Shown here one piece after another: positions 1-64,000 of a stretch of 64,000 nucleotides of DNA (within the stretch, counting starts at the first letter, position 1; each line of letters opens with the position of its first letter). The stretch is from Methanobrevibacter millerae. GTDB taxonomy: Archaea; Methanobacteriota; Methanobacteria; Methanobacteriales; Methanobacteriaceae. The stretch covers positions 1,410,001-1,474,000 of the forward strand of contig NZ_CP011266.1 of NCBI RefSeq assembly GCF_001477655.1, given 5' to 3'. Made by a program: the position numbers and the translations under genes. Below the pieces are notes generated by a model. It saw only the letters and a list, made by a program, of their open reading frames with translations. It was not told the origin of the DNA and did no database searches.

Positions 1-755
1 CTTTGCCTGCAAAATTAATCATGTTCAATATTGATTTGTAGTATTCATTGAAGACCTTGGTGGATTCATCCACAACGGCCATGAACTTCTCGTTTGTAAT
101 CTGTGGAGGAGTGAACCTTTTGTTGATAAGTTCCCTTGTTTGTCTTTCCTTTTCATTATACTCCATTTTCAATTCCCTGGCCTTCAATGCATACCCCATA
201 TAATCCGGAGAGTTGAATGCATTCTGATTCGGACGACTTTCTTGAGTCCTGACAGGTTGCTGAACAGGTTTTGAAGGTTGCTGAACAGGTTTTTTCGCAG
301 AAGTCCTCTTATGAATGAAATAGCCTATGAGAAATGCAGGTACTGCTATGACAATAGAAACTACAGTAGATGCAAATGCCTGTCCGGAATATTGGCCGGG
401 AAGAGCTGAACCCAAGCCTGAAATCAGACCCAGCACAATAATTAACAAAGTAATCAGTTTGGTTTTTGACAGTCTGAACCTATCATCCTCATGCCAGTAA
501 AGGAGAAAATGCACAATATCCTCACCGGCATTTCCGCTGTAATAGCTGGAATCTATATCCATTATTGAATGAATAAAAAAGCCTATAATAAATGTGGGCA
601 CTGCAAAAACCAATGCGATGACAAGTGCAGTGCCAAACTGCCAGTCCTGAAGGCCATAGATAAAGGATACGACAAACACCAGCAAGGTCAGAAACTTTGT
701 CCTTGAAAATACATATCTGTTGTTTTCCTTCCAATACAATAAAACGTTTCCCATT
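1..755 (-). CDS. Membrane protein with duplicated TM module (partial, runs off left edge)
   Basis: An open frame starts at ATG 755 and stays open to base 1, so the C-terminus lies outside the window; about 251 residues are visible. The N-terminal half is an internal duplication: a short LLYWKE/LLYWHE-D-R-F-T/SKTK motif followed by two hydrophobic helices occurs twice (about residues 5-60 and 85-145), each ending in a phrase like GFFIHS or GYFIHK. After that come a P/Q-rich linker with a repeated KPVQQP motif and a charged, probably helical cytoplasmic region. No enzyme motif is visible and I do not recognise the family. Four membrane spans and a soluble C-terminal domain are inferred. Confidence 0.75.
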
Positions 756-966
756 AAAATCACTTGATATTATATTTGAAATATTGAATATTTAAATATT
801 CACAAAATAGTCACAATTCAAAAGAAAATAATAAGTCGCATGCACAATATTTTAGCCTTAAATGCCCATACACTTAAAAAATAGATGCCGACATATCAGT
901 CATTCAAAATAATACATACACATGTTAAAAAAATAATAGGCAATGATGAAAATTAAAAAGAAATAC

Positions 967-975
967 TTTTATATC
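967..975 (+). promoter_or_regulatory. Probable TATA box for the DUF3100 gene
   Basis: TTTTATATC lies about 105-110 bases before the start at 1079 in an otherwise AT-rich gene-free stretch (756-1078). The distance implies a long leader. The leader also holds an 8-codon open frame near 1014, which I regard as chance. Confidence 0.3.
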
Positions 976-1078
976 TTTATCAATAGAATTAGAAATTATA
1001 TAATCAGATATATGAAACTAAAAACTACATTTCAATAAATTATCCTGCACACAAGTGTTATCATTCAAATCGGGAGGG

Positions 1079-2485
1079 ATGATCATTTCTGAAAATCAAA
1101 AAGAAAAAAAGAAGTATACAAAGCGTAGGCTTAAGCACTACCAATACCGGCGAAAAGCGGACAGGGCAATTAAAAAAAGACCTCCATGGAAAGAATATCA
1201 TTTGCATATAATTGTTCTGGTTCTGGTCATTATTGCAATGTTTATTGGAATCAAAGAAATTAGAATAACAGATACCATAAGCTTTTTGCTTTTGCCTTTA
1301 ATATATGCTCTTGTTATGGGATTGGCTCTTTATCTGATAAAGTCCATCAAATGGGTAGGTCCTTCACAGGCCAAGGTAGCTGAAGGAGTTATGGTTTTAT
1401 TCATTGGTGTTTTGCTTTCCAAATTAGCAATTTCAAGCGGACAGTCAATTGAAACCATATTTCATGTAGGTCCCGCATTGATTCTGCAGCTTTTAGGTGA
1501 TTTAGGTACTCTGATTGCATTGCCGGTTGCTTTGTTTTTAGGTTTTAGAAGAGAAGTTATCGGTATGACAAGTTCCATTTGCCGTGAACCTAACCTCGGT
1601 GTTATCATTGACAAATACGGATTTAAATCACCTGAGGCAAGAGGTGTTTTAGCAATCTTCGTTATAGGATCAATTATAGGTACACCATTCATCAGCTTCC
1701 TGTCAAGCCTGAGCGTTTCACTTCTGCCGTACCATCCATATGCATTCGCAATGGCATCAGGTATTGGAAGCGCAAGTATGAATGCCGCTGCATTGGTTCC
1801 ATTGGTACACATGCATCCTGCCATGGAAACACAGCTGGAAGCGTTTGCGGGGTGCAGTAATATTCTTTCATTCTGTTTGGGAATCTACATGTGTATATTC
1901 ATATCATTGCCTATTGCAGAAAAACTCTATAAATGGTTATCCCCAAGAATAGGTAAAGGAAATGCAATAATTGGAAACGACTCAGATTCCGATGAAATAA
2001 AAGAATATAATGATGATTCATCAGACGGATTGAGTTTAGGTAAACTTGAAAGATGGAGTGTAATGCTTTTGGCATTTTCAATAATTGTAACCGTTGGAAA
2101 TGTCATCGGATATCACACTTCCCCGGTCGATTCATTTATAGCTATGCTAATTATTTCAGCCATTACCATTGTAGGTATGTCTCTTGAAAGGATTTTCCCA
2201 GTCAGCATTCCATCAATTATCTACATAAGTCTAATCGGTTTGATTTTAGCAATACCTGGAATGCCAACTTCAGAATTTGTAACCCATTACGCTTCACAGG
2301 TAGAGCTTACAACAATATGTACTGCATTTCTGGCCTATGTCGGTATTGCAATCGGTAAAGATTGGGACGAATTCAAAAGAATCGGTTGGAGAGGACTCAT
2401 TGTCGCTTTAATCGTGATTTCCGGAACATACCTCTGTTCTGCAACTATCGCAAACATAACACTATTTGTAACAGGAATGATTTAA
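1079..2485 (+). CDS. DUF3100-like multi-pass membrane protein
   Basis: This is a membrane protein of about 468 residues with a basic N-terminus (KEKKKYTKRRLKHYQYRRK) and roughly ten or more hydrophobic segments. A charged hydrophilic loop with an acidic run (DSDSDEIKEYNDDSSD) lies near residues 310-325. Conserved-looking stretches include MGLALYLIKSIKWVGPSQAK, GFRREVIGMTSSICREPN and GIGSASMNAAALVPL. From memory this is the DUF3100 family, whose substrate is unknown; a transporter is plausible. I chose ATG 1079 over GTG 1055 because it is an ATG. A GGGAGG motif is very close upstream of it (1 base spacing), so the start is uncertain by 8 codons. Confidence 0.7.
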   Translation: MIISENQKEKKKYTKRRLKHYQYRRKADRAIKKRPPWKEYHLHIIVLVLVIIAMFIGIKEIRITDTISFLLLPLIYALVMGLALYLIKSIKWVGPSQAKVAEGVMVLFIGVLLSKLAISSGQSIETIFHVGPALILQLLGDLGTLIALPVALFLGFRREVIGMTSSICREPNLGVIIDKYGFKSPEARGVLAIFVIGSIIGTPFISFLSSLSVSLLPYHPYAFAMASGIGSASMNAAALVPLVHMHPAMETQLEAFAGCSNILSFCLGIYMCIFISLPIAEKLYKWLSPRIGKGNAIIGNDSDSDEIKEYNDDSSDGLSLGKLERWSVMLLAFSIIVTVGNVIGYHTSPVDSFIAMLIISAITIVGMSLERIFPVSIPSIIYISLIGLILAIPGMPTSEFVTHYASQVELTTICTAFLAYVGIAIGKDWDEFKRIGWRGLIVALIVISGTYLCSATIANITLFVTGMI

Positions 2486-2588
2486 GAATCATTCATTAAA
2501 CCATCACCAATTATATTTTTAACGCATAAATAAATAATTTCCCTTATTTTAAAAGCATAGACAACATCTTCTTCTCACCACAGATTTA

Positions 2589-2969
2589 TTATGATTTATC
2601 AACCCAATATCCGCTAGGACTATTTGGTTCATCAGTAGCCTTATATGAATAATGTCCATCTTTAGTCATTGGAACAGAATAAGATCCGTCTGCACCAGGA
2701 GCATCGGTATGAGCATACATAATATTACCATTTGAATCACGGACATAATTATCATTACTCTTACTGGATCCTGAAGACGCACTACTGCTACTGCTTTGAT
2801 CTTCCTGAGAAACCTTTTCAACATTAACAATATTAGTGGTGTTATTTGTAGTGTTAACTGATTGATTTGTCTGATTTTGATTCATCAACATATTTACAGT
2901 CAAAAAATATGTTGAAAGCGCCACTATAGCACAAATCAAAATTATAATTATTATATTTTTTGTATCCAT
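2589..2969 (-). CDS. Small membrane-anchored extracytoplasmic protein, unknown function
   Basis: A 126-residue protein with one N-terminal membrane span (MDTKNIIIIILICAIVALST) acting as uncleaved anchor or signal. An Asn/Ser/Thr-rich linker follows, with many N-x-S/T sequons and a serine run (DQSSSSSASSGSSKS). The C-terminal part has the phrases RDSNGNIMYAHTD and GSYSVPMTKDGHYSYKATD. The C-terminal layout resembles the protein at 9580-9954 (acidic-aromatic DGxYSY/SGN phrases), so the two are probably distant paralogues. It lies 58 bases downstream of the zinc-ribbon gene at 3028-3927 and may be co-transcribed with it. No function is recognised. Confidence 0.7.
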   Translation of the reverse strand: MDTKNIIIIILICAIVALSTYFLTVNMLMNQNQTNQSVNTTNNTTNIVNVEKVSQEDQSSSSSASSGSSKSNDNYVRDSNGNIMYAHTDAPGADGSYSVPMTKDGHYSYKATDEPNSPSGYWVDKS

Positions 2970-3027
2970 ATTATCAACTCACCATATTATTTGTTTATAT
3001 TTGTTAAAAAATTAGAATGAATTTGGA

Positions 3028-3927
3028 TTAAGTGGGTGCAGAACCTCCACCGCCGCTTGAACTGCCACCAGAACTGCTTCCACCGCCGCTTGAACTACCA
3101 CCATTATATGAATCATAGTAATAATAATTTCCCGCATCAGAATAAGTTCTGCGTCCGTCATCAGTATAACCCGGCTCATCCAAATTGATATATCCATTGC
3201 CTTGAATATGATAATCAACCATACCATACTTATTCAGCATGTACTGATCAACTTCGGATTGAGTATACATCGGAGTACCATCGCTTTTATAAGCTAGTGC
3301 TTTTTTCTGATTGTTATATGATTGTGAACTATTATCAGTTGTGTTATTTATATTTTTACCATTGAATTTCACATGATCTGCAATATAATTAACTAATGTT
3401 TGATTTTCACCCATTACAGATACGGATTCTCCAGTTTCTTCAGACATGACCATCCGAGTATAAACTTTTTTACCATTAACATCAACATTAACAGAGTCAT
3501 TTAAGTTTACTCCAACAGCATGACCATCAACAACACCTTTACTATATGTAATTTGCATTACCTCACTATTACCGAATAAAGCCTTAGTCGTTGATGAAAC
3601 GCTTGAGCCTGCAATATTCGAATTGCTGTTAATATCGCCTGCACCATCGTTGAAGCTTATCCAGCTCGGCAATTCAAGGCTGCATGTACTGCTGAAATTA
3701 TATGTTTTAAAAGATTTATCATTTGTTGTAAATGCACTTGCAAATATCAATATACTCGCTATGACTACTATAACCAGTACAATCAGCAATATATTACGAG
3801 TTCTGTTATTTTTCTTTATCTGATTCACTTCATCATAATCATTAATTCTTGTTCCACATTTAGGACAATATTCATCGTCAGAATTAAGTATCTTATTTCC
3901 ACATTTCCTGCAATAAATCCTTTTCAT
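3028..3927 (-). CDS. Zinc-ribbon, single-span membrane protein with Ser/Gly-rich tail
   Basis: A 299-residue protein. Residues 1-28 form a zinc ribbon (CRKCGNKI...CPKCGTRI, two CxxC knuckles), followed by a basic linker, one membrane span at about residues 45-66 and an extracytoplasmic part. The middle region (about 75-190) may be a PsbP/DUF4367-like small domain, but I cannot name it. The C-terminus is a Gly/Ser repeat tail (GGSSSGGGSSSGGSSSGGGG) typical of a flexible surface stalk. The ribbon is predicted cytoplasmic and the tail outside. The AGGTGAATTG ribosome binding site precedes ATG 3927. Confidence 0.75.
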   Translation of the reverse strand: MKRIYCRKCGNKILNSDDEYCPKCGTRINDYDEVNQIKKNNRTRNILLIVLVIVVIASILIFASAFTTNDKSFKTYNFSSTCSLELPSWISFNDGAGDINSNSNIAGSSVSSTTKALFGNSEVMQITYSKGVVDGHAVGVNLNDSVNVDVNGKKVYTRMVMSEETGESVSVMGENQTLVNYIADHVKFNGKNINNTTDNSSQSYNNQKKALAYKSDGTPMYTQSEVDQYMLNKYGMVDYHIQGNGYINLDEPGYTDDGRRTYSDAGNYYYYDSYNGGSSSGGGSSSGGSSSGGGGSAPT

Positions 3928-4270
3928 AAAAACAATTCACCTCTTGGTTAATAATATGTGTAATGATGGTTAATATTTTTTTCAAAATCTTTTAAAGCAT
4001 TCCCCCCCATGGTTCTGAATGTCAAACCTTCAATTTCACATGATTAATATTATTCATCAGACAAACAAAAAACTAATAAAGTCTAACGAGAAAATAAAAT
4101 AGAAATGAAATGGCAGATTAGTAATCTGTTGACTATTCAATCGACGAATGGATGGATGCTCAAAATTAAGGTCATGACAGAGATGATAATGAGAGAAATA
4201 GAAGAAATATGGATTTTGAATTCCAAAACAATTCGACATCACAAAAATTAAAAAAATATGAATTTGAAAG
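3928..4270. other. Gene-free stretch with a small inverted repeat
   Basis: No convincing gene. It contains the upstream region of the 3928-side gene and the 3' side of feoB. A 7-bp inverted repeat with a one-base centre, CAGATTA-G-TAATCTG, sits at 4114-4128. A 78-codon frame here on the minus strand overlaps the end of feoB and has no ribosome binding site. Confidence 0.4.
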
Positions 4271-6301
4271 CTATCCAAATCCTGCCAAAACACCGATGTT
4301 GTAAATCAGAAATGAAACTACATATGCAGTCACGATAGTTATAGCGCACATCACCAAAGCCCACCTGTAGCCGTTTGTTTCCTGCTTGATTGCACCGATA
4401 GTACCGATACATGGAGTGTACAATAAGGTGAATGCCATAAATGAATATGCTGAAAGCGGCGTGAATGTTTCCTGTACAAGATGGGTCATTCCGCTTTCAT
4501 CATCCTCACCAACACCTCCAAGAGTACCGAAAGTGGACACAATTACTTCCTTGGCTGAAAGTCCTGCGATAATGGCTACTGCAGCCTGCCATGTGCCGAA
4601 CCCCAATGGAGCAAAAACAGGTGCAATCGCGTTACCTATCATTCCAAGGATGCTGTCTGCTGATCCATATTTCACTCCAAGTGGGAATATGCTTAATGCC
4701 CACAATACAATAGAACATCCAAGAATTACTGTTCCGGCTTTCTTTATGAATCCCTTGACCTTTTCCCAGGTATGTGTAATCACTCCCCTAACTGAAGGTA
4801 TCTTATATGTAGGAAGCTCCATTACAAACGGGGATGAAAGTCCCTTGAACATTATTCTTTTAAGAATGGCTGCGACAACAAGAGCCACAAGGATTCCGAG
4901 AAGATATATAGAAAGCAATATTATCGCATTATATTCCTTGAAAAATGCTCCGATAAATATTGCATAGATAGGCAATCTTGCAGTACATGACATGAACGGA
5001 ACAAGCATCATTGCAAGCTTTCTGTCGTTTTCACTTTCCAAAGTTCTTGTTGCCATGATTGCAGGCACACCACATCCGAATCCTAAAATCATGGGAATGA
5101 AAGCCTTGCCGTGAAGACCTACAAGCTTATGCATGAATATATCCAGGGTAAATGCAGCCCTTGCAAGATATCCGCAATCCTCAAGAATGCTTAAAAAGAG
5201 AAATATCATGATAATAATCGGCAGGAAGGACATGACTCCTCCAACACCTCCAATGACACCGTCGCATATGAATGATGCAAGATACTGATTTGGAATGAAG
5301 CCCTCCACAAACTTTGAAAGCATGATAAAACCCTGTTCAATCAGTTTCTCGAAAGGTGATCCTACAGCATAGGTTAGATAAAACATTATGAACATGATCA
5401 ATATAAAGAATGGAATTGCAAGAATTCTGTTTGTAACAATCTTATCTATCCTGTCAGTCACGCTTTCAATTTCAATATCAGGCCTTTCAACGGCTTCAGC
5501 CATCAGACCGTCAATAAATGCATATCTTGCACTTGCAACCACTTCCTCTGCACCATCATTGTAAACGTCATAAAGGTGTCGTGATACCTTATCTGATTCT
5601 ATGAAGATTGATGAGCTTTGAGGTGACTGCTGAACATTATGAATGACTATCGAATCCTTTTCAAGAAGCTTGATTGCTGTCCAGACTGACGGAACATTCA
5701 ACAGGTTTTCATCCTTTTCAATCAGTTCCTGCATATCCGCCAAATGACCCTTCAGCTCATTTCCATAGGCCAACTTTTTGCTTGTATCTATAGGATTTTT
5801 GGCCTGCCTTTCTGCAATAGTAAGGAGTTCATCAAAGCCGTCACCATTTTTTGCATTAATCTCAACTACAGGAAAGCCCAGGAGTTCACTCATCAAATCA
5901 AAGTTGATGATATGACCTTTTTTCTTTGCAAAATCATTCATGTTCACTGCCAGAATGAGATTTGCTCCAAGCTCCATCATCTGAACTGTCAGGTACAGGT
6001 TACGCTCCAGATTAGCTGCATCAACCACATTAATGATTACATCAGAATCATCGTCAACTATAAAATCCCTTGATACGATTTCCTCCATAGTATGGGCACT
6101 CAATGAATAGTTACCCGGCAAATCAATGAGTTCATAATCATATCCTCCATGTGAAAAGTGACCTTTTGCCTGTTCAACTGTTTTTCCAGGCCAGTTTCCA
6201 ACATGCTGGCGCATTCCTGTCAGTTTGTTGAAAACAGTTGTTTTTCCAACGTTAGGATTTCCGGCCAATCCAACTACCAATTTTACATTATGTTCCACCA
6301 T
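4271..6301 (-). CDS. feoB: Ferrous iron transport protein B
   Basis: FeoB imports Fe2+ across the cytoplasmic membrane using an N-terminal GTPase-like domain. At 676 residues it is near the usual length. The G1 loop GNPNVGKT is at residues 14-21, the G3 motif DLPG at 60-63 and the G4 motif NMND at 120-123. The C-terminal half has two Gate regions ([29 protein letters not shown]) among about eight membrane spans. No feoA is adjacent in this window. An IS1182-like element lies 137 bases upstream in the same orientation, so normal iron control of transcription may be disturbed. The short leader holds a segment complementary to the tandem RNAs at 35 kb. ATG 6301 is preceded by a weak TAGGG. Confidence 0.95.
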
Positions 6302-6334
6302 CTTTTAAACCCTATGCATTATCTTAAAAAAGTG

Positions 6335-6351
6335 TAAAATCTCCCAAATTA
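6335..6351 (-). promoter_or_regulatory. feoB leader segment complementary to the 35-kb tandem RNAs
   Basis: The plus strand reads TAAAATCTCCCAAATTA. The tandem RNAs carry TACAATCTCCAAAATTA at 35075-35091 and 35536-35552. Thus 15 of 17 positions could pair with feoB mRNA, including a 7-base GGAGAUU core. The site is about 35 bases upstream of the feoB start and is not its own ribosome binding site. Complementarity is seen; function is inference. Confidence 0.4.
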
Positions 6352-6437
6352 CAAAACTCCTTTTTAAAAAAATCAGTTTTAATAGAACATAATAATAATT
6401 TTCCTTTTTATTTTATTTAAATTATGAAGATAATGAA

Positions 6438-6456
6438 GGGTGTCCGCCAAAATTAA
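6438..6456 (+). repeat. IS terminal inverted repeat, left
   Basis: Nineteen bases that exactly match the reverse complement of 8206-8224. TGAA flanks it on the outer side. Confidence 0.95.
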
Positions 6457-6481
6457 ATTTTAGTTTTGAACCCTATTTTTT

Positions 6482-7978
6482 TTAGAATATGGTTGCTGTG
6501 AGTTGTAATTGATTTTTAATGGATGTACTTTCACAGAAATCTTCTAAATCTTCCGTTGTATTTTCTATTTCTTGTTTTATGTTGTATAATCTGATTAGAT
6601 TGTATGCTAATGCATCTAGGTTTATTCTTTCTTCTGTTTTTATCATTCCGACGACTACTTCTTTTTCTATTTGGAATTGTTCTTTGAATATTCCGAATGG
6701 TCCTTCAACGCTTGATCTTTTTGCGTATTCGTCTTTATATTTTTGTTTTTCCATTTTGTGGTTCATTGCTTTTTGTAATTCTGAACCGTATTCTGTGATT
6801 GTTTTGTGTGTTTGTGAGGATGCACAGCATTTTGTTCGTGCATTACAGTTTTTACATGCATTGTAATTGTTGTATATCCTTTTTACTTTGTCTGGTTTTT
6901 TTGAATCTTTGTGTGGTTCTGTGTATTTCGCGTAGAAATGTAAGTATTGGTTTTCTGGGCATTTAAATGCATCTTGTTCATAATCGTATTCAAAGTGGTC
7001 TTTATGGTATGGATTTTCGTTTAATTTTCCTATTTTTTCTTTTGATTGTTTTCTTGTTGGTATTAATCCTTCTATTTTTTCATCTGCTAGGTATGATAGT
7101 GATATTTGATTTAAATATATTGTATCTGCGCTTATGTATTTTGGTTTGGTGTTTACGTTTTGTATTGCTTTTTTAGCGATTGCTGGTAGTTCATAATGGT
7201 CTGTTGGGCTTTGTGTGACGTTTATTGCGCAGATTAGTTTGGTGTCGTAATCGACTGCAGATTGGATATTGTAGGCAACCATGTAATTTCCTTTCTTTCC
7301 TTTCATAAAACGTGCTTCAATATCGTTTACTGGTATTCTATCTTGTCCTGTGAATGTGAATTGTGTTTCTATTCCATACAATAGTTCTAATTTATCTTCA
7401 TCACTCATGTCCTTTTTTTCCAATATTCTTTGGGCAGGTTTATGGAGTTTTTCAAGGCTTTCAGGACTAACTGGGCGTCCTTCGTAGTAATCAACTAATA
7501 TTTTGGTTTCTTTTTTGGAGATTGTGTTGTTGTTGGAATTATATGCTTTTTTGATGGTTCCATCAATAGCAACGTGATTAAATTCCGTAAAACCTTCATC
7601 AAATGCCTTTTTCAATGTCATTTGTAATAATACTTCGAAATAACGACCGTATTCTCTTCGATACCTTTGAATTGAACGTTCAGATGGTCTAATATCGTCA
7701 CAAACGAACCTAAAAATATCATGGTACCTTGCCATGTCCGCAATTATGGATGTTCTATCAATATGCTGGATTTTAGCATAAACAAGCAATTTTAACATTG
7801 AATCTAGAGGTAAAGGCTCTCTTCTTTTCTTTTTCTTAGGTTCATCAATTTCCAAAAGAGGAAAAACATCTTCAATAAAATCAACGACAAAACGAGAAAT
7901 ATGATCCTTCGGAACATTCCAATCTAATGTATTAATGCCTAATTTTGTCTGATTCTTGTCAAATTTTCTTTTAACCAT
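6482..7978 (-). CDS. IS1182-family transposase (DUF772 / DDE domain)
   Basis: An intact 498-residue transposase. The N-terminal DUF772-like part (about residues 10-110) contains PLPLDSMLKLLVYAKI and the recognition-like stretch PSERSIQRYRREYGR. The DDE catalytic residues are visible as VAIDGT, ISADTIY and the SSVEGPFGIFK glutamate. Four cysteines of a C-terminal zinc-binding patch (CPENQ, CKNCNARTKCC) lie before the last acidic residue, as is usual in this family. I chose ATG 7978 (MVKRKF) because GGTG lies 8 bases upstream; an in-frame TTG 15 bases earlier has no ribosome binding site. The family call is from memory of IS1182 members. Confidence 0.93.
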   Translation of the reverse strand: MVKRKFDKNQTKLGINTLDWNVPKDHISRFVVDFIEDVFPLLEIDEPKKKKRREPLPLDSMLKLLVYAKIQHIDRTSIIADMARYHDIFRFVCDDIRPSERSIQRYRREYGRYFEVLLQMTLKKAFDEGFTEFNHVAIDGTIKKAYNSNNNTISKKETKILVDYYEGRPVSPESLEKLHKPAQRILEKKDMSDEDKLELLYGIETQFTFTGQDRIPVNDIEARFMKGKKGNYMVAYNIQSAVDYDTKLICAINVTQSPTDHYELPAIAKKAIQNVNTKPKYISADTIYLNQISLSYLADEKIEGLIPTRKQSKEKIGKLNENPYHKDHFEYDYEQDAFKCPENQYLHFYAKYTEPHKDSKKPDKVKRIYNNYNACKNCNARTKCCASSQTHKTITEYGSELQKAMNHKMEKQKYKDEYAKRSSVEGPFGIFKEQFQIEKEVVVGMIKTEERINLDALAYNLIRLYNIKQEIENTTEDLEDFCESTSIKNQLQLTATIF

Positions 7979-8205
7979 AAACAACAACACCAAAATAACT
8001 TATACCTAATATAAAATATGTATAACAAAGTATATAAACTTAACTATTTAAAAAACAGTTAAATCCAAAACAAAAACTCATAATTAATTAAAAACAAATA
8101 AAACAAAAATTTAATATATAAAATTAAAATTTAAGAATAATGAATTAAAATATTTAAAAAATAGTATAAAATAATGCTAAAATTTTTTTGCACAAAATTC
8201 AAAAA

Positions 8206-8224
8206 TTAATTTTGGCGGACACCC
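8206..8224 (+). repeat. IS terminal inverted repeat, right
   Basis: Exact inverted copy of 6438-6456. It is followed by TGAA at 8225-8228, the second half of the target duplication. Confidence 0.95.
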
Positions 8225-8240
8225 TGAAAATTGAAAAAAA

Positions 8241-8256
8241 TTTAGGAATGTTTAAA
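8241..8256 (-). promoter_or_regulatory. Degenerate TTTA-N6-CCTAAA operator stranded by the IS
   Basis: Read toward feoB the sequence is TTTAAACATTCCTAAA. It matches the upstream operator of RNA copy A (TTTAGTCATACCTAAA) at 13 of 16 positions. It lies 17 bases beyond the IS right end. If the IS and one TGAA are removed, it would sit roughly 25-30 bases upstream of the TATA-like TTTAAATAA at 6413-6421 of feoB. It may be the original feoB iron operator. This is inference. Confidence 0.35.
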
Positions 8257-8332
8257 TATTTGGCGAAAGAAACTTGATGACGAATAGACAAATAGTATAA
8301 TTGCATTAAACAGAATCATAGGAGAAAAGATT

Positions 8333-8455
8333 ATGAAAATTTGTCAGAAATGCGAAGCTGAAGTAAAAGAAGACGAAGATACCTGCCCAAGATGCGGCAG
8401 CAAAGACCTAAAAGAAGAGAAATTCTGTAGAATACTGGGCACTAAATTGAATTGA
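8333..8455 (+). CDS. 40-residue zinc-ribbon peptide with decayed second knuckle
   Basis: A short frame with a good ribosome binding site (GGAG about 8 bases before ATG 8333). The protein has one intact pair of CxxC knuckles (CQKCEAEV...CPRCGSKD). A second ribbon starts as FCRILGTKL, where the usual fourth cysteine is leucine. The protein then ends at TGA, while relatives in this window carry linkers and a membrane span after the ribbon. It is either a genuine mini zinc ribbon or the 5' remnant of a longer double-ribbon protein. It is divergent to feoB on the far side of the IS. Confidence 0.5.
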   Translation: MKICQKCEAEVKEDEDTCPRCGSKDLKEEKFCRILGTKLN

Positions 8456-8804
8456 AAAAGAAAAAAAATAATATCTATTTTTCATCAAGAAGTTTTCCAA
8501 TTCACAAAGCAATCTGTAAAGCCCACAAAGTCAGATTTATTAAATTCATGAAAACTGTCACCATTGAATCACTTAAAAAAATTTAGATATTAAAAAAACT
8601 TTTGGAAATTGTCTTTAGATAAGTTATTCTGTTTTAAAATAACATTTAAAGTTTTTCATATTTTCGAAAAATAAATAGTATAAAAAATTGTTCTATTTAA
8701 AAAAATTGTTTTGAGTCATAAATATTGTTTTAAGTGGTAAAAATTGTCCTTTATTAAAACTGAGCTTTTTATATACTTTAAAAAATATATAAAATGATTG
8801 GTGA
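8456..8804. other. AT-rich intergenic region ending in a strong orphan promoter
   Basis: No gene is seen in the first 300 bases. The end holds an archaeal TATA box (TTTATATACT, 8768-8777) and a GGTGAT ribosome binding site (8800-8805) four to five bases before ATG 8809. The 31-codon plus-strand frame it would drive (8809-8904) begins MAQEQDR and then reads antisense through the neighbouring minus-strand frame. This looks like a promoter and gene start cut off from their gene. Confidence 0.45.
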
Positions 8805-8978
8805 TTAAATGGCACAAGAACAAGACCGAACATTCATATATTCAAATCTTTCTGCAATCAATTTATCCAATGCTTCTTCCCTAAGCATTTCATCAACTAA
8901 CTGATCATAGTAAGCATCTTCATACTTTTCCTGCTGTTCAATTAGTTTTTTATCCATTTTATTCAAATCATTCATCAT
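8805..8978 (-). CDS. Small charged peptide, probably a gene remnant
   Basis: A 57-residue frame (MMNDLNKMDK...), highly charged and probably helical (EKYEDAYYDQLVDEMLREE). It ends inside the 5' end of an opposite-strand gene start (ATG 8809, with its own promoter). The last residues (VRSCSCAI) are read from antisense of that foreign start, so the natural C-terminus is probably lost. It starts just 8 bases upstream of the stop of 8986-9528 on the same strand, so it would be the last cistron of that operon. Function unknown. Confidence 0.4.
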   Translation of the reverse strand: MMNDLNKMDKKLIEQQEKYEDAYYDQLVDEMLREEALDKLIAERFEYMNVRSCSCAI

Positions 8979-8985
8979 TACACAC

Positions 8986-9528
8986 TCAATAATCCTCTAC
9001 TGTAACAACATCGTCGCTATAATAATAGCGATAATTATATTCATAATTGCTGTATTGCTGATTTGCAGAACCATTTGTGGTTGTAACAGTAGTATTGTTT
9101 CCTATAATACTGGTTGAATTCGTTGGAATTTGGATAATTACCTTTTGATTTATGATTAACGTATCTGAAAAGTTACATCCGTTGTATTTATCATTTCCGC
9201 CGTATTTTACCTTAATAACACAATTGCCTATAGTTGAATTATCGACCTGCATGCTTGCCTGACCCTGACTGTCTGTAGTCAGGATTTTTTGCTGAGATCC
9301 TCCTGAGCTTCCAACTATCGTAACGTTCAAATTCTGGTTTGCAAGAGGAGTATTGTTTATGTTAGTTAACTTGACTGTAATATTGTCTCCTTCAGTTATG
9401 TTGTCAGCGCTTGCCATGATTACTTTTGAATCCATCTTCGGATGTGCCTGGTGAGCCATCAGGAACATTGCAGCACCTGAAACAACAACAATGATTGCTA
9501 TAACCAGCAGGATATTTTTGAAATTCAT
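8986..9528 (-). CDS. Membrane-anchored Ig-like (Big_1-type) surface protein
   Basis: A 180-residue protein with one N-terminal membrane span (MNFKNILLVIAIIVVVSGAA). A bacterial-Ig-like beta domain follows at about residues 42-135 (EGDNITVKLTNINNTPLANQ, TTDSQGQASMQVDN, KVKYGGNDKYNGC). The tail is Thr/Asn/Tyr-rich and contains many sequons. It belongs to a local family with 18597-19015 (decayed), 20338-21063 and 53697-54281. The proteins share anchor, D/EGD-x-I/F-V/A entry strand, N-PLANQ-like loop, and TD-x-G/S-G/A-x-L/A strand. ATG 9528 was chosen because AGGTG lies 6 bases upstream. Probably displayed outside the cell. Confidence 0.75.
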   Translation of the reverse strand: MNFKNILLVIAIIVVVSGAAMFLMAHQAHPKMDSKVIMASADNITEGDNITVKLTNINNTPLANQNLNVTIVGSSGGSQQKILTTDSQGQASMQVDNSTIGNCVIKVKYGGNDKYNGCNFSDTLIINQKVIIQIPTNSTSIIGNNTTVTTTNGSANQQYSNYEYNYRYYYSDDVVTVEDY

Positions 9529-9579
9529 ATCAACACCTATTATTAGATATGTACTTTTACTATATAAATGCAATTTCTA

Positions 9580-9954
9580 TCATTTCTTTATATATCTGTT
9601 TGCAGGCTCCGCATTAGGATAGCTAACAGGGTCTTTACCACCATAACCATTAGGATAATACTTTTTACTGGGTCCCAAACTCTCCAGGATATTGCCGCTG
9701 TCATCAACACGATAATAACATCCATCTTCTCCAATGATTACATGAGTGCTGCTTCTGCTACTGCCTGATGAATCACTGCTTGCAACCTCTTCAGTATTAA
9801 CCTGCTCAACTGAAATGTTTTGTGAAGCATTTGCCGTTGAATTGTTGACCGCAGGAGCATTATTTGAACCTGAATTCAAAACGAAAAGCAAACCTCCTGC
9901 AGCGACTATTAGCAATATTATTGCAAGAACTATAATTATCTTGTTATAATCCAT
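9580..9954 (-). CDS. Small membrane-anchored protein, unknown function
   Basis: A 124-residue protein. The N-terminal span is MDYNKIIIVLAIILLIVAAG. A Ser/Asn-rich linker with NNS, NAS and NIS sequons follows, then a compact C-terminal region containing GEDGCYYRVDDSGNILESLG. The DSGN phrase and overall plan match the protein at 2589-2969. It sits 51 bases upstream of 8986-9528 on the same strand, so the two may be co-transcribed. No function recognised. Confidence 0.65.
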   Translation of the reverse strand: MDYNKIIIVLAIILLIVAAGGLLFVLNSGSNNAPAVNNSTANASQNISVEQVNTEEVASSDSSGSSRSSTHVIIGEDGCYYRVDDSGNILESLGPSKKYYPNGYGGKDPVSYPNAEPANRYIKK

Positions 9955-10215
9955 TTTTTCACCATATAAATATTTTGTATTAACATATTAAAAACATTAT
10001 TTATAACAAACTATTAATGTAAATGATATGATAGTTAACCAGCTCAAAATATTATCATGTAACGGGCCTTTAAAAAATTATCTATTGTTCTAATGTATTA
10101 GAAAAAAGAGAAAGTCCATAATCTTTAAAATTCTCACCAATCTGACAATCCCAAAGACCAAGGTAAAATCAACTCGAATGCTATTGAGCAACCAAATCAA
10201 TCATATTGAAAAATG

Positions 10216-10231
10216 GTGTCATCAAAGACAC
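10216..10231. promoter_or_regulatory. Palindromic operator upstream of the aldo/keto reductase (candidate HxlR site)
   Basis: GTGTCATCAAAGACAC matches GTGTCATTAATGACAC at 11700-11715 at 14 of 16 positions. It ends 8 bases before the TATA box TTTATATAA (10240-10248), a position where a bound factor could influence TBP/TFB recruitment. Two copies in a 1.5-kb locus, each next to a promoter, argue for one shared regulator, most simply the HxlR protein at 11247-11639. Confidence 0.6.
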
Positions 10232-10277
10232 AATAATCATTTATATAATTCAAAATAAAGTTTAGAATGGTGTTAAA

Positions 10278-11219
10278 ATGACATACGATAAAAAATTACC
10301 AAAAATAGCTCTCGGTGCCTGGGCATGGGGAAACGACAATACATTTGGTGGCGAATTAAGTATTGATGAATTATGTCCAATCTATGATGAAGCAATGGAT
10401 TTAGGCCTTAATTTATGGGATACTGCATTTGCTTATGGTATGGGAACTTCCGAAAAGGTTTTAGGAGAATTCCTTAAAACAACCCCTAAGGAAGATTACA
10501 TTATATCTACCAAATTCACTCCCCAATGTGCCGACCCACAATCTGAAAATGCAGTAACTGCAATGCTTGAAAACAGTATGAACCTATTGAACACTGATTT
10601 CATAGATATTTTCTGGATTCACAATACTGTTGACGCTCCAAAATGGACTGAAAAACTTGCATTAACCGCTAAAGAATATGATATAGGAATGTTAGGTGTT
10701 TCTAATCATAACTTGGAAGAAATTAAAGAGGCAAATGATATATTAGAAGACAACGGATTGGAACTCAAGGCCGTTCAAAACCATTACAGCCTACTCAACA
10801 GATCATCAGAAACTTCTGGAATCCTGGACTACTGTAAGAAAAACGACATCACTTTCTTTGCATATATGGTTTTAGAGCAAGGTGCACTATCCGGAAAATA
10901 TGACACCAAGCATCCTTTCCCTGAAGGGTCAGATAGAGCAATGGCTTACGGCGACAGCCTTGATAAAATCGAAGAATTGAATAATGTTTTAGGTGAAGTT
11001 GCAGCAAATCATGAAGTCAATATCGCCCAAATCCCAGTTGCATGGGCAATAGCTAAAGGAACTTTACCGATTGTCGGTGCAACCAAAAAGCATCATGTAA
11101 GCGATGCATTCAAAGCATGCGAAATTACATTATCCAAGGATGAAATTGACATGATTGAAAAAGCAGGTGATGAAGTAAACGTCAATACAATCAGATTCTG
11201 GGAAAAAGAAATGAAATAA
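10278..11219 (+). CDS. Aldo/keto reductase
   Basis: A 313-residue NAD(P)H-dependent oxidoreductase of the AKR barrel fold, acting on an unknown aldehyde or ketone in the cytoplasm. The catalytic tetrad is visible: Asp and Tyr in WDTAFAYG, Lys in ISTKFT, His in FWIHNT. The C-terminal cofactor region contains PIVGATKKHHVSDA. The promoter is clear: palindrome 10216-10231, TATA 10240-10248, and GGTG about 8 bases before ATG 10278. It is convergent with a HxlR regulator gene that carries the same palindrome, so redox- or electrophile-responsive control is likely. Confidence 0.92.
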   Translation: MTYDKKLPKIALGAWAWGNDNTFGGELSIDELCPIYDEAMDLGLNLWDTAFAYGMGTSEKVLGEFLKTTPKEDYIISTKFTPQCADPQSENAVTAMLENSMNLLNTDFIDIFWIHNTVDAPKWTEKLALTAKEYDIGMLGVSNHNLEEIKEANDILEDNGLELKAVQNHYSLLNRSSETSGILDYCKKNDITFFAYMVLEQGALSGKYDTKHPFPEGSDRAMAYGDSLDKIEELNNVLGEVAANHEVNIAQIPVAWAIAKGTLPIVGATKKHHVSDAFKACEITLSKDEIDMIEKAGDEVNVNTIRFWEKEMK

Positions 11220-11246
11220 CTTTAAAAAACCGTCACCATTTATTTT

Positions 11247-11639
11247 TTAATCCAAACCCAATTTTTCGCGGAATATTTTTTTGGTTTCCTCTTTTGTTTT
11301 CTGGCTGTAATGGGTCGGGTCATCATCATTGTCCAATGTGAATATAACCAAATCATAGATTATCTGATTCAGGGATCTGCCCTTTTTGGTTAGAATGTAA
11401 TAATTTATTCTTTTGTCATCCTTATCGGTGATCTTTTCTATAAGGCCTTCATTTTCCATATATTTAAGGCATCTTGACAATGCCTTGTTGGTCAAATCGG
11501 GCTTGTCTTCCTTGAACTCTGAAAATCTTTTCTTGCCGAAAAAAATATCTCGTATAATCTGCAAAACCCATTTTCTATTAATTATTTGAAGAGACAATTC
11601 CACAGGACAGTACGTTACATCAAAATCAAAATAAGTCAT
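11247..11639 (-). CDS. HxlR-family winged-helix transcriptional regulator
   Basis: A 130-residue HxlR/DUF24 regulator. Cys11 in VTYCPVELSLQIINRKWVL is the family's signature N-terminal cysteine, a sensor of electrophiles or oxidation in bacterial relatives. The winged helix spans about residues 15-105 (RFSEFKEDKPDLTNKALS as recognition region, then GLIEKITDKDDKRINYYIL as wing). The C-terminal tail is charged. A perfect 16-bp palindrome lies 60 bases upstream, and a near-identical one lies before the convergent aldo/keto reductase. The protein probably controls both genes. Confidence 0.9.
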   Translation of the reverse strand: MTYFDFDVTYCPVELSLQIINRKWVLQIIRDIFFGKKRFSEFKEDKPDLTNKALSRCLKYMENEGLIEKITDKDDKRINYYILTKKGRSLNQIIYDLVIFTLDNDDDPTHYSQKTKEETKKIFREKLGLD

Positions 11640-11699
11640 AATAAATTTCCCATTAATCGATGTTAATATATTTTCAAATTATATTTTAAATAATTTTTA

Positions 11700-11715
11700 G
11701 TGTCATTAATGACAC
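11700..11715. promoter_or_regulatory. Palindromic operator upstream of hxlR-like gene
   Basis: GTGTCATTAATGACAC is a perfect 16-bp palindrome. It lies between the end of the adhesin gene and the HxlR gene, upstream of an AT-rich TATA-like stretch for the minus strand. It pairs with the near-copy at 10216-10231. It is a likely autoregulatory site. Confidence 0.6.
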
Positions 11716-11747
11716 CCAAAAAAAAGAAAAGAGAAGTTAAAAAACTT

Positions 11748-14700
11748 CTAATTTTTAAATCTTCTTGCAACAACACAAACAAATAATCCCAAAAGCAATA
11801 TGACAAGAGGATTACCTGTTGCATTTGAAATATCTCTTTTAACAATTTGGTCTACCGTTTCATTTTTGACCGTTTCATTGACCTCAATACCGATAACTTC
11901 TGTTACATTTGTTGAGTTAGCTAGAGTAACATTGTCGTATCCTACCAAAACAGTGTTTGTAAAGTTTCCTAATTCAGTAGTATTGAATATTACATAGAAT
12001 CTTTTAGATTCACCTACTTTTAATGTATCAATTAAATTGAATTGATGCTTATTGTTAGAATTCAGCATATGTTTCCAGTTGCCTGTACCATTGTAGTAAT
12101 CGACATAGACAAGGCCACAGCCATAAGAATCCTCAATAACAAATACATTATCCAAGTCAATTTCTCCATTATTTGTAACAATAATTTCAAATATTGTAAG
12201 GTTACCAATGACAACAGTTCTGTTTAAAGATATTTTTGAAACAGTCAAATTGGCTGTTCTATTGTCAACGACTTCAACTTGGGCTGTTGTATTTTTAATA
12301 CCTGTTTCATTAGTACTTGCTGAAATTGTATTATAGCGAATGCCACTTGAAGTGGTATTGAATACAACATAAAAACTTGCAAATTCTCCAGGTGCAAGTA
12401 TGCCATTCAAAGTCCAAACCAAAGAGTTTTCACTCCAATCTCCTAAATCATCGATGTAGTGATCATAAATCAACCCATCATGCTTAAGTTCAGTGATTTT
12501 AACATCAGTCAAATTGACGATTCCAATATTTCGAATTATGATTTCAAATACTGCCTGTTCGCCAAATCTGACAGTTGAATTAACAGCAATTTTTTCGATT
12601 GTAAAATCTGGCTTTACAACTTTTACAGTATCGTTTGCAGTCTTGTTCTGTGATGAGATCACGTTTACAAAATCACCAACATCTGTAGTTTTAAATTTTA
12701 CAATAAAACCTTTATATTCATTCGGAGCCAAAACATCTTTAGTTGTCCAGCTCAAATCATCATTTTTAATCCATGCCTCATGATAATCAATAAATGAATC
12801 ATATAAAAGACCATCAAATGCCAATTCAGTGATTGTAATATTTTCTAAATTGGTTTCACCGTCATTGTGAACGACAATTTCGAAAGTTACATAATCGCCG
12901 ATTAATACAACGGAATTAGTGACAATCTTTTCTATTGTATAACTGGATTTCAGGACATTGACTGTATCATTTGAGGTTTTATTGCCTGATGAAATGACAT
13001 TGACAAAGGTTCCATTTGTTGTAGTATTGAATACAACAAAGAATCCTGAATACTCACCAGGATGTAATGTAGAGTTAAAATTCCATGACAAATCATTATT
13101 CTTTATCCAATGATTTAACTCATCGATATAGTGGCTGAATACAAGACCGTCATATGATACTTCAGATATAGTGATATTGCTTAAATCCACTTCCCCAATG
13201 TTATGTACTACAATTTCGAAGATAGCTTGAGAACCCATAACAACATTTGGAGTTAAAGAAATCTTTTCAATGACATAGTCTTGTTTTAAAACATTTACAG
13301 TATCGTTTGATGTTTTATTTCCTGATGAAATGACATTGCCAAAGGTTCCATTTGTTGTAGTATTGAATACAACAAAGAATCCTGAATACTCACCAGGAAC
13401 TAAAGTGCCATTCAGAGTCCAGGATAAATCTGAATTCTTAATCCAGATTCCAAGGTAATCTATAAATGAATCATATAAAAGACCATCATAGGACAGTTCA
13501 GTTATTGTAATGTTGTCTAAATTGGTTTCGCCAACATTGTGAATTACAATCTCAAATATGGCCTGAGAACCCACTACAACATTTGGAGTTAAAGAAATCT
13601 TTTCAATGATATAATCACCCTTATGGACTTTAACAGTGTCATTTGATGATTTGTTGTCTGTTCCATTTGCTTTTGCGGTTACAATATTGGTAAAGTTACC
13701 GTTTGTTGTGGTAATAAATGTTATAAAGAATCCTGAATATTCACCTGGACGCAATATGCCATTTAATGTCCATGACAAATTAGAATTTTCAACCCAAACA
13801 TCAAGATAATCCGTGTATGAATCATATTGCAAACCTTCAAAGTGATATTCTTTCACTGTCAAGTCATGCAAGTCTACACTTCCAGTATTGTGAACGATGA
13901 TTTCAAATGTTACCTTATCTCCGATTTTAGTATTCTTGTTTAAAGCTATTTTTTCAATCGTGAAATCTGGTTTAACTACATCCACAGTATCATTTGAAGT
14001 TGTATTGTTAGTTTCGTTGGAACTTCCTGATACTACATTTACAAAGGTACCTTTTGTTGTAGTATTAAATACAACATAGAAACCTGCATATTCACCCGGA
14101 TACAGCAAAGAGTTCATTGTCCAACTTAAATCATTGTTTTTGTTGAATAATGAGGTATAATCATAGAAATGGTCATAAATCAAACCTTCAAATGATTCCT
14201 CTTTAATTGTTACATTGTTCAGATTCACATTTCCTGTATTGTGAACGATAATTTGGAAGATAACTTGATTTCCAACAAGTACTTTTGGAGTGACAGCAGT
14301 TTTTATCAAATCCATTGAAGCAATATCAGAGGAATTGGTAGTATTGTGGGTTTCATTGTCATCAAACACTTCAGTAGTGTTGTTTGTTGATTTATTACCC
14401 GTTCCGTTAGAACCTGCAATCACAACATTTGTAAAATTACCTATCTGTATAGTATTAAAGTTAACAATCAAAATTGCAAATTCGTTAGGATGTAAAATGT
14501 CATTTAAAACCCATTTGTTTTTATTGTTGACAACTGAATGTTTCCAGTTTCCATTGTCCACAAATGAATCGTATATAAGTCCGTCATATTGGTCTTCTAT
14601 TATAAACACATCATCCAATGCACATTCACCGACATTGTGAACCACTATTTCAAATACTGCTTTTTGTCCTAGTTGGAGATATTTTGTCAATGTGATTTTT

Positions 14701-17700
14701 TCGACAATAAAATCCGGCTTTAAAACTGTGGTTGTGTTATTAACAGTCTTATTATCAGTCTCATTAGTCTTAACAACAATAATGTTAGTGAAATTACCTT
14801 CACGAGTAGTATTGAAAAATACCTTTAAACCAATCAACTCACCAACAGGAAGAGCGCCATTCAAAGTCCAGACATTCTTACCATCAACAAAAGCATGAGT
14901 CCAATAACCATTATCATCAAAGGAATCATAAACAAGACCATCATAAGAATCCTCAATAACAGTAACATTAGTCAACTCAGTCTCACCAATATTCCTAACA
15001 ACAATATTGAAAACAGCCTGAGAACCCAAAACAACCTCAGGAGTCAAAGTAACCTTTTCAACAACAAAACCAGGCTTCAAAACCGTGGTTGTATTATTAA
15101 CAGTCTTATTACCAGTCTCATTAGTCCTAACAACAACAACATTAGTGAAATTACCTTCACGAGTAGTATTGAAAAATACCTTAAAACCAATCAACTCACC
15201 AACAGGAAGAGCGCCATTCAAAGTCCAGACATTCTTACCATCAACAAAAGCATGAGTCCAATAACCATTATCATCAAAGGAATCATAAACAAGACCATCA
15301 TAAGAATCCTCAATAACAGTAACATTAGTCAACTCAGTCTCACCAATATTCCTAACAACAATATTGAAAACAGCCTGAGAACCCAAAACAACCTCAGGAG
15401 TCAAAGTAACCTTTTCAACAACAAAACCAGGCTTCAAAACCGTGGTTGTATTATTAACAGTCTTATTACCAGTCTCATTAGTCCTAACAACAACAACATT
15501 AGTGAAATTACCATAAGCTGTTGTGTTAAACAATACTTTAAATGCTGCATACTGATTAGGACTTAATGCATAATTTAATGACCAGACATGTTTTCCATCA
15601 ACTACAGAATGGTTCCAATAACCATTGTCGTTGTGTGAATCATAAATCAAACCATCATATTCATCTTCTATAACAGTCACATTATGCAAATCCACTTCTC
15701 CAGTATTGTGAACAACAATTTCAAATTCAGTTTGCTCGTGAAGCTTAACTGTTTTGTTTAATGCTATTTTTTCAACAGTGAAATTGGCATTTAACACACG
15801 AACAACATCAAAACTGTATACAATAGAAGAGTTAGATGATCCTCCTGTTGCATTGTTATAAAATGTTCCGTTTTTGTAAGCTAAAAATATTACTGTAAAT
15901 GTTGAATTTTCAAATGCATCCAGAGATGGTAAGTTCCATGTTCCATTGGTTTCATTATATGACCAGTTTTCATCATCACTGCGCCATGAAACATATTGCA
16001 AACCTTCTGAATAATCCTTATCTTCAATGAAGATATTGTATATTGTTTCATTAATAGTGTTTCTGGCAGTTATTGTAAATTCAACATACTGATTAATCAA
16101 AACCGTCTTGTTTACAGTTTGTTTCGTTAATGTTTCATTTACAAAGTCAATTTGAGCGAATTGGAAAGTAAATAAATTCTGTTGTCCGCTGCCAGTGATA
16201 AGTGATGAAAAATTATACAGCAAAACAGTACCGTTGGCTAGGGTCTTTGTTGCACTGGTTCCATTAATTCTAAATCCGGCATCATACAATTCAATAACCC
16301 TTTTGACAATAGGAATATTTGATGATCTGAAATCTCCATCAGTGAATTCCCAAACATAATCATGCAAGTTACGTGTTTTTAACTCATACTCACTGTTAAT
16401 AGTATCATATATAAGTATTTTGAGATAATCAGCAACTTCTTCACCAGTAATTACATTTCTAAGGAATTTCATAGAATTGTCCATTTGACCGGAACTAGGT
16501 TCACCGTTTTGATGTTCGGCACAGTATGCATAATAGCCGTTTGAAAGTCTCATTAAATGAGAAATATCTGAATCCCCAAGTACGGAAGCACTTTCACCAA
16601 GCAAATCATAAGATATCTTATCATCAGATACATTTGTGTCGATTAGTGTAACATTGTCATGAACATAAATTTCAGGTCCTACAGCGGCGTCGTTATTGTT
16701 CAATGTAACATTGACCAGCGTTGGATTGAAACCATAAACCCCACCACCATACTGCCTTGCAGTGTTGTTTTCAATAGTGGAGTTTACTACTTGCCCATAA
16801 CTCATATAAAGACCACCCCCATAATTTCCGGCAGTGTTATTAATAATACTACAATTCTCAATCAAGGAGCTTGAACCTCTTTGAGATATTCCTCCACCAC
16901 CGTACAATGCTGAATTGTTTGCAATGATGGAATTTGTAATTTTATTATTTGTACCCATAATGTTTACTCCAGCACCTGTAGAAGCATTATTGGAAATTAC
17001 AGTCACATTATTTGCAACACTAGATGAACCACCAATATAAAGCCCACCTACAACATAATCTGCATGATTACCAATAAAAACAGAATCTTCAATCACATTG
17101 GAAGACCCATACAATACTGCACCACCGATATTTCGAGTAGCATGATTGTTAATGAATGTCAAATTGCTAAGTTTACCATAGCTCGCATAATAAAAGAAAC
17201 CTCCCTCATATCCGGCAGTATTGTTTTCAAATACAGAATTTGAAATAACACCATAATCATAGTACCAATAGACAGCACCGCCACTATAATAAGAAAGCGC
17301 TTTATTTCCACTGAATCTGGAATTATTTAAAGTCCCATTATTTCCCATCCAACAGATAGCACCACCATCATCATATGCGGTATTATCCATGAACTGAGAA
17401 TTATTGACTAAACCCTTATAACCGGACCAATAAATAGCTCCACCTTCATAATAAGCATAACTGTCACTAAAAGTACAGTTATCCACTACACCATCAGATC
17501 CAGACCAATAAAGGGTTCCTCCTTTATTGTAAGTATATCCATTGACAAAATTTAGATTACTTATTACCACATTACTTGCGGATACTTGAAAAGCCCTTGC
17601 GTTATTAGAAGAATCTATAGTAAAATTATTTCCATTTATTATAAGTGCCTTATTGATTACAATACCAGAGTTTAATGAACTGTCATTAGAAGTATACTTA

Positions 17701-17906
17701 TAATCCCTATTCAAATCAACAGTACCATTCGAATTTTGAATTAGTGCATTTAATTCCGTGAAAGTACCTGGAACATCACCCACAATATCTTTTGAATCAA
17801 TTTCATTCCCCATAACTGACGTATCATTTTCTTGTGCGCTTACTGACGATATCGACAATAAGATAAATAAGAATAATGTAATGAAAATAATCTTTCTTTT
17901 TTGCAT
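11748..17906 (-). CDS. Giant adhesin-like surface protein (beta-helix, thioester-like domain, 12 DUF11/CARDB-type repeats)
   Basis: A 2052-residue secreted protein. It has a signal peptide (about 1-25, ending VSAQE). A right-handed beta-helix region follows (about 70-430) with repeats such as GGAIYWSGYKGLVNNSQFMDN. Next is a domain with YYAYCAEH (Cys near residue 462) and HDYVWEFTDGDF (near 511) that resembles Gram-positive thioester (TQXA) domains. Then come about twelve 115-120-residue repeats of the type EKI-LT-x-V-x-G-x-x-A-x-FEI-V-HNxGE. The C-terminus is TGNPLVILLLGLFVCVVARR. Two repeats are almost identical at DNA level. ATG 17906 is chosen because GGAGGTGA lies 8 bases upstream; the earlier in-frame GTG is inside that site. 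It probably binds other cells or host material. Confidence 0.9.
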   Translation of the reverse strand: MQKRKIIFITLFLFILLSISSVSAQENDTSVMGNEIDSKDIVGDVPGTFTELNALIQNSNGTVDLNRDYKYTSNDSSLNSGIVINKALIINGNNFTIDSSNNARAFQVSASNVVISNLNFVNGYTYNKGGTLYWSGSDGVVDNCTFSDSYAYYEGGAIYWSGYKGLVNNSQFMDNTAYDDGGAICWMGNNGTLNNSRFSGNKALSYYSGGAVYWYYDYGVISNSVFENNTAGYEGGFFYYASYGKLSNLTFINNHATRNIGGAVLYGSSNVIEDSVFIGNHADYVVGGLYIGGSSSVANNVTVISNNASTGAGVNIMGTNNKITNSIIANNSALYGGGGISQRGSSSLIENCSIINNTAGNYGGGLYMSYGQVVNSTIENNTARQYGGGVYGFNPTLVNVTLNNNDAAVGPEIYVHDNVTLIDTNVSDDKISYDLLGESASVLGDSDISHLMRLSNGYYAYCAEHQNGEPSSGQMDNSMKFLRNVITGEEVADYLKILIYDTINSEYELKTRNLHDYVWEFTDGDFRSSNIPIVKRVIELYDAGFRINGTSATKTLANGTVLLYNFSSLITGSGQQNLFTFQFAQIDFVNETLTKQTVNKTVLINQYVEFTITARNTINETIYNIFIEDKDYSEGLQYVSWRSDDENWSYNETNGTWNLPSLDAFENSTFTVIFLAYKNGTFYNNATGGSSNSSIVYSFDVVRVLNANFTVEKIALNKTVKLHEQTEFEIVVHNTGEVDLHNVTVIEDEYDGLIYDSHNDNGYWNHSVVDGKHVWSLNYALSPNQYAAFKVLFNTTAYGNFTNVVVVRTNETGNKTVNNTTTVLKPGFVVEKVTLTPEVVLGSQAVFNIVVRNIGETELTNVTVIEDSYDGLVYDSFDDNGYWTHAFVDGKNVWTLNGALPVGELIGFKVFFNTTREGNFTNVVVVRTNETGNKTVNNTTTVLKPGFVVEKVTLTPEVVLGSQAVFNIVVRNIGETELTNVTVIEDSYDGLVYDSFDDNGYWTHAFVDGKNVWTLNGALPVGELIGLKVFFNTTREGNFTNIIVVKTNETDNKTVNNTTTVLKPDFIVEKITLTKYLQLGQKAVFEIVVHNVGECALDDVFIIEDQYDGLIYDSFVDNGNWKHSVVNNKNKWVLNDILHPNEFAILIVNFNTIQIGNFTNVVIAGSNGTGNKSTNNTTEVFDDNETHNTTNSSDIASMDLIKTAVTPKVLVGNQVIFQIIVHNTGNVNLNNVTIKEESFEGLIYDHFYDYTSLFNKNNDLSWTMNSLLYPGEYAGFYVVFNTTTKGTFVNVVSGSSNETNNTTSNDTVDVVKPDFTIEKIALNKNTKIGDKVTFEIIVHNTGSVDLHDLTVKEYHFEGLQYDSYTDYLDVWVENSNLSWTLNGILRPGEYSGFFITFITTTNGNFTNIVTAKANGTDNKSSNDTVKVHKGDYIIEKISLTPNVVVGSQAIFEIVIHNVGETNLDNITITELSYDGLLYDSFIDYLGIWIKNSDLSWTLNGTLVPGEYSGFFVVFNTTTNGTFGNVISSGNKTSNDTVNVLKQDYVIEKISLTPNVVMGSQAIFEIVVHNIGEVDLSNITISEVSYDGLVFSHYIDELNHWIKNNDLSWNFNSTLHPGEYSGFFVVFNTTTNGTFVNVISSGNKTSNDTVNVLKSSYTIEKIVTNSVVLIGDYVTFEIVVHNDGETNLENITITELAFDGLLYDSFIDYHEAWIKNDDLSWTTKDVLAPNEYKGFIVKFKTTDVGDFVNVISSQNKTANDTVKVVKPDFTIEKIAVNSTVRFGEQAVFEIIIRNIGIVNLTDVKITELKHDGLIYDHYIDDLGDWSENSLVWTLNGILAPGEFASFYVVFNTTSSGIRYNTISASTNETGIKNTTAQVEVVDNRTANLTVSKISLNRTVVIGNLTIFEIIVTNNGEIDLDNVFVIEDSYGCGLVYVDYYNGTGNWKHMLNSNNKHQFNLIDTLKVGESKRFYVIFNTTELGNFTNTVLVGYDNVTLANSTNVTEVIGIEVNETVKNETVDQIVKRDISNATGNPLVILLLGLFVCVVARRFKN
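14728..15513 (-). repeat. 357-bp tandem repeat units inside the adhesin gene
   Basis: Three successive repeat starts (GTGGTTGT at 14728, 15085 and 15442) are 357 bases apart, equal to 119 residues. Over most of their length the first two units are identical, and the third matches for about 70 bases before diverging. The encoded repeats differ by about one residue (IGFKVFF versus IGLKVFF). Other repeats of the protein are much more diverged, so this block reflects recent duplication or gene conversion. Confidence 0.85.
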
Positions 17907-18083
17907 ATTCGTTTTCACCTCCCTTTAAATTTTAGACTAAATTAAAAGAAAACCAAAAAATAGCCTTAATAATATATTGTATTAAGTAATATTTATAATA
18001 TTATATGAATAAAAAAAATTAAATTAAAAAAAATATAAAAATTATTCATATTATAAAATTTTAGCATAAAATCTGAACATTTT

Positions 18084-18578
18084 TTAAGGATTGCAGTCCC
18101 CGCATGGAGTATATCCACTTGAAACAGCACTGTCATGTGAAGAGAAATAGACCCTGTTCGAATCCTGAATCTGACTTATCAAATAGCAGTCTGACCTGTG
18201 GAACCTTTTGCTTTCTGCGTTTCCAATCAACGCCACATCAGATGAATTTGAATCATCACTGGAATTGACCGGAATATAATTTTTGGAATTGGATGAAGAA
18301 TTGTTCATGAAATCATTTATAAAATCAGAATCTATTTTCCTATTTGAATTTGAATCAGGAAAAATTCCTTCATTGAGCTGCGGAAAGAATGTGAAAGCCA
18401 GATTTATAACGACTAAAACCAAAACAGCGAAAATGACAAATGAAATTATCCTGTTTCTTTTTGATGAACTTTTTTTCTTCATTGTTTTGGGAGAAGTAAC
18501 CTTTACTCCGCATCTTGGGCAAACGTCATCATTTTCATCTACCTTTGCACCGCACATTCTGCAATATCTGATATCCAT
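18084..18578 (-). CDS. Zinc-ribbon membrane protein with Ada-like metal-binding C-terminus
   Basis: A 164-residue protein. A zinc ribbon at residues 4-26 (CRMCGAKV...CPRCGVKV) is followed by a Lys/Ser-rich linker, one membrane span at about 43-63 and a Ser/Asn-rich spacer. The last 45 residues contain IGNAESKRFHRSDCYLISQI, then RVYFSSHDSAVSSGYTPCGDCNP. That pattern (N-x-x-S-K-x-FH-x-x-DC ... GYxPCxxCNP) matches the Ada-type metal-binding fold seen at the end of secreted nucleases and ComEC-like proteins. The domain would be outside the cell, and its role here is unknown. No clear ribosome binding site, so it may be translated from a short leader. Confidence 0.75.
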   Translation of the reverse strand: MDIRYCRMCGAKVDENDDVCPRCGVKVTSPKTMKKKSSSKRNRIISFVIFAVLVLVVINLAFTFFPQLNEGIFPDSNSNRKIDSDFINDFMNNSSSNSKNYIPVNSSDDSNSSDVALIGNAESKRFHRSDCYLISQIQDSNRVYFSSHDSAVSSGYTPCGDCNP

Positions 18579-18596
18579 AATATAGTATATTTAAAT

Positions 18597-19015
18597 TCAA
18601 TGAATAAAATAATTTAGGTAAATCATCAGTTGCATAGTGATAATAGTTTTTGTCAAATTGGCACCTCTTGTGTTTCTATTTTCCCCACATGTGATATTGA
18701 CAGTTATTTTCATGATGCCATTTCGTTCAGCTGAAGCATTCCATTTCCCGTCCCATCAGTTTTTACTTTCTGGGGATTTTTAGTGCCTTTTGCATCGACT
18801 ATCGTTATGTATACCACCTGATTTGCAAGCGGATTTCCACCATCATCAGACAATGCAATGGATATGTAATCGCCGTCATAGATAGCATCATTGCTGTTTA
18901 GTGTTATTTGTGATGCAATCAGTTCATTTGATCGGGAAAGGACAAACATTATTCACCCCACAAGAATCAGTGCAAGGATTACAAGCAGCATTGAAATTAT
19001 CGTTTTGTTTTCCAT
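18597..19015 (-). pseudogene. Decayed Ig-like membrane-anchored protein
   Basis: The gene starts at ATG 19015 with GGTGA upstream and codes MENKTIISMLLVILALILVG. An in-frame TGA then interrupts the anchor. The frame continues as IMFVLSRSNELIASQITLNS... through an Ig-like domain whose strand NPLANQVVYITIVDAKGTKN closely matches the protein at 20338-21063. It stops at LQLNEMAS, where a shift of one frame restores NGIMKITVNITCGENRNTRG, equivalent to the next strands of the intact paralogue. One nonsense and one frameshift change make this a pseudogene. Its beginning and anchor are otherwise well preserved, so decay is recent. Confidence 0.8.
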
Positions 19016-19233
19016 GCATTCACCAGAAATATTTTTGTCATATGCATTATAACACTTTCCAAACGGAAGCGGAAAAACATTTAAGCAAATGAAAAACAGA
19101 CCACATAATTCAACATATAATAGTATGAACAATACAAATAATTAACTAAAACTTTAACTAAAATGAAATATGATGAAAAATTAGAGATTATGATTTATTA
19201 AATACACATGTGAAAAATAAAAAAAGTAAAATA
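19016..19233. other. Intergenic region without recognisable features
   Basis: AT-rich sequence between the decayed gene and the zinc-ribbon gene. No gene or convincing hairpin was seen; it should hold the promoter of the decayed gene. Confidence 0.4.
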
Positions 19234-19665
19234 TTAATAATAATAGTAGGAATACCTGCTCATGCTACCAACATATGCCACATAGGTAATGATGAAGAAT
19301 GAAACAACAACCATGACGACTGAAATGGCTATGATGATTGCCCCATGCTTTTTTACATCAGGATTGTCTCGGGTAAGGAGATATATTCCAAAAATGATTC
19401 CGACAATATGAAAGAGAAATGCACAAATATATCCCAAAACAATAGCGGTTTTATGTGAATCCTGATTGAGGGAAGCTCCACAGCTTGTGCAGACAGTATT
19501 TCCCAAAGGCACCAGTGCTCCGCATTTTCCACAAAATACTCCTGCATTCACATTTTGCTGAGTGCCTGGCTGACCGCCCACATCGTCCACTCTGGTTCCG
19601 CACTTGGCACAAAACTTTGATTCATCATTCAACTGATTTCCGCAGTTACTGCAAAACTTAACCAT
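19234..19665 (-). CDS. Double zinc-ribbon membrane protein
   Basis: A 143-residue protein with two zinc ribbons at residues 5-26 (CSNCGNQL...CAKCGTRV) and about 45-65 (CGKCGALV...CTSCGASL), then two hydrophobic spans at about 74-95 and 108-130. It ends in an aromatic tail YSYYYY. The gene starts three bases after the stop of 19669-20232, with the GAGGA ribosome binding site inside the upstream gene end, so the two are translated from one mRNA. Function unknown. Zinc-ribbon plus membrane-span proteins are abundant in Methanobacteriales. Confidence 0.75.
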   Translation of the reverse strand: MVKFCSNCGNQLNDESKFCAKCGTRVDDVGGQPGTQQNVNAGVFCGKCGALVPLGNTVCTSCGASLNQDSHKTAIVLGYICAFLFHIVGIIFGIYLLTRDNPDVKKHGAIIIAISVVMVVVSFFIITYVAYVGSMSRYSYYYY

Positions 19666-19668
19666 GAA

Positions 19669-20232
19669 TTATTCCTCATCAGATGATGTCAAGTCGATTC
19701 CACAACTTGGACAGAACTTATCACTGCCTGAAACTGTTGAACCGCAGCTTTTGCATGTATTAGCCTGTGCAGTTTCCTCTGCAGGAATTGCGCTTCCACA
19801 ATCCGGACAGAACTTATCGCTTTCAGAAATCTCGTGGCCACAGGTTTTACAGAAAGTGGTTTTTCCAGCAGATTTTGCTTCAGGAACTGCATTTCCACAT
19901 CCAGGACAGAATTTTGATTCTCTGAACAGTCCGTGTCCGCAATTTTCACAGAATGAATCAAAATTATTAGCAGTTGAAGAAACGTTAGATGCTGTCTTTG
20001 AGTTAAGATTGATTGTTACTATATCCTCGGATGCGACGAGATAATATAATATTGCTGCAGGGAAAAAGAAAATTATCAAAACAATTAATAACCCCATGCT
20101 GTATGATTTTTTCTTCAATATGGCCGTGCCGTTGAAATTGGACTGAAAACTGTAGCCCTGTGAAAGATACATCTGTATCTGCTGATTGAATTCATCTTCA
20201 CTATTAACATCAATATTATAATTAAGTCCCAA
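19669..20232 (-). CDS. Membrane protein with three C-terminal zinc ribbons
   Basis: A 187-residue protein. Residues 1-45 form a small alpha-beta unit (NSEDEFNQQIQMYLSQGYSF). A hydrophobic hairpin follows (about 48-70), then three successive zinc ribbons: CENCGHGL...CPGCGNAV, CKTCGHEI...CPDCGSAI, CKSCGSTV...CPSCGIDL. A longer reading from GTG 20262 has no ribosome binding site. TTG 20232 has GGAGGT seven bases upstream, so I take the TTG as start. It is the first gene of a two-gene operon with 19234-19665. Function unknown. Confidence 0.75.
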   Translation of the reverse strand: MGLNYNIDVNSEDEFNQQIQMYLSQGYSFQSNFNGTAILKKKSYSMGLLIVLIIFFFPAAILYYLVASEDIVTINLNSKTASNVSSTANNFDSFCENCGHGLFRESKFCPGCGNAVPEAKSAGKTTFCKTCGHEISESDKFCPDCGSAIPAEETAQANTCKSCGSTVSGSDKFCPSCGIDLTSSDEE

Positions 20233-20337
20233 TTTATAACCTCCAATAATGAATTTTAACACATATTAATTATACTTTAAATATTAAATCTAATATAGAT
20301 ATCGATTTAAAAAAAAATATGGTGACGGTTAATCAAT

Positions 20338-21063
20338 CTAAAACTTCACTTCTACCTTTTCAATCAAAACATCATTGCTTACAGGATACTTATGATATGT
20401 AGCGCCTTCTTCTCCGTCATCCCATTGACTCCATTTCCATTGGCCACTATTATACATATATCCTCTTGACTGATAAGAGCTTTTATCCAGCATCTGTCCG
20501 TTTTTATAAACCCATATACCTAAACCGCCAACAGTAGTTCCTCTCCATTTCATGGCTTCAACCTTATACTCACCGACAGTTTTGCTTACCCTCTGGTCAT
20601 ATGCATTCAGCTCCAGAGTCACACTTCCTCCAGAGGATGAAGAGGATGATGATGAACCGCCGGAGTTTACAGGAGTGGTTTTAGCTTCGTTCATCTGCAT
20701 ATTTTGTGAAATGCTATTTGAAGCATATTTATCGTTTCCAGAGAATGATACGGTGACATTGTATGTTCCGGGAGTCAGCCCATTCATCTGCAATTTTCCT
20801 TTTCCAGACCCGTCAGTCGTAACCTTTTGCGGATTTTTAACGCCATTAGAATCAACGATTATAATGTCTACAACTGCATTTGCTATTGGAACACCGTTTG
20901 ACGTTGATAATGATACCTCAAAGTTATCACCATCATTCAATGAAGCAGCAGATGTTACGGCCAAATTTACATTTTCCTTAAAAGGATTGAACATTACAAA
21001 TGCCATTGCAATCATTGCAACGATTATTATAAGCAAAACAATTATGATCTTGTCATTTTCCAT
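20338..21063 (-). CDS. Membrane-anchored Ig-like surface protein
   Basis: A 241-residue protein. The N-terminal span (about 5-25) ends in FNPFKENVNL. A bacterial Ig-like domain occupies about 38-125 (NDGDNFEVSLSTSNGVPIAN, TTDGSGKGKLQMNGLTPGTY, SFSGNDKYASNS). A serine-rich hinge follows, then a C-terminal region of about 85 residues rich in Trp, Tyr and Gly (KWRGTTVGGLGIWVYKNGQM) that I do not recognise. ATG 21063 follows GGAGGA by about 10 bases; the earlier TTG abuts that site. It is the intact paralogue of the decayed gene at 18597-19015 and close to 53697-54281. Confidence 0.75.
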   Translation of the reverse strand: MENDKIIIVLLIIIVAMIAMAFVMFNPFKENVNLAVTSAASLNDGDNFEVSLSTSNGVPIANAVVDIIIVDSNGVKNPQKVTTDGSGKGKLQMNGLTPGTYNVTVSFSGNDKYASNSISQNMQMNEAKTTPVNSGGSSSSSSSSGGSVTLELNAYDQRVSKTVGEYKVEAMKWRGTTVGGLGIWVYKNGQMLDKSSYQSRGYMYNSGQWKWSQWDDGEEGATYHKYPVSNDVLIEKVEVKF

Positions 21064-21156
21064 TTTTTGCAATCCTCCAACATTAGATATTTATTTATAT
21101 ATTTTTCAACATATATTAAGATGTATTAATCTTATGTCAATAATGGGGGAGAAATA

Positions 21157-21561
21157 ATGGCCAAATTTTGCGGAAAATGCGGAAACAAGTTAAAAAATGA
21201 AAATGCTAAATTCTGTGATAAATGCGGAAGCAAAATTTCAAATGCAACAAGAAGCACAAACACCACTGTCAACACACCCATAAACAATGCTCCAATTTAT
21301 AAAGAAAAAAGCATGCCTCTTGCTTTAATATTGTCATTTCTCCTTCCAGGAATAGGAATAGTATATGCCGGAGACGTTGCCAAAGGCCTAGCAGTGTTTA
21401 TTGGTCTGGTTGTTATTAACTTTTTATTAAATACATTGTTAAAATCACCGATAACGCCCATACTGAGCATTGCTTTAATAATCTGTTCACTGTACCTCAC
21501 ATATGAAGAAGTCAATGCTGTCAATGAAAAAAATAGAAAATTGATGAGAAATCAATTTTAA
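21157..21561 (+). CDS. Double-knuckle zinc-ribbon membrane protein
   Basis: A 134-residue protein. The zinc ribbon at residues 5-27 (CGKCGNKL...CDKCGSKI) is followed by a Thr/Asn linker and a hydrophobic part of about 70 residues with the sequence PLALILSFLLPGIGIVYAGD. That phrase resembles the TM2-type turn seen in small archaeal membrane proteins (G-x-G-x-x-Y-x-G-D). The end is charged. A GGGGGAG ribosome binding site is close to ATG 21157. It is convergent with the ATP-grasp gene. Function unknown. Confidence 0.75.
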   Translation: MAKFCGKCGNKLKNENAKFCDKCGSKISNATRSTNTTVNTPINNAPIYKEKSMPLALILSFLLPGIGIVYAGDVAKGLAVFIGLVVINFLLNTLLKSPITPILSIALIICSLYLTYEEVNAVNEKNRKLMRNQF

Positions 21562-21563
21562 AA

Positions 21564-21594
21564 AAAAAGTTGAATATTAGTCATCTAACTTTTT
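21564..21594. terminator. Bidirectional terminator-like hairpin
   Basis: AAAAAGTT (21564-21571) can pair with AACTTTTT (21587-21594) between two convergent genes, leaving a T-rich end on each strand. It overlaps the last codons of the ATP-grasp gene. Confidence 0.45.
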
Positions 21595-23267
21595 GAAGCT
21601 ATTACACCTTTAATAGGTCCATATGGAGGAACCTCTATTCTTAAATCCAATGCCTTTAAAAGCAATTCAATACCTTTTCTTTGACCTGGAATAAACCTAT
21701 ATGTTGTTTCAGGAATGAAAATGTATCCCCCAACCCTAATGTATGACAATAGTTTCAATATGAAATCTACCTTGAAATAATCACTTTTTTCAATTATGCT
21801 TCGGTTTAGATTGATGATAACATAATCGAATTCCCCTTCAACATCTGATACGTCTTCAATACCTATCTGAAATATGTCAACATCATAAATCGTTTGATCT
21901 GTTATGAGAATCCCTTTTCCATACTTCTGTGCTGCGTCAATGAGAAGCTGAAGCTTTTTAATCATCACACTATTATTAAATTTATTGTGATTGTCCAATT
22001 CTTCACTTAAAACCAAATTTCTTTCAACACTTCTTAAAAATTTAATGTCATTTCTTAAGACACTTTCCTTTTTATGGGTTAAAAATACAAGTCCGCAGCT
22101 TGTGTCTACATTTTCAGTTTTCATATAAAATTTCTCTTCTTCAATCAAATCTTCAAAGACAATTTCATGAAAACTTTTTAGCTTAGGGCCTATTTTATTT
22201 ATTGGAGCGGATTTTGCAAGGATATCCTTTGGAACTATGAACCTCTTGAATGCGCCATAGGACTTTAATCTGTAAGGACTCATTCTCCTTTTTAGGAAAA
22301 GTTCAGTCTTTAAATAGGATTCCAGACTTGAATCTGTTTCATGTTGGCCTGAAACCTTTTCAAAGAATTCAGAGTCTATATGACCTCCCATTACGGAACA
22401 ATTTACTTCTATCAGAACCGGGCCTTTATCATCAATCATGAATTCCCCATGAACCGGACCATATTTGATTCCCACTGCATCACAGACATCATATGCGTAG
22501 TCAATCAATTCAGCCTCGCCTACATCCAATTCATTAACACTTTCAACGGTATCATATACAAATGCACCGTCTGAAGTTCTTATTTTATGGTACTTCCATA
22601 TGGTCGTTACCCTGTGAAGTCCATCACATGAAACAGTGTTTACGATATATTCCTCACCATCTATGCGTTCCTGAACCAGAATACGGTCATTTAAATTTCC
22701 TAAGAAATTTTTCTCTAAAAAGAAGTCAGCAATTTGACCTGCCATTTCCTGTCTGTCTGAACAGATTCTTATGTTTGCTGAATCTGCAGAGTATATTGGC
22801 TTCAATACAACTTCACCCAATGATTCACTGTCATAAAATTCCATGGCTTCCTCAACTGATGTGACTACCTTTCCCCTAATATATCTCAATCCTTTTTCAG
22901 CAATCCTGTTATGCATTTCATGCCTTAATGTCATTGCATCCAAGTTTTCAATAGGATTACATAACAAATTTAAGTCATTTGCCAATTTGGTTGATAAAAA
23001 TACACCCCGTTCGCTTCCAGATAAAACAAGCTTTGGATTTACTTTTTTAACTATTTCAAGAGTTTTTTCATAGGTATCCTGTTCATAGATAATATCAAAA
23101 GATGCGTCAACTCTTTCATATTCCATTTCCATCTTTTTATTATATTCTTCCACATCCGAAGTATCTGGCTTTAATTCCAAAACAATAGGCTTAAAACCAA
23201 AATTAATTACATCCCCTACATAATTGGTTCCTGTAGATATGCAATCAACGATAACAATTTTTTTCAT
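21585..23267 (-). CDS. ATP-grasp ligase fused to a C-terminal methyltransferase-like domain
   Basis: A 560-residue protein. Residues 1-100 look like the pre-ATP-grasp domain (MKKIVIVDCISTGTNY, with NPKLVLSGSERGVFLS). Residues about 110-310 form an ATP-grasp core (GEVVLKPIYSADSANIR, ILVQERIDGEEYIVNTVSC, YGPVHGEFMID, VLIEVNCSVMGGH), where the last segment supplies Mg2+-binding Glu and Asn. This is the architecture of amino-acid or dipeptide ligases (BacD/CarB-like). The last about 150 residues (EFDYVIINLNRSII, YIRVGGYIFIPETTYR) read like the second half of a SAM methyltransferase fold. The pair of domains on one chain is unusual. The product is unknown. Confidence 0.75.
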   Translation of the reverse strand: MKKIVIVDCISTGTNYVGDVINFGFKPIVLELKPDTSDVEEYNKKMEMEYERVDASFDIIYEQDTYEKTLEIVKKVNPKLVLSGSERGVFLSTKLANDLNLLCNPIENLDAMTLRHEMHNRIAEKGLRYIRGKVVTSVEEAMEFYDSESLGEVVLKPIYSADSANIRICSDRQEMAGQIADFFLEKNFLGNLNDRILVQERIDGEEYIVNTVSCDGLHRVTTIWKYHKIRTSDGAFVYDTVESVNELDVGEAELIDYAYDVCDAVGIKYGPVHGEFMIDDKGPVLIEVNCSVMGGHIDSEFFEKVSGQHETDSSLESYLKTELFLKRRMSPYRLKSYGAFKRFIVPKDILAKSAPINKIGPKLKSFHEIVFEDLIEEEKFYMKTENVDTSCGLVFLTHKKESVLRNDIKFLRSVERNLVLSEELDNHNKFNNSVMIKKLQLLIDAAQKYGKGILITDQTIYDVDIFQIGIEDVSDVEGEFDYVIINLNRSIIEKSDYFKVDFILKLLSYIRVGGYIFIPETTYRFIPGQRKGIELLLKALDLRIEVPPYGPIKGVIASKS

Positions 23268-23395
23268 AAAAAATCACCCAATATTTAATTATGGATTTGG
23301 ATTTAAATACGCATAATGAATAAATATTTTACTATTTAATATATTTTATAAAATATTTAAATTTTAATTAAAAAAAGAGTTATAGTGAAAGGACA

Positions 23396-23701
23396 CTATA
23401 ACATTATCTTATTTCTCTTTTTAAATTTGGCAGAATACTTTTGTGAAAACATGATGAGAGTATGTGGATTAACATCCGCATATTTTCTGTGATACAAACT
23501 GTGGCAGCTATGACACATTACAACACCATTGTCCTGGCTGAAATATATGGGATTTGTATTGCTGCACTTGATTATGTGATGAGGTTCAAGTTTTTCACTT
23601 GAACCGCAAATGATACATTCCTTATGATTTGACAAAAGATCTCTTGCCCAGGACTGCAGTTTCCAGTACTTCTGTGATGACTGTATCTTCAATTCAATCA
23701 T
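23396..23701 (-). CDS. HNH endonuclease-like protein
   Basis: A 101-residue protein with an HNH fold. Zinc-binding pairs are CIICGSSEKL and CHSCHSLYH. The catalytic part is EPHHIIKCSNTNP, followed by NGVVMCHSC. ATG 23701 is chosen because GGGGGTG lies directly upstream; the annotated-length alternative begins two codons earlier at GTG. It starts 14 bases after the stop of 23716-24075 and probably forms an operon with it. HNH proteins of this size occur in phages, restriction systems and as solitary nucleases; which applies here cannot be told. Confidence 0.8.
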   Translation of the reverse strand: MIELKIQSSQKYWKLQSWARDLLSNHKECIICGSSEKLEPHHIIKCSNTNPIYFSQDNGVVMCHSCHSLYHRKYADVNPHTLIMFSQKYSAKFKKRNKIML

Positions 23702-23715
23702 TAACACACCCCCAA

Positions 23716-24075
23716 TCAGTTATCCAAATACTCAAGATCAATTCCGGCATCAGCATATTCAAACACCATTGGAGTGTTTTTGCAGGTGACGGAGATTACT
23801 CCACAGTATTCTGCAAAATTATCTTCCGTCAATCTTGCAAAGAGATTGTTTGAAATGTCTCTTGGAAGCTTGCGAGGGATTTTTGAAGGAATCCTTCGTG
23901 GCTTTTTGTGACGGTTAATGAAATCTTCACTCAGAATAAACTCCATCAACAGGAATTCTTCGTTTGTTTCCATTTCAAATGAATTTGATTCAGTGACTAA
24001 ATCTAAAAAGTTTAAGGTTTGTGTAAATGACGGATTTACACAGACTTGGTTTTGACAATTTGGACAGTTTTCCAT
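23716..24075 (-). CDS. Unknown protein with N-terminal CxxC motif
   Basis: A 119-residue protein that starts MENCPNCQNQVC, a possible half zinc site. An acidic middle region is followed by a strongly basic stretch (RHKKPRRIPSKIPRKLPRD) and a C-terminal part with CGVISVTC. ATG 24075 has GGGAGG eight bases upstream; the earlier in-frame ATG precedes that site. It is immediately upstream of the HNH gene. I do not recognise it. The basic stretch could bind nucleic acid. Confidence 0.6.
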   Translation of the reverse strand: MENCPNCQNQVCVNPSFTQTLNFLDLVTESNSFEMETNEEFLLMEFILSEDFINRHKKPRRIPSKIPRKLPRDISNNLFARLTEDNFAEYCGVISVTCKNTPMVFEYADAGIDLEYLDN

Positions 24076-24187
24076 AAATATCCCTCCCATCTATAAGAAA
24101 AATAAGTTTATAAACATAATGCAACTCAACAAGTAACTAATCATAAATAAAAATTGCTTAATGGCAAATCACTCCTTAAAAAAGGAT

Positions 24188-24652
24188 TTAATCAAAAAAG
24201 ATTAAATCATCAATCATTTCATCAGCTATCATAGACAAAAACTGGTTTTCATCTATCTTTTCAAAATGGGGTCTTTTAGAGAAACTGGTTGTTCCTACAG
24301 TGATGTCGTCACCGTGGATTTTAATTCCAATGTCGGTTACCTCACCAAGGCCCTTATCACAGGTAGTGATGGTTGTTCTTGTGGAACCGGTCTCTATTTC
24401 AAAGGTAATGCAATCTTCATTGCTTTGCTTTTCAATGACATGAATTAATCTGACATAAATGCCGTTGTCATTAATTTTTCTTGATACAAAATCAAAAAAC
24501 TCATCATTCATTTCGCTGAATGAGTATTTTTCATCTGCAAGGCCAAGGAGGGTTGGCATTTCATCAGATGCGTTTAGCTCTTCAACGTAGAATGGGAATT
24601 CGTCGCTCACAGTTACAGTATGTATTATGGTTTTTTTCACATTAATCTTCAT
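24188..24652 (-). CDS. Unknown soluble protein
   Basis: A 154-residue acidic protein with no signal peptide or membrane span. Predicted strands are visible (TIIHTVTVSDEFPFYVEEL, CITFEIETGSTRTTITTC), with an acidic C-terminus. The start at ATG 24652 is supported by GAGGAG about 7 bases upstream. It is the first of three same-strand genes leading to the HNH protein; the gaps (112 and 14 bases) would allow co-transcription. No family recognised. Confidence 0.6.
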   Translation of the reverse strand: MKINVKKTIIHTVTVSDEFPFYVEELNASDEMPTLLGLADEKYSFSEMNDEFFDFVSRKINDNGIYVRLIHVIEKQSNEDCITFEIETGSTRTTITTCDKGLGEVTDIGIKIHGDDITVGTTSFSKRPHFEKIDENQFLSMIADEMIDDLIFFD

Positions 24653-25050
24653 ATTTCTCCTCTTTTTAGATAATGGTTAACTTTATTCAACAACAGGAAT
24701 ACTAATATTCACATGTAAATTGTCAAATACGGATGGTTATAACCTCCTTTTAAAAATAACATTCAAAAGCAGTTTACAATTAGGAAAAATACAATCGGAT
24801 TAGAACACTGTGTACCCAGTGACTTTTACAAATGCTATCATATTTATCAACTCCCCATATATAAGTTATGATAAATTCGTATACAGTCAGTTTTCAAATG
24901 GTGTGATTATTTTTAAGCTAATATTTTATATTATATATTAACTAATATATAAATATTTCCATTTTCATATTACTTTTTTAAAAAAATATAAAAAAATTAA
25001 AAATTAAATCATCAAAAAATATTAAACTTACAAAAAACATAAGAAAATAC
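24653..25050. other. Divergent intergenic region
   Basis: AT-rich sequence between a minus-strand unknown gene and ung. It contains a small hairpin (CACTG-TGTACC-CAGTG, about 24808-24823) and TATA-like stretches. No gene was seen. Confidence 0.4.
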
Positions 25051-25710
25051 ATGATTGGAAATGATTGGGATTTAGCTTTAAAAGAAGAATTTGAAAGTGA
25101 TTATTTCAAAAGGATAAAAGAATTTACCGATGAGGAATATGCAACAAGGACGATTTATCCACCAAAAGAAGATGTCTTTAATGCATTTAAATTTACTCCA
25201 CTAAAAAATGTAAAGGTAGTGATTCTAGGCCAGGACCCATATCATGAAGAGGGTCAGGCTCACGGCCTTGCATTCTCAACTCCTGAAGGCAGACCAATAC
25301 CAAGATCACTTAAAAATATTTTTAAGGAAATAGAAAACGAATACGGCTATCGTATCCCTGAATCAGGATGTCTTGAATCCTGGGCTCATCAGGGAGTTTT
25401 TCTCCTGAATACTGTACTGACCGTTCGTGAAAGTGAAGCAAATTCCCACAGTAATTGCGGCTGGCAAACATTTACAGACCATGTAATCAAAATATTAAAT
25501 GAACAGACACAACCAATAGTATTTCTGTTGTGGGGAAAGCAGGCCGAAAAGAAAAAGGAATTTCTAAACAATCCAAATCATCTGGTTTTAATCACATCAC
25601 ATCCCTCACCTTTCTCAGCAAGACGAGGATTTTTCGAATCAAATCATTTTAAACTGGCAAATAAATTTTTAAATGAAAATGATTTAAAAGAAATAGACTG
25701 GAAACTTTAA
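25051..25710 (+). CDS. ung: Uracil-DNA glycosylase, family 1
   Basis: A 219-residue enzyme that removes uracil from DNA as the first step of base-excision repair. The water-activating motif GQDPYH is at residues 60-65 (Asp62 catalytic). GLAFS follows, and the DNA-intercalation motif HPSPFSARRGF starts at His184. Length matches bacterial Ung. Family-1 Ung is typical of bacteria and uncommon in archaea, which more often use families 4 and 5, so transfer from bacteria is likely. There is no clear ribosome binding site before ATG 25051, suggesting a short-leader message. The stop overlaps the convergent gene by four bases. Confidence 0.95.
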   Translation: MIGNDWDLALKEEFESDYFKRIKEFTDEEYATRTIYPPKEDVFNAFKFTPLKNVKVVILGQDPYHEEGQAHGLAFSTPEGRPIPRSLKNIFKEIENEYGYRIPESGCLESWAHQGVFLLNTVLTVRESEANSHSNCGWQTFTDHVIKILNEQTQPIVFLLWGKQAEKKKEFLNNPNHLVLITSHPSPFSARRGFFESNHFKLANKFLNENDLKEIDWKL

Positions 25711-26003
25711 TATAAGAGATCTTCCTGAACCAATTCATCAACATATGTAGTATCATCCTTAAGTGATTCGATATGATGAATTACATTAAGTTTCAAATCT
25801 TCAAGCTTTATTCTACCATCTATGTTTCTAAAGTCAATCAGGAAGTCAAATTCATAGACTAATTCATTTGAATGATTGAAAACCTGCCAGTTTTGGCCTT
25901 TAATATGAATTAAATGAACCGACCATTTGTCCATCAAATCATAAATCCTGGATGATACCTCATCCACATCAAAATCAATGTAGTATATTTCTTTTTTAGT
26001 CAT
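25707..26003 (-). CDS. Unknown small protein
   Basis: A 98-residue soluble protein (MTKKEIYYIDFDVDEVSSRI...) with alternating strand and helix character and the phrase WSVHLIHIKGQNWQVFNHSN. ATG 26003 is preferred over an upstream TTG at 26033 because AGAGAA lies close before it. It is convergent with and overlaps the end of ung by four bases. No known family. Confidence 0.6.
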   Translation of the reverse strand: MTKKEIYYIDFDVDEVSSRIYDLMDKWSVHLIHIKGQNWQVFNHSNELVYEFDFLIDFRNIDGRIKLEDLKLNVIHHIESLKDDTTYVDELVQEDLLY

Positions 26004-26135
26004 TTCTCTATATATTAATGTTAAAAAAGCCAATATCCATTATCCAAAAGCAACTATGAAATTTGCAGGATATCGACTCCAATCATCAAATATTATTGAA
26101 GTTAACTTAAATTAAAAAAATAGAATATGGTTTAA

Positions 26136-26561
26136 TTAATTATGAATTAATAAAACATCCTTATTGGATTTCCTCAATACCTTTTCAGCTACACTTCCAA
26201 TGAAGAATTTATGCAAACCTGATTTACCGGATGCTGAAATAATAATTAAATCCACATCTTCATCCTCAGCAATTTTAACAATAGTGTCTGCAGGAGTACC
26301 GACAACAACCATTTTTGTGACATTTACATGTCCATCAAAACGTTTTGCCATATTATCTACATTTTCATACGCTTCTTTTAAAAACTCCTCATTAAGACTT
26401 TCTATATTTTTTTTACGCTGAAATGGTGTTGTAGCCTCTAATTTACTTGCAACAGACAAAACTATAATTTCTCCATCATCGGAAAGTGCCTTGATTGCTC
26501 TTTCAACTTCATGTTCGGAAAATTCAGACCCATCGGTAGGTAATAATATTTTATCAAACAT
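26136..26561 (-). CDS. Universal stress protein (UspA family)
   Basis: A 141-residue Usp-fold protein. It starts MFDKILLPTDGSEFSEHEVE. The ATP-binding signature is G-x2-G-x9-G-S form: SASGKSGLHKFFIGSVAEKVL, with VDLIIIS before it. Family members bind ATP or act as dimeric stress modulators in the cytoplasm. A GGAG ribosome binding site precedes ATG 26561. It is monocistronic as far as can be seen. Confidence 0.92.
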   Translation of the reverse strand: MFDKILLPTDGSEFSEHEVERAIKALSDDGEIIVLSVASKLEATTPFQRKKNIESLNEEFLKEAYENVDNMAKRFDGHVNVTKMVVVGTPADTIVKIAEDEDVDLIIISASGKSGLHKFFIGSVAEKVLRKSNKDVLLIHN

Positions 26562-26602
26562 TACAAAAAACTCCTTTAATATAGTATTAGATTTACTTAC
26601 AT

Positions 26603-26938
26603 TTATATTATTTCTTTGAATTTTGACATCTCTTCCAAAATATAGTTTAAATTTTGAGAATCTGTGATATTTTCATCACCTATAAATTTGATTTGATTTT
26701 CCAATTCCCTTAATCGGAATTTGAACCTGAATATGATGTCAATCATTTCACTAAACAGCTCTATGTCATTGACCCTATACAATAGATTTTCAATTTCATT
26801 CAATGTATCCAATATGTTCTTTTCAAATGTAATGTTGCCATCAAATTCCATTTCACATGCAATTATGTGGTCATATATTCCCTGACAGTCTATTTCCATT
26901 GAATCTGATTTGATTGGATTAATTTCACTGCTTTTCAT
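26603..26938 (-). CDS. Unknown helical protein
   Basis: A 111-residue acidic protein, probably all-helical (KNILDTLNEIENLLYRVNDI; DIIFRFKFRLRELENQIKF). It has no cysteine pairs or membrane span apart from one Cys near residue 18 and one near 28. It lies just upstream of the Usp gene on the same strand (41 bases), so the two may be co-transcribed. Function unknown. Confidence 0.55.
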   Translation of the reverse strand: MKSSEINPIKSDSMEIDCQGIYDHIIACEMEFDGNITFEKNILDTLNEIENLLYRVNDIELFSEMIDIIFRFKFRLRELENQIKFIGDENITDSQNLNYILEEMSKFKEII

Positions 26939-27003
26939 TTAGATGAAAACTCCCTAATTATATAAATGATTTATATTCATCAAATTAAAAATAGTTTTTG
27001 CAA

Positions 27004-27399
27004 TCAGTCAAAAATCAGGATGTTATTGTAGTTTTTGAAGTTTTTATATTCGCTGCAGATGATATAGTGACCGGATTCCAGATTGATATCCAATGCAGCA
27101 GTACCATTTTCATCAGTAAATCTTGTATAATTGACCCCATTTATGAAAAATCTGACTTCCTGATTGGTTTTAACAGGAATTCCATCATGCAATACCTGAA
27201 TACGATAACTGGTGGTATTTTCGTGACTAAAGATAAGATCATTGGAGTTGAAAGTATATCTATCTCTATTAAGAAGTTTATTTAAATAATCCTTCGGACC
27301 TGAATCAGAACTATCAGCACAGCAGTCAAATCCTGAATATGCGAAACTGACTTCAAGGCTTAAAAAAAGAATAATTAAAAAAATAAGAATTTTTTTCAT
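27004..27399 (-). CDS. Secreted single-domain Ig-like protein
   Basis: A 131-residue protein with signal peptide MKKILIFLIILFLSLEVSFA. A cysteine pair (FDCCADSS) follows, then one Ig-like domain (QVLHDGIPVKTNQEVRFFIN, DENGTAALDINLESGHYIIC). The strand pattern VRFFINGVNYTR plus AALDINLESGHYII is the same as the repeats of the adhesin at 50627-52960. It is a single free copy of that repeat. It lies 5 bases downstream of 27405-28016 and is probably co-transcribed. Confidence 0.7.
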   Translation of the reverse strand: MKKILIFLIILFLSLEVSFAYSGFDCCADSSDSGPKDYLNKLLNRDRYTFNSNDLIFSHENTTSYRIQVLHDGIPVKTNQEVRFFINGVNYTRFTDENGTAALDINLESGHYIICSEYKNFKNYNNILIFD

Positions 27400-27404
27400 A
27401 AAAA

Positions 27405-28016
27405 TCAGTATTTAATGCGAATGAAAGGAATGAAAATAATTGCAAAAAGCAATACCAAAATTGGATTGGCTGTTTGTTTTAAACTTAAATCTGAATTATT
27501 AACAGAACCAACTGCTTTGATTACTCCGCCATCAAATATATCAGTACCATTTGATGAATTGGTATTTTCTCCTTCAACATACATATCCATGGTTGAATTC
27601 ATAATAGTCTGTGAACCAACTCCTGCCGTGAATTCATAGGTTTTGCCTGCGATTGTAGGAACGCAAACCAGTGTCAACAAATCATTTTCACCAGGATATA
27701 ATGTATCTATAAACCATGTGCTGTTGTCATACTCAACAGGAAAAATCAACAGATTCAAACCCTGAGGCAACGGATACAATATTGATAAATTATGATATGT
27801 GTCCTGACCAACATTCTTTACATGAAGATATACTTCAACGACATCATCTTTATGAACTACTGAAGGTTCATAACTTTGATTGAATTGAAGATTATAGTTC
27901 TCATTTACATTATTATCTGAAACAATAGTCTTATTATCCGCAGCATTGATACTAGAGACTAAAAATAATGTTAAAATAATCAAAATCAGTAAACCAAAAA
28001 TACCTTTACTGTTCAT
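27405..28016 (-). CDS. Secreted DUF11-like protein with C-terminal membrane anchor
   Basis: A 203-residue surface protein. The signal peptide is about residues 1-25 (ending INAAD). A single CARDB/DUF11-type domain follows (DVVEVYLHVKNVGQDTYHNL, LYPGENDLLTLVC), comparable to one repeat of the giant adhesin. The C-terminus is QTANPILVLLFAIIFIPFIR. This T-x-NP motif, hydrophobic helix and basic tip match the adhesin C-terminus (TGNPLVILLLGLF...ARR). It is probably anchored in the membrane with the domain outside, and co-expressed with 27004-27399. Confidence 0.75.
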   Translation of the reverse strand: MNSKGIFGLLILIILTLFLVSSINAADNKTIVSDNNVNENYNLQFNQSYEPSVVHKDDVVEVYLHVKNVGQDTYHNLSILYPLPQGLNLLIFPVEYDNSTWFIDTLYPGENDLLTLVCVPTIAGKTYEFTAGVGSQTIMNSTMDMYVEGENTNSSNGTDIFDGGVIKAVGSVNNSDLSLKQTANPILVLLFAIIFIPFIRIKY

Positions 28017-28433
28017 AATAATGCCTTTTTTTCATTAATTCGAATGGTATATCTGTTTTTCATCATATATAAAATACATCATATCAACAACTATTTTAAA
28101 AAATAAACCGACAAAAAAATCTATTCGATACAAAAATTAAAATTAATGTTCTTCTCTTTAAAAAGAAAAATATCAATTGAAAAGAGGTTTTGATTAAAAA
28201 TAAATACAATTATTCCAAATTTAAAGAATTAAAAGATTTTCAAAAAATATCACGAGTCAAAAAATCTATTGTAGAATGAATAAATTTTAATAAAATTAAA
28301 ATAAAATAAATTAATTTACATTATAGTATATTATTTATAAACATGTGAATAAAAAATAACATATTTTAAAAACACCAAAAAAATCTATCATATTCATTAA
28401 TTTTAAATAAAATTCTAATCAAAAATAATATTA
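28017..28433. other. Long AT-rich divergent intergenic region
   Basis: More than 400 bases of AT-rich sequence between two divergent genes. A TATA-like TATTATTTATAAAC lies near 28327. I found no gene and no stable hairpin. Confidence 0.4.
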
Positions 28434-28988
28434 ATGGCATTTCAGTTAATATCAACAATTCTTATAGCAATAGCACTTGCAATGGACGCATTCAGTGTAT
28501 CGCTTACAAAAGGATTTATTCAAAAACACTTAAAAACAAACCAAATATTTTATTACGGAATATTTTTTGGATTCTTTCAATTTATGATGCCTATATTAGG
28601 CTTTTATTTTGGAGCATTGATAAACGAATTCATTGCATCAATCGCATCAATTATAGGATTCATTCTCCTTTTGGCCATCGGATTGAATATGATTAGGGAA
28701 AGCCTTCAGAATGATGAGGATGAACTTACAGACAACTTCAGCTTTGGTGAAGTGACCCTGCTTGCAATCGCAACAAGCATCGATGCATTTGCAGTTGGAC
28801 TTACCTATGCGCTTTTAAATGAATCAATTTTACTTCCTTCAATAATTATCGGTATAGTAGCATTTCTATTTTCAATAGCAGGAGTATTTTTAGGTAAAAA
28901 AATAGGAAATTATTTCGGCGGACGCTTCCAGATTCTTGGTGGTGTTATATTAATTCTGATCGGTATAAAAATTCTTCTTGGATTTTAA
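28434..28988 (+). CDS. mntP: Putative manganese efflux pump MntP
   Basis: A 184-residue, six-span membrane protein exporting Mn2+. The two inverted halves each carry the family's acidic helix motif: ALAMDAFSVSLTKGF near residue 15 and ATSIDAFAVGLTYA near residue 120. A short acidic loop (NDEDELTDN) separates them. The ATG follows AT-rich sequence without a ribosome binding site, suggesting leaderless or short-leader translation. No metal-responsive palindrome was found upstream. Confidence 0.9.
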   Translation: MAFQLISTILIAIALAMDAFSVSLTKGFIQKHLKTNQIFYYGIFFGFFQFMMPILGFYFGALINEFIASIASIIGFILLLAIGLNMIRESLQNDEDELTDNFSFGEVTLLAIATSIDAFAVGLTYALLNESILLPSIIIGIVAFLFSIAGVFLGKKIGNYFGGRFQILGGVILILIGIKILLGF

Positions 28989-29000
28989 AAAAAAGTATTG

Positions 29001-29024
29001 GAAAACTTACGCATGTAAGTTTTC
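29001..29024. terminator. Strong bidirectional terminator hairpin
   Basis: GAAAACTTAC-GCAT-GTAAGTTTTC, a perfect 10-bp stem with a four-base loop, sits between convergent mntP and the MATE gene. It overlaps the last MATE codons and has A/T runs on the mntP side. Confidence 0.6.
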
Positions 29025-30374
29025 ACCAAATCTCTTAATGAACAGTTTTGCCCAGATATAGCCTACAGTTCCTCCAACAAAACATCCTGTAACCACACCT
29101 GCATAGATTCCAACCAATCCCCATCCGAAGATAAAGCAGAAAATGTATGCAAATACAGTTTCTAAAATCAATGATCTAAGCAAAGTAATGATTAAGGAAT
29201 ATACACCTTTACCCACACCCTGGAAAACCATTGATGACATTATACCATGTGGAATTGCAAGAACAAACAGGCTAAGCACTGATATTGCCGTTGCGATTTG
29301 AGGAGCCAGTTCCGCACTTGCTGAAGTGTATGAAAACATTGCAGCAATCTGTGATGAGAAAATAAACATTATTGCTCCCAGCGCAATAGATAAAATAAAA
29401 CCTAATTTTATGGAATAGCTGTGTCCAGTCTTAAGGTTTTCATAGTTACGTGCACCATATGCAACACCAGACACGGTCAGTTCAGCAGTTCCAATACCTA
29501 TTAAAGGTATCATAGCCATTTGAACAATCCTCATTGAAGCTGTATAAACAGCAACAGCGGTTGTGCCTGCAACAGTAACAAGCATTCCATTGATAATAAT
29601 TGCCAATGCTGAAAATATAATGTTTTCAAGTGTTGATGGAATAGCTACCTGCAGTTCATCAATTATCATTTTTCCTTGGTAATTAAAGTTTTTAGGAGAT
29701 AAATCCAAATACAAATCATTTTTACCCCAAATCCAATAGGACATTACAATACAGGACAATGTAGCTGAAATTACGGTTGCCCATGCTGCTCCATTAATTC
29801 CCATGTTCAATACATAGATGAATATAGGATCCAAAATAATATTCATTACTGCTGTCACTGCAATTGCAATTGTTGCTCTTCTCATGTCTCCTTCTGATCT
29901 AAATATTGCTGAAGCCACACCGGAGTATACAAAAATAATCAATGCTCCAAAAATAATATAACCGTAATTTAAAGCGTAATCTATAGTGCTGCCTGCACCC
30001 ATAAGTTCCAATAGCTGTCTCATGAATACCATCATCAGCACTGTAAATATTAATGATACTACAATACATAAAACTATTGCATGCAAACCCGCATTGTTAG
30101 CCTGATCATAATCCTTTGCTCCAATATAACGTGCAATCAATGAGTTTGCACCCGCACCTATACCGTTTCCCAAACCAACCAAAACCATGAATAATGGAGT
30201 GATAAATCCGATAGCTGCAAGAGCATCAGCTCCAAGTCCTGCAACCCAGATACTATCTGCAATATTATATAACATGATTAAAAGCATGGAAATCATCATA
30301 GGAATACTTAATTTAATAATAGCATTTTTTGGATCTCCCGTAATCATTTCAATATTTTTATTTTTTTCACTCAT
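29007..30374 (-). CDS. MATE-family multidrug/organic-cation exporter
   Basis: A 455-residue MATE transporter with about twelve membrane spans in two homologous halves. Family features include the entry DPKNAIIKLSIPMMISMLL, GLGNGIGAGANSLIARYIGA in the first half and GIGTAELTVSGVAYGARN in the second. It exports drugs or toxic compounds using H+ or Na+. Its start overlaps the stop of the MarR gene by four bases, so the two are translationally coupled and the efflux pump is probably controlled by that regulator. Confidence 0.93.
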   Translation of the reverse strand: MSEKNKNIEMITGDPKNAIIKLSIPMMISMLLIMLYNIADSIWVAGLGADALAAIGFITPLFMVLVGLGNGIGAGANSLIARYIGAKDYDQANNAGLHAIVLCIVVSLIFTVLMMVFMRQLLELMGAGSTIDYALNYGYIIFGALIIFVYSGVASAIFRSEGDMRRATIAIAVTAVMNIILDPIFIYVLNMGINGAAWATVISATLSCIVMSYWIWGKNDLYLDLSPKNFNYQGKMIIDELQVAIPSTLENIIFSALAIIINGMLVTVAGTTAVAVYTASMRIVQMAMIPLIGIGTAELTVSGVAYGARNYENLKTGHSYSIKLGFILSIALGAIMFIFSSQIAAMFSYTSASAELAPQIATAISVLSLFVLAIPHGIMSSMVFQGVGKGVYSLIITLLRSLILETVFAYIFCFIFGWGLVGIYAGVVTGCFVGGTVGYIWAKLFIKRFGENLHA

Positions 30375-30841
30375 TTTTTATCAAACCTTTCTTCATTTAA
30401 TGATGTCATTTTAATAGCTAAATTTTTTAATATAATCTGTAAATTTTCCTTTTCCTGTTGATTTTCAAAAAGAATATCTTCAAACTCCTTCAGGATATCC
30501 TTTGATTTGTTAAAAGTCATTTCGCCCTTTTCAGTCATTGAAATAATATTTTGTCTTCTGTTGTTTTCATCAATTGTACGTTCGATAAAACCGTTGTCTT
30601 CCAACTTTTTAATAGATCTTGCAATGGCTCCCTTGTTTGTATTGCATCTTGAGGCAATCTTTTCCTGATTCAATGTTGAATCCCCTGCAACTTCAAAGAG
30701 AATATGAAGTTGTGTGATATTAATGTCAAGTTCACTGAGCATGTTATTAAAATAAATTGACTGAGCCTTTGCAAGAATTCCAATTAACTTTCCAATAGGC
30801 AAATCCTTCGCATCAACTTTTTCTAAATCACAATGTGTCAT
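30371..30841 (-). CDS. MarR-family transcriptional regulator
   Basis: A 156-residue winged-helix protein. The DNA-binding region (about 55-110) includes LNQEKIASRCNTNKGAIARSIKKLED and the wing RTIDENNRRQNIISMTEKG. Long helices at each end would form the dimer interface. It is the first gene of an operon with the MATE pump. An inverted repeat with 8-bp arms (30857-30883) overlaps its likely TATA box, fitting autorepression relieved by a ligand exported by the pump. Confidence 0.9.
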   Translation of the reverse strand: MTHCDLEKVDAKDLPIGKLIGILAKAQSIYFNNMLSELDINITQLHILFEVAGDSTLNQEKIASRCNTNKGAIARSIKKLEDNGFIERTIDENNRRQNIISMTEKGEMTFNKSKDILKEFEDILFENQQEKENLQIILKNLAIKMTSLNEERFDKK

Positions 30842-30856
30842 GATATACCTTCATTT

Positions 30857-30883
30857 TATCAAATTTAAAAAAAATATTTGATA
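30857..30883. promoter_or_regulatory. Candidate MarR operator overlapping the promoter
   Basis: TATCAAAT (30857-30864) and ATTTGATA (30876-30883) form a perfect inverted repeat with an 11-base spacer. The distal arm overlaps the TATA-like CTTTATATC on the minus strand. It lies 16 bases upstream of the MarR start. Confidence 0.5.
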
Positions 30884-30889
30884 TAAAGA

Positions 30890-31045
30890 GGTTAGTATTT
30901 ACTACTATATAAACTGTTGCATCATCAACAATTGCACCGACAACAATTAACAGACTCAAGTAAATATTTATTTCATGATAGACCATCAGTTTAAAAACAT
31001 ATTTTATCACCAGTCCAGTCAACGAAATGAAAAATATATTAAATT
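30890..31045 (-). pseudogene. C-terminal remnant of a multi-span membrane protein (flippase-like)
   Basis: An open stretch without its own start site reads FISLTGLVIKYVFKLM then YLSLLIVVGAIVDDATVYIV. It has two hydrophobic helices and continues to run into the MarR leader. The helix with VVGAIV-x-x-A-x-x-Y resembles the last helix of polysaccharide flippases, and a glycosyltransferase gene lies directly upstream. It may be what is left of a Wzx-like gene. Identification is weak. Confidence 0.3.
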
Positions 31046-31079
31046 AAAATATATGAAAATAAAAAAAGTATTGTTTTAA

Positions 31080-32054
31080 TTAATCATCAATGGAAATAAA
31101 CTCATCATAACTTTTTGAGCGGATAACATCCAAAAAGAACTTTTTCTTTACAGGACCCAATTCATTCAAAAAGTCATCATAATATTTGGAATCCCTAATT
31201 TTTAGATAATCCTCACGAATCAAATTAAATAAAGGCTCCTTGCATTTATCAACAATCTGGGAAAGTGCAAATCTTGGACCATTGATTTTATATGCAAGCA
31301 AATCAAACTTATAGTCATCATAAAATCCGTTATCTATAAATCTTCTCATCAGTTCCTGGCCTGCCGGAACGGTATCCAAATAATCGCAGTCTATGATATC
31401 AGTAATTGATTTTGAATGTTTTCTGTGATAATATAAATGCTTTCTGATAATTGAAATTCTTTTAGCTTTCAAAAAGATTTCAAAGAAAAACGGCATATCC
31501 TCAAAAAATATTCCCTCAACAAACTTCGCAGAGGAATTTCTTAAAAATTCGTTTCTGTATATCTTTTGGCATGCATTGACTGACAAATCAAAGAGAAAAT
31601 CGCGGCATTCATCAGGAGTGAATACCCTATCGTCAAATGACTCGTCAAAGGAGTTCAATTTAAACCAGTCATTGTCAGAAAACTGTCCCGTTTCATCATC
31701 AAAGTACTTGATTTGAAATATTGTAATGTCTGTATCCTTGGATTTTGCCTCGCTATAAGCGATTTCAAGGGCATCACTGCAAAACCAGTCATCACCATCG
31801 AGAAATGCAACATATTCGCCTCTGGCCAATTTCATTGCCTTGTTTCTGGATGCTCCAAGTCCAATGTTTTTCTGGTCAATCAATCTGATGCGGTCATCAT
31901 CATATGAGTTAATTATATCCAAAGTGGAATCTGTAGACCCGTCATTAACGACAATAAGCTCAAAATCATCAAGGCTTTGATTCAAAATACTACTAATCGC
32001 CTTGTCAATGAACCTTTCCTCATCATATACACATAAAATTACTGAAACCTTCAT
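31080..32054 (-). CDS. Family 2 glycosyltransferase
   Basis: A 324-residue GT-A enzyme. The start KVSVILCVYDEERFIDKAI and FELIVVNDGSTDST give the nucleotide-sugar-binding half. ARGEYVAFLDGDDWF carries the DxD metal site. The C-terminal half is helical and includes YYHRKHSKSITD, a usual feature of GT2 enzymes acting on surface glycans. It overlaps the hydrolase gene at 32051-32803 by four bases, so the two form an operon. Acceptor and sugar unknown. Confidence 0.92.
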   Translation of the reverse strand: MKVSVILCVYDEERFIDKAISSILNQSLDDFELIVVNDGSTDSTLDIINSYDDDRIRLIDQKNIGLGASRNKAMKLARGEYVAFLDGDDWFCSDALEIAYSEAKSKDTDITIFQIKYFDDETGQFSDNDWFKLNSFDESFDDRVFTPDECRDFLFDLSVNACQKIYRNEFLRNSSAKFVEGIFFEDMPFFFEIFLKAKRISIIRKHLYYHRKHSKSITDIIDCDYLDTVPAGQELMRRFIDNGFYDDYKFDLLAYKINGPRFALSQIVDKCKEPLFNLIREDYLKIRDSKYYDDFLNELGPVKKKFFLDVIRSKSYDEFISIDD

Positions 32055-32803
32055 ATGAACTCCCTTATCAATCTTAATATTTCAGAGACATTTTCGCCAA
32101 CAAGCAGATTATGCTTTGTATCATCAAAAACAATTATGCTGGAGTTTTTAATGTTATCTTTCATGATATCAGTCAAATTCTGTGAAATCAAATCATCTTC
32201 ACGGCCAGCTAAAATCAGAGTTGGATTGTCAAGTTTGCCCAACTGTCCTGTGATATTCAAATCCATGCCCATGTCAATTCCATTGGCTATCGCTTCAAGA
32301 TTGGCCCTTTTTGCAGATTCCCTTTTGACTATTTCAAGGACTTCCCTATTTCTGTTGAAGACATCATCCATAATTACATAATGAATGATTGTATCATAAA
32401 AATCTTCAAAAGAATTGTTTACAGCTGTTTTAAGCTCCATAAATTTGGATTTCAAATTTTCATCACATTCGCTGAAGCTGGACATTATCACCAGCCTGTC
32501 TGAAATGTCGGGATATTTCATTGCAAATGACAATGCAATATTGCCTCCCATAGAAAATCCAATCAAACTGGTTTTTTCAATACATAACTTTAAAAGCAGA
32601 TTGTACAAATCATCAACAAGCAAATCGATTGTAAACGGTTCATACAGAGACTTTCCATGACCTCTTATGTCATATGACACTATCCTATAATCATCCCGAA
32701 GCCTTGAAGAGAGCACTCTCCAATATTCCAGACTATCGCTTAGCCCATGAATGAATACTATTGTCTTTTCTCCATTTCCTTCAACAGCATAATTCATTTT
32801 CAT
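32051..32803 (-). CDS. Alpha/beta-fold hydrolase
   Basis: A 250-residue alpha/beta hydrolase. The oxyanion motif is FIHGLSDSLEYW, the nucleophile elbow is GFSMGG, the acid is probably in LAGREDDL, and the catalytic His in DTKHNLLV. The family hydrolyses small esters or related substrates; specificity cannot be read from sequence. It is the first gene of a two-gene unit with the glycosyltransferase, and divergent from the PAP2-like gene. Confidence 0.9.
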   Translation of the reverse strand: MKMNYAVEGNGEKTIVFIHGLSDSLEYWRVLSSRLRDDYRIVSYDIRGHGKSLYEPFTIDLLVDDLYNLLLKLCIEKTSLIGFSMGGNIALSFAMKYPDISDRLVIMSSFSECDENLKSKFMELKTAVNNSFEDFYDTIIHYVIMDDVFNRNREVLEIVKRESAKRANLEAIANGIDMGMDLNITGQLGKLDNPTLILAGREDDLISQNLTDIMKDNIKNSSIIVFDDTKHNLLVGENVSEILRLIREFI

Positions 32804-32880
32804 ACTTATTATTTATTAATCAATTTGATTAATAATTATTTTGAAAATATTTAAAAGTGTAAAATATTATATTATACAAT

Positions 32881-33741
32881 ATGAATTCAAAATTAAGATT
32901 AGCTAAAACAATTTCAACTTTTACAAACCCTCCGATTATCTGCATACCATTATTCATAATTATATGCCTGACATTATCCATTGACAACCTTTGGCAATTT
33001 CCAGTTCTGGAAATGATTTCCCTGATATTCGCTTCAATACTTCCTATGGCAATCATATTATACTGGGCTAAAAAAACTGGAAATGATAGGGATATCTCAA
33101 GAAGAGAAGACCGCTTTACCCCACTTATCGTTGGAACCGTTTCATACTTCATCGGATTTTTAGTATCCATATTTTTAGGCCTGAATGACTTTCTGACATT
33201 TTTATTCCTATGCTATACAATAAACACATTTATCGTCATGATTATTACAACAAGATGGAAAATAAGCATTCACACCACAGGACTCAGCGGTCCGGTTTGT
33301 GCATTAATCATTCTTTTGGGACCTGTAGGTGCAGTCTTTGGCCTCATTTATCCTGTTTTGATATGGTCAAGAGTCACTCTCAAAAAGCATACAATGGCTC
33401 AGGCTATTGCTGGCGGTGTTCAGGGATTTGTCTTAACTGCAGTTGAGATGTTTCTATTCATTTTCATGTTCAATTTGAATGTGGGAAATATCTATCCATT
33501 CCATCATGTGTGCGGATTTATCCTGGCAATCGTATTTACCCCTGTGGTTCTTGGCATTTTCACTTATCTAAACAACACGAACTCAATAATATTCTATCTG
33601 GTTGAAATTATTGGTCTGGGATTCTTTATAGCCATAACACCAATAGATGTTATAATAATATACATTTTGACCACAATAGTTTCTATCGTTATAAGCAATT
33701 ATGCTGGTGAAAGGTTCAGTTGGTATAATATTGTATCTTAA
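32881..33741 (+). CDS. PAP2-like membrane phosphatase
   Basis: A 286-residue membrane protein with about eight spans. A divergent PAP2 signature is visible in order: KKTGNDRDISRREDRFTP (motif 1-like), ISIHTTGLSGPV (motif 2-like S-x-H-x-x-G) and WSRVTLKKHTMAQAIAGG (motif 3, SR-x5-H). The usual Asp after the His in motif 3 is Gln, as in several archaeal and bacterial relatives I recall. Possible role: dephosphorylation of a polyprenyl or lipid phosphate. The ATG at 32881 follows AT-rich sequence without a ribosome binding site. Confidence 0.75.
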   Translation: MNSKLRLAKTISTFTNPPIICIPLFIIICLTLSIDNLWQFPVLEMISLIFASILPMAIILYWAKKTGNDRDISRREDRFTPLIVGTVSYFIGFLVSIFLGLNDFLTFLFLCYTINTFIVMIITTRWKISIHTTGLSGPVCALIILLGPVGAVFGLIYPVLIWSRVTLKKHTMAQAIAGGVQGFVLTAVEMFLFIFMFNLNVGNIYPFHHVCGFILAIVFTPVVLGIFTYLNNTNSIIFYLVEIIGLGFFIAITPIDVIIIYILTTIVSIVISNYAGERFSWYNIVS

Positions 33742-33751
33742 AAAAAGAAGT

Positions 33752-33772
33752 TAAGTGTTTTTTTAACACTTA
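33752..33772. terminator. Terminator hairpin between convergent genes
   Basis: TAAGTGTT (33752-33759) pairs with AACACTTA (33765-33772) around a T-only loop, directly after the PAP2-like gene and over the stop of 33770-34114. Confidence 0.5.
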
Positions 33773-34114
33773 TCTATCAATTATTCTTCCTGCATCTATT
33801 TTTTTGGTATTATAGTTAACAGCTTTGTGAACGCTGTTAAGTGAAGTCTTTAAATTGTTTGCAATAACTTCGCGCAATTCATCGTCGAATGGAGCAGTCT
33901 TATCCCCATAGAATTCACAGATTTTTGAAATCTTTTTGTCTTCAAGGAATATGAAATATTCTTTCCAGTGCTCAGTCAAATCACCTAAAAGACTTTCAAT
34001 ATGGATGAATTCCTTGTTTAATTTATTTGCTTTATCATATGCCTCTTTTTCTAAAGCAGAAAATTCAGCTATTTCTTCTTTAGTGTAATCTTTCAATAAT
34101 TTTTTATCAGCCAT
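33770..34114 (-). CDS. Unknown small charged protein
   Basis: A 114-residue protein, charged and probably helical (EEIAEFSALEKEAYDKANKL). A central segment EHWKEYFIFLEDKKISKICE and a C-terminal helix follow. There is no membrane span. ATG 34114 follows GGTGATAT (6 bases). It stands alone between PAP2-like and VWA genes. Function unknown. Confidence 0.6.
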   Translation of the reverse strand: MADKKLLKDYTKEEIAEFSALEKEAYDKANKLNKEFIHIESLLGDLTEHWKEYFIFLEDKKISKICEFYGDKTAPFDDELREVIANNLKTSLNSVHKAVNYNTKKIDAGRIIDR

Positions 34115-34290
34115 TATATCACCATAAAAAAATGATTATTAATATAAATTATCTTATTTAGGAATATATAAATATTTGTTAAAAAAAAGAAGAAAAGGAA
34201 TGATGGAAGATTAAAAAAAAAACAAAATAATTTATAATTATCATAAAAAAATATGTTGGAGAGTCATTTCAAATTGAACTAAAAAAAACA

Positions 34291-34881
34291 TTATTCCTCC
34301 AATTTTTCTTTCCAGGACTCATCTAATTTCATATCATTTTTACAGTAAAGTACCGCATTGTCAACAGATTCATACATGTCATGAATTCCTTTTGACGTTT
34401 TTCTGTAGTTTGCAACATTGCTTCTTTTTATTCCTATGCTTGCAGCCTCATCATATGAATCAATGTCGGCACCCAGAAATATGAATTCCCAGTTGTGGTT
34501 TTGAATCATGTTCTTGATTTGTGTTTTTGTGAATTCCTTGGATGAATTTTCATATCCGTCAGTTGTGATTACAAACAGTACCTTGTTGTCAATTTCCTTA
34601 TCCAATGTCACTATTGTTCTTCCAATTGCATCCAATAGTGCAGTGGATCCTCTAACGAAGTATTCATCCCTTGTCAAATCATCCACTTCATAAATGTTTT
34701 TTCTTTTGTAGAGTACATCGTATCCATGATCAAAAAGTATGGTTGTTACCTTAGTGTTGTTTTCCTGAGCCTTTTGCTTTGCGATAAATGAATTGAATCC
34801 TCCAATGGTATCATTTTCAGACCCGTACATTGACCCGCTTCTATCCAACAAGAATATAATATCTATTTTTTCATCGACCAT
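34291..34881 (-). CDS. Von Willebrand factor A domain protein
   Basis: A 196-residue cytoplasmic protein that is almost entirely one VWA domain. The MIDAS metal site begins DRSGSM at Asp13, with Thr in RGSTALLDAIG and Asp in VITTDGYENSS completing it. The last part contains FIFLGADIDSYDEAASIGI, typical of stand-alone VWA proteins related to TerY and phage-type VWA. It probably mediates protein-protein contact. An AGGTAATTG ribosome binding site precedes ATG 34881. No partner ATPase is adjacent, although an AAA ATPase lies 1.5 kb away. Confidence 0.88.
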   Translation of the reverse strand: MVDEKIDIIFLLDRSGSMYGSENDTIGGFNSFIAKQKAQENNTKVTTILFDHGYDVLYKRKNIYEVDDLTRDEYFVRGSTALLDAIGRTIVTLDKEIDNKVLFVITTDGYENSSKEFTKTQIKNMIQNHNWEFIFLGADIDSYDEAASIGIKRSNVANYRKTSKGIHDMYESVDNAVLYCKNDMKLDESWKEKLEE

Positions 34882-34953
34882 ATCAATTACCTCGTATCTA
34901 TCTTGTGTTTAAATTATTTGTAAGTTGAGATATATATAAGTTGTGGTTAAATA

Positions 34954-34969
34954 TTTAGTCATACCTAAA
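34954..34969. promoter_or_regulatory. Upstream operator of RNA copy A (DtxR-like palindrome)
   Basis: TTTAGTCATACCTAAA, an imperfect version of the palindrome at 35414-35429. It ends 13 bases before the TATA box, the same spacing as in copy B. It resembles the TTAGG...CCTAA half-sites of DtxR/IdeR-type iron regulators. Confidence 0.6.
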
Positions 34970-34982
34970 AAAAATCAAAATA

Positions 34983-34990
34983 TTTATATA
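34983..34990 (+). promoter_or_regulatory. TATA box of RNA copy A
   Basis: TTTATATA with purine-rich sequence before it, followed by CTA and then the block TTACTACATTATTAAATAGTG that is shared with copy B. The predicted transcription start is about 35010-35014. Confidence 0.65.
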
Positions 34991-35010
34991 CTAGAAATTA
35001 CTACATTATT

Positions 35011-35217
35011 AAATAGTGATGTAAATTTAGGACAACCTAAAAAACATTGCTTTTACATTATTAGTAAAGACTAATACAATCTCCAAAATTAAAACACAAT
35101 TGAATTAGTTTTTTCCACAATTTTCTAATTCAAAACGAAAAAATTATCTGCCAAAGATTTTTTCAAAAAAGTCATAGGCGTTTGAACCAAAAACGCCTTT
35201 ATTATCTCTTATTTTTT
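35011..35217 (+). ncRNA. Structured small RNA, copy A
   Basis: No protein frame runs through it. Copy A and copy B align along their whole length and share promoter, structure and end. Hairpins in order: ATTAGT/ACTAAT near 35060-35075; TTGAATTAG (35100-35108) with CTAATTCAA (35125-35133); GAAAAAAT (35137-35144) with ATTTTTTC (35157-35164) enclosing the loop TATCTGCCAA; AGGCGTTT (35176-35183) with AAACGCCT (35191-35198), followed by a T-rich tail. The last two stems differ between copies by paired changes. The unpaired TACAATCTCCAAAATTA (35075-35091) is identical in both. Ends are estimated. A second operator (35026-35041) lies within the 5' end. Confidence 0.75.
35026..35041. promoter_or_regulatory. 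Downstream operator of RNA copy A
   Basis: TTTAGGACAACCTAAA lies just after the predicted transcription start of copy A. Together with 34954-34969 it brackets the promoter, a usual arrangement for repression. Copy B lacks this second site. Confidence 0.6.
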
Positions 35218-35224
35218 ACGAATC

Positions 35225-35413
35225 TTTTAATTGAAATTAAACAATTATTTTATCATAAGATATTTTTTCACTACATCCATTACACTGCCAATTTTATTGA
35301 GCAGGTGATCTGAAAACTTCTTTCATATCTAAATTACAGATAGATTTAAATATGATGCTATACCATTATTATATAACAATAGTTATTTTTTAGGCAGTAA
35401 TTATAACAATATA
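35225..35413. other. Spacer between the two RNA copies
   Basis: AT-rich, with no gene and no similarity between copies. A single TTAGG half-site is at about 35390. Confidence 0.4.
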
Positions 35414-35429
35414 TTTAGGTATACCTAAA
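35414..35429. promoter_or_regulatory. Operator of RNA copy B (perfect DtxR-like palindrome)
   Basis: TTTAGGTATACCTAAA, a perfect 16-bp palindrome ending 13 bases before TATA. It is the best match of four related sites in the window (34954, 35026, 35414, and a degenerate one at 8241). Confidence 0.65.
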
Positions 35430-35442
35430 AAATAACGAAACA

Positions 35443-35450
35443 TTTATATA
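35443..35450 (+). promoter_or_regulatory. TATA box of RNA copy B
   Basis: TTTATATA preceded by CGAAACA (B-recognition-like). Predicted start is about 35470-35474, in the same sequence context as copy A. Confidence 0.65.
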
Positions 35451-35470
35451 CTACTTCTTACTACATTATT

Positions 35471-35686
35471 AAATAGTGATGTGAAAAGAAAAAAAAACAC
35501 ATTGCTTAAAAACATTATTAGTCAATAAAAACTAATACAATCTCCAAAATTAAATTACTTGAATTAGTTTTCCACAATTTTCTAATTCAAAAAAAACGGA
35601 AAAATTTATCTGCCAAAATTTTTCCACAAATATCTCAACTAGGTGTTTATTAAACCGATAAACACCTATTATTATCTCTTGTTTTC
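35471..35686 (+). ncRNA. Structured small RNA, copy B
   Basis: Paralogue of 35011-35217. Hairpins: ATTAGT/ACTAAT near 35516-35536; TTGAATTAG/CTAATTCAA near 35559-35590; GGAAAAATT (35598-35606) with AATTTTTCC (35617-35625) around the same loop TATCTGCCAA; TAGGTGTTTAT (35640-35650) with ATAAACACCTA (35658-35668). The end ATTATTATCTCTTGTTTT matches copy A. Relative to copy A, the terminal stem changes a C-G to a T-A pair (GGCG/CGCC versus GGTG/CACC) and the third stem changes A-T to G-C. This is the signature of a conserved RNA fold. It carries TACAATCTCCAAAATTA at 35536-35552. Confidence 0.75.
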
Positions 35687-35739
35687 TAAAAATAATTAAA
35701 AATAGCTAAATAAAAATAAAAAATAAAAAAAGATCAAAA

Positions 35740-36285
35740 TTATTTATAATTTTGAGCTCTTTGTTCGAAATGTGCTTTAGGATATCCGCATACTGGACAT
35801 TTTTCAGGTGCATTAGGACCTTTGAAAATGAATCCACAGTTTTCACATTTCCATTCAACTTCTTCATCTTTAGCAAAGACAGTTTCATTTTCAACGGTGT
35901 CAAGTAAAGTTCTGTATCTTTCTTCATGTTCTTTTTCGATTGCACCTACTTTTTCAAACAAGAAAGCGATTTTAGCAAAACCTTCTTCACGAGCAGTTTC
36001 AGCAAACTCTTTGTACATTGCAGTCCATTCTTCGTTTTCACCGTCAGCTGCTGCGTTTAAGTTTTCAATAGTGTCAGGAATTTCTTCATCATGTAAAAGT
36101 TTATACCAGATTTTAGCATGTTCCCTTTCGTTTTTGGAAGTTTCCATAAAAATGTCATGGATTTGAACATAACCTTCTTCTTTAGCTTTTGCAGCAAAGT
36201 ATTGATACTTGGTGTGAGCTTGGGACTCACCAGCAAAAGCGGCTTGCAAATTTGCTTCAGTTTTTGTACCTTTTAAATCAGTCAT
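35740..36285 (-). CDS. rbr: Rubrerythrin (copy 1)
   Basis: A 181-residue peroxide-detoxifying non-heme iron protein of the cytoplasm. The N-terminal ferritin-like diiron domain contains [26 protein letters not shown] and [13 protein letters not shown] with the iron-binding ExxH motifs. The C-terminal rubredoxin-like domain has CENCGFIF and [14 protein letters not shown] 36285 is chosen because GGAGATG lies 7 bases upstream; a start five codons earlier precedes that site. The ribosome binding region (plus strand TACATCTCCAATTAA) resembles the TACAATCTCCAAAATTA segment of the adjacent RNAs with small gaps. Confidence 0.95.
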
Positions 36286-36287
36286 AA

Positions 36288-36308
36288 TATACATCTCCAA
36301 TTAATATA
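36288..36308 (-). promoter_or_regulatory. rbr copy 1 ribosome binding site with RNA complementarity
   Basis: The GGAGAT ribosome binding site lies in a stretch whose antisense matches the small RNAs over ATCTCCA-(AA)-ATTAA with one further single-base gap. Eight contiguous bases (TTGGAGAT) could pair. Confidence 0.35.
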
Positions 36309-36358
36309 TATAAAAATTATTTTATAAAAAAATAATGATTTTTTGTTGGACAAAAATA

Positions 36359-38062
36359 TCATTCAAAGTCTTCTAAAAGAATTGTCATTAATTCTTCATC
36401 AGTAATATCTGAATCTCCAGACAATCTATTAGCCTGGGATGTCAATACATTTTCAAAGATATTTCTGATTTGGCGACCGTTTGCAAAATTGTCACCACGG
36501 GTATTGTATAAATCCTCGCACAATCCCTTAAGATAGTCATCAGCCTTTGAATCAAGTATTAAACTTGAATTTTCACACATGCTGATGAATATGCCGTACA
36601 ATTCTTCAGGATTATAATCATCAAAGAAAATATACTTGTTGAATCTTGACTCCAAACCGGGATTTGAATGTATGAAATTGTCCATCAGTGCAGGATATCC
36701 TGCAACTATGACCACCAAATCATCACGATGATCTTCCATTGCCTTTAAAATAGTATCAATAGCTTCCTGACCATATGCATCATTCTGACTTTTTGGAACT
36801 AAAGTGTATGCTTCATCAATGAAAAGTATTCCTCCCATTGCGCTTTGAATAACTTCCTGGGTTTTTATTGCAGTCTGGCCCAAATATCCTCCGACCAAAC
36901 CGCTTCTGTCAGTTTCAATAAGATGTCCTTTTGATAAGACTCCAAGTTTTTTATAAATTTTTGAAAGCAGACGGGCAACAGTTGTCTTTCCTGTGCCGGG
37001 ATTACCTGAAAACACAAGATGAAGAGACATCGGTGGCTGTTTCATTCCACGCTCCTTTCTGATTTTTCTTATCTGAATCAGATTAACCAATGAATTGACT
37101 TCCTTTTTAACGGCTTCTAGACCTACCAATTTATTCAATTCATCTATTAACTCCTCCAAACTCTCATCGCTCTCTTTGCTTTCTTCATCAGACTTTGAGT
37201 CCTTGTCCAAATTCAAATTAAAGTCAGTGTTCATAAGTATTGACGCTACAACATCGGGCCTTTTTTTAGACAATTCATCATAAAATCTTTCATATTGACT
37301 GTTGCCGTCAATAGCTAGATTAATCCATGTTCTTGCCTCAGCCAGAAAGTCTGCAGTGAAGTTATTGATGTCTTCACATTCACAAAGCAAATTCAAAACC
37401 TTTGAAACATGATTTTCATCAACACTATCCTTGTTTGAAAAATAATTGTTTTTGAACTGAGAAAGGTTATGCGACAGCCCGTTCATATACTCATCAAAAA
37501 GCCTGTATGATTTGGGATCAGTATAATCGCATTTGAAATATGCCTTTGCCAAATCCCTGTAAATTTCAAAAAGCCTACTGCAGTATCCATCCAGATTCTT
37601 TTCATTCAGAAAATCCTTATGGAACATGTCGTTTTCATGAAATATCTTAAATGACAATGGCAGATAATCTTTAAAATCATTATCGTAATTATTGGAAAGA
37701 ATTAAATTCAAATCATCTATGCCATAATCCAAATCCAATGTGTCCCTTATAAAAATCAATTTCTTGTCAGTGAATGATTCTCCGTTCAATGAAAGATATG
37801 TCAAAAAGTCAGCAAGATTTGTCTGTACTATTTCCTTAACTGAATGTCCACTGGATTTATAGTCTGCCAGAATAGGAGTAACATTTTCATCATAAACCCC
37901 ACGATTATCGATCAATTCACAATATTCATATAATTCATTAATTTCCTGATTTATTGAATTTTCATCTTTTTTTGATAAATCATGATTACAATAAGGACAG
38001 ACTTCAGCAGTTTCATCAACTTTCTGATGACAATTATCGCATAGTTTCCAATTATCTGACAA
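36359..38062 (-). CDS. AAA ATPase (CbxX/SpoVK type) with N-terminal zinc ribbon
   Basis: A protein of about 567 residues. It starts with a zinc ribbon (CDNCHQKV...CPYCNHDL), followed by a helical region of about 270 residues unlike anything I recognise. The CbxX/CfxQ-type AAA module occupies about 315-560: Walker A GNPGTGKTT, GQTAIKTQEVIQSA, Walker B GGILFIDEAY, sensor/arginine region HSNPGLESRFNKYIFF. Such ATPases remodel proteins (Rubisco activase CbbX, sporulation, type VII secretion). TTG 38062 is favoured because AGGT lies 10 bases upstream; GTG 38071 is an alternative. It lies just upstream of rubrerythrin, 74 bases away. Confidence 0.88.
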   Translation of the reverse strand: MSDNWKLCDNCHQKVDETAEVCPYCNHDLSKKDENSINQEINELYEYCELIDNRGVYDENVTPILADYKSSGHSVKEIVQTNLADFLTYLSLNGESFTDKKLIFIRDTLDLDYGIDDLNLILSNNYDNDFKDYLPLSFKIFHENDMFHKDFLNEKNLDGYCSRLFEIYRDLAKAYFKCDYTDPKSYRLFDEYMNGLSHNLSQFKNNYFSNKDSVDENHVSKVLNLLCECEDINNFTADFLAEARTWINLAIDGNSQYERFYDELSKKRPDVVASILMNTDFNLNLDKDSKSDEESKESDESLEELIDELNKLVGLEAVKKEVNSLVNLIQIRKIRKERGMKQPPMSLHLVFSGNPGTGKTTVARLLSKIYKKLGVLSKGHLIETDRSGLVGGYLGQTAIKTQEVIQSAMGGILFIDEAYTLVPKSQNDAYGQEAIDTILKAMEDHRDDLVVIVAGYPALMDNFIHSNPGLESRFNKYIFFDDYNPEELYGIFISMCENSSLILDSKADDYLKGLCEDLYNTRGDNFANGRQIRNIFENVLTSQANRLSGDSDITDEELMTILLEDFE

Positions 38063-38173
38063 GATTAACACAACCTATGTGATAATGTTTAGAATTATAC
38101 TTAAATATAATTAACTAAATTTTATATTTAGTATGAAACAAATATTATTCAATAAAAAAAATGAGTTAAAAAT

Positions 38174-39415
38174 ATGAAAAAATTTATTAAAAAATGGACT
38201 GAAAGCAGTCTAATACTAAAAATAATTATTGGAATGATTATTGGTGTTATTTTAGGAGTTTTCATTCCAAAAGTTTCAATAATTGGCCTACCTGGAACTC
38301 TATTTGTAAGTGCACTCAAAGCAGTGGCTCCGCTTCTTGTCTTTGTGTTGGTTGCATCTGCACTATCCAAAGCAAAAAGTGGAATTGCGAGCAGATTTAA
38401 AACAGTCATCATTTTCTATCTCTTCAGTACTTTCATAGCTGCAATAGTTGCTGTTTTAGGAAGCCATCTTTTTCCGGTCGGAATGCACCTTACTGCTGCA
38501 AGTAATGTATCAGCACCAAGTGGCCTTGAAGAAATTCTAACAAACATACTGACAACAATCTTTTCAAATCCTATAAAGTCATTAACCGAAGGGGAATATC
38601 TGGGAATCCTATTCTGGTCTTTTGTATTTGGAATAGCTCTTAAGATTGTAGCAAGTGACAATACAAAAAATATGATGGAAGATTTTGCAAACGCCCTGAC
38701 CATAATAGTAAGAGGAATAATACAGTTTGCTCCTATAGGAGTAATGGGACTTGTTTTTACTTCCGTTTCAGAAAGCGGAATAGGTATATTTACCCAATAC
38801 GGCCAGCTAATACTATTACTTGTAGTATGTATTGGAATTGTTGCACTGATTACAGATCCGTTAATTGTAGCATTAACCCTAAAGCGCAACCCTTATCCTC
38901 TCGTATTCACATGCCTTAGGGAAAGTGGTATTACTGCATTTTTTTCCAGAAGTTCAGCAGCAAACATTCCAATTAACATGAGGCTATGTGAAAGACTGGG
39001 ATTGGATAAGGATTTCTACTCAATAAGTATTCCTTTAGGCGCTACAATAAACACAGAAGGTGCTGCAGTTACGATTACAGTAATGACATTAGCAGTCTGC
39101 AATACACTGGGAATACACATATCACTACCAATTACAATAATGTTATGCCTAATTTCAACAGCGGCAGCATGCGGCTCATCCGGTGTGGCTGGTGGATCAT
39201 TACTGCTTATTCCAATGGCATGCTCAATGTTCGGTATCGGTAATGACATTGCAATGCAGGCGGTTGCGGTTGGATTTATTATTGGTGTGATTCAGGATTC
39301 ATGCGAAACTGCACTTAATTCAAGTGGAGACGCACTTTTCTCTGCAACAGCAGAATACTACGATAGAATGAAACGTGGAGAAGATATGAAATTTTTAGGA
39401 GAATTTGCGAAATAG
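38174..39415 (+). CDS. sstT: Serine/threonine:sodium symporter SstT-like
   Basis: A 413-residue dicarboxylate/amino acid:cation symporter (DAACS). It matches SstT by layout: short N-terminus WTESSLILKIIIGMIIGVILG, SRSSAANIPINM (serine-rich HP1-like hairpin), SIPLGATINTEGAAVTI (the TM7 NMDGT-like motif reads NTEGA) and ACGSSGVAGGSLLLIPMA (HP2). It takes up serine or threonine with Na+. There is no ribosome binding site before ATG 38174. A hairpin at 39411-39437 follows. Confidence 0.93.
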   Translation: MKKFIKKWTESSLILKIIIGMIIGVILGVFIPKVSIIGLPGTLFVSALKAVAPLLVFVLVASALSKAKSGIASRFKTVIIFYLFSTFIAAIVAVLGSHLFPVGMHLTAASNVSAPSGLEEILTNILTTIFSNPIKSLTEGEYLGILFWSFVFGIALKIVASDNTKNMMEDFANALTIIVRGIIQFAPIGVMGLVFTSVSESGIGIFTQYGQLILLLVVCIGIVALITDPLIVALTLKRNPYPLVFTCLRESGITAFFSRSSAANIPINMRLCERLGLDKDFYSISIPLGATINTEGAAVTITVMTLAVCNTLGIHISLPITIMLCLISTAAACGSSGVAGGSLLLIPMACSMFGIGNDIAMQAVAVGFIIGVIQDSCETALNSSGDALFSATAEYYDRMKRGEDMKFLGEFAK

Positions 39416-39437
39416 GATTTAGAATTTCAATCCTATT
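39411..39437. terminator. Hairpin between convergent sstT and FMN-reductase remnant
   Basis: AATAGGATT (39411-39419) pairs with AATCCTATT (39429-39437), a 9-bp stem overlapping both gene ends. Confidence 0.5.
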
Positions 39438-39841
39438 CCATATGCTTTTTTCAATGCATCTTCAGCATTATCAGCATCACCGATGAACTTGACACCACCC
39501 ACTTCAAGACAATCAACCATTTCCAGTTCTGTATTCATCTCGAATGGCTGCTTTATGACCAAATCGATGTAAGGCCTGTAGAAATCATCACCAGGATAGG
39601 TGTGTGTAAAAATCAGTACAACCTTTCCTGAAAACTTCTTGTTAGGATTGTTGAAAATAGAATAGAACCTATCGATTATAGTTTTAAGCTGTGCAGTATT
39701 AACTATTAATATTATATCATATAAAATCATGAAAGTGAATAAAAGCACCATGATTCTACTATATTCTGATTGATAATTATGATGGAAGCGACATAGTGTA
39801 AATTTTTCAAACTTACATGTCATCACCATCATTCTGTACAT
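39419..39841 (-). pseudogene. N-terminally broken NADPH-dependent FMN reductase/flavodoxin-like protein
   Basis: The last about 80 codons encode the second half of an FMN-reductase-like flavodoxin fold (NTAQLKTIIDRFYSIF, KVVLIFTHTYPGDDFY, GGVKFIGDADNAEDALKKAY). The first half is absent: instead of the usual phosphate-binding N-terminus and the GSPxYxG flavin loop, the frame has an unrelated stretch (CRFHHNYQSEYSRIMVLLF) that joins directly at ILIVNTAQLK. A deletion has removed the flavin-binding part, so it is probably non-functional. It may still be transcribed. Confidence 0.6.
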
Positions 39842-40052
39842 GTTACAATATACTTTACAATAGAAATATACGTCTAAATTTTTATGAAAAAATTTTATAT
39901 CAAATACTTAATATATCAACTTATTTTTAAAAATTAAGCCATTTACTGTATCCAATAGAATGAAAATTTCTCAGCCACAGATATATTTCAAGTGTAAAAT
40001 TTTCATATATATTTAAAAAAATTTTTATTTTATTCAAAACATAATTAATTCT
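39842..40052. other. AT-rich divergent intergenic region
   Basis: No gene seen. A TATA-like TATATATTTAAAA at about 40004-40017 could serve the ketopantoate reductase gene. Confidence 0.35.
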
Positions 40053-41003
40053 ATGAATATACTGATAATAGGTTCCGGAGCTGTAGGGATTGGACTTGGA
40101 AGTTCACTCCTGTCACAGGGAGAAAATGTATCATTTCTTGCAAGCAAAAAAACTGCAAGCAAAATGAGGGAAGATGGAATTAAAAGAACAGGCTTATTTA
40201 CAAACTACTCTTTCAATCCAAAAGAATTCAATATCTATAAAGGTTATGAAGAGATTCCAAAAAATTCATTTGACTATGTGCTTGTTGCAAGTAAAACTGT
40301 ATCCAACAGTGAAATCAGTGCAAAATTAGATATGCATAGAGACATATTGAAAAATGATTTTACAATACTGATTTGTCAAAACGGATTTGGAAACGATGAG
40401 GCATACTTAAAATACTTCAAGACATCAGAAGTCTACTGTGCACGTATAATTACTGGATTTGCAAGGCCTGAGAGAAACATAAGCGAGATAACGGTTTACA
40501 CAGAACCAATGCTTTTGGGATCTCTTCAGGGTGAAGACATCTCCCATCTGCAGGAAATAGCTGACAGGATTACTGCATCCGGATTAAATTGTGAACTGAC
40601 AGAAGAGCTGGACAAGTACCTTTGGGCAAAGATGCTGTATAACTGTAGCTTAAACCCATTGGAATCAATACTGGATGTTACATACGGAAAGCTGACTGAA
40701 AATGAATACACCATTGAAATAATGAATAAAATCATTGATGAGATATTCAATGTCCTTGAGGCTTCCCCATATTCAACTTTATGGAAGAGCCCTGATGAAT
40801 ACAGAGACCTGTTCTACTCAAAACTAGTTCCGGACACATACAATCATTACTCATCAACCCATAATGACATTAAAAGAAAAATAAAAACTGAAATAGACTC
40901 ATTAAATGGAAAAGTAATAGAACTTGGAGAAAAATACGATGTTGATGTAAGTACAAACAGAATCATCTATAACCTAATCAAAGCAATAGAAAGTGATTTC
41001 TAA
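40053..41003 (+). CDS. Ketopantoate reductase family protein (2-dehydropantoate 2-reductase)
   Basis: A 316-residue NADPH-dependent reductase related to PanE, which makes pantoate for coenzyme A. The Rossmann motif is IIGSGAVGIGLG at residues 5-16. The catalytic region KYLWAKMLYNCSLNPLESIL carries the conserved Lys and Asn. The C-terminal helical domain closes the site (YSSTHNDIKRKIKTEIDSL, with the conserved S-x-x-x-D/N). It overlaps the convergent gene at 41000 by four bases. Methanogens have other routes to pantoate, so it may be a paralogue with another substrate. Confidence 0.88.
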   Translation: MNILIIGSGAVGIGLGSSLLSQGENVSFLASKKTASKMREDGIKRTGLFTNYSFNPKEFNIYKGYEEIPKNSFDYVLVASKTVSNSEISAKLDMHRDILKNDFTILICQNGFGNDEAYLKYFKTSEVYCARIITGFARPERNISEITVYTEPMLLGSLQGEDISHLQEIADRITASGLNCELTEELDKYLWAKMLYNCSLNPLESILDVTYGKLTENEYTIEIMNKIIDEIFNVLEASPYSTLWKSPDEYRDLFYSKLVPDTYNHYSSTHNDIKRKIKTEIDSLNGKVIELGEKYDVDVSTNRIIYNLIKAIESDF

Positions 41004-41332
41004 TTTGCAAGTTTTTCTAAAAGCTCTATTATCCTATTGTTTTGCTTAATCAGTTCCTTGTTTTGTATAATTAGAATATCAAGTTTATTGTCATTTGAAA
41101 TGTTGCTTAATTGAAATTGACTGTCTGTTTCTTTTTTGATTTCTTGTTTATTTTCCATTTCGGGTACATCTTTAGGTTCATTTTTTGGTTTTGAAGTTTT
41201 GAAACGTGATGAATGTCTTTTTATTGGATCTCCTTCGGAAACCTTAAAATCTTCAGATACCAGGCGTGTTCCGCAGGATACGCAAAATACACTTCCGTCT
41301 TCATATACTTCCTTACATTTTGGACAAATCAT
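41000..41332 (-). CDS. Zinc-ribbon protein with C-terminal coiled coil
   Basis: A 110-residue protein. The zinc ribbon CPKCKEVY...CVSCGTRL is at residues 3-24. A charged linker (KRHSSRFKTSKPKNEPKD) follows, then a C-terminal amphipathic helix KLDILIIQNKELIKQNNRII that looks like a coiled coil. There is no membrane span, unlike most zinc-ribbon proteins in this window. ATG 41332 has GGGGGA upstream; the longer frame lies inside the preceding gene's end. It follows 41335-41934 with a two-base gap, so the two are co-translated. Confidence 0.7.
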   Translation of the reverse strand: MICPKCKEVYEDGSVFCVSCGTRLVSEDFKVSEGDPIKRHSSRFKTSKPKNEPKDVPEMENKQEIKKETDSQFQLSNISNDNKLDILIIQNKELIKQNNRIIELLEKLAN

Positions 41333-41334
41333 TT

Positions 41335-41934
41335 TTATCGTCCCCCATGTGTAAGCAGATACCATGTAATTAACTGATTGTTGGAATGGGTATCATGCTG
41401 ATTTTTTTGTGATACAGAATTGGAATAATCCGTGCTGACCCTATCTAAATATGCTCTGTCTTCATGCTGCCCGTATGCCTCACTCAAGATGCCATAAAAT
41501 GAATCGGATGTCATATCAGATGCAGGAGCTGACTCCACAATATGTGAAATACTTGCGTTTACATCATTTCCCTGAAAGCATATGCAATAGACTGACTGGT
41601 TAACCGGAAAATATAGATAAGATACATTTTTAGAGATATATGTATTATACACTGTCAGCAATCTTGCAGGGCGGCTGTCTATAGACAAATCACTAACAGA
41701 ATCCGAAATCTTATAGTATCCGCCGTAATTGCTTATTATATAGTCATCCACACATAATATTGCAAAAGTCCTTAAGTCATGGTAGACATAACCGTTTTTC
41801 TGCTTATCTCCCAATGAGTATTGGTTTGGAATTTCAAACTCGTTACCATTGACAGTAACTTTTGAAAAATCTTCGGCATATACACATCCTATTATAAGAA
41901 ATATTAATGAAATGAAAATTATTTTTTTCATCAT
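41335..41934 (-). CDS. Secreted protein of unknown function
   Basis: A 199-residue protein with signal peptide KKIIFISLIFLIIGCVYAED. A domain starting VTVNGNEFEIPNQYSLGDKQ follows, resembling the folds that methanobacteria use in small secreted proteins with the phrase NG-x-x-F-x-I-P-x-x-Y. Two cysteines (FAILCVDD; VYCICFQG) lie near the middle. The C-terminus is polar with a serine/asparagine-rich stretch. No lipobox spacing is convincing although a Cys occurs at the signal end. Probably in an operon with 41000-41332. Confidence 0.65.
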   Translation of the reverse strand: MMKKIIFISLIFLIIGCVYAEDFSKVTVNGNEFEIPNQYSLGDKQKNGYVYHDLRTFAILCVDDYIISNYGGYYKISDSVSDLSIDSRPARLLTVYNTYISKNVSYLYFPVNQSVYCICFQGNDVNASISHIVESAPASDMTSDSFYGILSEAYGQHEDRAYLDRVSTDYSNSVSQKNQHDTHSNNQLITWYLLTHGGR

Positions 41935-42019
41935 TTAGTAATATATTAACAACTTGTATATATATTAAAGGGAAAAACCATGCGAAAAAACTAAACACTT
42001 AAATACTTAAAAGTAGTAA

Positions 42020-42155
42020 AATAGTATTGTTCATATTTTACATACTATTTTTTTATAATATGAACAATGGTGATGGTTAATGATAAGCATTCGTTTGTAT
42101 TCCTTTAGTGGTGTTTAGGAAGAGAATGCTTATTTGTTTAAAAAAAATGCTTATT
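42020..42155 (+). ncRNA. Leader with mutually exclusive hairpins (candidate attenuator or small RNA)
   Basis: Two overlapping stems compete. AATAGTAT (42020-42027) with ATACTATT (42042-42049) is followed by a T-run. ATTGTTCATATT (42026-42037) with AATATGAACAAT (42057-42068) is a 12-bp stem that uses part of the first. Downstream, ATAAGCATTC (42083-42092) can pair with GAATGCTTAT (42124-42133). Its AATGCTTAT is repeated at about 42147-42155 next to another T-rich stretch. The region precedes the SseB-like operon by 20 bases. Structure is seen; function is inference. Confidence 0.4.
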
Positions 42156-42175
42156 TTTATAATTAAGGTGAAAAA

Positions 42176-42604
42176 ATGGAAAACACTGAAAATTTAAAAA
42201 ACTTGACTGAAAAGTATATTGAACTTGAAGATAACGGAGCATCAGAAGAGGAATTACATGAACTTGCTCATGAAATAGACCATGCAGTATTCCATGCTGA
42301 ATTATACATGATTTTAAATAAACTCGAAGATGAAACCGAAATCGTTGCATTGCTCATCGGTGAAGAAGAAGATGACGAAAGCTTTTTTATACCAGTGTAC
42401 ACCAGCGAAGAAGAAGCCAACAAAGCTATTGAATTCTTTAAAGGCCAGGAAGGAAGCGGCGAATTTGAACTTGACAAAGGTAGCGGTGAAGAAATTATTG
42501 CAGCATACACAGAAGATGATGATTTCTTAGGCCTTGCAATCAACGCACCGGAAAATGGATTTGTAGTATTTGCCGAAACCGTACATGACTGCTGTGACGA
42601 ATAG
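42176..42604 (+). CDS. SseB-like protein 1
   Basis: A 142-residue acidic protein. The N-terminal helical part contains GASEEELHELAHEIDHAVFH. The SseB-like core follows at about 50-135: EIVALLIGEEEDDESFFIPVYTSEEEANKAIEFF with the typical PVYTS/T-x-x-x-EA strand-helix unit, then AAYTEDDDFLGLAINAPENG. SseB was named for a secretion-associated protein, but the fold is widespread and its role in archaea is unknown. AAGGTGA gives a good ribosome binding site. It is the first of three tandem related genes (next start two bases after its stop). Confidence 0.75.
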   Translation: MENTENLKNLTEKYIELEDNGASEEELHELAHEIDHAVFHAELYMILNKLEDETEIVALLIGEEEDDESFFIPVYTSEEEANKAIEFFKGQEGSGEFELDKGSGEEIIAAYTEDDDFLGLAINAPENGFVVFAETVHDCCDE

Positions 42605-42606
42605 AT

Positions 42607-43050
42607 ATGCAACTTAAAGATTACGAATATTACCAAAAAACCTCTGAAGGTGGATGCAAAAGTCAAATGAAAGATTTCATTAACTTATATTCCAAAATTT
42701 TAAAAAGGGTTAAAAAGGAATCCGCTTCAGAGCTTGACGGTGTTAAAATCAACATCAAAAGAAGATATCCTCAAGAAGTTTACCTAACATTAATTGATGA
42801 AAAGGATGAACTTATAAAGCTTACATTAACCGAAAAAACAAAGGAATATGTCATTCCTATTTTTACCGATGTATGCGAATATGATGAGGGCAGTGAGAAA
42901 TTAACCAAACTTTTCCTTGATAAAATGACTCAAAAGGTCATATCTGCTGAAGACATTAAGGAATTGGGAGAAAATGACAAGTATTTCAAAGGAATAATTA
43001 TAAATCCTCATTCTCAAAACTTCAGAATGGATACAGAGGGAAACATATGA
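42607..43050 (+). CDS. SseB-like protein 2
   Basis: A 147-residue protein. The core VIPIFTDVCEYDEGSEKLT corresponds to PVYTSEEEANKA of the upstream gene. It ends FKGIIINPHSQNFRM, equivalent to LGLAINAPENGFVV. The N-terminal region is basic (KILKRVKKESASELDGVKIN). ATG 42607 begins two bases after the upstream stop, and its stop overlaps the next start (ATGA), so translation is coupled. Confidence 0.75.
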   Translation: MQLKDYEYYQKTSEGGCKSQMKDFINLYSKILKRVKKESASELDGVKINIKRRYPQEVYLTLIDEKDELIKLTLTEKTKEYVIPIFTDVCEYDEGSEKLTKLFLDKMTQKVISAEDIKELGENDKYFKGIIINPHSQNFRMDTEGNI

Positions 43051-43319
43051 ACTTTATATGCCCAACACTCGGCGAAGATCATGAAAAGGATTTCCTTGTA
43101 ATGGGAAAAATAGATGATTTCAAAATAATAGTATTTTCAGATATGAAAAATTACAATGAAGGTTTTGAATATTTGGAACTTGCCGATTATAAACCTTGTA
43201 AAGTATCTATTGACTTATTTAAGGAACTTTCAAAAAATGATGACGATTTTTCCGGTCTTGTTTTGGACATCCATTCAAAAAACAAAATAATTTCAAAAGA
43301 AGAGATTTTAGAATTATAA
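43047..43319 (+). CDS. SseB-like protein 3 (short)
   Basis: A 90-residue protein with the C-terminal SseB-like part only: FKIIVFSDMKNYNEGFEYLE, then FSGLVLDIHSKNK. It overlaps 42607-43050 by four bases. It is shorter than its neighbours; whether it is a natural small unit or has lost its N-terminus is unclear. Its end overlaps the convergent gene at 43314. Confidence 0.65.
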   Translation: MNFICPTLGEDHEKDFLVMGKIDDFKIIVFSDMKNYNEGFEYLELADYKPCKVSIDLFKELSKNDDDFSGLVLDIHSKNKIISKEEILEL

Positions 43320-43586
43320 CTCCTCTTCTTCCTCATTTTCTTCAGCATTTTCCTGATTGTAATACTTATACCTATAAGACATTTTAAAACCGGAAATTGC
43401 TTCTCTTTTTGGTCTGCGCTTAGTAAAAATCTTTTCCTTGTTAGAATATTCATTTTGAAAAGACTTATTCAACTCCTTATTTTCACGAAAATAAGTGTTT
43501 CTTTGTTCTCTTTTATGAGGAGCCCTATACATTCTTTTTCTGATTAAACGTCTGCGACCAGTTACTAATTTTATCACAAAAATCAC
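43314..43586 (-). CDS. Small basic protein with acidic tail
   Basis: A 90-residue protein with a strongly basic body (VTGRRRLIRKRMYRAPHKRE; KRRPKREAISG) and a glutamate-only tail (ENAEENEEEEEL). The charge pattern suggests nucleic acid or ribosome binding, but there is no recognisable domain. It overlaps the upstream 43583-43765 gene by four bases, so the two are coupled. Confidence 0.55.
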   Translation of the reverse strand: MIFVIKLVTGRRRLIRKRMYRAPHKREQRNTYFRENKELNKSFQNEYSNKEKIFTKRRPKREAISGFKMSYRYKYYNQENAEENEEEEEL

Positions 43587-43765
43587 TTGTTTCTAGAAGC
43601 GGATTTATCTAATGTAGCTTGAATTTCATCAATTCTTTCAACTACAACTTTAATAGCTTGTTCTCCTTGACGAGTTGGATTAATACCTTGTTCTACAAGT
43701 AATGCATCTCTGATATCTCTTAATCTGTCAATTGAATCAATTTTCATTATTGTTGAGTAAAACAT
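43583..43765 (-). CDS. Small helical protein
   Basis: A 60-residue protein, probably two helices (SIDRLRDIRDALLVEQGINP; QAIKVVVERIDEIQATLDKS). GGAGG lies 9-10 bases before ATG 43765, giving a good start. It is the first gene of a coupled pair with 43314-43586. Family not recognised. Confidence 0.6.
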   Translation of the reverse strand: MFYSTIMKIDSIDRLRDIRDALLVEQGINPTRQGEQAIKVVVERIDEIQATLDKSASRNK

Positions 43766-43918
43766 CTTAAAATTTCCTCCACACCATTACATTTATTATA
43801 TAATATATAACTTTCCAACTTAATATATAATTTTCTAAGTACGATTATATGATTGGACAAAATGAATTTTAAAATTTTTTTCAATCATGATAATAATTTC
43901 TGCCAACAAATAAAAAAA

Positions 43919-44650
43919 TTATTTGTAAACATTAAAATTATCAACTGTCCTTACCAAATTGCTTGCAATCTGCGTTTTATTTTCCATACTGTCATCCTGA
44001 GCGGTTTCAAAAAGAATCACTTCATGGCGGTTATTTGAAATCGGTATCGTTACCCATTCAGGTGAAGTGCCTCCAGTGATTGGAAATACTGGAAAACTCA
44101 AATTGCCAGCGATTTCATTGGCATATTGCACAGACACATTAGATTCATTGTTAATGATACCCACATATTTCTGATTTTCCCAATAGTCTTCCATTTCATG
44201 AACGTCAACTACAACATAAGGGTCATAGTTTTCAATATCCGGAACAACATATTCATTGGCTAAAAGTTCACCCATATGCCTGTTTGTATCATAGTCACTG
44301 GTATTCATACCGCTATCATTGAAATTAAGTTTAATGTAATATGCAACAAACCTGTTTTTGAGAGTATTATCCTTAGTGAAATTCATTATGGATTCATTTG
44401 TAGCAATATGAGTACCATTTTCAAGGCTATGGACTCCTAAAATCATTATTGCAGTATTATTGGAGGATAAATTTCCGTATGTTATCTTATAAACTGTACC
44501 GTTGGAGTTGTTTCCTATTATTGTTGTATATTCATCTAAAGTTTCTGTTTCTTGTTGTGATTCGTTCAGAATTAAAGTAATTCCCACACCAATAACAATC
44601 AAAATTAATATTATTGATATAATTATATGATCTTCTTTCATTGTTTCCAT
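43919..44650 (-). CDS. Membrane-anchored AstE/M14-like zinc hydrolase
   Basis: A 243-residue protein with an N-terminal span (about 8-28) and an outside domain. The zinc-ligand pattern of the M14/succinylglutamate-desuccinylase fold is visible: ILGVHSLENG (H-x-x-E), then VVVDVHEMEDYW (third His after a strand). A Glu in VILFETAQDD is in the place of the catalytic glutamate. It is shorter than typical members. The substrate is unknown; the pseudomurein cell wall is one possibility because the domain faces outward. No ribosome binding site is evident. Confidence 0.6.
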   Translation of the reverse strand: METMKEDHIIISIILILIVIGVGITLILNESQQETETLDEYTTIIGNNSNGTVYKITYGNLSSNNTAIMILGVHSLENGTHIATNESIMNFTKDNTLKNRFVAYYIKLNFNDSGMNTSDYDTNRHMGELLANEYVVPDIENYDPYVVVDVHEMEDYWENQKYVGIINNESNVSVQYANEIAGNLSFPVFPITGGTSPEWVTIPISNNRHEVILFETAQDDSMENKTQIASNLVRTVDNFNVYK

Positions 44651-44792
44651 CTTAAATTTTTATCAATTATGATATATAAAATTTTTAAGGTTACAAACTT
44701 TTTACTTTTCCAAATTGATAAACTTTTCAATACCTAATTTTGAAAGATTCATTACAAAGCTATTTATATTACAATCCAATACATTAAAAAAT

Positions 44793-45707
44793 ATGTATAA
44801 ATCTCAACAAGTCATTTATTTATCTGGTGGTTGCTTTTGGGGTGTTGAAGCATACATTTCAAGACTTAAAGGAGTTAATCAGACCGAAGTAGGATATGCG
44901 AACGGAAGAACACATGACCCTACATATGAAAGCGTTTGCAGTGGAAAAACAGGACACAGTGAATGCGTTAAAGTAACATACAATCCGGAAATCATTTCAC
45001 TTGAAGAAATTTTAGAGCAATATTTCAGGATTATCGATCCATACAGCATCAACAGACAGGGTTCAGATGTTGGAAGCCAGTATAAAACAGGTATCTATTG
45101 GCAGGAACCTTCACAGCGAAGCACTGTTGTAAAGTTTTTAAACAAAAAGCAAAAGGAGGCACCCAAAAAAATAGCTGTTGAAGCCCATGAGATTTACGGT
45201 TTCTATCATGCTGAGGAATATCATCAGAAATATCTTGAGAAAAATCCACAGGGCTACTGTCATGTTGATTTAAATCAGATAGATGATAAAGAATTTGACC
45301 ACTTGACTCGAGAAGAGTACCAAATAACACAGCTTGCTTTAACAGAAGTACCATTTAGTGGAAAATATGATAACTTTTTTGAAGATGGTATATATGTAGA
45401 TGTTGTAAATGGTGAAGTTCTCTTCACTTCAAAGGACAAGTTTGATTCAGGATGCGGATGGCCTGCATTTTCAAAGCCAGTAAATGAAGATGCAATAATA
45501 AAGCACAGGGACTTCACCCATGGAATGGTTAGAACTGAAGTGAGAAGCAGTAAGGCCAACTCACATTTAGGCCATGAATTCAATGACGGACCGAACGGAA
45601 CAAAAAGATATTGCATAAACTCAGCAGCATTAAGATTTATCCCGAAAGAGGATTTGGAAAATGAAGGCTATGGTGAGTATTTAAGCTTATTTGACCAAAA
45701 AGATTAA
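44793..45707 (+). CDS. msrAB: Fused methionine sulfoxide reductase MsrA-MsrB
   Basis: A 304-residue enzyme that reduces both S- and R-methionine sulfoxide in proteins. The N-terminal MsrA domain (about 1-160) has the catalytic GGCFWG near residue 14 and HAEEYHQKY. The C-terminal MsrB domain (about 165-300) has [16 protein letters not shown] and the catalytic [11 protein letters not shown]. The zinc-binding CxxC pairs found in some MsrB forms are absent. ATG 44793 is chosen: TATA (TATTTATATT) is about 25-30 bases upstream, so the longer frame from 44715 would start before transcription. Near-leaderless. Confidence 0.94.
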
Positions 45708-45741
45708 AAATTATATAATATGAAATAAAAAGGTATTAACA

Positions 45742-46116
45742 ATGAAAGCCGAAGACATAAAACACCCGGAATTAAAGCAATTGATAAACATGAGCTATCT
45801 TCATGGAGAGAACAACAATCAGAAAATGATTGAAAAGACAGACGATGAAATCAAGGAATACTTGAGTGAAAACATATTTATTATTTCAGGCAACCAAGAT
45901 GAGTTATTTACCATTCCCTACGGCAATGATGGAGAATATGTCATTCCTATTTTTACTGACTTATTGGAATACGAACGTGGAATGGAATATTATGATTTAA
46001 ATGAAATGAGCGAAAATAAGGATTACGTAATTAAAAAAATAGAAAAAATAGATGATCCTAATTTTTTAGGATATCTAATCAATATAGCCAGCGTCAGCTA
46101 CATTACTCTTGTTTAA
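45742..46116 (+). CDS. SseB-like protein 4
   Basis: A 124-residue paralogue of the cluster at 42176-43319. The core EYVIPIFTDLLEYERGMEYY is almost identical in pattern to EYVIPIFTDVCEYDEGSEKL of 42607-43050, and FLGYLINIASVSY corresponds to its end. It lies 34 bases after msrAB and may be co-transcribed with it. Its 3' end overlaps the convergent Mrp gene by 14 bases. Confidence 0.7.
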   Translation: MKAEDIKHPELKQLINMSYLHGENNNQKMIEKTDDEIKEYLSENIFIISGNQDELFTIPYGNDGEYVIPIFTDLLEYERGMEYYDLNEMSENKDYVIKKIEKIDDPNFLGYLINIASVSYITLV

Positions 46117-46990
46117 AAAAACTTTCATTGATTTTTCCAACGAATTCTTCGAATCTTTTTGAAACTTCACCATCAGGGTCAAGTGTTGATACGACACCAT
46201 CCTTGTTTGGTGAGTCACTTACATTTTCAGTCAACGGCAAATCTCCAAGATATTCGATTTCCATTTCTTCGGAGAATGTTTCACCGTCACCTTCACCGAA
46301 AATGTTTAATTTTTCTCCGCAATGAGGACAGATATAGTATGCCATGTTTTCGACAAGACCTATATTTTCCACATTCAACATGTTAACCATCTTTACACAT
46401 TTCAAGACATCTTCCTGTGATACAACGTTAGGTGTTGTAACCATAACAACAGCATCAAGATTTGGAATAGTCTGCAAGACTGTTAACGGTTCATCTCCAG
46501 TTCCTGGAGGGTTATCTATAATTAATACATCAAGCGGACCCCATTCCACTTCAGCAATTAACTGTTTGATTGAACCTGATTTTTGAGGTCCTCTCCAAAT
46601 GATTGGAGTGTCAATGCTGTCAAGCATGAATGCCATTGACATTACTTTCAAGCCGCTTGGAGCTTCAACAGGAACCATATTACGGTTTTCATTAATGAAT
46701 AAATCTTCACCTTCCAAACCTAACATTTTAGGAATGTTTGGTCCATGAATATCGGCATCTAAAATACCTGTGGAAAATCCTAACTTCTGGAAAGTTTCTG
46801 CAAGATTCGCTGCAACGGTTGATTTTCCAACCCCTCCTTTTCCACTCATAACAGCTATTTTATATTTAATTTGACCTAAATTTCTGGATAATTTGATTTC
46901 TTGCTCAATCATCTGCTTTTGTTGTTCAGGAGTCATTTGACCCCCGTGGCCATGTCCGTGACCGTGACCATGATGTGGATTTTCTGCCAT
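46103..46990 (-). CDS. Mrp/NBP35-family ATPase (iron-sulfur cluster carrier)
   Basis: A 295-residue P-loop ATPase that carries and transfers Fe-S clusters in the cytoplasm. Features: deviant Walker A SGKGGVGKST at about residue 50; DADIHGPNIPKMLG; IDNPPGTGDE; and the cluster-binding CPHC near residue 230. The N-terminus is a histidine-glycine repeat (HHGHGHGHGHGG), a likely metal-binding tail. It is 15 bases downstream of a flavoprotein disulfide reductase gene on the same strand, suggesting a redox/Fe-S unit. Confidence 0.94.
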   Translation of the reverse strand: MAENPHHGHGHGHGHGGQMTPEQQKQMIEQEIKLSRNLGQIKYKIAVMSGKGGVGKSTVAANLAETFQKLGFSTGILDADIHGPNIPKMLGLEGEDLFINENRNMVPVEAPSGLKVMSMAFMLDSIDTPIIWRGPQKSGSIKQLIAEVEWGPLDVLIIDNPPGTGDEPLTVLQTIPNLDAVVMVTTPNVVSQEDVLKCVKMVNMLNVENIGLVENMAYYICPHCGEKLNIFGEGDGETFSEEMEIEYLGDLPLTENVSDSPNKDGVVSTLDPDGEVSKRFEEFVGKINESFFKQE

Positions 46991-47005
46991 TTAATTTCCC
47001 CCTAT

Positions 47006-48337
47006 TTAATTGAATTTTTTACTAACTTCTTCAACAGCAAGTATTAACGGATCTGTAACCATAGATACTGGTGGCGCATAAGCAAATTCCATATTGCTTA
47101 AATCAAAGCAGGTTAAACCTTCAGTGATAGCTAATGTCATAGTATCAATTCTTTCAGCTACCCTTTCCTCTGCTATGATTTGACAACCAATAATAGTTCC
47201 ATTTCCATCACAAATAATTTTGATATCCATAGGTTTTGCATTCGGATAATAACGTGCTCTTGTTAATGCTTCGACTTTTTGCACAACAGGCCTGATTCTA
47301 TTTTGCTGAGCAAAACTAGTAGTATATCCAACTGCACCAAATTCCAATTTTCCAACTTTTGAAACCATTGAATTTAATACAGGATTGAATTTGGATTTTT
47401 TGTTACAGATTGTACGAGCCAATGTTTTTGATTCACGAACCGCAGTGGTACCCAATTGAGAAATTGTATTAAATCCTAAAATCAAGTCCTTGGATTCTAC
47501 ACAATCCCCCACAGCATAGATATCTTCCACTGAAGTTTCCATTCTGTCGTTTACAAGAATTGCCCATCTTCCAATTTCACAGCCTGCCATTCTAGCCAGA
47601 TCCAATTCAGCCCTGACACCAGTAGCTAAAATGACCATATCTGCATCGATTAACTCTTCATCATCAAAGCATGCCTTTTCAACTTTCTTATCACCAATCA
47701 ATTTGGTAATCGGTTTTCCTAAGACAACATTGATTCCTTCCATTTCAAGATATTTAACCAAGATATCGGACATGTCCTTATCAAGTGACCTTGGTACGAT
47801 TTGAGGCATCATTTCACTTAATGTAACATTCAAACCTTGTTTCATTAATGCAAATGCAATTTCAATACCTATTAAACCGGCACCGGTTACAATTGCACTT
47901 TTAGCATCCTTGATAGCTTCCTGAACTTTAATACCATCATCAATATTTCTGATTTGATATACACCCTCCAAATCCACACCCTCCATTGGAGGCACAAATG
48001 GATTTCCACCAGTAGCTAAAACCAATTTATCATATTTAATAGTTTTTGATTTAGATTTGGATTCGTAAGTAACAGTTTTTTTACCACTGTCAACTGCAGT
48101 AACTTCAACTTCAGTTATGATATCAATATCTTTTTTCTTATAGTCTTCAGGAGTTCTCATTACAATATCATCAAAAGATTTAATTGTTCCAGATAAAACA
48201 TAAGGAATAGCACACGGTGAGTATGCAACCTTATCATCTCTTGTAAGAACAACAATCTCACAATTTTTATCCATTTTACGAAGATTAGAAGCTGTTGATA
48301 TTCCTCCAGCTCCTCCACCAACAATTACCACTTTCAT
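47006..48337 (-). CDS. FAD-dependent pyridine nucleotide-disulfide reductase (NADH oxidase/CoA-disulfide reductase type)
   Basis: A 443-residue single-cysteine flavoprotein. The FAD motif is VGGGAGGISTASNL at residues 5-18. The redox-active Cys is in YSPCAIPYVLSG near residue 43. The NAD(P) motif is IVTGAGLIGIEIAFAL. The second FAD motif is DIYAVGDCVE. This pattern is that of NADH oxidases and CoA-disulfide reductases, which handle oxygen or disulfide stress. It is the first gene of a unit with Mrp. Exact substrate is unknown. Confidence 0.9.
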   Translation of the reverse strand: MKVVIVGGGAGGISTASNLRKMDKNCEIVVLTRDDKVAYSPCAIPYVLSGTIKSFDDIVMRTPEDYKKKDIDIITEVEVTAVDSGKKTVTYESKSKSKTIKYDKLVLATGGNPFVPPMEGVDLEGVYQIRNIDDGIKVQEAIKDAKSAIVTGAGLIGIEIAFALMKQGLNVTLSEMMPQIVPRSLDKDMSDILVKYLEMEGINVVLGKPITKLIGDKKVEKACFDDEELIDADMVILATGVRAELDLARMAGCEIGRWAILVNDRMETSVEDIYAVGDCVESKDLILGFNTISQLGTTAVRESKTLARTICNKKSKFNPVLNSMVSKVGKLEFGAVGYTTSFAQQNRIRPVVQKVEALTRARYYPNAKPMDIKIICDGNGTIIGCQIIAEERVAERIDTMTLAITEGLTCFDLSNMEFAYAPPVSMVTDPLILAVEEVSKKFN

Positions 48338-48416
48338 TTTAACAAAACCTATTTAAGATAATTATTTAACAATATTTAATATATTAATAATTAATATAAA
48401 TAATTAAGGGATTATT

Positions 48417-49046
48417 ATGAAAGAAATTGATTTTGACTTAAAAAATAACCCATTTATTAACTTTAAATCTTCAAGATATACAATGTCTGCAAGAATTAAT
48501 GTGGAAAAGCTATGGAAATTCTGTAAAAAAAATGACTATTCATTCTTTATATTAAGCCTTGGATGTTTGATTAATGCGACCAACAATGTTGAAAATCTAA
48601 AAAGAAGAATAATTAATGATAAAACAGTTGAATATGATTATCTTGATGGTGTGACTCCAATAATGAATGAAGAACTTGAAATATATAGGGAAATGAGAGT
48701 CAAAATACCTCAAGAATTTGAAGACATTTACAAATGGCACGATTATGTAAAAGAGTTATCCAATAAAATATTAAATGGAGAAGATGATGGATTTACACTT
48801 GATATGCTTGAAAGAGACTATACGAACATAGCAAACTATTCATGCATTCCATGGGTTGATTTTGATTCAATAACATCCTGTGAAGTACAAGGAAAACAAA
48901 TCCAACCATTAATAACCTGGGGAAAAGTAAATAAAGATTATAAAATGACTGTATCAATTACTGTAAACCATATATTTGTTGTAGGGCGTGATCTTGCATA
49001 TTTCTACGAATATGCTCAAAAAGAGTTTGATTCATTTAACTTATAA
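48417..49046 (+). CDS. Chloramphenicol-acetyltransferase-like protein
   Basis: A 209-residue protein with the trimeric CAT fold pattern: FINFKSSRYTMSARINVEKLW at the start, NYSCIPWVDFDSIT in the middle and TVSITVNHIFVVGRDLAYFY near the end. In classic CAT the end motif is HHxxxDG with catalytic His and structural Asp. Here it is NHIFVVG: the His is kept, the Asp is Val. This suggests a changed active site or another acyl acceptor. It should not be read as a resistance gene. The 3' end overlaps a decayed minus-strand gene. Confidence 0.8.
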   Translation: MKEIDFDLKNNPFINFKSSRYTMSARINVEKLWKFCKKNDYSFFILSLGCLINATNNVENLKRRIINDKTVEYDYLDGVTPIMNEELEIYREMRVKIPQEFEDIYKWHDYVKELSNKILNGEDDGFTLDMLERDYTNIANYSCIPWVDFDSITSCEVQGKQIQPLITWGKVNKDYKMTVSITVNHIFVVGRDLAYFYEYAQKEFDSFNL

Positions 49047-49401
49047 TCAAACTCAAAACAAACAATAGTAATGAAACTCCCACAACTATTTTTGAATCCC
49101 TAATTGTTTCTTCATAATCTGCTAATTTGAATCCAGCATACAATGCAACAATAACACATAATAATGGATATAGCATTAATCATTTTTACATGGAACCATG
49201 ATCCTAAAATAACTATAATCTCAAGCACAATAATAGAATAACCAAAAATTTTTATTGTTTGAATTTTTTCAAAAGAAGAATCAGTGACTTGAGGAGTATT
49301 TTTTACAGTTCTATTTTAATGTTTTCCAACTTATTTCCACAATTTTGACAAAAAATTGATGAATCATCACCAATTTCACCACATTCAGGACATTTCTTCA
49401 T
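49036..49401 (-). pseudogene. Frameshifted zinc-ribbon membrane protein
   Basis: ATG 49401 follows GGAGGTGG by about 5 bases and codes MKKCPECGEIGDDSS, then CQNCGNKLENIKIEL before a stop at 49303-49305. In the next frame the sequence continues TVKNTPQVTDSSFEKIQTIK and a hydrophobic segment FGYSIIVLEIIVILGSW. A further shift gives LYPLLCVIVALYAGFKLADY and VVGVSLLLFVLSLIIS. The joined product would be a zinc-ribbon protein with three membrane spans, like others here. At least two frameshifts make it a pseudogene, though start and ribosome binding site are intact. Confidence 0.8.
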
Positions 49402-49446
49402 TATCCCACCTCCAAATATTATTTTATATTAATATATATATTTTAA

Positions 49447-50064
49447 TTAACTTAATACCATATTATCAACATCTAAGAAAAATCTACGATTTTCAAAGTA
49501 AGCATATATAACTAGCTCATTTCCAAAAATGACAATATCACAATATCTAAATTTTGCATTTATTTCAGATTCTGTCTTTTTAACAAGATTTCTAAAATCT
49601 TGATTTAAATATAGCTTTTCAAAATAAGGAGTAACGATATCTGTTATCAATTCAACATAGTTATATGCATAAGAAGTATCATAAGATGCTCGGATAATAG
49701 CATCGTAATATTCCGTTTCAACTAAAAACTTAAAAAAGATTGCTGAACCTTGAGAATAGATTCCATTAAATTTAGCAGAGAATTTTTCCTCAATTTCTGA
49801 TATTCCCTCATCCATTCGTTCAAGATATATTTCATTTCCGCCTTCATGATATAAATCATTCAAAAAGTCGTATTTATAAGGATTTTCTTTTTTCCTTTGC
49901 ATCAATTCCTTTTTTTGTTCTTCAAGGAAATATTGATGTTTTAATCTTTTCATCTCCTGTTGTTCTTCAAGATAATCATCTTCACGACTTCTAATTGTTG
50001 TTCCGCAGCTGCATGAGTGATCACCTAAAGGAACATAACTTCCGCAATTAGGACAGGTTGGCAT
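49447..50064 (-). CDS. Zinc-ribbon protein with coiled coil and unknown C-terminal domain
   Basis: A 205-residue soluble protein. The N-terminal knuckles CPNCGSYVPLGDHSCSC are compact. A charged helix follows (DDYLEEQQEMKRLKHQYFLE), then a C-terminal domain of about 110 residues with alternating strands (FSAKFNGIYSQGSAIFFKFL; YCDIVIFGNELVIYAYFENR). It starts directly after the TAG of the TIGR04076-type gene, and GGAGG of its ribosome binding site lies within that gene's last codons, so translation is coupled. Function unknown. Confidence 0.7.
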   Translation of the reverse strand: MPTCPNCGSYVPLGDHSCSCGTTIRSREDDYLEEQQEMKRLKHQYFLEEQKKELMQRKKENPYKYDFLNDLYHEGGNEIYLERMDEGISEIEEKFSAKFNGIYSQGSAIFFKFLVETEYYDAIIRASYDTSYAYNYVELITDIVTPYFEKLYLNQDFRNLVKKTESEINAKFRYCDIVIFGNELVIYAYFENRRFFLDVDNMVLS

Positions 50065-50394
50065 CTAATCCTCCGGTGAAGCTTCAATGTCTGTTGCTTC
50101 AAGCTTCATTATAACTGGCCTTAACCCATCATTGCAGGAAACTATTGCAACACCATGAGTCTTTATCCAGTCTGAATAATACCAAATCTCAGATACACCA
50201 TGTGCAAGGGCAAAAACATACTGATAAATTGCCTTCCATGCCTCATCACAAAATCCCTCAGGCTTTGCATAATCAGCATAATATATTTCTCCTTCACTCA
50301 TCAAAGGACAAGTTGAAAGACCTTCAATTCCATATTCCTTTGCAAGATCATCCTGAAGGGTTGTTTTTAAAATAGTTATTTTAACTTTTTTCAT
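50065..50394 (-). CDS. TIGR04076-family protein
   Basis: A 109-residue protein matching, from memory, the TIGR04076 family of unknown function. Features: VKITILKTTLQDDLAKEYG at the start, CPLMSEGEIYYADYAKPEGF, CDEAWKAIYQYVFALAHGV and the end GVAIVSCNDGLRPVIMKLEA. The spaced cysteines (positions about 29, 49 and 90) are typical and might bind metal. It heads a coupled pair with 49447-50064. Confidence 0.85.
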   Translation of the reverse strand: MKKVKITILKTTLQDDLAKEYGIEGLSTCPLMSEGEIYYADYAKPEGFCDEAWKAIYQYVFALAHGVSEIWYYSDWIKTHGVAIVSCNDGLRPVIMKLEATDIEASPED

Positions 50395-50626
50395 AGTTAA
50401 TTATTTATTTAAAATATATTATAATATTTTTCAAAAAAAGAAAATATGAATGAAATGGATTCATTCATTAGGCAGCTATTGCAATTGTATTTGCAATATT
50501 TGAACCATTATAACTGGAGGTTATAATATAAAATATATGACTTACTTAATCTTTTGTAAAAAATGAATAATAAATGTTTTGAAAAAAATATTAAAAAAAA
50601 GAATTGGGATTAACCCAACTTAAAAT
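50395..50626. other. AT-rich intergenic region
   Basis: No gene. A short imperfect hairpin (GGCAGCTATTGCAATTG...) near 50472 and T-rich stretches that may end the upstream-lying adhesin transcript. Confidence 0.3.
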
Positions 50627-52960
50627 TTAATCTTTAATTGTGATAGTATTTGATTTAGCATAACCATTCCAGTATGAAGTTATTATGTATTTTCCGGAAA
50701 GTAAATTAATATTTAGTTTTGCAATACCATCTGTTCCAATTGTACGATTGTAAAATATTCCATTGATGTTAAATACAACTACACCACCTTCAGATGAAGG
50801 ATTTCCCTCTTTATCCAAAACTGTGACCTTAAATGCACTTCCATCATCATATTTCATTGTCAAATCACTTGAAACAAGTCTTTCCTGTACAACAATACTA
50901 TTAGACACACTTCCCCCATTATATGTAGAAGTAATGATATAATTTCCAGGAGCCAAATTAATATTCAACTTAGCAGTAGCATTTTCATTAGTTGTTCTTT
51001 CATAAAATACACCATTGATATTGAATGTTACCTTTGCACCGGCTAAAGGATTACCATAACCATCAAGCACTTTGACTGTGAATTGACTTCCATCCTTATA
51101 ATACATCTTCAAATCCTTATTTTCAATGATAACTGGTTTAACTGTAATTGTATTGGCAAATCTCTCACCGGTAGCTAGGTTAATGGAAGTGATTATATAA
51201 TTATTTGGATTCAGATTAATATTTAATTTAGCCATCCCATTTTCATTTGTTTTGCGTATATAAAATATACCATTGATATTAAATTGAACATCTGAATTTT
51301 TTAAGGGATTACCTTCATTATCCAAAAATGATGCATAAAATTGAGTATCATTCTTATAATATTTTACAATATCATTACCGGATAAAGTTGTTTTAACCTT
51401 AACTTTCACATTTGTTTGATTTTTACGAACACCTCCATCATAGGAGACTTTAGCATCATATTCACCGGCATCCAAATTAATTGCAAGAGACACATATCCA
51501 TTATTTGTTATTTTACGAGAATAATTTTGTCCGTTTATAGAAATTGAAACCTTCTCACCTGTTAACGGGTTGCAGTATTCATCAGTCAGATAAATATTCA
51601 AATTCTGAGGTCCTCCCACATATTTTTCCACATCATTTGCATTAAGATAAGCACAAGGTTCAATAGCATTAAAAGCAAAATCGTTGTCTTCATCCATGCT
51701 TATTACATAAGAGTGAATATTGTAGTTTCCAGTAACTTTAGGCATTACTTTAAATGTAATTTCCCTCGCCTGCTTGGTAGCAGGCACTATCCAGTATAAC
51801 ATATGATTTTGGGAATCATATGAATATTTACCTACAGTAGGATTAGCAGACACAAAATCAATATTTTCACCTAATTCAAAAGCAATTGTCCTTTCAGCAA
51901 CCAAATGATTAACTGTATAATGCAATTCCTTTTCATATCCTACTGTAGCCAAATTACTGCTGTCTATATCAATAACATTTCCCAGGTATTGGTTATCAAA
52001 AATTTTTGTTCCAAAATATAATTTGTCCGGATTTTGAGGAACTACAGATGCAGGATAATATGTTCCTTCATAATAAAAATGAGTAACGATTTTTTCTGTA
52101 CGTAAACCTACATTATGCCCATTATCATTTGTCACAAACATGTCAATACCGTAAAATACTCCATTTTCAGTGTCATGTGCCTTATAGTCATAGGTATAAA
52201 GGTTTCTTCTGTTTAAACCAGAATCATCATAGGAACAGACCATAATTATTGCATCAACAGGATTATTTGAATATTTCTTATAATCTCCCTTGTCAAAATA
52301 TTCAATTTCATTTGGAATGGTCATGTATTGACCTATATTAAGCTTACCAGTCACAACCCTGTCTGCAAATGCAATACCATAGTTTCCTTGAGGATCCTTA
52401 ATAACAAAATGTCCATAAGCATAAGATGAAAGAACATTTTTGATTCTGTTAAGATAATCTGCAGAAATATCCTTGTTTACATACATTGTACTTGCATACT
52501 GTTCAATACGCCTACTGGATGAATCATACTGGCTTCCGCCCTGACCCATAACCCAGCCGTCCTCTGTGATGATTGAATGGAAAAAGTACGTTGAAACCGT
52601 ATCAAGTTCCTGTTTTATGATTTTTACCCCATTCCAATTTTCAGAATGAACATATACGCCATAACCGTTGAGGGGCGAATCCTGTCTGAATGCATATACC
52701 GTTTCACCATCTTCCTGTATTATAAAAGAGCAACAGTCAAAATCAGCAATAGTATAATTTTTTGTAATTTCCGTCTCGCCATAGACATATTGGTCATTTA
52801 CTTCATCATAATATTCAGAATCTCTAATTTCAATGCCTGATGCATCATCTGAGGCAATATTCTCTATGTCAGATGTCATATTATCCGATGCACAAACCCC
52901 ATTTAAATAAATTAGCATTATGAATAGAAATATAATAAATATATATTTTTTAGAAATCAT
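50627..52960 (-). CDS. Secreted adhesin-like protein with possible Ntn-hydrolase-like domain and Ig-like repeats
   Basis: A 777-residue protein. The signal peptide spans about 1-25 (ending GVCAS). Residues about 55-300 form a domain beginning DFDCCSFIIQEDGETVYAFR and including HSIITEDGWVMGQGG and GHFVIKDPQGNYGIAFADRV. That order (Cys, then GWxxxQ, then DPQGN-x-G) resembles C45/choloylglycine-type N-terminal-nucleophile hydrolases, though I am not certain. A linking domain follows, then four Ig-like repeats of about 85 residues (VQFNINGIFYIRKTNENGMA type), to the C-terminus, with no membrane anchor. ATG 52960 has GGTG seven bases upstream. Confidence 0.8.
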   Translation of the reverse strand: MISKKYIFIIFLFIMLIYLNGVCASDNMTSDIENIASDDASGIEIRDSEYYDEVNDQYVYGETEITKNYTIADFDCCSFIIQEDGETVYAFRQDSPLNGYGVYVHSENWNGVKIIKQELDTVSTYFFHSIITEDGWVMGQGGSQYDSSSRRIEQYASTMYVNKDISADYLNRIKNVLSSYAYGHFVIKDPQGNYGIAFADRVVTGKLNIGQYMTIPNEIEYFDKGDYKKYSNNPVDAIIMVCSYDDSGLNRRNLYTYDYKAHDTENGVFYGIDMFVTNDNGHNVGLRTEKIVTHFYYEGTYYPASVVPQNPDKLYFGTKIFDNQYLGNVIDIDSSNLATVGYEKELHYTVNHLVAERTIAFELGENIDFVSANPTVGKYSYDSQNHMLYWIVPATKQAREITFKVMPKVTGNYNIHSYVISMDEDNDFAFNAIEPCAYLNANDVEKYVGGPQNLNIYLTDEYCNPLTGEKVSISINGQNYSRKITNNGYVSLAINLDAGEYDAKVSYDGGVRKNQTNVKVKVKTTLSGNDIVKYYKNDTQFYASFLDNEGNPLKNSDVQFNINGIFYIRKTNENGMAKLNINLNPNNYIITSINLATGERFANTITVKPVIIENKDLKMYYKDGSQFTVKVLDGYGNPLAGAKVTFNINGVFYERTTNENATAKLNINLAPGNYIITSTYNGGSVSNSIVVQERLVSSDLTMKYDDGSAFKVTVLDKEGNPSSEGGVVVFNINGIFYNRTIGTDGIAKLNINLLSGKYIITSYWNGYAKSNTITIKD

Positions 52961-53132
52961 ATATAGCACCAAAATTTCAAAATTTCTTATTTATCAAAAA
53001 TTTCTATTAAATTTAAATAAACAAAACAATCAACATTAAATAATCAATTAACAATTTTGACAACAATAACAATATAAATTTCTGTTTGAAAAATTATTTA
53101 AATATTATTCATGAAAAAAATAGAAAATAGAA
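52961..53132. other. AT-rich spacer
   Basis: Promoter region for the adhesin-like gene. No gene seen. Confidence 0.3.
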
Positions 53133-53648
53133 TTATACAAAAATAAAATGTATATTTCCGAGTAAAATTTGTATAGGAATTTGGAAAACGTTCATACCAT
53201 TTTTATTCATTGCAATATCAACTGCATCTCCTCGAGACATTGTTCCAGGAACCTTATCATTGCCAGCATAACCATTATATGCGTCATTTGCCCGTATATC
53301 ATCAATTATACTTGCACCAAAAATAGCTTCAGCAGCAGCATTGTTAACACTGACAATTATATGTGGCGTGTAATGATATGTGTATGATATAATATCCTGA
53401 GCGGCACCATAAGGATTTTCAGGATGATTTAAATGAACATTATGCAATGTCTCACCGGCCGCATTAAATGAACTTCCAGGATAGATCCAATCAAATCCTC
53501 CCAGAATTGTGAATTTTGCAGCCATATCAATACTTGCATCCTCTCCAGAGTCTTCAGCAACAATTAAAACTGGACTAAAGATGGTTGATACCAATAACAC
53601 AACAGCAATCAATACAATTGCTAAAAGAACAATTTTTAATTTACTCAT
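53133..53648 (-). CDS. Secreted or membrane-anchored protein, unknown function
   Basis: A 171-residue protein with an N-terminal hydrophobic segment (LKIVLLAIVLIAVVLLVSTI). The outside region has acidic start EDSGEDASIDMAAKF and the stretch SYTYHYTPHIIVSVNNAAAE, then NDKVPGTMSRGDAVDIAMNK. It ends in a hydrophobic stretch (PIQILLGNIHFIFV). No known family. It follows 53697-54281 on the same strand with a 48-base gap. Confidence 0.6.
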   Translation of the reverse strand: MSKLKIVLLAIVLIAVVLLVSTIFSPVLIVAEDSGEDASIDMAAKFTILGGFDWIYPGSSFNAAGETLHNVHLNHPENPYGAAQDIISYTYHYTPHIIVSVNNAAAEAIFGASIIDDIRANDAYNGYAGNDKVPGTMSRGDAVDIAMNKNGMNVFQIPIQILLGNIHFIFV

Positions 53649-53696
53649 AATATTTGATTAATTCTTTTAAATATTAATAGTTTACCTTGAAAAATA

Positions 53697-54281
53697 TTAT
53701 GTATGATACGAACCTGCCTTTGAATCATATCGAACATAAACTCCCGCATCCATACCATCAATACTTTGTGAAATATAATGCATATTATGAGCTATAGCAT
53801 ATTCTCTGGTTATACCCCTACTGTCAACAGCAGGCCCTGACTGAGGATAATATGAATATCCGTCATCACTTATGCCTGTTGGCTGTGAAACTTGAGTTTG
53901 AACTTCATTAACTGCAATCTGTTTTGAAACTGAACTTTCACGGTAATTGTTATTTTCCAAAACATTGCATGTTACATTATATGCTCCTGCAGGCAAATCA
54001 CTTAGACTAACTGCAGCATTACCTGATGCATCTGTCGTTACCTGTTTTGTTGAAACTGCACCATTTGAACCGACAAATGAAACGGATACCTGCACATTAG
54101 CTACAGGATTTGAATTGGAATCACTTACATATATTGCAAACTGATCGCCGACAGTCAGCGAATCCGCACTGACAACAGAAATATTGCACTCCTGTTTAAA
54201 AGGATTGAATGCGAAAAATCCGATTACAATCATGACAACAATGATTGAAAGCAATATAATAATTATTTTATCGTTATCCAT
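53697..54281 (-). CDS. Membrane-anchored Ig-like surface protein
   Basis: A 194-residue protein closely related in its first 130 residues to 20338-21063: MDNDKIIIILLSIIVVMIVI anchor, AFNPFKQECNISVVSADSL, then GDQFAIYVSDSNSNPVANVQ and TTDASGNAAVSLSDLPAGAY. The C-terminal part (about 60 residues) differs: YSYYPQSGPAVDSRGITREY and an end rich in Tyr and His. The gene begins four bases after the stop of 54286-54771, so the two are co-transcribed. Confidence 0.75.
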   Translation of the reverse strand: MDNDKIIIILLSIIVVMIVIGFFAFNPFKQECNISVVSADSLTVGDQFAIYVSDSNSNPVANVQVSVSFVGSNGAVSTKQVTTDASGNAAVSLSDLPAGAYNVTCNVLENNNYRESSVSKQIAVNEVQTQVSQPTGISDDGYSYYPQSGPAVDSRGITREYAIAHNMHYISQSIDGMDAGVYVRYDSKAGSYHT

Positions 54282-54285
54282 GATA

Positions 54286-54771
54286 TTAGTATAATTTTAT
54301 GTCATTTAATATTTTTTGAAGATATCTTTTGGTGAATACAAATTCCCGTTTGTTAACTATCTTATTATTTACTTCAACAGTTTCATCCAATCGTTTAGCG
54401 GCGAGAAACTTGGTATCTCCCTGCCTTATGTTTGAAGATTGATTATTTTCAATTTTTTGAGTAATTAAAATATAATCCTCTTTAATATTTTTTAAATCAT
54501 CAGAGATATTAAATAGCTCCAAATCAGTAATCTGATTTTTAAAATGCCAGAAAATGAATATCTTTTCAAAATCAATCAAATCATCAAATAGTATGACATT
54601 TTCATAATCAATATCAGCCAAATTTAAGGTTTCTATAGGATATCTCTTGCCGCAGTTCTTATATTTGTATTCCAGAACAGCAACTTTAATGTTAATGCTT
54701 TCAAGGGCATCGACAATATCTGAGTCAATGTCAAAAATAGATTTTCCAACCAAATTTTCCAATTCATCCAT
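54286..54771 (-). CDS. Unknown soluble protein
   Basis: A 161-residue charged protein. The sequence around VILFDDLIDFEKIFIFWHFK and LFNISDDLKNIKEDYILITQ alternates strands and helices; the C-terminal end KREFVFTKRYLQKILNDIK is basic. It sits 29 bases downstream of npdG and 4 bases upstream of 53697-54281, possibly one transcript. No family recognised. Confidence 0.55.
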   Translation of the reverse strand: MDELENLVGKSIFDIDSDIVDALESINIKVAVLEYKYKNCGKRYPIETLNLADIDYENVILFDDLIDFEKIFIFWHFKNQITDLELFNISDDLKNIKEDYILITQKIENNQSSNIRQGDTKFLAAKRLDETVEVNNKIVNKREFVFTKRYLQKILNDIKLY

Positions 54772-54800
54772 TTAAATCAAAATAAAAAAAAGTAGTGGAA

Positions 54801-55481
54801 TTAGTCAAAGTTAATTCCAGTAATCCTTAATCCACCATAATGGGATTTGTATTTTATGTTTAATCCAATTAATAATGGAGTGATTTTTTCAATAACTCTT
54901 GCTTTTTCCAAAATACCGCAGTCAATGGTTTTGACTCCAGGAATTTTGTCAATGATTTCTGCTGCAGTTGCTTTTGCATCATTATCATCACCTGCAATCA
55001 AACAGTCACAGTCAATTTCTTCTGGAATATTAGCTAAATGTGAGTTTGAAATGTTACAGAAAGCACAGATTACTTTTGCACCAGTCCCTTCAAGAATTGA
55101 AGCAGTTCTTTCAGCAGCTGATCCTTCCATGAGGTCAATGAACCTGAATGGTTTTCCGCCGATTGCAGTTTCTAAAGGTACAGTTGCATCCATGACAATT
55201 TTATCCTTACAGAATTCCTTGATTCCTTCGATTGTTGGTTTTTGAGCAGCCAAAGGTACTGTGATAATTAATATATCACCTTCACGAGCAGCATCTTCAT
55301 TTGCCATGCCTTTCATTGTTGATAAATCATAGTCTTTTAAGTCTTCTTTTGCTTGAGCAACAACTTCTAAAGCTTTTTCTTCTTTTCTAGAACCGATTAT
55401 AACATCAACACCTTCAATTGCCAATCTTTCACCGATTCCAAGTCCTTGAGGTCCAGTTCCGCCGATAATACTAACTATCAT
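54801..55481 (-). CDS. npdG: F420H2:NADP+ oxidoreductase
   Basis: A 226-residue enzyme that transfers hydride between reduced coenzyme F420 and NADP+, supplying NADPH for biosynthesis in methanogens. The Rossmann motif is IGGTGPQGLGIGERL at residues 5-19, with IGSRKEEKA giving NADP-phosphate preference. ILIITVPLAAQKPTIEGI and VICAFCNISNSHLANIPEE are characteristic F420-side regions. A clear marker that the organism is a methanogen or F420 user. It may head a transcript with the two downstream genes. Confidence 0.95.
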   Translation of the reverse strand: MIVSIIGGTGPQGLGIGERLAIEGVDVIIGSRKEEKALEVVAQAKEDLKDYDLSTMKGMANEDAAREGDILIITVPLAAQKPTIEGIKEFCKDKIVMDATVPLETAIGGKPFRFIDLMEGSAAERTASILEGTGAKVICAFCNISNSHLANIPEEIDCDCLIAGDDNDAKATAAEIIDKIPGVKTIDCGILEKARVIEKITPLLIGLNIKYKSHYGGLRITGINFD

Positions 55482-55622
55482 TTTATCACCATATTATTTT
55501 ATATAATTCATATTTAATATAATTTTTTAATGAAAAAATGACCCATATTGAAAAAAATTAAATATTGCTATTAAATTAGGAGAAATGTTTAAAAAAATAA
55601 TTAAATAAAAATAAATTAACAA

Positions 55623-56180
55623 TTATTCTAAATTATTTTTTTCATACAATAACCCACCAACGAATATAATATATTCAGGTAAGTGGTTGTTTTCAGCATA
55701 AAGAATTTTAAAATCAAAAATGTCTTCAATACATTGATCTACATTACCACCAAGAGATTCAATTGAATATCTCATTTTAAATGGCATTTTACATTGCATT
55801 CCAAATTCACGAGTACATTTCATACACAGATTACATTTTCCCAAAAATAGACCATAGGAATTCTCATCTTCCAACATGTAGATTTCATTCATTAACTTGA
55901 TTTTCATCCTTTCCACTCTTTTTAAGATGAAATCAAGTTCCCTGTCATCATATTCCCTGACAAGTTCATCTTCATCAAAATCTATTTTAAAAGCAATGAT
56001 TTTTAATTTATTGAAAGAATTCCAAACATCCATCACTTCAAATTCAAATGGAGGACAACTCCAGTTTTTTCCATAATCTTCACAGTCTTTGCAAAGTCCT
56101 TGAAACCTTTCAACATCAACATACTTTTCAACAAACTCAGCAACATCAACATCAGCAGTTAGTTTACTAATTCCCTTCAT
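55623..56180 (-). CDS. DUF2284 metal-binding protein
   Basis: A 185-residue protein with two cysteine clusters: CKDCEDYGKNWSCPPFEF near residue 28 and GKCNLCMKCTREFGMQCKMP near residue 120, and GGNVDQCIEDIFD at the end. This is the DUF2284 layout, predicted to bind Fe-S or zinc; the role is unknown. ATG 56180 (MKGISKL) is chosen. An upstream in-frame start at 56228 would add 16 unusual hydrophobic residues. No ribosome binding site, so a short leader is likely. Confidence 0.85.
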   Translation of the reverse strand: MKGISKLTADVDVAEFVEKYVDVERFQGLCKDCEDYGKNWSCPPFEFEVMDVWNSFNKLKIIAFKIDFDEDELVREYDDRELDFILKRVERMKIKLMNEIYMLEDENSYGLFLGKCNLCMKCTREFGMQCKMPFKMRYSIESLGGNVDQCIEDIFDFKILYAENNHLPEYIIFVGGLLYEKNNLE

Positions 56181-56258
56181 ATTTAAATATTTTAAAAAAA
56201 ATGTTAATAAATATTTCCAATAATTCAAAAATTTATAAAAAAAGAAAAAGGATTAAGT

Positions 56259-57062
56259 TTATACATCAGAGTACAATAAACCTAATGCTCTGTTTGAAAA
56301 TAGCAAAATAAATGAATTGATAATCAATGAAGATATGATTATTCCAACTATTGGGATTGCTGTAATGAAAGCTCCAACCATAGCAATTATAATTGCTATA
56401 ATCCATAAAATAATAACAAATACAAATAAATTTACAATACCAATTTCTTTCATATCTGAAAATACCTGTCCAAAGCTGAATGCTTCACCTAATGAGTCAT
56501 ATTTAGCTAATCTGCATTGTGCAACTGTTGAGAAAAGAGCAAATATGATATAAAATATGATGGTAATTACAGCAGTTATAGCAATTCCTGAGAATAATCC
56601 TGCCCATACGCTTGATGGAATTGAATTTAAAATAACGGAAGTGCTGGAGGAATTGGTAGCCATTTGACTAATATTTGCTGGAGTAAATATTCTAGAAAGA
56701 GCAGGTCCCATAGTAGCATATCCAACTATGATACTAACAATTGTAGGAACAATCATATATACAACTTGAACAACAAGAACTTTTATTCCATCGATAAAAT
56801 TATTCATCCAGTCAAATGATGGTATATCATCACCCAAATCAATTGCATTTTTCAATATACTAAGTCCGTAACCCACTAAAAGAATTGAGACTATAAGAGC
56901 AACAATAGCCCATATTGTTGCAAATGCTGAGTTTCTTACTCCAAATTGTGCAAGCAAAGTAGTTAAGTTTGCTATTAAAAATATTACACCCACAATTATT
57001 AAACTTTGAGGATTTGATATTGGATATTTTAAAGCATCCCCAAAAATTTCACCTAATTTCAT
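56259..57062 (-). CDS. DUF4013 membrane protein
   Basis: A 267-residue protein with about six membrane spans, starting MKLGEIFGDALKYPISNPQS, the typical DUF4013 opening. DLGDDIPSFDWMNNFIDGIK and AKYDSLGEAFSFGQVFSDMK are two characteristic cytosolic loops. The family is common in methanogens and its function is unknown. AGGTGT lies upstream of ATG 57062. Confidence 0.85.
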   Translation of the reverse strand: MKLGEIFGDALKYPISNPQSLIIVGVIFLIANLTTLLAQFGVRNSAFATIWAIVALIVSILLVGYGLSILKNAIDLGDDIPSFDWMNNFIDGIKVLVVQVVYMIVPTIVSIIVGYATMGPALSRIFTPANISQMATNSSSTSVILNSIPSSVWAGLFSGIAITAVITIIFYIIFALFSTVAQCRLAKYDSLGEAFSFGQVFSDMKEIGIVNLFVFVIILWIIAIIIAMVGAFITAIPIVGIIISSLIINSFILLFSNRALGLLYSDV

Positions 57063-57247
57063 AGTTATACACCTTTAAATTTATTACTCGAAAAAAGAGT
57101 ACATAATATAGTTTAAAAAAACTAATATATAAATTAAATGGAAAGAAAATGAATATAAAATATAACGAGTGTATAAAAATTATATAAAAATAAGATTAGT
57201 AATAAAAAAATAAAAAAAGTACTATCTAAAAAGATAGCATGTTAAAT

Positions 57248-58222
57248 TTATTCATCTACACCAAAGGATTTTTTAAGTAAATCTGCATTTACAAATCCTT
57301 CTTTATAGATTTTTCCAGTAGTTAAATCATTGATAACAACTTCAGCCGGAGCAAACATTCCTTTATCGATTTTGTAGAAGTCAAATTCTGCTTCTTTAAA
57401 TACGTCGAAGAACGGTTTTCCATATCCGTCAGCTGCGGAAGATGGTAATTTAGCTGCAACATCTGCAACATCATCATTTTCATCAGATTCAACATAGTAG
57501 TAAGTTCTTCCACCGAATAAAACTGCATCGTTTGTTTTACCCATAGCTTTTAATCCGTCAGGATCAACCGGTGCAATAGGAGCGATACCTGCTGCATGTT
57601 TTACTTTTGTTACGTCAAACTTAATTGCTTCCAACATTTTGTAGGTTCCGTTTTCAACAACTCTTCCTGAAATTTGGATTGAACCAACCAATGAAGAGGT
57701 AGGAGCCACAAGCAAGTAAACGTTTTTAACATCAACATCACATTCATCAGCAATGTATTGTGCGACATCTTCACCAGGCAATACATCAGCTTCTAAAGTT
57801 AAAATAGCTAAATCAGCATCTTTGTCTTCATAGTCAATTTCTTCATAGGTTTCAGCTGGTTTTAATGCGATTGCACGAGCTGGACCTGAACCTAATGCAA
57901 AGAAATCTCCTACACTAACAGACCATCCTGCTTTTTGAGAACCTAAAGTTGAAATGGAAGGAGAATCAGTTTTGATTTTTACAGAAGGAAGAGCGAATTT
58001 TTCAGATAAATCTCCAGGAATTGAAATTCCTACATCTGCAAGTCCACCGAGACAAACTTTAGTATAAAGTTCACCTGCTTTAAAACTTCCATCTACATTA
58101 ACACCACAATCTAAAACAGTAGCCCCATTATCTAATGTGGATACTGCAATGTTTAATGCATCTGCTTTTTCAATCATTACATCTACGGTTTTTTTAGCTT
58201 CTAAGTTTACACTTACCATCAT
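57248..58222 (-). CDS. mch: Methenyltetrahydromethanopterin cyclohydrolase
   Basis: A 324-residue enzyme of the methanogenesis pathway. It interconverts N5-formyl-H4MPT and N5,N10-methenyl-H4MPT in the cytoplasm. Family landmarks include SVNLEAKKTVDVMIEKADAL at the start, DCGVNVDGSFKAGELYTKVC, LGSGPARAIALKP and YLLVAPTSSLVGSIQISGR. Length matches Methanobacteriales enzymes. Two adjacent ATGs (58222 and 58219) are possible starts after GAGG; relatives usually begin MVSVNL, fitting 58219. Diagnostic of a methanogen. Confidence 0.97.
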   Translation of the reverse strand: MMVSVNLEAKKTVDVMIEKADALNIAVSTLDNGATVLDCGVNVDGSFKAGELYTKVCLGGLADVGISIPGDLSEKFALPSVKIKTDSPSISTLGSQKAGWSVSVGDFFALGSGPARAIALKPAETYEEIDYEDKDADLAILTLEADVLPGEDVAQYIADECDVDVKNVYLLVAPTSSLVGSIQISGRVVENGTYKMLEAIKFDVTKVKHAAGIAPIAPVDPDGLKAMGKTNDAVLFGGRTYYYVESDENDDVADVAAKLPSSAADGYGKPFFDVFKEAEFDFYKIDKGMFAPAEVVINDLTTGKIYKEGFVNADLLKKSFGVDE

Positions 58223-58342
58223 TTAACCTCGAATAAATATTAAACTTACAATAATCGTAAGTTATTATTTAAAAATTTAGATTTATTATTATTTATATTT
58301 GCCTAAAATAATTTTATATGTAAACATATTAAATATATTAAT

Positions 58343-60304
58343 ATGTCAAGTGAAGATGTTATTAAAAGTCCATCACGTTCTATAAAAAGAACTTTATTAG
58401 TATTTATCGGGAATGCAATAGGACTCTATATTATAGCCCTTATCGGATGGGGAGTGAAAGTAACTTACATGGATGATATTTTAATTTTAGTAATGATTAT
58501 AGGGATAGTCAATTCATTATTTTGGCCTATTTTAACCCGAATATTCATGCCGTTTCTTGTTTTGACCTTTGGAATAGGCTCATTGATATTGAACGGAGTG
58601 CTCTTAGAGATTCTTGCTCCATCATTTGGAATTAATATTTCAGGCCCAGGAATAATTCTTGCTCCATTATCAATGGCAGTTGTTTCAACAATATTATCAT
58701 CACTGGTAACACTGGACGACCAAAGTACATACTACAGGTCAGTCATAAGGGATGCTAAAAGAAAAAGACCTAAAGAATCCAAAAAATATCCTGGATTGAT
58801 AGTTGTTGAAATCGACGGGCTTGGACATAAGATTCTTGAAGAGGCTCTTGAAAAAGACTTGATGCCTACAGTTAAAGATTTGATTGATTCAAAATCACAC
58901 ACATTAAGAGAATGGGAAACTGACTTGTCTTCACAAACAGGTGCAAGCCAGGCAGGAATACTGCACGGAAACAACGAGGGAATTACTGCATTCAGGTGGA
59001 TTGAAAAATCAAACGACAATGCAATGATGCAGTGTTCAGGACCTAAAAATGTTGAAAATCTAGAGAAAAGAATCTCAAATGGAAATGGATTGCTTGCAGA
59101 AAATGGTGCAAGCCGCTCCAATCTCTTTTCAGGAGACACAGACAACGTAATATTTACATTAAGTAAAATCATGCACATTAAAAAATTATATAATCCTGCA
59201 TGGTATTCAGTATTTTCAAACCCAAGCAACTTTGCACGTATTGTTGTATTGCTTATATGGGACATGATTCAGGAAATCTACTCACAGATAACTCACTGGA
59301 TATTTAATATACAGCCAAGAATCAATAGAGGAATAACATATATTGGTGTAAGGGCCAGTACAAACGTCTTCATGGCAGAAATCAACACATCAACATTGAT
59401 CGGAGACATGATGGTTGGGGAAGTTGACATTGCATATTCAACATATTTAGGTTATGATGAAATTGCACATCACTCCGGAGTGCGGGATAAGGACGCATTC
59501 AATGCTTTAAAAAGAATGGATAAGCAAATCAATCATTTAGTAAATGCTACAAAATACACACCAAGGCCATATCAGTTCGTAATCCAATCAGATCATGGTC
59601 AGACAAACGGCGCAACATTCAAACAGAGAACCGGTCAGTCATTTGAAGATTTGGTTAAATCACTATTGCCAGATGATATGTCAATGTATGCAAACATGTC
59701 ATCAAATGAAGACCACTATACCGAATCATTATCTCCAATAAACATCAGAAGAATAAAAAAAGAGGAAACTACTGTTGAAAAAACCGATTCAGACGTCATT
59801 GTTCTTGCTTCAGGAAATCTTGCGATGATTTATTTAACCCAATGGTCACACAGGCTAACATATGAAGAGATGGCATCAATGTTTCCTGATTTAATTCCGG
59901 GAATTGTAAACAATCCATTAATTGGTTTTATCGTTGTTAAATCAAGTGAAAACGGTGATCTGGCTATTGGCAAAAACGGAACATACTACTTGGACAGCGG
60001 TAAAATAGACGGTGAAAACCCTCTTGAAGGCTTTGGAAAAAATATAGCATCACACATCAAAAGAAATTCATCATTTGAACATACACCAGACATTTTGGTC
60101 AATAGTTTCTATGACAGCGAAAAAGACGAGGTTTGTGCATTTGAAGAGCTTGTTGGAAGTCACGGAGGTGCCGGCGGAGACCAATCAAAGCCTTTCATAT
60201 TATATCCTTCAACATGGGATGTGTCCGATGAAGAGATAATTGGTGCTGAAAGTATTTATAAGATATTAAAAGAAAACAATAAAAAATTAAAAAATATCAA
60301 ATAA
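58343..60304 (+). CDS. Membrane phosphodiesterase/nucleotide pyrophosphatase-like protein with 4-span N-terminal domain
   Basis: A 653-residue protein. The first about 135 residues form four membrane helices of the type annotated as phage-holin-like (PF04020-like: FIGNAIGLYIIALIGWGVKV, FWPILTRIFMPFLVLTFGIG). The rest is an alkaline-phosphatase superfamily domain: IVVEIDGLGHKIL with metal-binding Asp, LSSQTGASQAGILHG with nucleophile Thr, LGYDEIAHHSG and QSDHGQTNGATF with metal ligands, and VGSHGGAGGDQ at the end. The catalytic domain probably sits at the membrane and cleaves phosphodiesters of lipids or wall polymers; substrate unknown. Confidence 0.88.
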   Translation: MSSEDVIKSPSRSIKRTLLVFIGNAIGLYIIALIGWGVKVTYMDDILILVMIIGIVNSLFWPILTRIFMPFLVLTFGIGSLILNGVLLEILAPSFGINISGPGIILAPLSMAVVSTILSSLVTLDDQSTYYRSVIRDAKRKRPKESKKYPGLIVVEIDGLGHKILEEALEKDLMPTVKDLIDSKSHTLREWETDLSSQTGASQAGILHGNNEGITAFRWIEKSNDNAMMQCSGPKNVENLEKRISNGNGLLAENGASRSNLFSGDTDNVIFTLSKIMHIKKLYNPAWYSVFSNPSNFARIVVLLIWDMIQEIYSQITHWIFNIQPRINRGITYIGVRASTNVFMAEINTSTLIGDMMVGEVDIAYSTYLGYDEIAHHSGVRDKDAFNALKRMDKQINHLVNATKYTPRPYQFVIQSDHGQTNGATFKQRTGQSFEDLVKSLLPDDMSMYANMSSNEDHYTESLSPINIRRIKKEETTVEKTDSDVIVLASGNLAMIYLTQWSHRLTYEEMASMFPDLIPGIVNNPLIGFIVVKSSENGDLAIGKNGTYYLDSGKIDGENPLEGFGKNIASHIKRNSSFEHTPDILVNSFYDSEKDEVCAFEELVGSHGGAGGDQSKPFILYPSTWDVSDEEIIGAESIYKILKENNKKLKNIK

Positions 60305-60307
60305 TTT

Positions 60308-60330
60308 GTGTTTAAATTATATTTAAACAC
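60308..60330. promoter_or_regulatory. Perfect 10-bp inverted repeat upstream of HTH gene
   Basis: GTGTTTAAAT-TAT-ATTTAAACAC, three bases after the stop of the phosphodiesterase gene and 25 bases upstream of TATA (TTTATATATAAA, about 60355-60366) of the next gene. It could terminate the first gene or serve as operator for the small HTH protein at 60399. Confidence 0.5.
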
Positions 60331-60398
60331 ATATAAATACTTTTAATCGGATATTATTTATATATAAACATTTTTAACTAAAATACAACATTATATAT

Positions 60399-60659
60399 AT
60401 GGACGAAAAAGAGCTATACCAAAAGTTGGGACATGTAAAAGTTTCAGCCTATCGAACAAAAACCTTAAAAAGCATTGGCCATGACATCAAAATGCCTTCA
60501 GAGATAGCAAAGGACATTGGAATTAAAACCAGTCAGGTTTCAGCATCACTATCTGACTTAAAAAAAGAAGAATTAGTAGTTTGTGTAAATGAAGAGGTTA
60601 GAAAAGGACGTCTATACAAATGCACCGACAAGGGCATAGAACTTCAAAAATATATCTAA
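60399..60659 (+). CDS. Small winged-helix transcriptional regulator
   Basis: An 86-residue winged-helix protein. The recognition helix region is MPSEIAKDIGIKTSQVSASL and the wing is CVNEEVRKGRLYKCTDKG. Only the DNA-binding domain is present, as in many archaeal regulators. The start has a TATA box about 35-40 bases upstream and no ribosome binding site. The nearby perfect palindrome 60308-60330 could be its autoregulatory site. It overlaps the convergent nitroreductase by four bases. Confidence 0.85.
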   Translation: MDEKELYQKLGHVKVSAYRTKTLKSIGHDIKMPSEIAKDIGIKTSQVSASLSDLKKEELVVCVNEEVRKGRLYKCTDKGIELQKYI

Positions 60660-61156
60660 TACTTTTTGTAATGTATCTTTGATTCGTCAAATCTTATTTT
60701 AACATCATTATCATTCACAGGATAGCCAACACAAATCACCGCAAATGGAATGCAATACTCTGGAATGTCAAGATATTCAACTATTTTTCTGCACCTATCT
60801 TCAATCGGATGAAAGCCTAGCCAAACTGCACCTAAACCTTCATAAGTTGCCTGAAGCAATATGTTTTCACAGCATGCTCCCAAATCCTGCTCAATCATTG
60901 ATTCTATTTTTGCCTCTTTGAGATTGCCTAAAACGACAATCAGCCTTGATGCCTCACCGGCAGGCTTTGCGAATTTATGCATGTTTGAAATAGCAACCTT
61001 ATCTTCATCATCTTCTATTACGATGAACTCCCATGGCTGCTGATTGCATGCGGAAGGTGCCTGCATTCCCGCTTTCAGAAGATTTTCCATTTGAACGGGA
61101 CTAACTTCATCATCTAAAAATTTACGAACACTGTGTCTTTTGAAAATCGGATTCAT
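60656..61156 (-). CDS. Nitroreductase family protein
   Basis: A 166-residue FMN-dependent oxidoreductase. FMN-binding residues are in RHSVRKFLDDEVSP and QAPSACNQQPWEFIVIED. The end contains GAVWLGFHPIEDR and GYPVNDN. The physiological substrate is unknown; family members reduce nitro compounds, flavins or quinones. ATG 61156 (MNPIFKRHS) is chosen as it matches the usual family start; an upstream GGTGAT is about 12 bases before it. A longer frame from 61195 adds 13 residues. Confidence 0.9.
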   Translation of the reverse strand: MNPIFKRHSVRKFLDDEVSPVQMENLLKAGMQAPSACNQQPWEFIVIEDDEDKVAISNMHKFAKPAGEASRLIVVLGNLKEAKIESMIEQDLGACCENILLQATYEGLGAVWLGFHPIEDRCRKIVEYLDIPEYCIPFAVICVGYPVNDNDVKIRFDESKIHYKKY

Positions 61157-61335
61157 GATAATATGTTTATCACCAAACATTAAAAAAATTTCCATTAAAA
61201 TAATTGAAAAAACGATTAATAATTTTTATAGAAAGTGAAATCATGCAATATTTATTGATTGATAAACTTAAAATTTACAATTGATAAAAAAATAATAAAA
61301 ACAAAAACTGCCAAATCTACATGATAACTAAAAAA

Positions 61336-62904
61336 TTAATGTTTTTTTCCATTAATAATTTCTTCAATTTCACGATTGGCATATGGGAAGTCATTGACAT
61401 CAGTCAGAATATGGATTTGGTCACCATAATTAATCTGGAAATCCTCCTGTGCAATAACATAGCTCCCATTTCTTATAACAGAAACTACAATTGAGTTTTT
61501 AGGAAATGGAATGTTTTTGATTTCAACACCAATGTATTTACACTCCAAAGGAACAATATACTCTGATAAAACATGGCGTGAAGGCTCAGGAGTGAATTTT
61601 TCCTCTCGCCTATTCAATAATCTTTCAAGAAGAGATTCGTAAATAGGTTCATTTCCAAGCAGTGTCGGTACCACATAAGCTATTAGACAGACCAATAGCA
61701 TAGAAACCAAAGCTTCAGTTGAACCGCTCATTTCAGACAAAAGAACAATACCTGTAATCGGTGATCTGACAGTTGCCGTGAAAAATCCGGCCATTGCAAT
61801 AATGATGAATCTATAAACCAGAACACTTTCAAGACCGCAAATCGGAATAAATATGGATGCAAAAATAGCTCCGATATAAGCTCCTAAAACCAGAATAGGC
61901 AAAAATATTCCTCCAGGAGCACCTGAAGAAAATGAAAATATTGAAAATAATGCCTTGGCGACAAAATAGATTAAAAGCAAACCTAAGGACGGAACAGCTA
62001 CATCAAGCATTCCCATCATGAAATGTCCGCCGTCACTTATCTCAGGCATTATTAAAGCTATTATACCAGATACTACAAATACAATTATAAATTTAATTTC
62101 CAGACTTAAATTAGGAATTTTAGCCCATAAATCCTCTGCCTTAATCATACCCACATTATAAAGATAACCAAGCAAACCCAATACCACACCAAGCAGCACC
62201 AGCAGCCAGTATGAAGATAATGGAATGTTGGCTACAGGAAAAGACAATATTGTGGACTGGCCAAAAATCATTTTTGATATAAAATCAGAGACAATTGCTG
62301 AAACTAATGCAACAAAAACCAAAGTTTTATCAAAACCATGATTTATCTCTTCCAAAATAAATATAACCCCTGCCATGGGAGCATTGAATGCCGCAGTTAT
62401 ACCAACAGCAGATCCGACAAGAACCAGTCTTAGCTCATCTGTTTTGGATTCTTTAAATATTTTAGAAACACCTTTACCTGCCATTGCACCAATCTGAACG
62501 GAAGGACCTTCAGGACCTAGGGACAGACCGCCCAATGCAGTGAAAATTCCACCAACTATCTTTGCAAACAAAGTCTTATACCAGTTTACATCCATAAATC
62601 CTTTCAGTTCAGCATTTACCTGAGGAATACCGCTTCCCCTTGCATCACTTTCCCAACGCATCAGATAAGCAGTCAATAATGCCAAAACTATTAAAAATAC
62701 AAAAAATAATACAATGTAAATTACATTGCTGTTAATAATACTTAAATAGCCCCTTAATATATCCTCAGAGCCATTTAAAAGAAACCTATACAAACATACC
62801 ATCAAACCTGAAAAAATACCTACTAGAATACCCTGTACTGTTAGTTTGAAAATATGTCTTGGGTTTTCAACAATGGATTTGAATGTCTTTTGTACTTCCT
62901 TCAT
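61336..62904 (-). CDS. ClC-type chloride channel/antiporter with TrkA-C domain
   Basis: A 522-residue protein with the ClC membrane core and a C-terminal regulatory domain. Selectivity motifs: GSGIPQV at about residue 95, LGPEGPSVQIGAMAG (gating Glu present; the usual GREGP reads GPEGP) and GAPGGIFLPILVLGA. Keeping the gating glutamate points to H+/Cl- exchange or gated channel activity. The last 80 residues (EYIVPLECKYIGVEIKNIPF; YGDQIHILTDVNDFP) look like a TrkA-C/RCK_C domain. Here it replaces the CBS pair found in other ClCs. Confidence 0.92.
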   Translation of the reverse strand: MKEVQKTFKSIVENPRHIFKLTVQGILVGIFSGLMVCLYRFLLNGSEDILRGYLSIINSNVIYIVLFFVFLIVLALLTAYLMRWESDARGSGIPQVNAELKGFMDVNWYKTLFAKIVGGIFTALGGLSLGPEGPSVQIGAMAGKGVSKIFKESKTDELRLVLVGSAVGITAAFNAPMAGVIFILEEINHGFDKTLVFVALVSAIVSDFISKMIFGQSTILSFPVANIPLSSYWLLVLLGVVLGLLGYLYNVGMIKAEDLWAKIPNLSLEIKFIIVFVVSGIIALIMPEISDGGHFMMGMLDVAVPSLGLLLIYFVAKALFSIFSFSSGAPGGIFLPILVLGAYIGAIFASIFIPICGLESVLVYRFIIIAMAGFFTATVRSPITGIVLLSEMSGSTEALVSMLLVCLIAYVVPTLLGNEPIYESLLERLLNRREEKFTPEPSRHVLSEYIVPLECKYIGVEIKNIPFPKNSIVVSVIRNGSYVIAQEDFQINYGDQIHILTDVNDFPYANREIEEIINGKKH

Positions 62905-62967
62905 CAATTAATATATTGAAGTTTATAAATTAAATAATTTATTTAAAAAAAAGAAAAGAAAAAAGAT

Positions 62968-63513
62968 TTAGATATAACTTTCATCCTTTTTTCTAAAGTG
63001 AGCTTGTGGGTGATCGCATAACGGACATACTTCAGGAGCTTCTTTTCCGTAATGGATATATCCACAGTTATTACATTTCCATGCAATTTCTTCGTCTTTT
63101 TTGAATACTTTGTCTGCTGCAATTTTTTCAGATAAAGCATTATACCTTTCTTCGTGAGCCTTTTCAGTAGCTGCTGCCGCATCGAATAATTCTGCAATGT
63201 CATCTAAACCTTCTTCACGAGCGGTTTGTGCGAATTCCTTATACATTACAGTCCATTCTTCATGTTCGCCTGCTGCTGCATCTGCAAGGTTATCAGTTGT
63301 AGGAGGTACTTTACCGCCATTCAACAATTTGAACCAGATTTTTGCATGTTCCTTCTCATTGTCAGATGATTCCTGGAAAATTTCCTTGATTTCAACATAT
63401 CCATCCTTTTTAGCTTGGGATGCGTAAAATTCATATTTTACACGAGCTTGAGATTCGCCTGCAAGTGCAGCTTTTAAATTCTCTTCAGTTTTTGTACCTT
63501 TTAAATCTGCCAT
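62968..63513 (-). CDS. rbr: Rubrerythrin (copy 2)
   Basis: A 181-residue paralogue of 35740-36285. The diiron domain contains ENLKAALAGESQARVKY, SDNEKEHAKIWFK and TEKAHEERYNAL; the rubredoxin-like C-terminus has CNNCGYIH and CPLCDHPQAHF. It probably detoxifies hydrogen peroxide. GGAGATGAT lies close before ATG 63513 and the first codons read ATG GCA GAT. Both the GGAGAT and the TGGCAGAT stretch are complementary to unpaired segments of the 35-kb RNAs. Confidence 0.95.
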   Translation of the reverse strand: MADLKGTKTEENLKAALAGESQARVKYEFYASQAKKDGYVEIKEIFQESSDNEKEHAKIWFKLLNGGKVPPTTDNLADAAAGEHEEWTVMYKEFAQTAREEGLDDIAELFDAAAATEKAHEERYNALSEKIAADKVFKKDEEIAWKCNNCGYIHYGKEAPEVCPLCDHPQAHFRKKDESYI

Positions 63514-63525
63514 ATTATCATCTCC
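63505..63525 (-). promoter_or_regulatory. rbr copy 2 start region with two RNA-complementary stretches
   Basis: The plus strand has ATCTGCCA (63505-63512, over the start codon) and ATCTCC (63520-63525, the ribosome binding site). Both occur in the small RNAs: ATCTGCCA in the third loop (35146-35153; 35608-35615) and ATCTCC in the unpaired segment. Their order in the RNA is opposite to that needed for one continuous duplex, so they would be alternative contacts. Confidence 0.35.
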
Positions 63526-63789
63526 GATACAAGTGTATCTATTACTAGTTTGTAGATTATAGGATATAACTGTTATTTAGAAAAAGAAAAATATTGAAAA
63601 ATCTTAACGTTAGTATTTTCAAAAAATCAATTAATTTCCAATATCTTTTAATAATTGATCTATTAACACATCATTTAATTTTTGTGAGTTTTCACGTGAT
63701 TATCCTTTGTTTAAAAAGAATATGGGTCAGACAAAGGAAAAACTTTCATTGATGTGTTTAAAAAAAGGTTTTTGTAAAGAATATTATGT
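63514..63789. other. Intergenic region with hairpin and possible gene tail
   Basis: It holds the rubrerythrin promoter (TATA-like TTATATCC near 63565). A minus-strand open stretch coding ENSQKLNDVLIDQLLKDIGN with a stop near 63634 but no start looks like the tail of a lost gene. A stem TCCTTTGT (63703-63710) with ACAAAGGA (63731-63738) lies downstream of TFS. Confidence 0.35.
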
Positions 63790-64000
63790 TTAATTGGAGC
63801 TTCTCCAGGTGTTGCCGCATTTTGCGCATCTGATGAAATTGGTTGGTGCCTCATCGGCAGATCTTGTCTGAACTGTCCACCAATAGCCTTTGGTTCCGCC
63901 GCACTTATAGCAGGTTATTCTTGTTGTCGGCAGTGCAACATTATTGTTGTCAGTTACAATGACTTCCAAATCCTTATTCTTTTCGCCTTCAAATTTGTAC
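63790..64000 (-). CDS. tfs: Transcription factor S (TFS), partial at right edge
   Basis: The last 70 codons of the gene; the N-terminus lies outside the window. The C-terminal zinc ribbon is complete: CYKCGGTKGYWWTVQTRSAD, then CAKCGNTWRSSN. QTRSADE carries the acidic pair that enters the RNA polymerase active site to stimulate cleavage of backtracked RNA, as in TFIIS. Archaea-specific in this form. The visible upstream part (EGEKNKDLEVIVTDNNN) is the linker. Confidence 0.93.
   Translation of the reverse strand, partial: YKFEGEKNKDLEVIVTDNNNVALPTTRITCYKCGGTKGYWWTVQTRSADEAPTNFIRCAKCGNTWRSSN

Follow-up and report, generated by a model that had tools for sequence, protein, structure and literature searches.

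Two copies of a structured RNA in the 64-kb window (the whole stretch of Methanobrevibacter millerae DNA analysed here) probably represent an archaeal iron-sparing antisense RNA that works like FsrA, IsrR and RyhB and is unrelated to them by sequence, a reading to which we assign a probability of roughly 0.7. The RNA family, its structure, its promoter and operator layout and an operator common to feoB and dtxR were computed, as was a complementarity that for three genes is stronger in the RNA-bearing clade; from there we infer expression of the RNAs, binding of a repressor, translational repression and iron as the signal. When iron is plentiful, a DtxR/IdeR-type sensor bound 5' of the TATA box would repress the ~200 nt RNAs, and in most copies it would also bind just past their start. 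Under iron shortage the repressor would leave, the RNAs would be made, and their linker UACAAUCUCCAAAAU would pair with the Shine-Dalgarno regions of iron-rich or iron-related mRNAs and block their translation, with the C-containing loops of other hairpins perhaps pairing too. The predicted targets are FdhA, Mmp3 (MCR-activation protein), a NifU-like protein and rubrerythrin, with HypC and a polyferredoxin as less certain candidates, and the outcome would be an iron-sparing response that touches a central step in the making of methane. Base-pairing to Shine-Dalgarno regions is a mechanism added here to a preliminary description of the locus, which had offered none.

Table 1. Features of the two-copy locus and of the neighbouring rubrerythrin gene, in window coordinates; RNA starts are predictions placed ~26 bases after the TATA centre (archaeal start spacing).
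Feature	Positions	Strand	Sequence	Basis or remark
DtxR-type operator A1	34954-34969	.	TTTAGTCATACCTAAA	5' of copy A TATA box; pattern scan
TATA box of copy A	34983-34990	+	TTTATATA	begins 13 bases past operator A1
sRNA copy A	35013-35215	+		ends inferred from start rule and T-rich tract at 3' end
DtxR-type operator A2	35026-35041	.	TTTAGGACAACCTAAA	past predicted start, within 5' hairpin of copy A
Unpaired conserved linker of copy A	35073-35089	+	TACAATCTCCAAAATTA	proposed antisense seed; alignment and fold
DtxR-type operator B1	35414-35429	.	TTTAGGTATACCTAAA	5' of copy B TATA box; pattern scan
TATA box of copy B	35443-35450	+	TTTATATA	sequence; begins 13 bases past operator B1
sRNA copy B	35473-35690	+		ends inferred; 5' hairpin stem kept, internal operator lost
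Unpaired conserved linker of copy B	35534-35550	+	TACAATCTCCAAAATTA	proposed antisense seed; alignment and fold
Rubrerythrin gene	35740-36285	-		convergent neighbour of copy B, predicted target
Rubrerythrin ribosome-binding site	36286-36300	-	TTGGAGATGTATATT	complementary to linker

The two blocks, already described as paralogous, align with 82% mean column identity (about 80%), and the spacing of exactly 13 bases between palindrome and TATA box claimed for both is borne out at 34983 and 35443. Folded from their predicted starts, copies A and B give z-scores of -5.1 and -7.0, with no shuffled sequence folding equally well, and they adopt the same five hairpins and a long unpaired linker. Four matching hairpins had been counted before and all four are present, the number rising to five with the addition of a 5' stem (GUGAUGU/ACAUUGC). 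It is at the tip of this 5' hairpin that the second operator ascribed to copy A is found (A2, 35026-35041); in copy B the operator is absent from the hairpin and the stem is retained. The unpaired segment and the loop reported as identical in both copies are TACAATCTCCAAAATTA and TATCTGCCAA. The compensatory changes first seen between A and B extend to the family, where 20 of 33 pairs vary on both sides among 79 distinct homologues. Covariation among these 79 sequences is strong: it scores 0.215, whereas shuffles score 0.110 and slid controls no more than 0.080, and 93% of cells pair. The alignment used for this had been fitted to the model and favours it; an alignment not fitted to the structure gave the same picture. 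A conserved small protein frame, named in the preliminary description as another way to account for the conservation, was not found in 77 copies, where the longest ATG frame has a median of 11 codons, and a protein-coding explanation was rejected. Searching the window against Rfam returned zero matches at the gathering threshold (the best was a 16-bit chance match, E 3.6), and a tRNA search found none. Structure, covariation and the absence of a frame fit a stand-alone structured non-coding RNA, its transcript being predicted.

Gut and rumen Methanobrevibacter appear to carry several copies of this previously undescribed small RNA. Four are present in the home genome, a single contig of 2,543,538 bases: A, B, C1:723845 and C1:797402. 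By DNA search, 63 of the genus's 67 genomes contain between one and six. A covariance model of the kind proposed at the outset, built from 23 sequences, matched all 16 sampled genomes of the genus; under strict filters, with which weak relatives could be missed, it had no match in 64 genomes belonging to 16 further genera in the family. Scanning the genomes of 84,980 species for the linker together with the second hairpin turned up 46 loci, all titled Methanobrevibacter and mostly from metagenome assemblies, many of them from ruminants. The RNA directly adjoins feoB in several relatives and rubrerythrin in others. Some copies (L026, L032 and L029 near 2547 (-)) are truncated or rearranged, with the 5' or 3' part replaced by other sequence. 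Many genomes also show inverted pairs of RNA copies ~7-11 kb apart (G062:C4 118299/126054, G007:C1 449640/456497, G023:C88 19525/27548), with feoB beside one member in the case looked at, and recombination could flip the segment between them. A conserved gene of ~223 aa (MFDG..LKNYL...) lies divergently beside the RNA, upstream, at L009, L011, L014 and other loci; by eye its product may be a QueG-type 4Fe-4S protein, and its first 90 residues matched no Pfam family. Upstream of copy B (window 35373-35386) and of most homologues there is also a palindrome, ATAAC-N4-GTTAT, which reads ATAACACGTGTTAT or ATAACAATTGTTAT in relatives (many loci, e.g. L009, L019, L022) and lies near the promoter of a neighbouring gene; it may be the site of another regulator.

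The segment UACAAUCUCCAAAAU is the sole nearly invariant unpaired part of the RNA and constitutes an extended anti-Shine-Dalgarno sequence. When the genome was searched for its complement, fdhA and further genes for iron proteins had matches at their ribosome-binding sites. When the 19 plausible genes of the whole genome with TTGGAGAT before the ATG were ranked by pairing energy, six of the top 11 and none of the other eight were iron-related, these six encoding a flavoprotein, a HypC-like protein, FdhA, a polyferredoxin, rubrerythrin and an aldo/keto reductase with a ferredoxin domain, where the HypC identity and the iron-sulfur nature of the flavoprotein were read from sequence rather than taken from a database result. 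Among 306 genes starting with ATG, sampled without bias from 20 stretches plus the window, mmp3 (identified by NCBIfam) had the strongest linker pairing, the NifU-like gene and rubrerythrin were in the top five, and a pairing of -14 was reached by only three genes, mmp3 among them. Part of this complementarity is built in, because GGAG-type Shine-Dalgarno sequences are common: the 75 sampled genes containing GGAG already average -8.7. Across the genus, the exact 11-base linker complement followed by ATG had 27 matches, mostly chance occurrences inside genes and one of them fdhA, and a narrow Shine-Dalgarno pattern had six, one of them the NifU-like gene. No significant relation between iron-sulfur motifs and pairing energy was seen in a sample of 374 genes, ten of which carried a motif (p = 0.14), and the other loops, scanned singly, returned mixed genes with no clear theme. 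Since pairing to an anti-Shine-Dalgarno sequence is easily obtained by chance, the case for the targets rests on sites that the clade conserves and that are lost beyond it.

Within the genus, fdhA pairs in 19 of 19 species read, with a mean duplex energy of -14.7 kcal/mol, and the site TTTTGGAGATTATAAAATG, or one near it, is kept in all 19 while the flanking sequence drifts. For mmp3, GGAGATTGTATG and strong pairing are kept in 17 of 20 species (mean over the 20, -16.7). The NifU-like gene pairs in 10 of 10 read (mean -13.3), through AGGAGATTG or a similar sequence in one group and AATTTTGGAGA in another, that is, with the same linker in different registers. Ten rubrerythrin loci range from -11.3 to -15.3 (mean -13.3), and most of them keep GGAGATGTATATTATG or a sequence near it. 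The controls lie lower, with a mean of -7.3 for a carB-like gene and mostly about -9.3 for feoB. The aldo/keto reductase was rejected as a conserved target, its site being variable (mean -9.0), and the KorD and flavoprotein sites were seen in the home genome only. Some copies in smithii-type genomes have a diverged linker, and the mmp3 site is weak (-10.7) in two such genomes, one of which retains a full linker copy. At L051 (G006) and L063 (G002), both smithii-type, the linkers lack ACAAU and the mmp3 site lacks ATTGT, with G002 keeping one full linker; the two losses are possibly a co-divergence. A second rubrerythrin gene (window 1-488, minus strand) has a start region, GGAGATGATAATATGGCAGAT, complementary to the RNA tail AUUAUUAUCUCU and the loop AUCUGCCA, and is the best tail match in the gene sample.

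In genera that lack the RNA, the mean for fdhA is -11.0 against -14.7 in the genus, that for rubrerythrin, which there reads AGGTGATTATA, is -8.1 against -13.3, and that for mmp3 is -5.5, comparisons between related species that are not phylogenetically independent, so that their p-values are descriptive and overstate the case. The FdhA protein is ~90% identical in the nearest genus read; TTATGGAGATTATAAA replaces TTTTGGAGATTATAAA at its site and the outer pairs are lost. In that genus mmp3 has AAAGAGGCAAGCCT and no real pairing (-3 to -4), and another RNA-less genus retains a partial mmp3 site (-10.7 to -12.9). The NifU-like site gives no clean separation and is equally complementary in several genomes of sister genera. 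Conserved complementarity to the iron-related mRNAs of fdhA, mmp3 and rubrerythrin, weaker or absent outside the genus, is what would be expected of targets, as far as sequences can tell. The same sites bear on an unlikely alternative, that of a DtxR- or iron-controlled RNA that binds a protein or the ribosome instead of particular mRNAs, its repeated CU-rich loops occupying an RNA-binding protein or 30S subunits. There is a resemblance between the linker and the anti-Shine-Dalgarno end of 16S rRNA, and separate unpaired CU-containing loops (UCUCC, UUUCCACA, CUGCC and CUCUCCUC) recur across copies, as in sponge-type RNAs; however, the linker is conserved well past CUCC, and its flanks are the very bases to which the sites of fdhA and mmp3 correspond in the RNA-bearing clade.

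The promoters bear on the signal. A1, A2 and B1 are the only perfect TTTAG-N6-CTAAA sites in the window. Upstream sequence was long enough in 77 copies. In 72 of them an operator (up to two mismatches) precedes the TATA box by 11-13 bases, an arrangement seen in 2 of 1540 shuffled sequences, and 63 of the 72 copies have a second operator 32-36 bases past the TATA box, just after the predicted start. The genome has 13 perfect TTTAGG-N4-CCTAAA sites, including those of sRNA copies A, B, C and D. A cluster of four (one perfect, three with a single mismatch) lies upstream of feoB, and a single-mismatch operator stands 71 bases before the start of the sole DtxR/IdeR-family gene (near C1:947 kb), whose product has a FeoA domain. 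Others of the 13 perfect sites are near a P-type ATPase gene, an hdrC-like Fe-S gene, a polyferredoxin/mobB pair and the fdhC-fdhA/fmdE region, the regulated gene being uncertain for several of them. The palindromes had been assigned to the DtxR/IdeR type, and the TTAGG/CCTAA repeat is indeed common to the RNA copies, feoB and dtxR. An operator common to the RNAs and feoB points to iron, and sites at the RNAs, feoB and dtxR are what an iron regulon looks like, with repressor binding predicted; judged by its sequence, the RNA promoter would be under an iron-sensing repressor. The original proposal of metal-controlled small RNAs of no known family holds in all the parts that can be tested in silico, the control itself being predicted.

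That the controlling metal is another one, such as manganese or nickel, and that the RNA remodels a different metal economy, seems less probable still. DtxR-family proteins include manganese sensors and one operator precedes the P-type ATPase gene, but feoB and the genome's one DtxR gene, with its FeoA domain, both have operators in front of them, and the predicted targets are Fe-S or iron-linked proteins. Several operators per copy and several copies per genome would also suit DNA repeats that titrate the repressor, the RNA being incidental; this we consider very improbable, given the covariation of the RNA, the conservation of its TATA box and of its T-rich end, and the retention of the hairpin in copies which, like B, have lost the second operator. 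Least credible is that the RNA serves a neighbouring gene as its leader, riboswitch or attenuator. The copies are structured and adjoin metal genes, but each has a promoter and a T-rich end to itself; what comes after A is B, what comes after B is a convergent gene, and the neighbours differ among copies and species.

RyhB and the PrrF RNAs are Fur controlled. We know of no sequence relationship between IsrR and the archaeal RNA, and the Rfam search revealed none. IsrR of Staphylococcus is a structured RNA of 174 nt, distributed genus-wide, whose iron-repressed gene has two operators at its promoter and which pairs with Shine-Dalgarno regions through several unpaired C-rich regions, fdhA being a target (PMC9410917). 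Of the bacterial iron-sparing RNAs it is the one whose design the archaeal RNA matches best, with two operators, C-rich unpaired regions, a genus-wide distribution and, on the archaeal side as predictions, Shine-Dalgarno targets and fdhA; unlike the bacterial, Fur-controlled IsrR, it is multi-copy, with a TATA promoter, a DtxR-type operator and mmp3 as a predicted target. In Bacillus subtilis the Fur-controlled FsrA, which needs the FbpABC chaperones, pairs a C-rich motif to Shine-Dalgarno regions in an iron-sparing response (PMC9410917), a likeness to the predicted use of the C-containing motif here in which we see no homology. RyhB of enterobacteria and PrrF1/PrrF2 of Pseudomonas depend on Hfq (PMC9410917); they resemble the archaeal RNA in iron-sparing base-pairing, predicted in our case, and PrrF also in having paralogues, and no Rfam model matches the archaeal RNA. 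A parallel in repressor class (predicted here) is MrsI of Mycobacterium tuberculosis, which responds to iron and is predicted to be controlled by the DtxR-family repressor IdeR (PMC9410917), although MrsI is bacterial and no homology is seen. RyhB, PrrF, MrsI, FsrA and IsrR themselves have neither synteny nor sequence homology in common (PMC9410917). Among archaea, Idr1 and Idr2 of Halobacterium are DtxR-family regulators of iron genes and belong to the same repressor class, whereas the available part of that publication mentions no small RNA target for them (PMC11349517).

Several groups of bacteria are known to have iron-sparing RNAs, and no archaeal one was found in the literature searched. 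We give even odds to a fuller claim: that this is the first small RNA of the iron-sparing type in archaea, present genus-wide in multiple copies and acting as an antisense RNA under a DtxR-type repressor; that at low iron it reduces formate dehydrogenase and the activation complex of methyl-coenzyme M reductase, and so couples methane production by the main gut and rumen methanogens directly to their iron supply; and that it arose independently of RyhB, FsrA and IsrR with the same design. Mmp3 is a subunit of that activation complex, which contains three large iron-sulfur clusters (PMC12176620); we did not find it described as a cluster-bearing subunit, though it is part of an iron-sulfur complex. 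Because the predicted sites are short and exact, the idea is directly testable. If true, the RNA would be the archaeal side of a repeated invention, with a target gene name, fdhA, that is the same as in Staphylococcus, and it would provide, through mmp3, a link between iron and methanogenesis at the RNA level.
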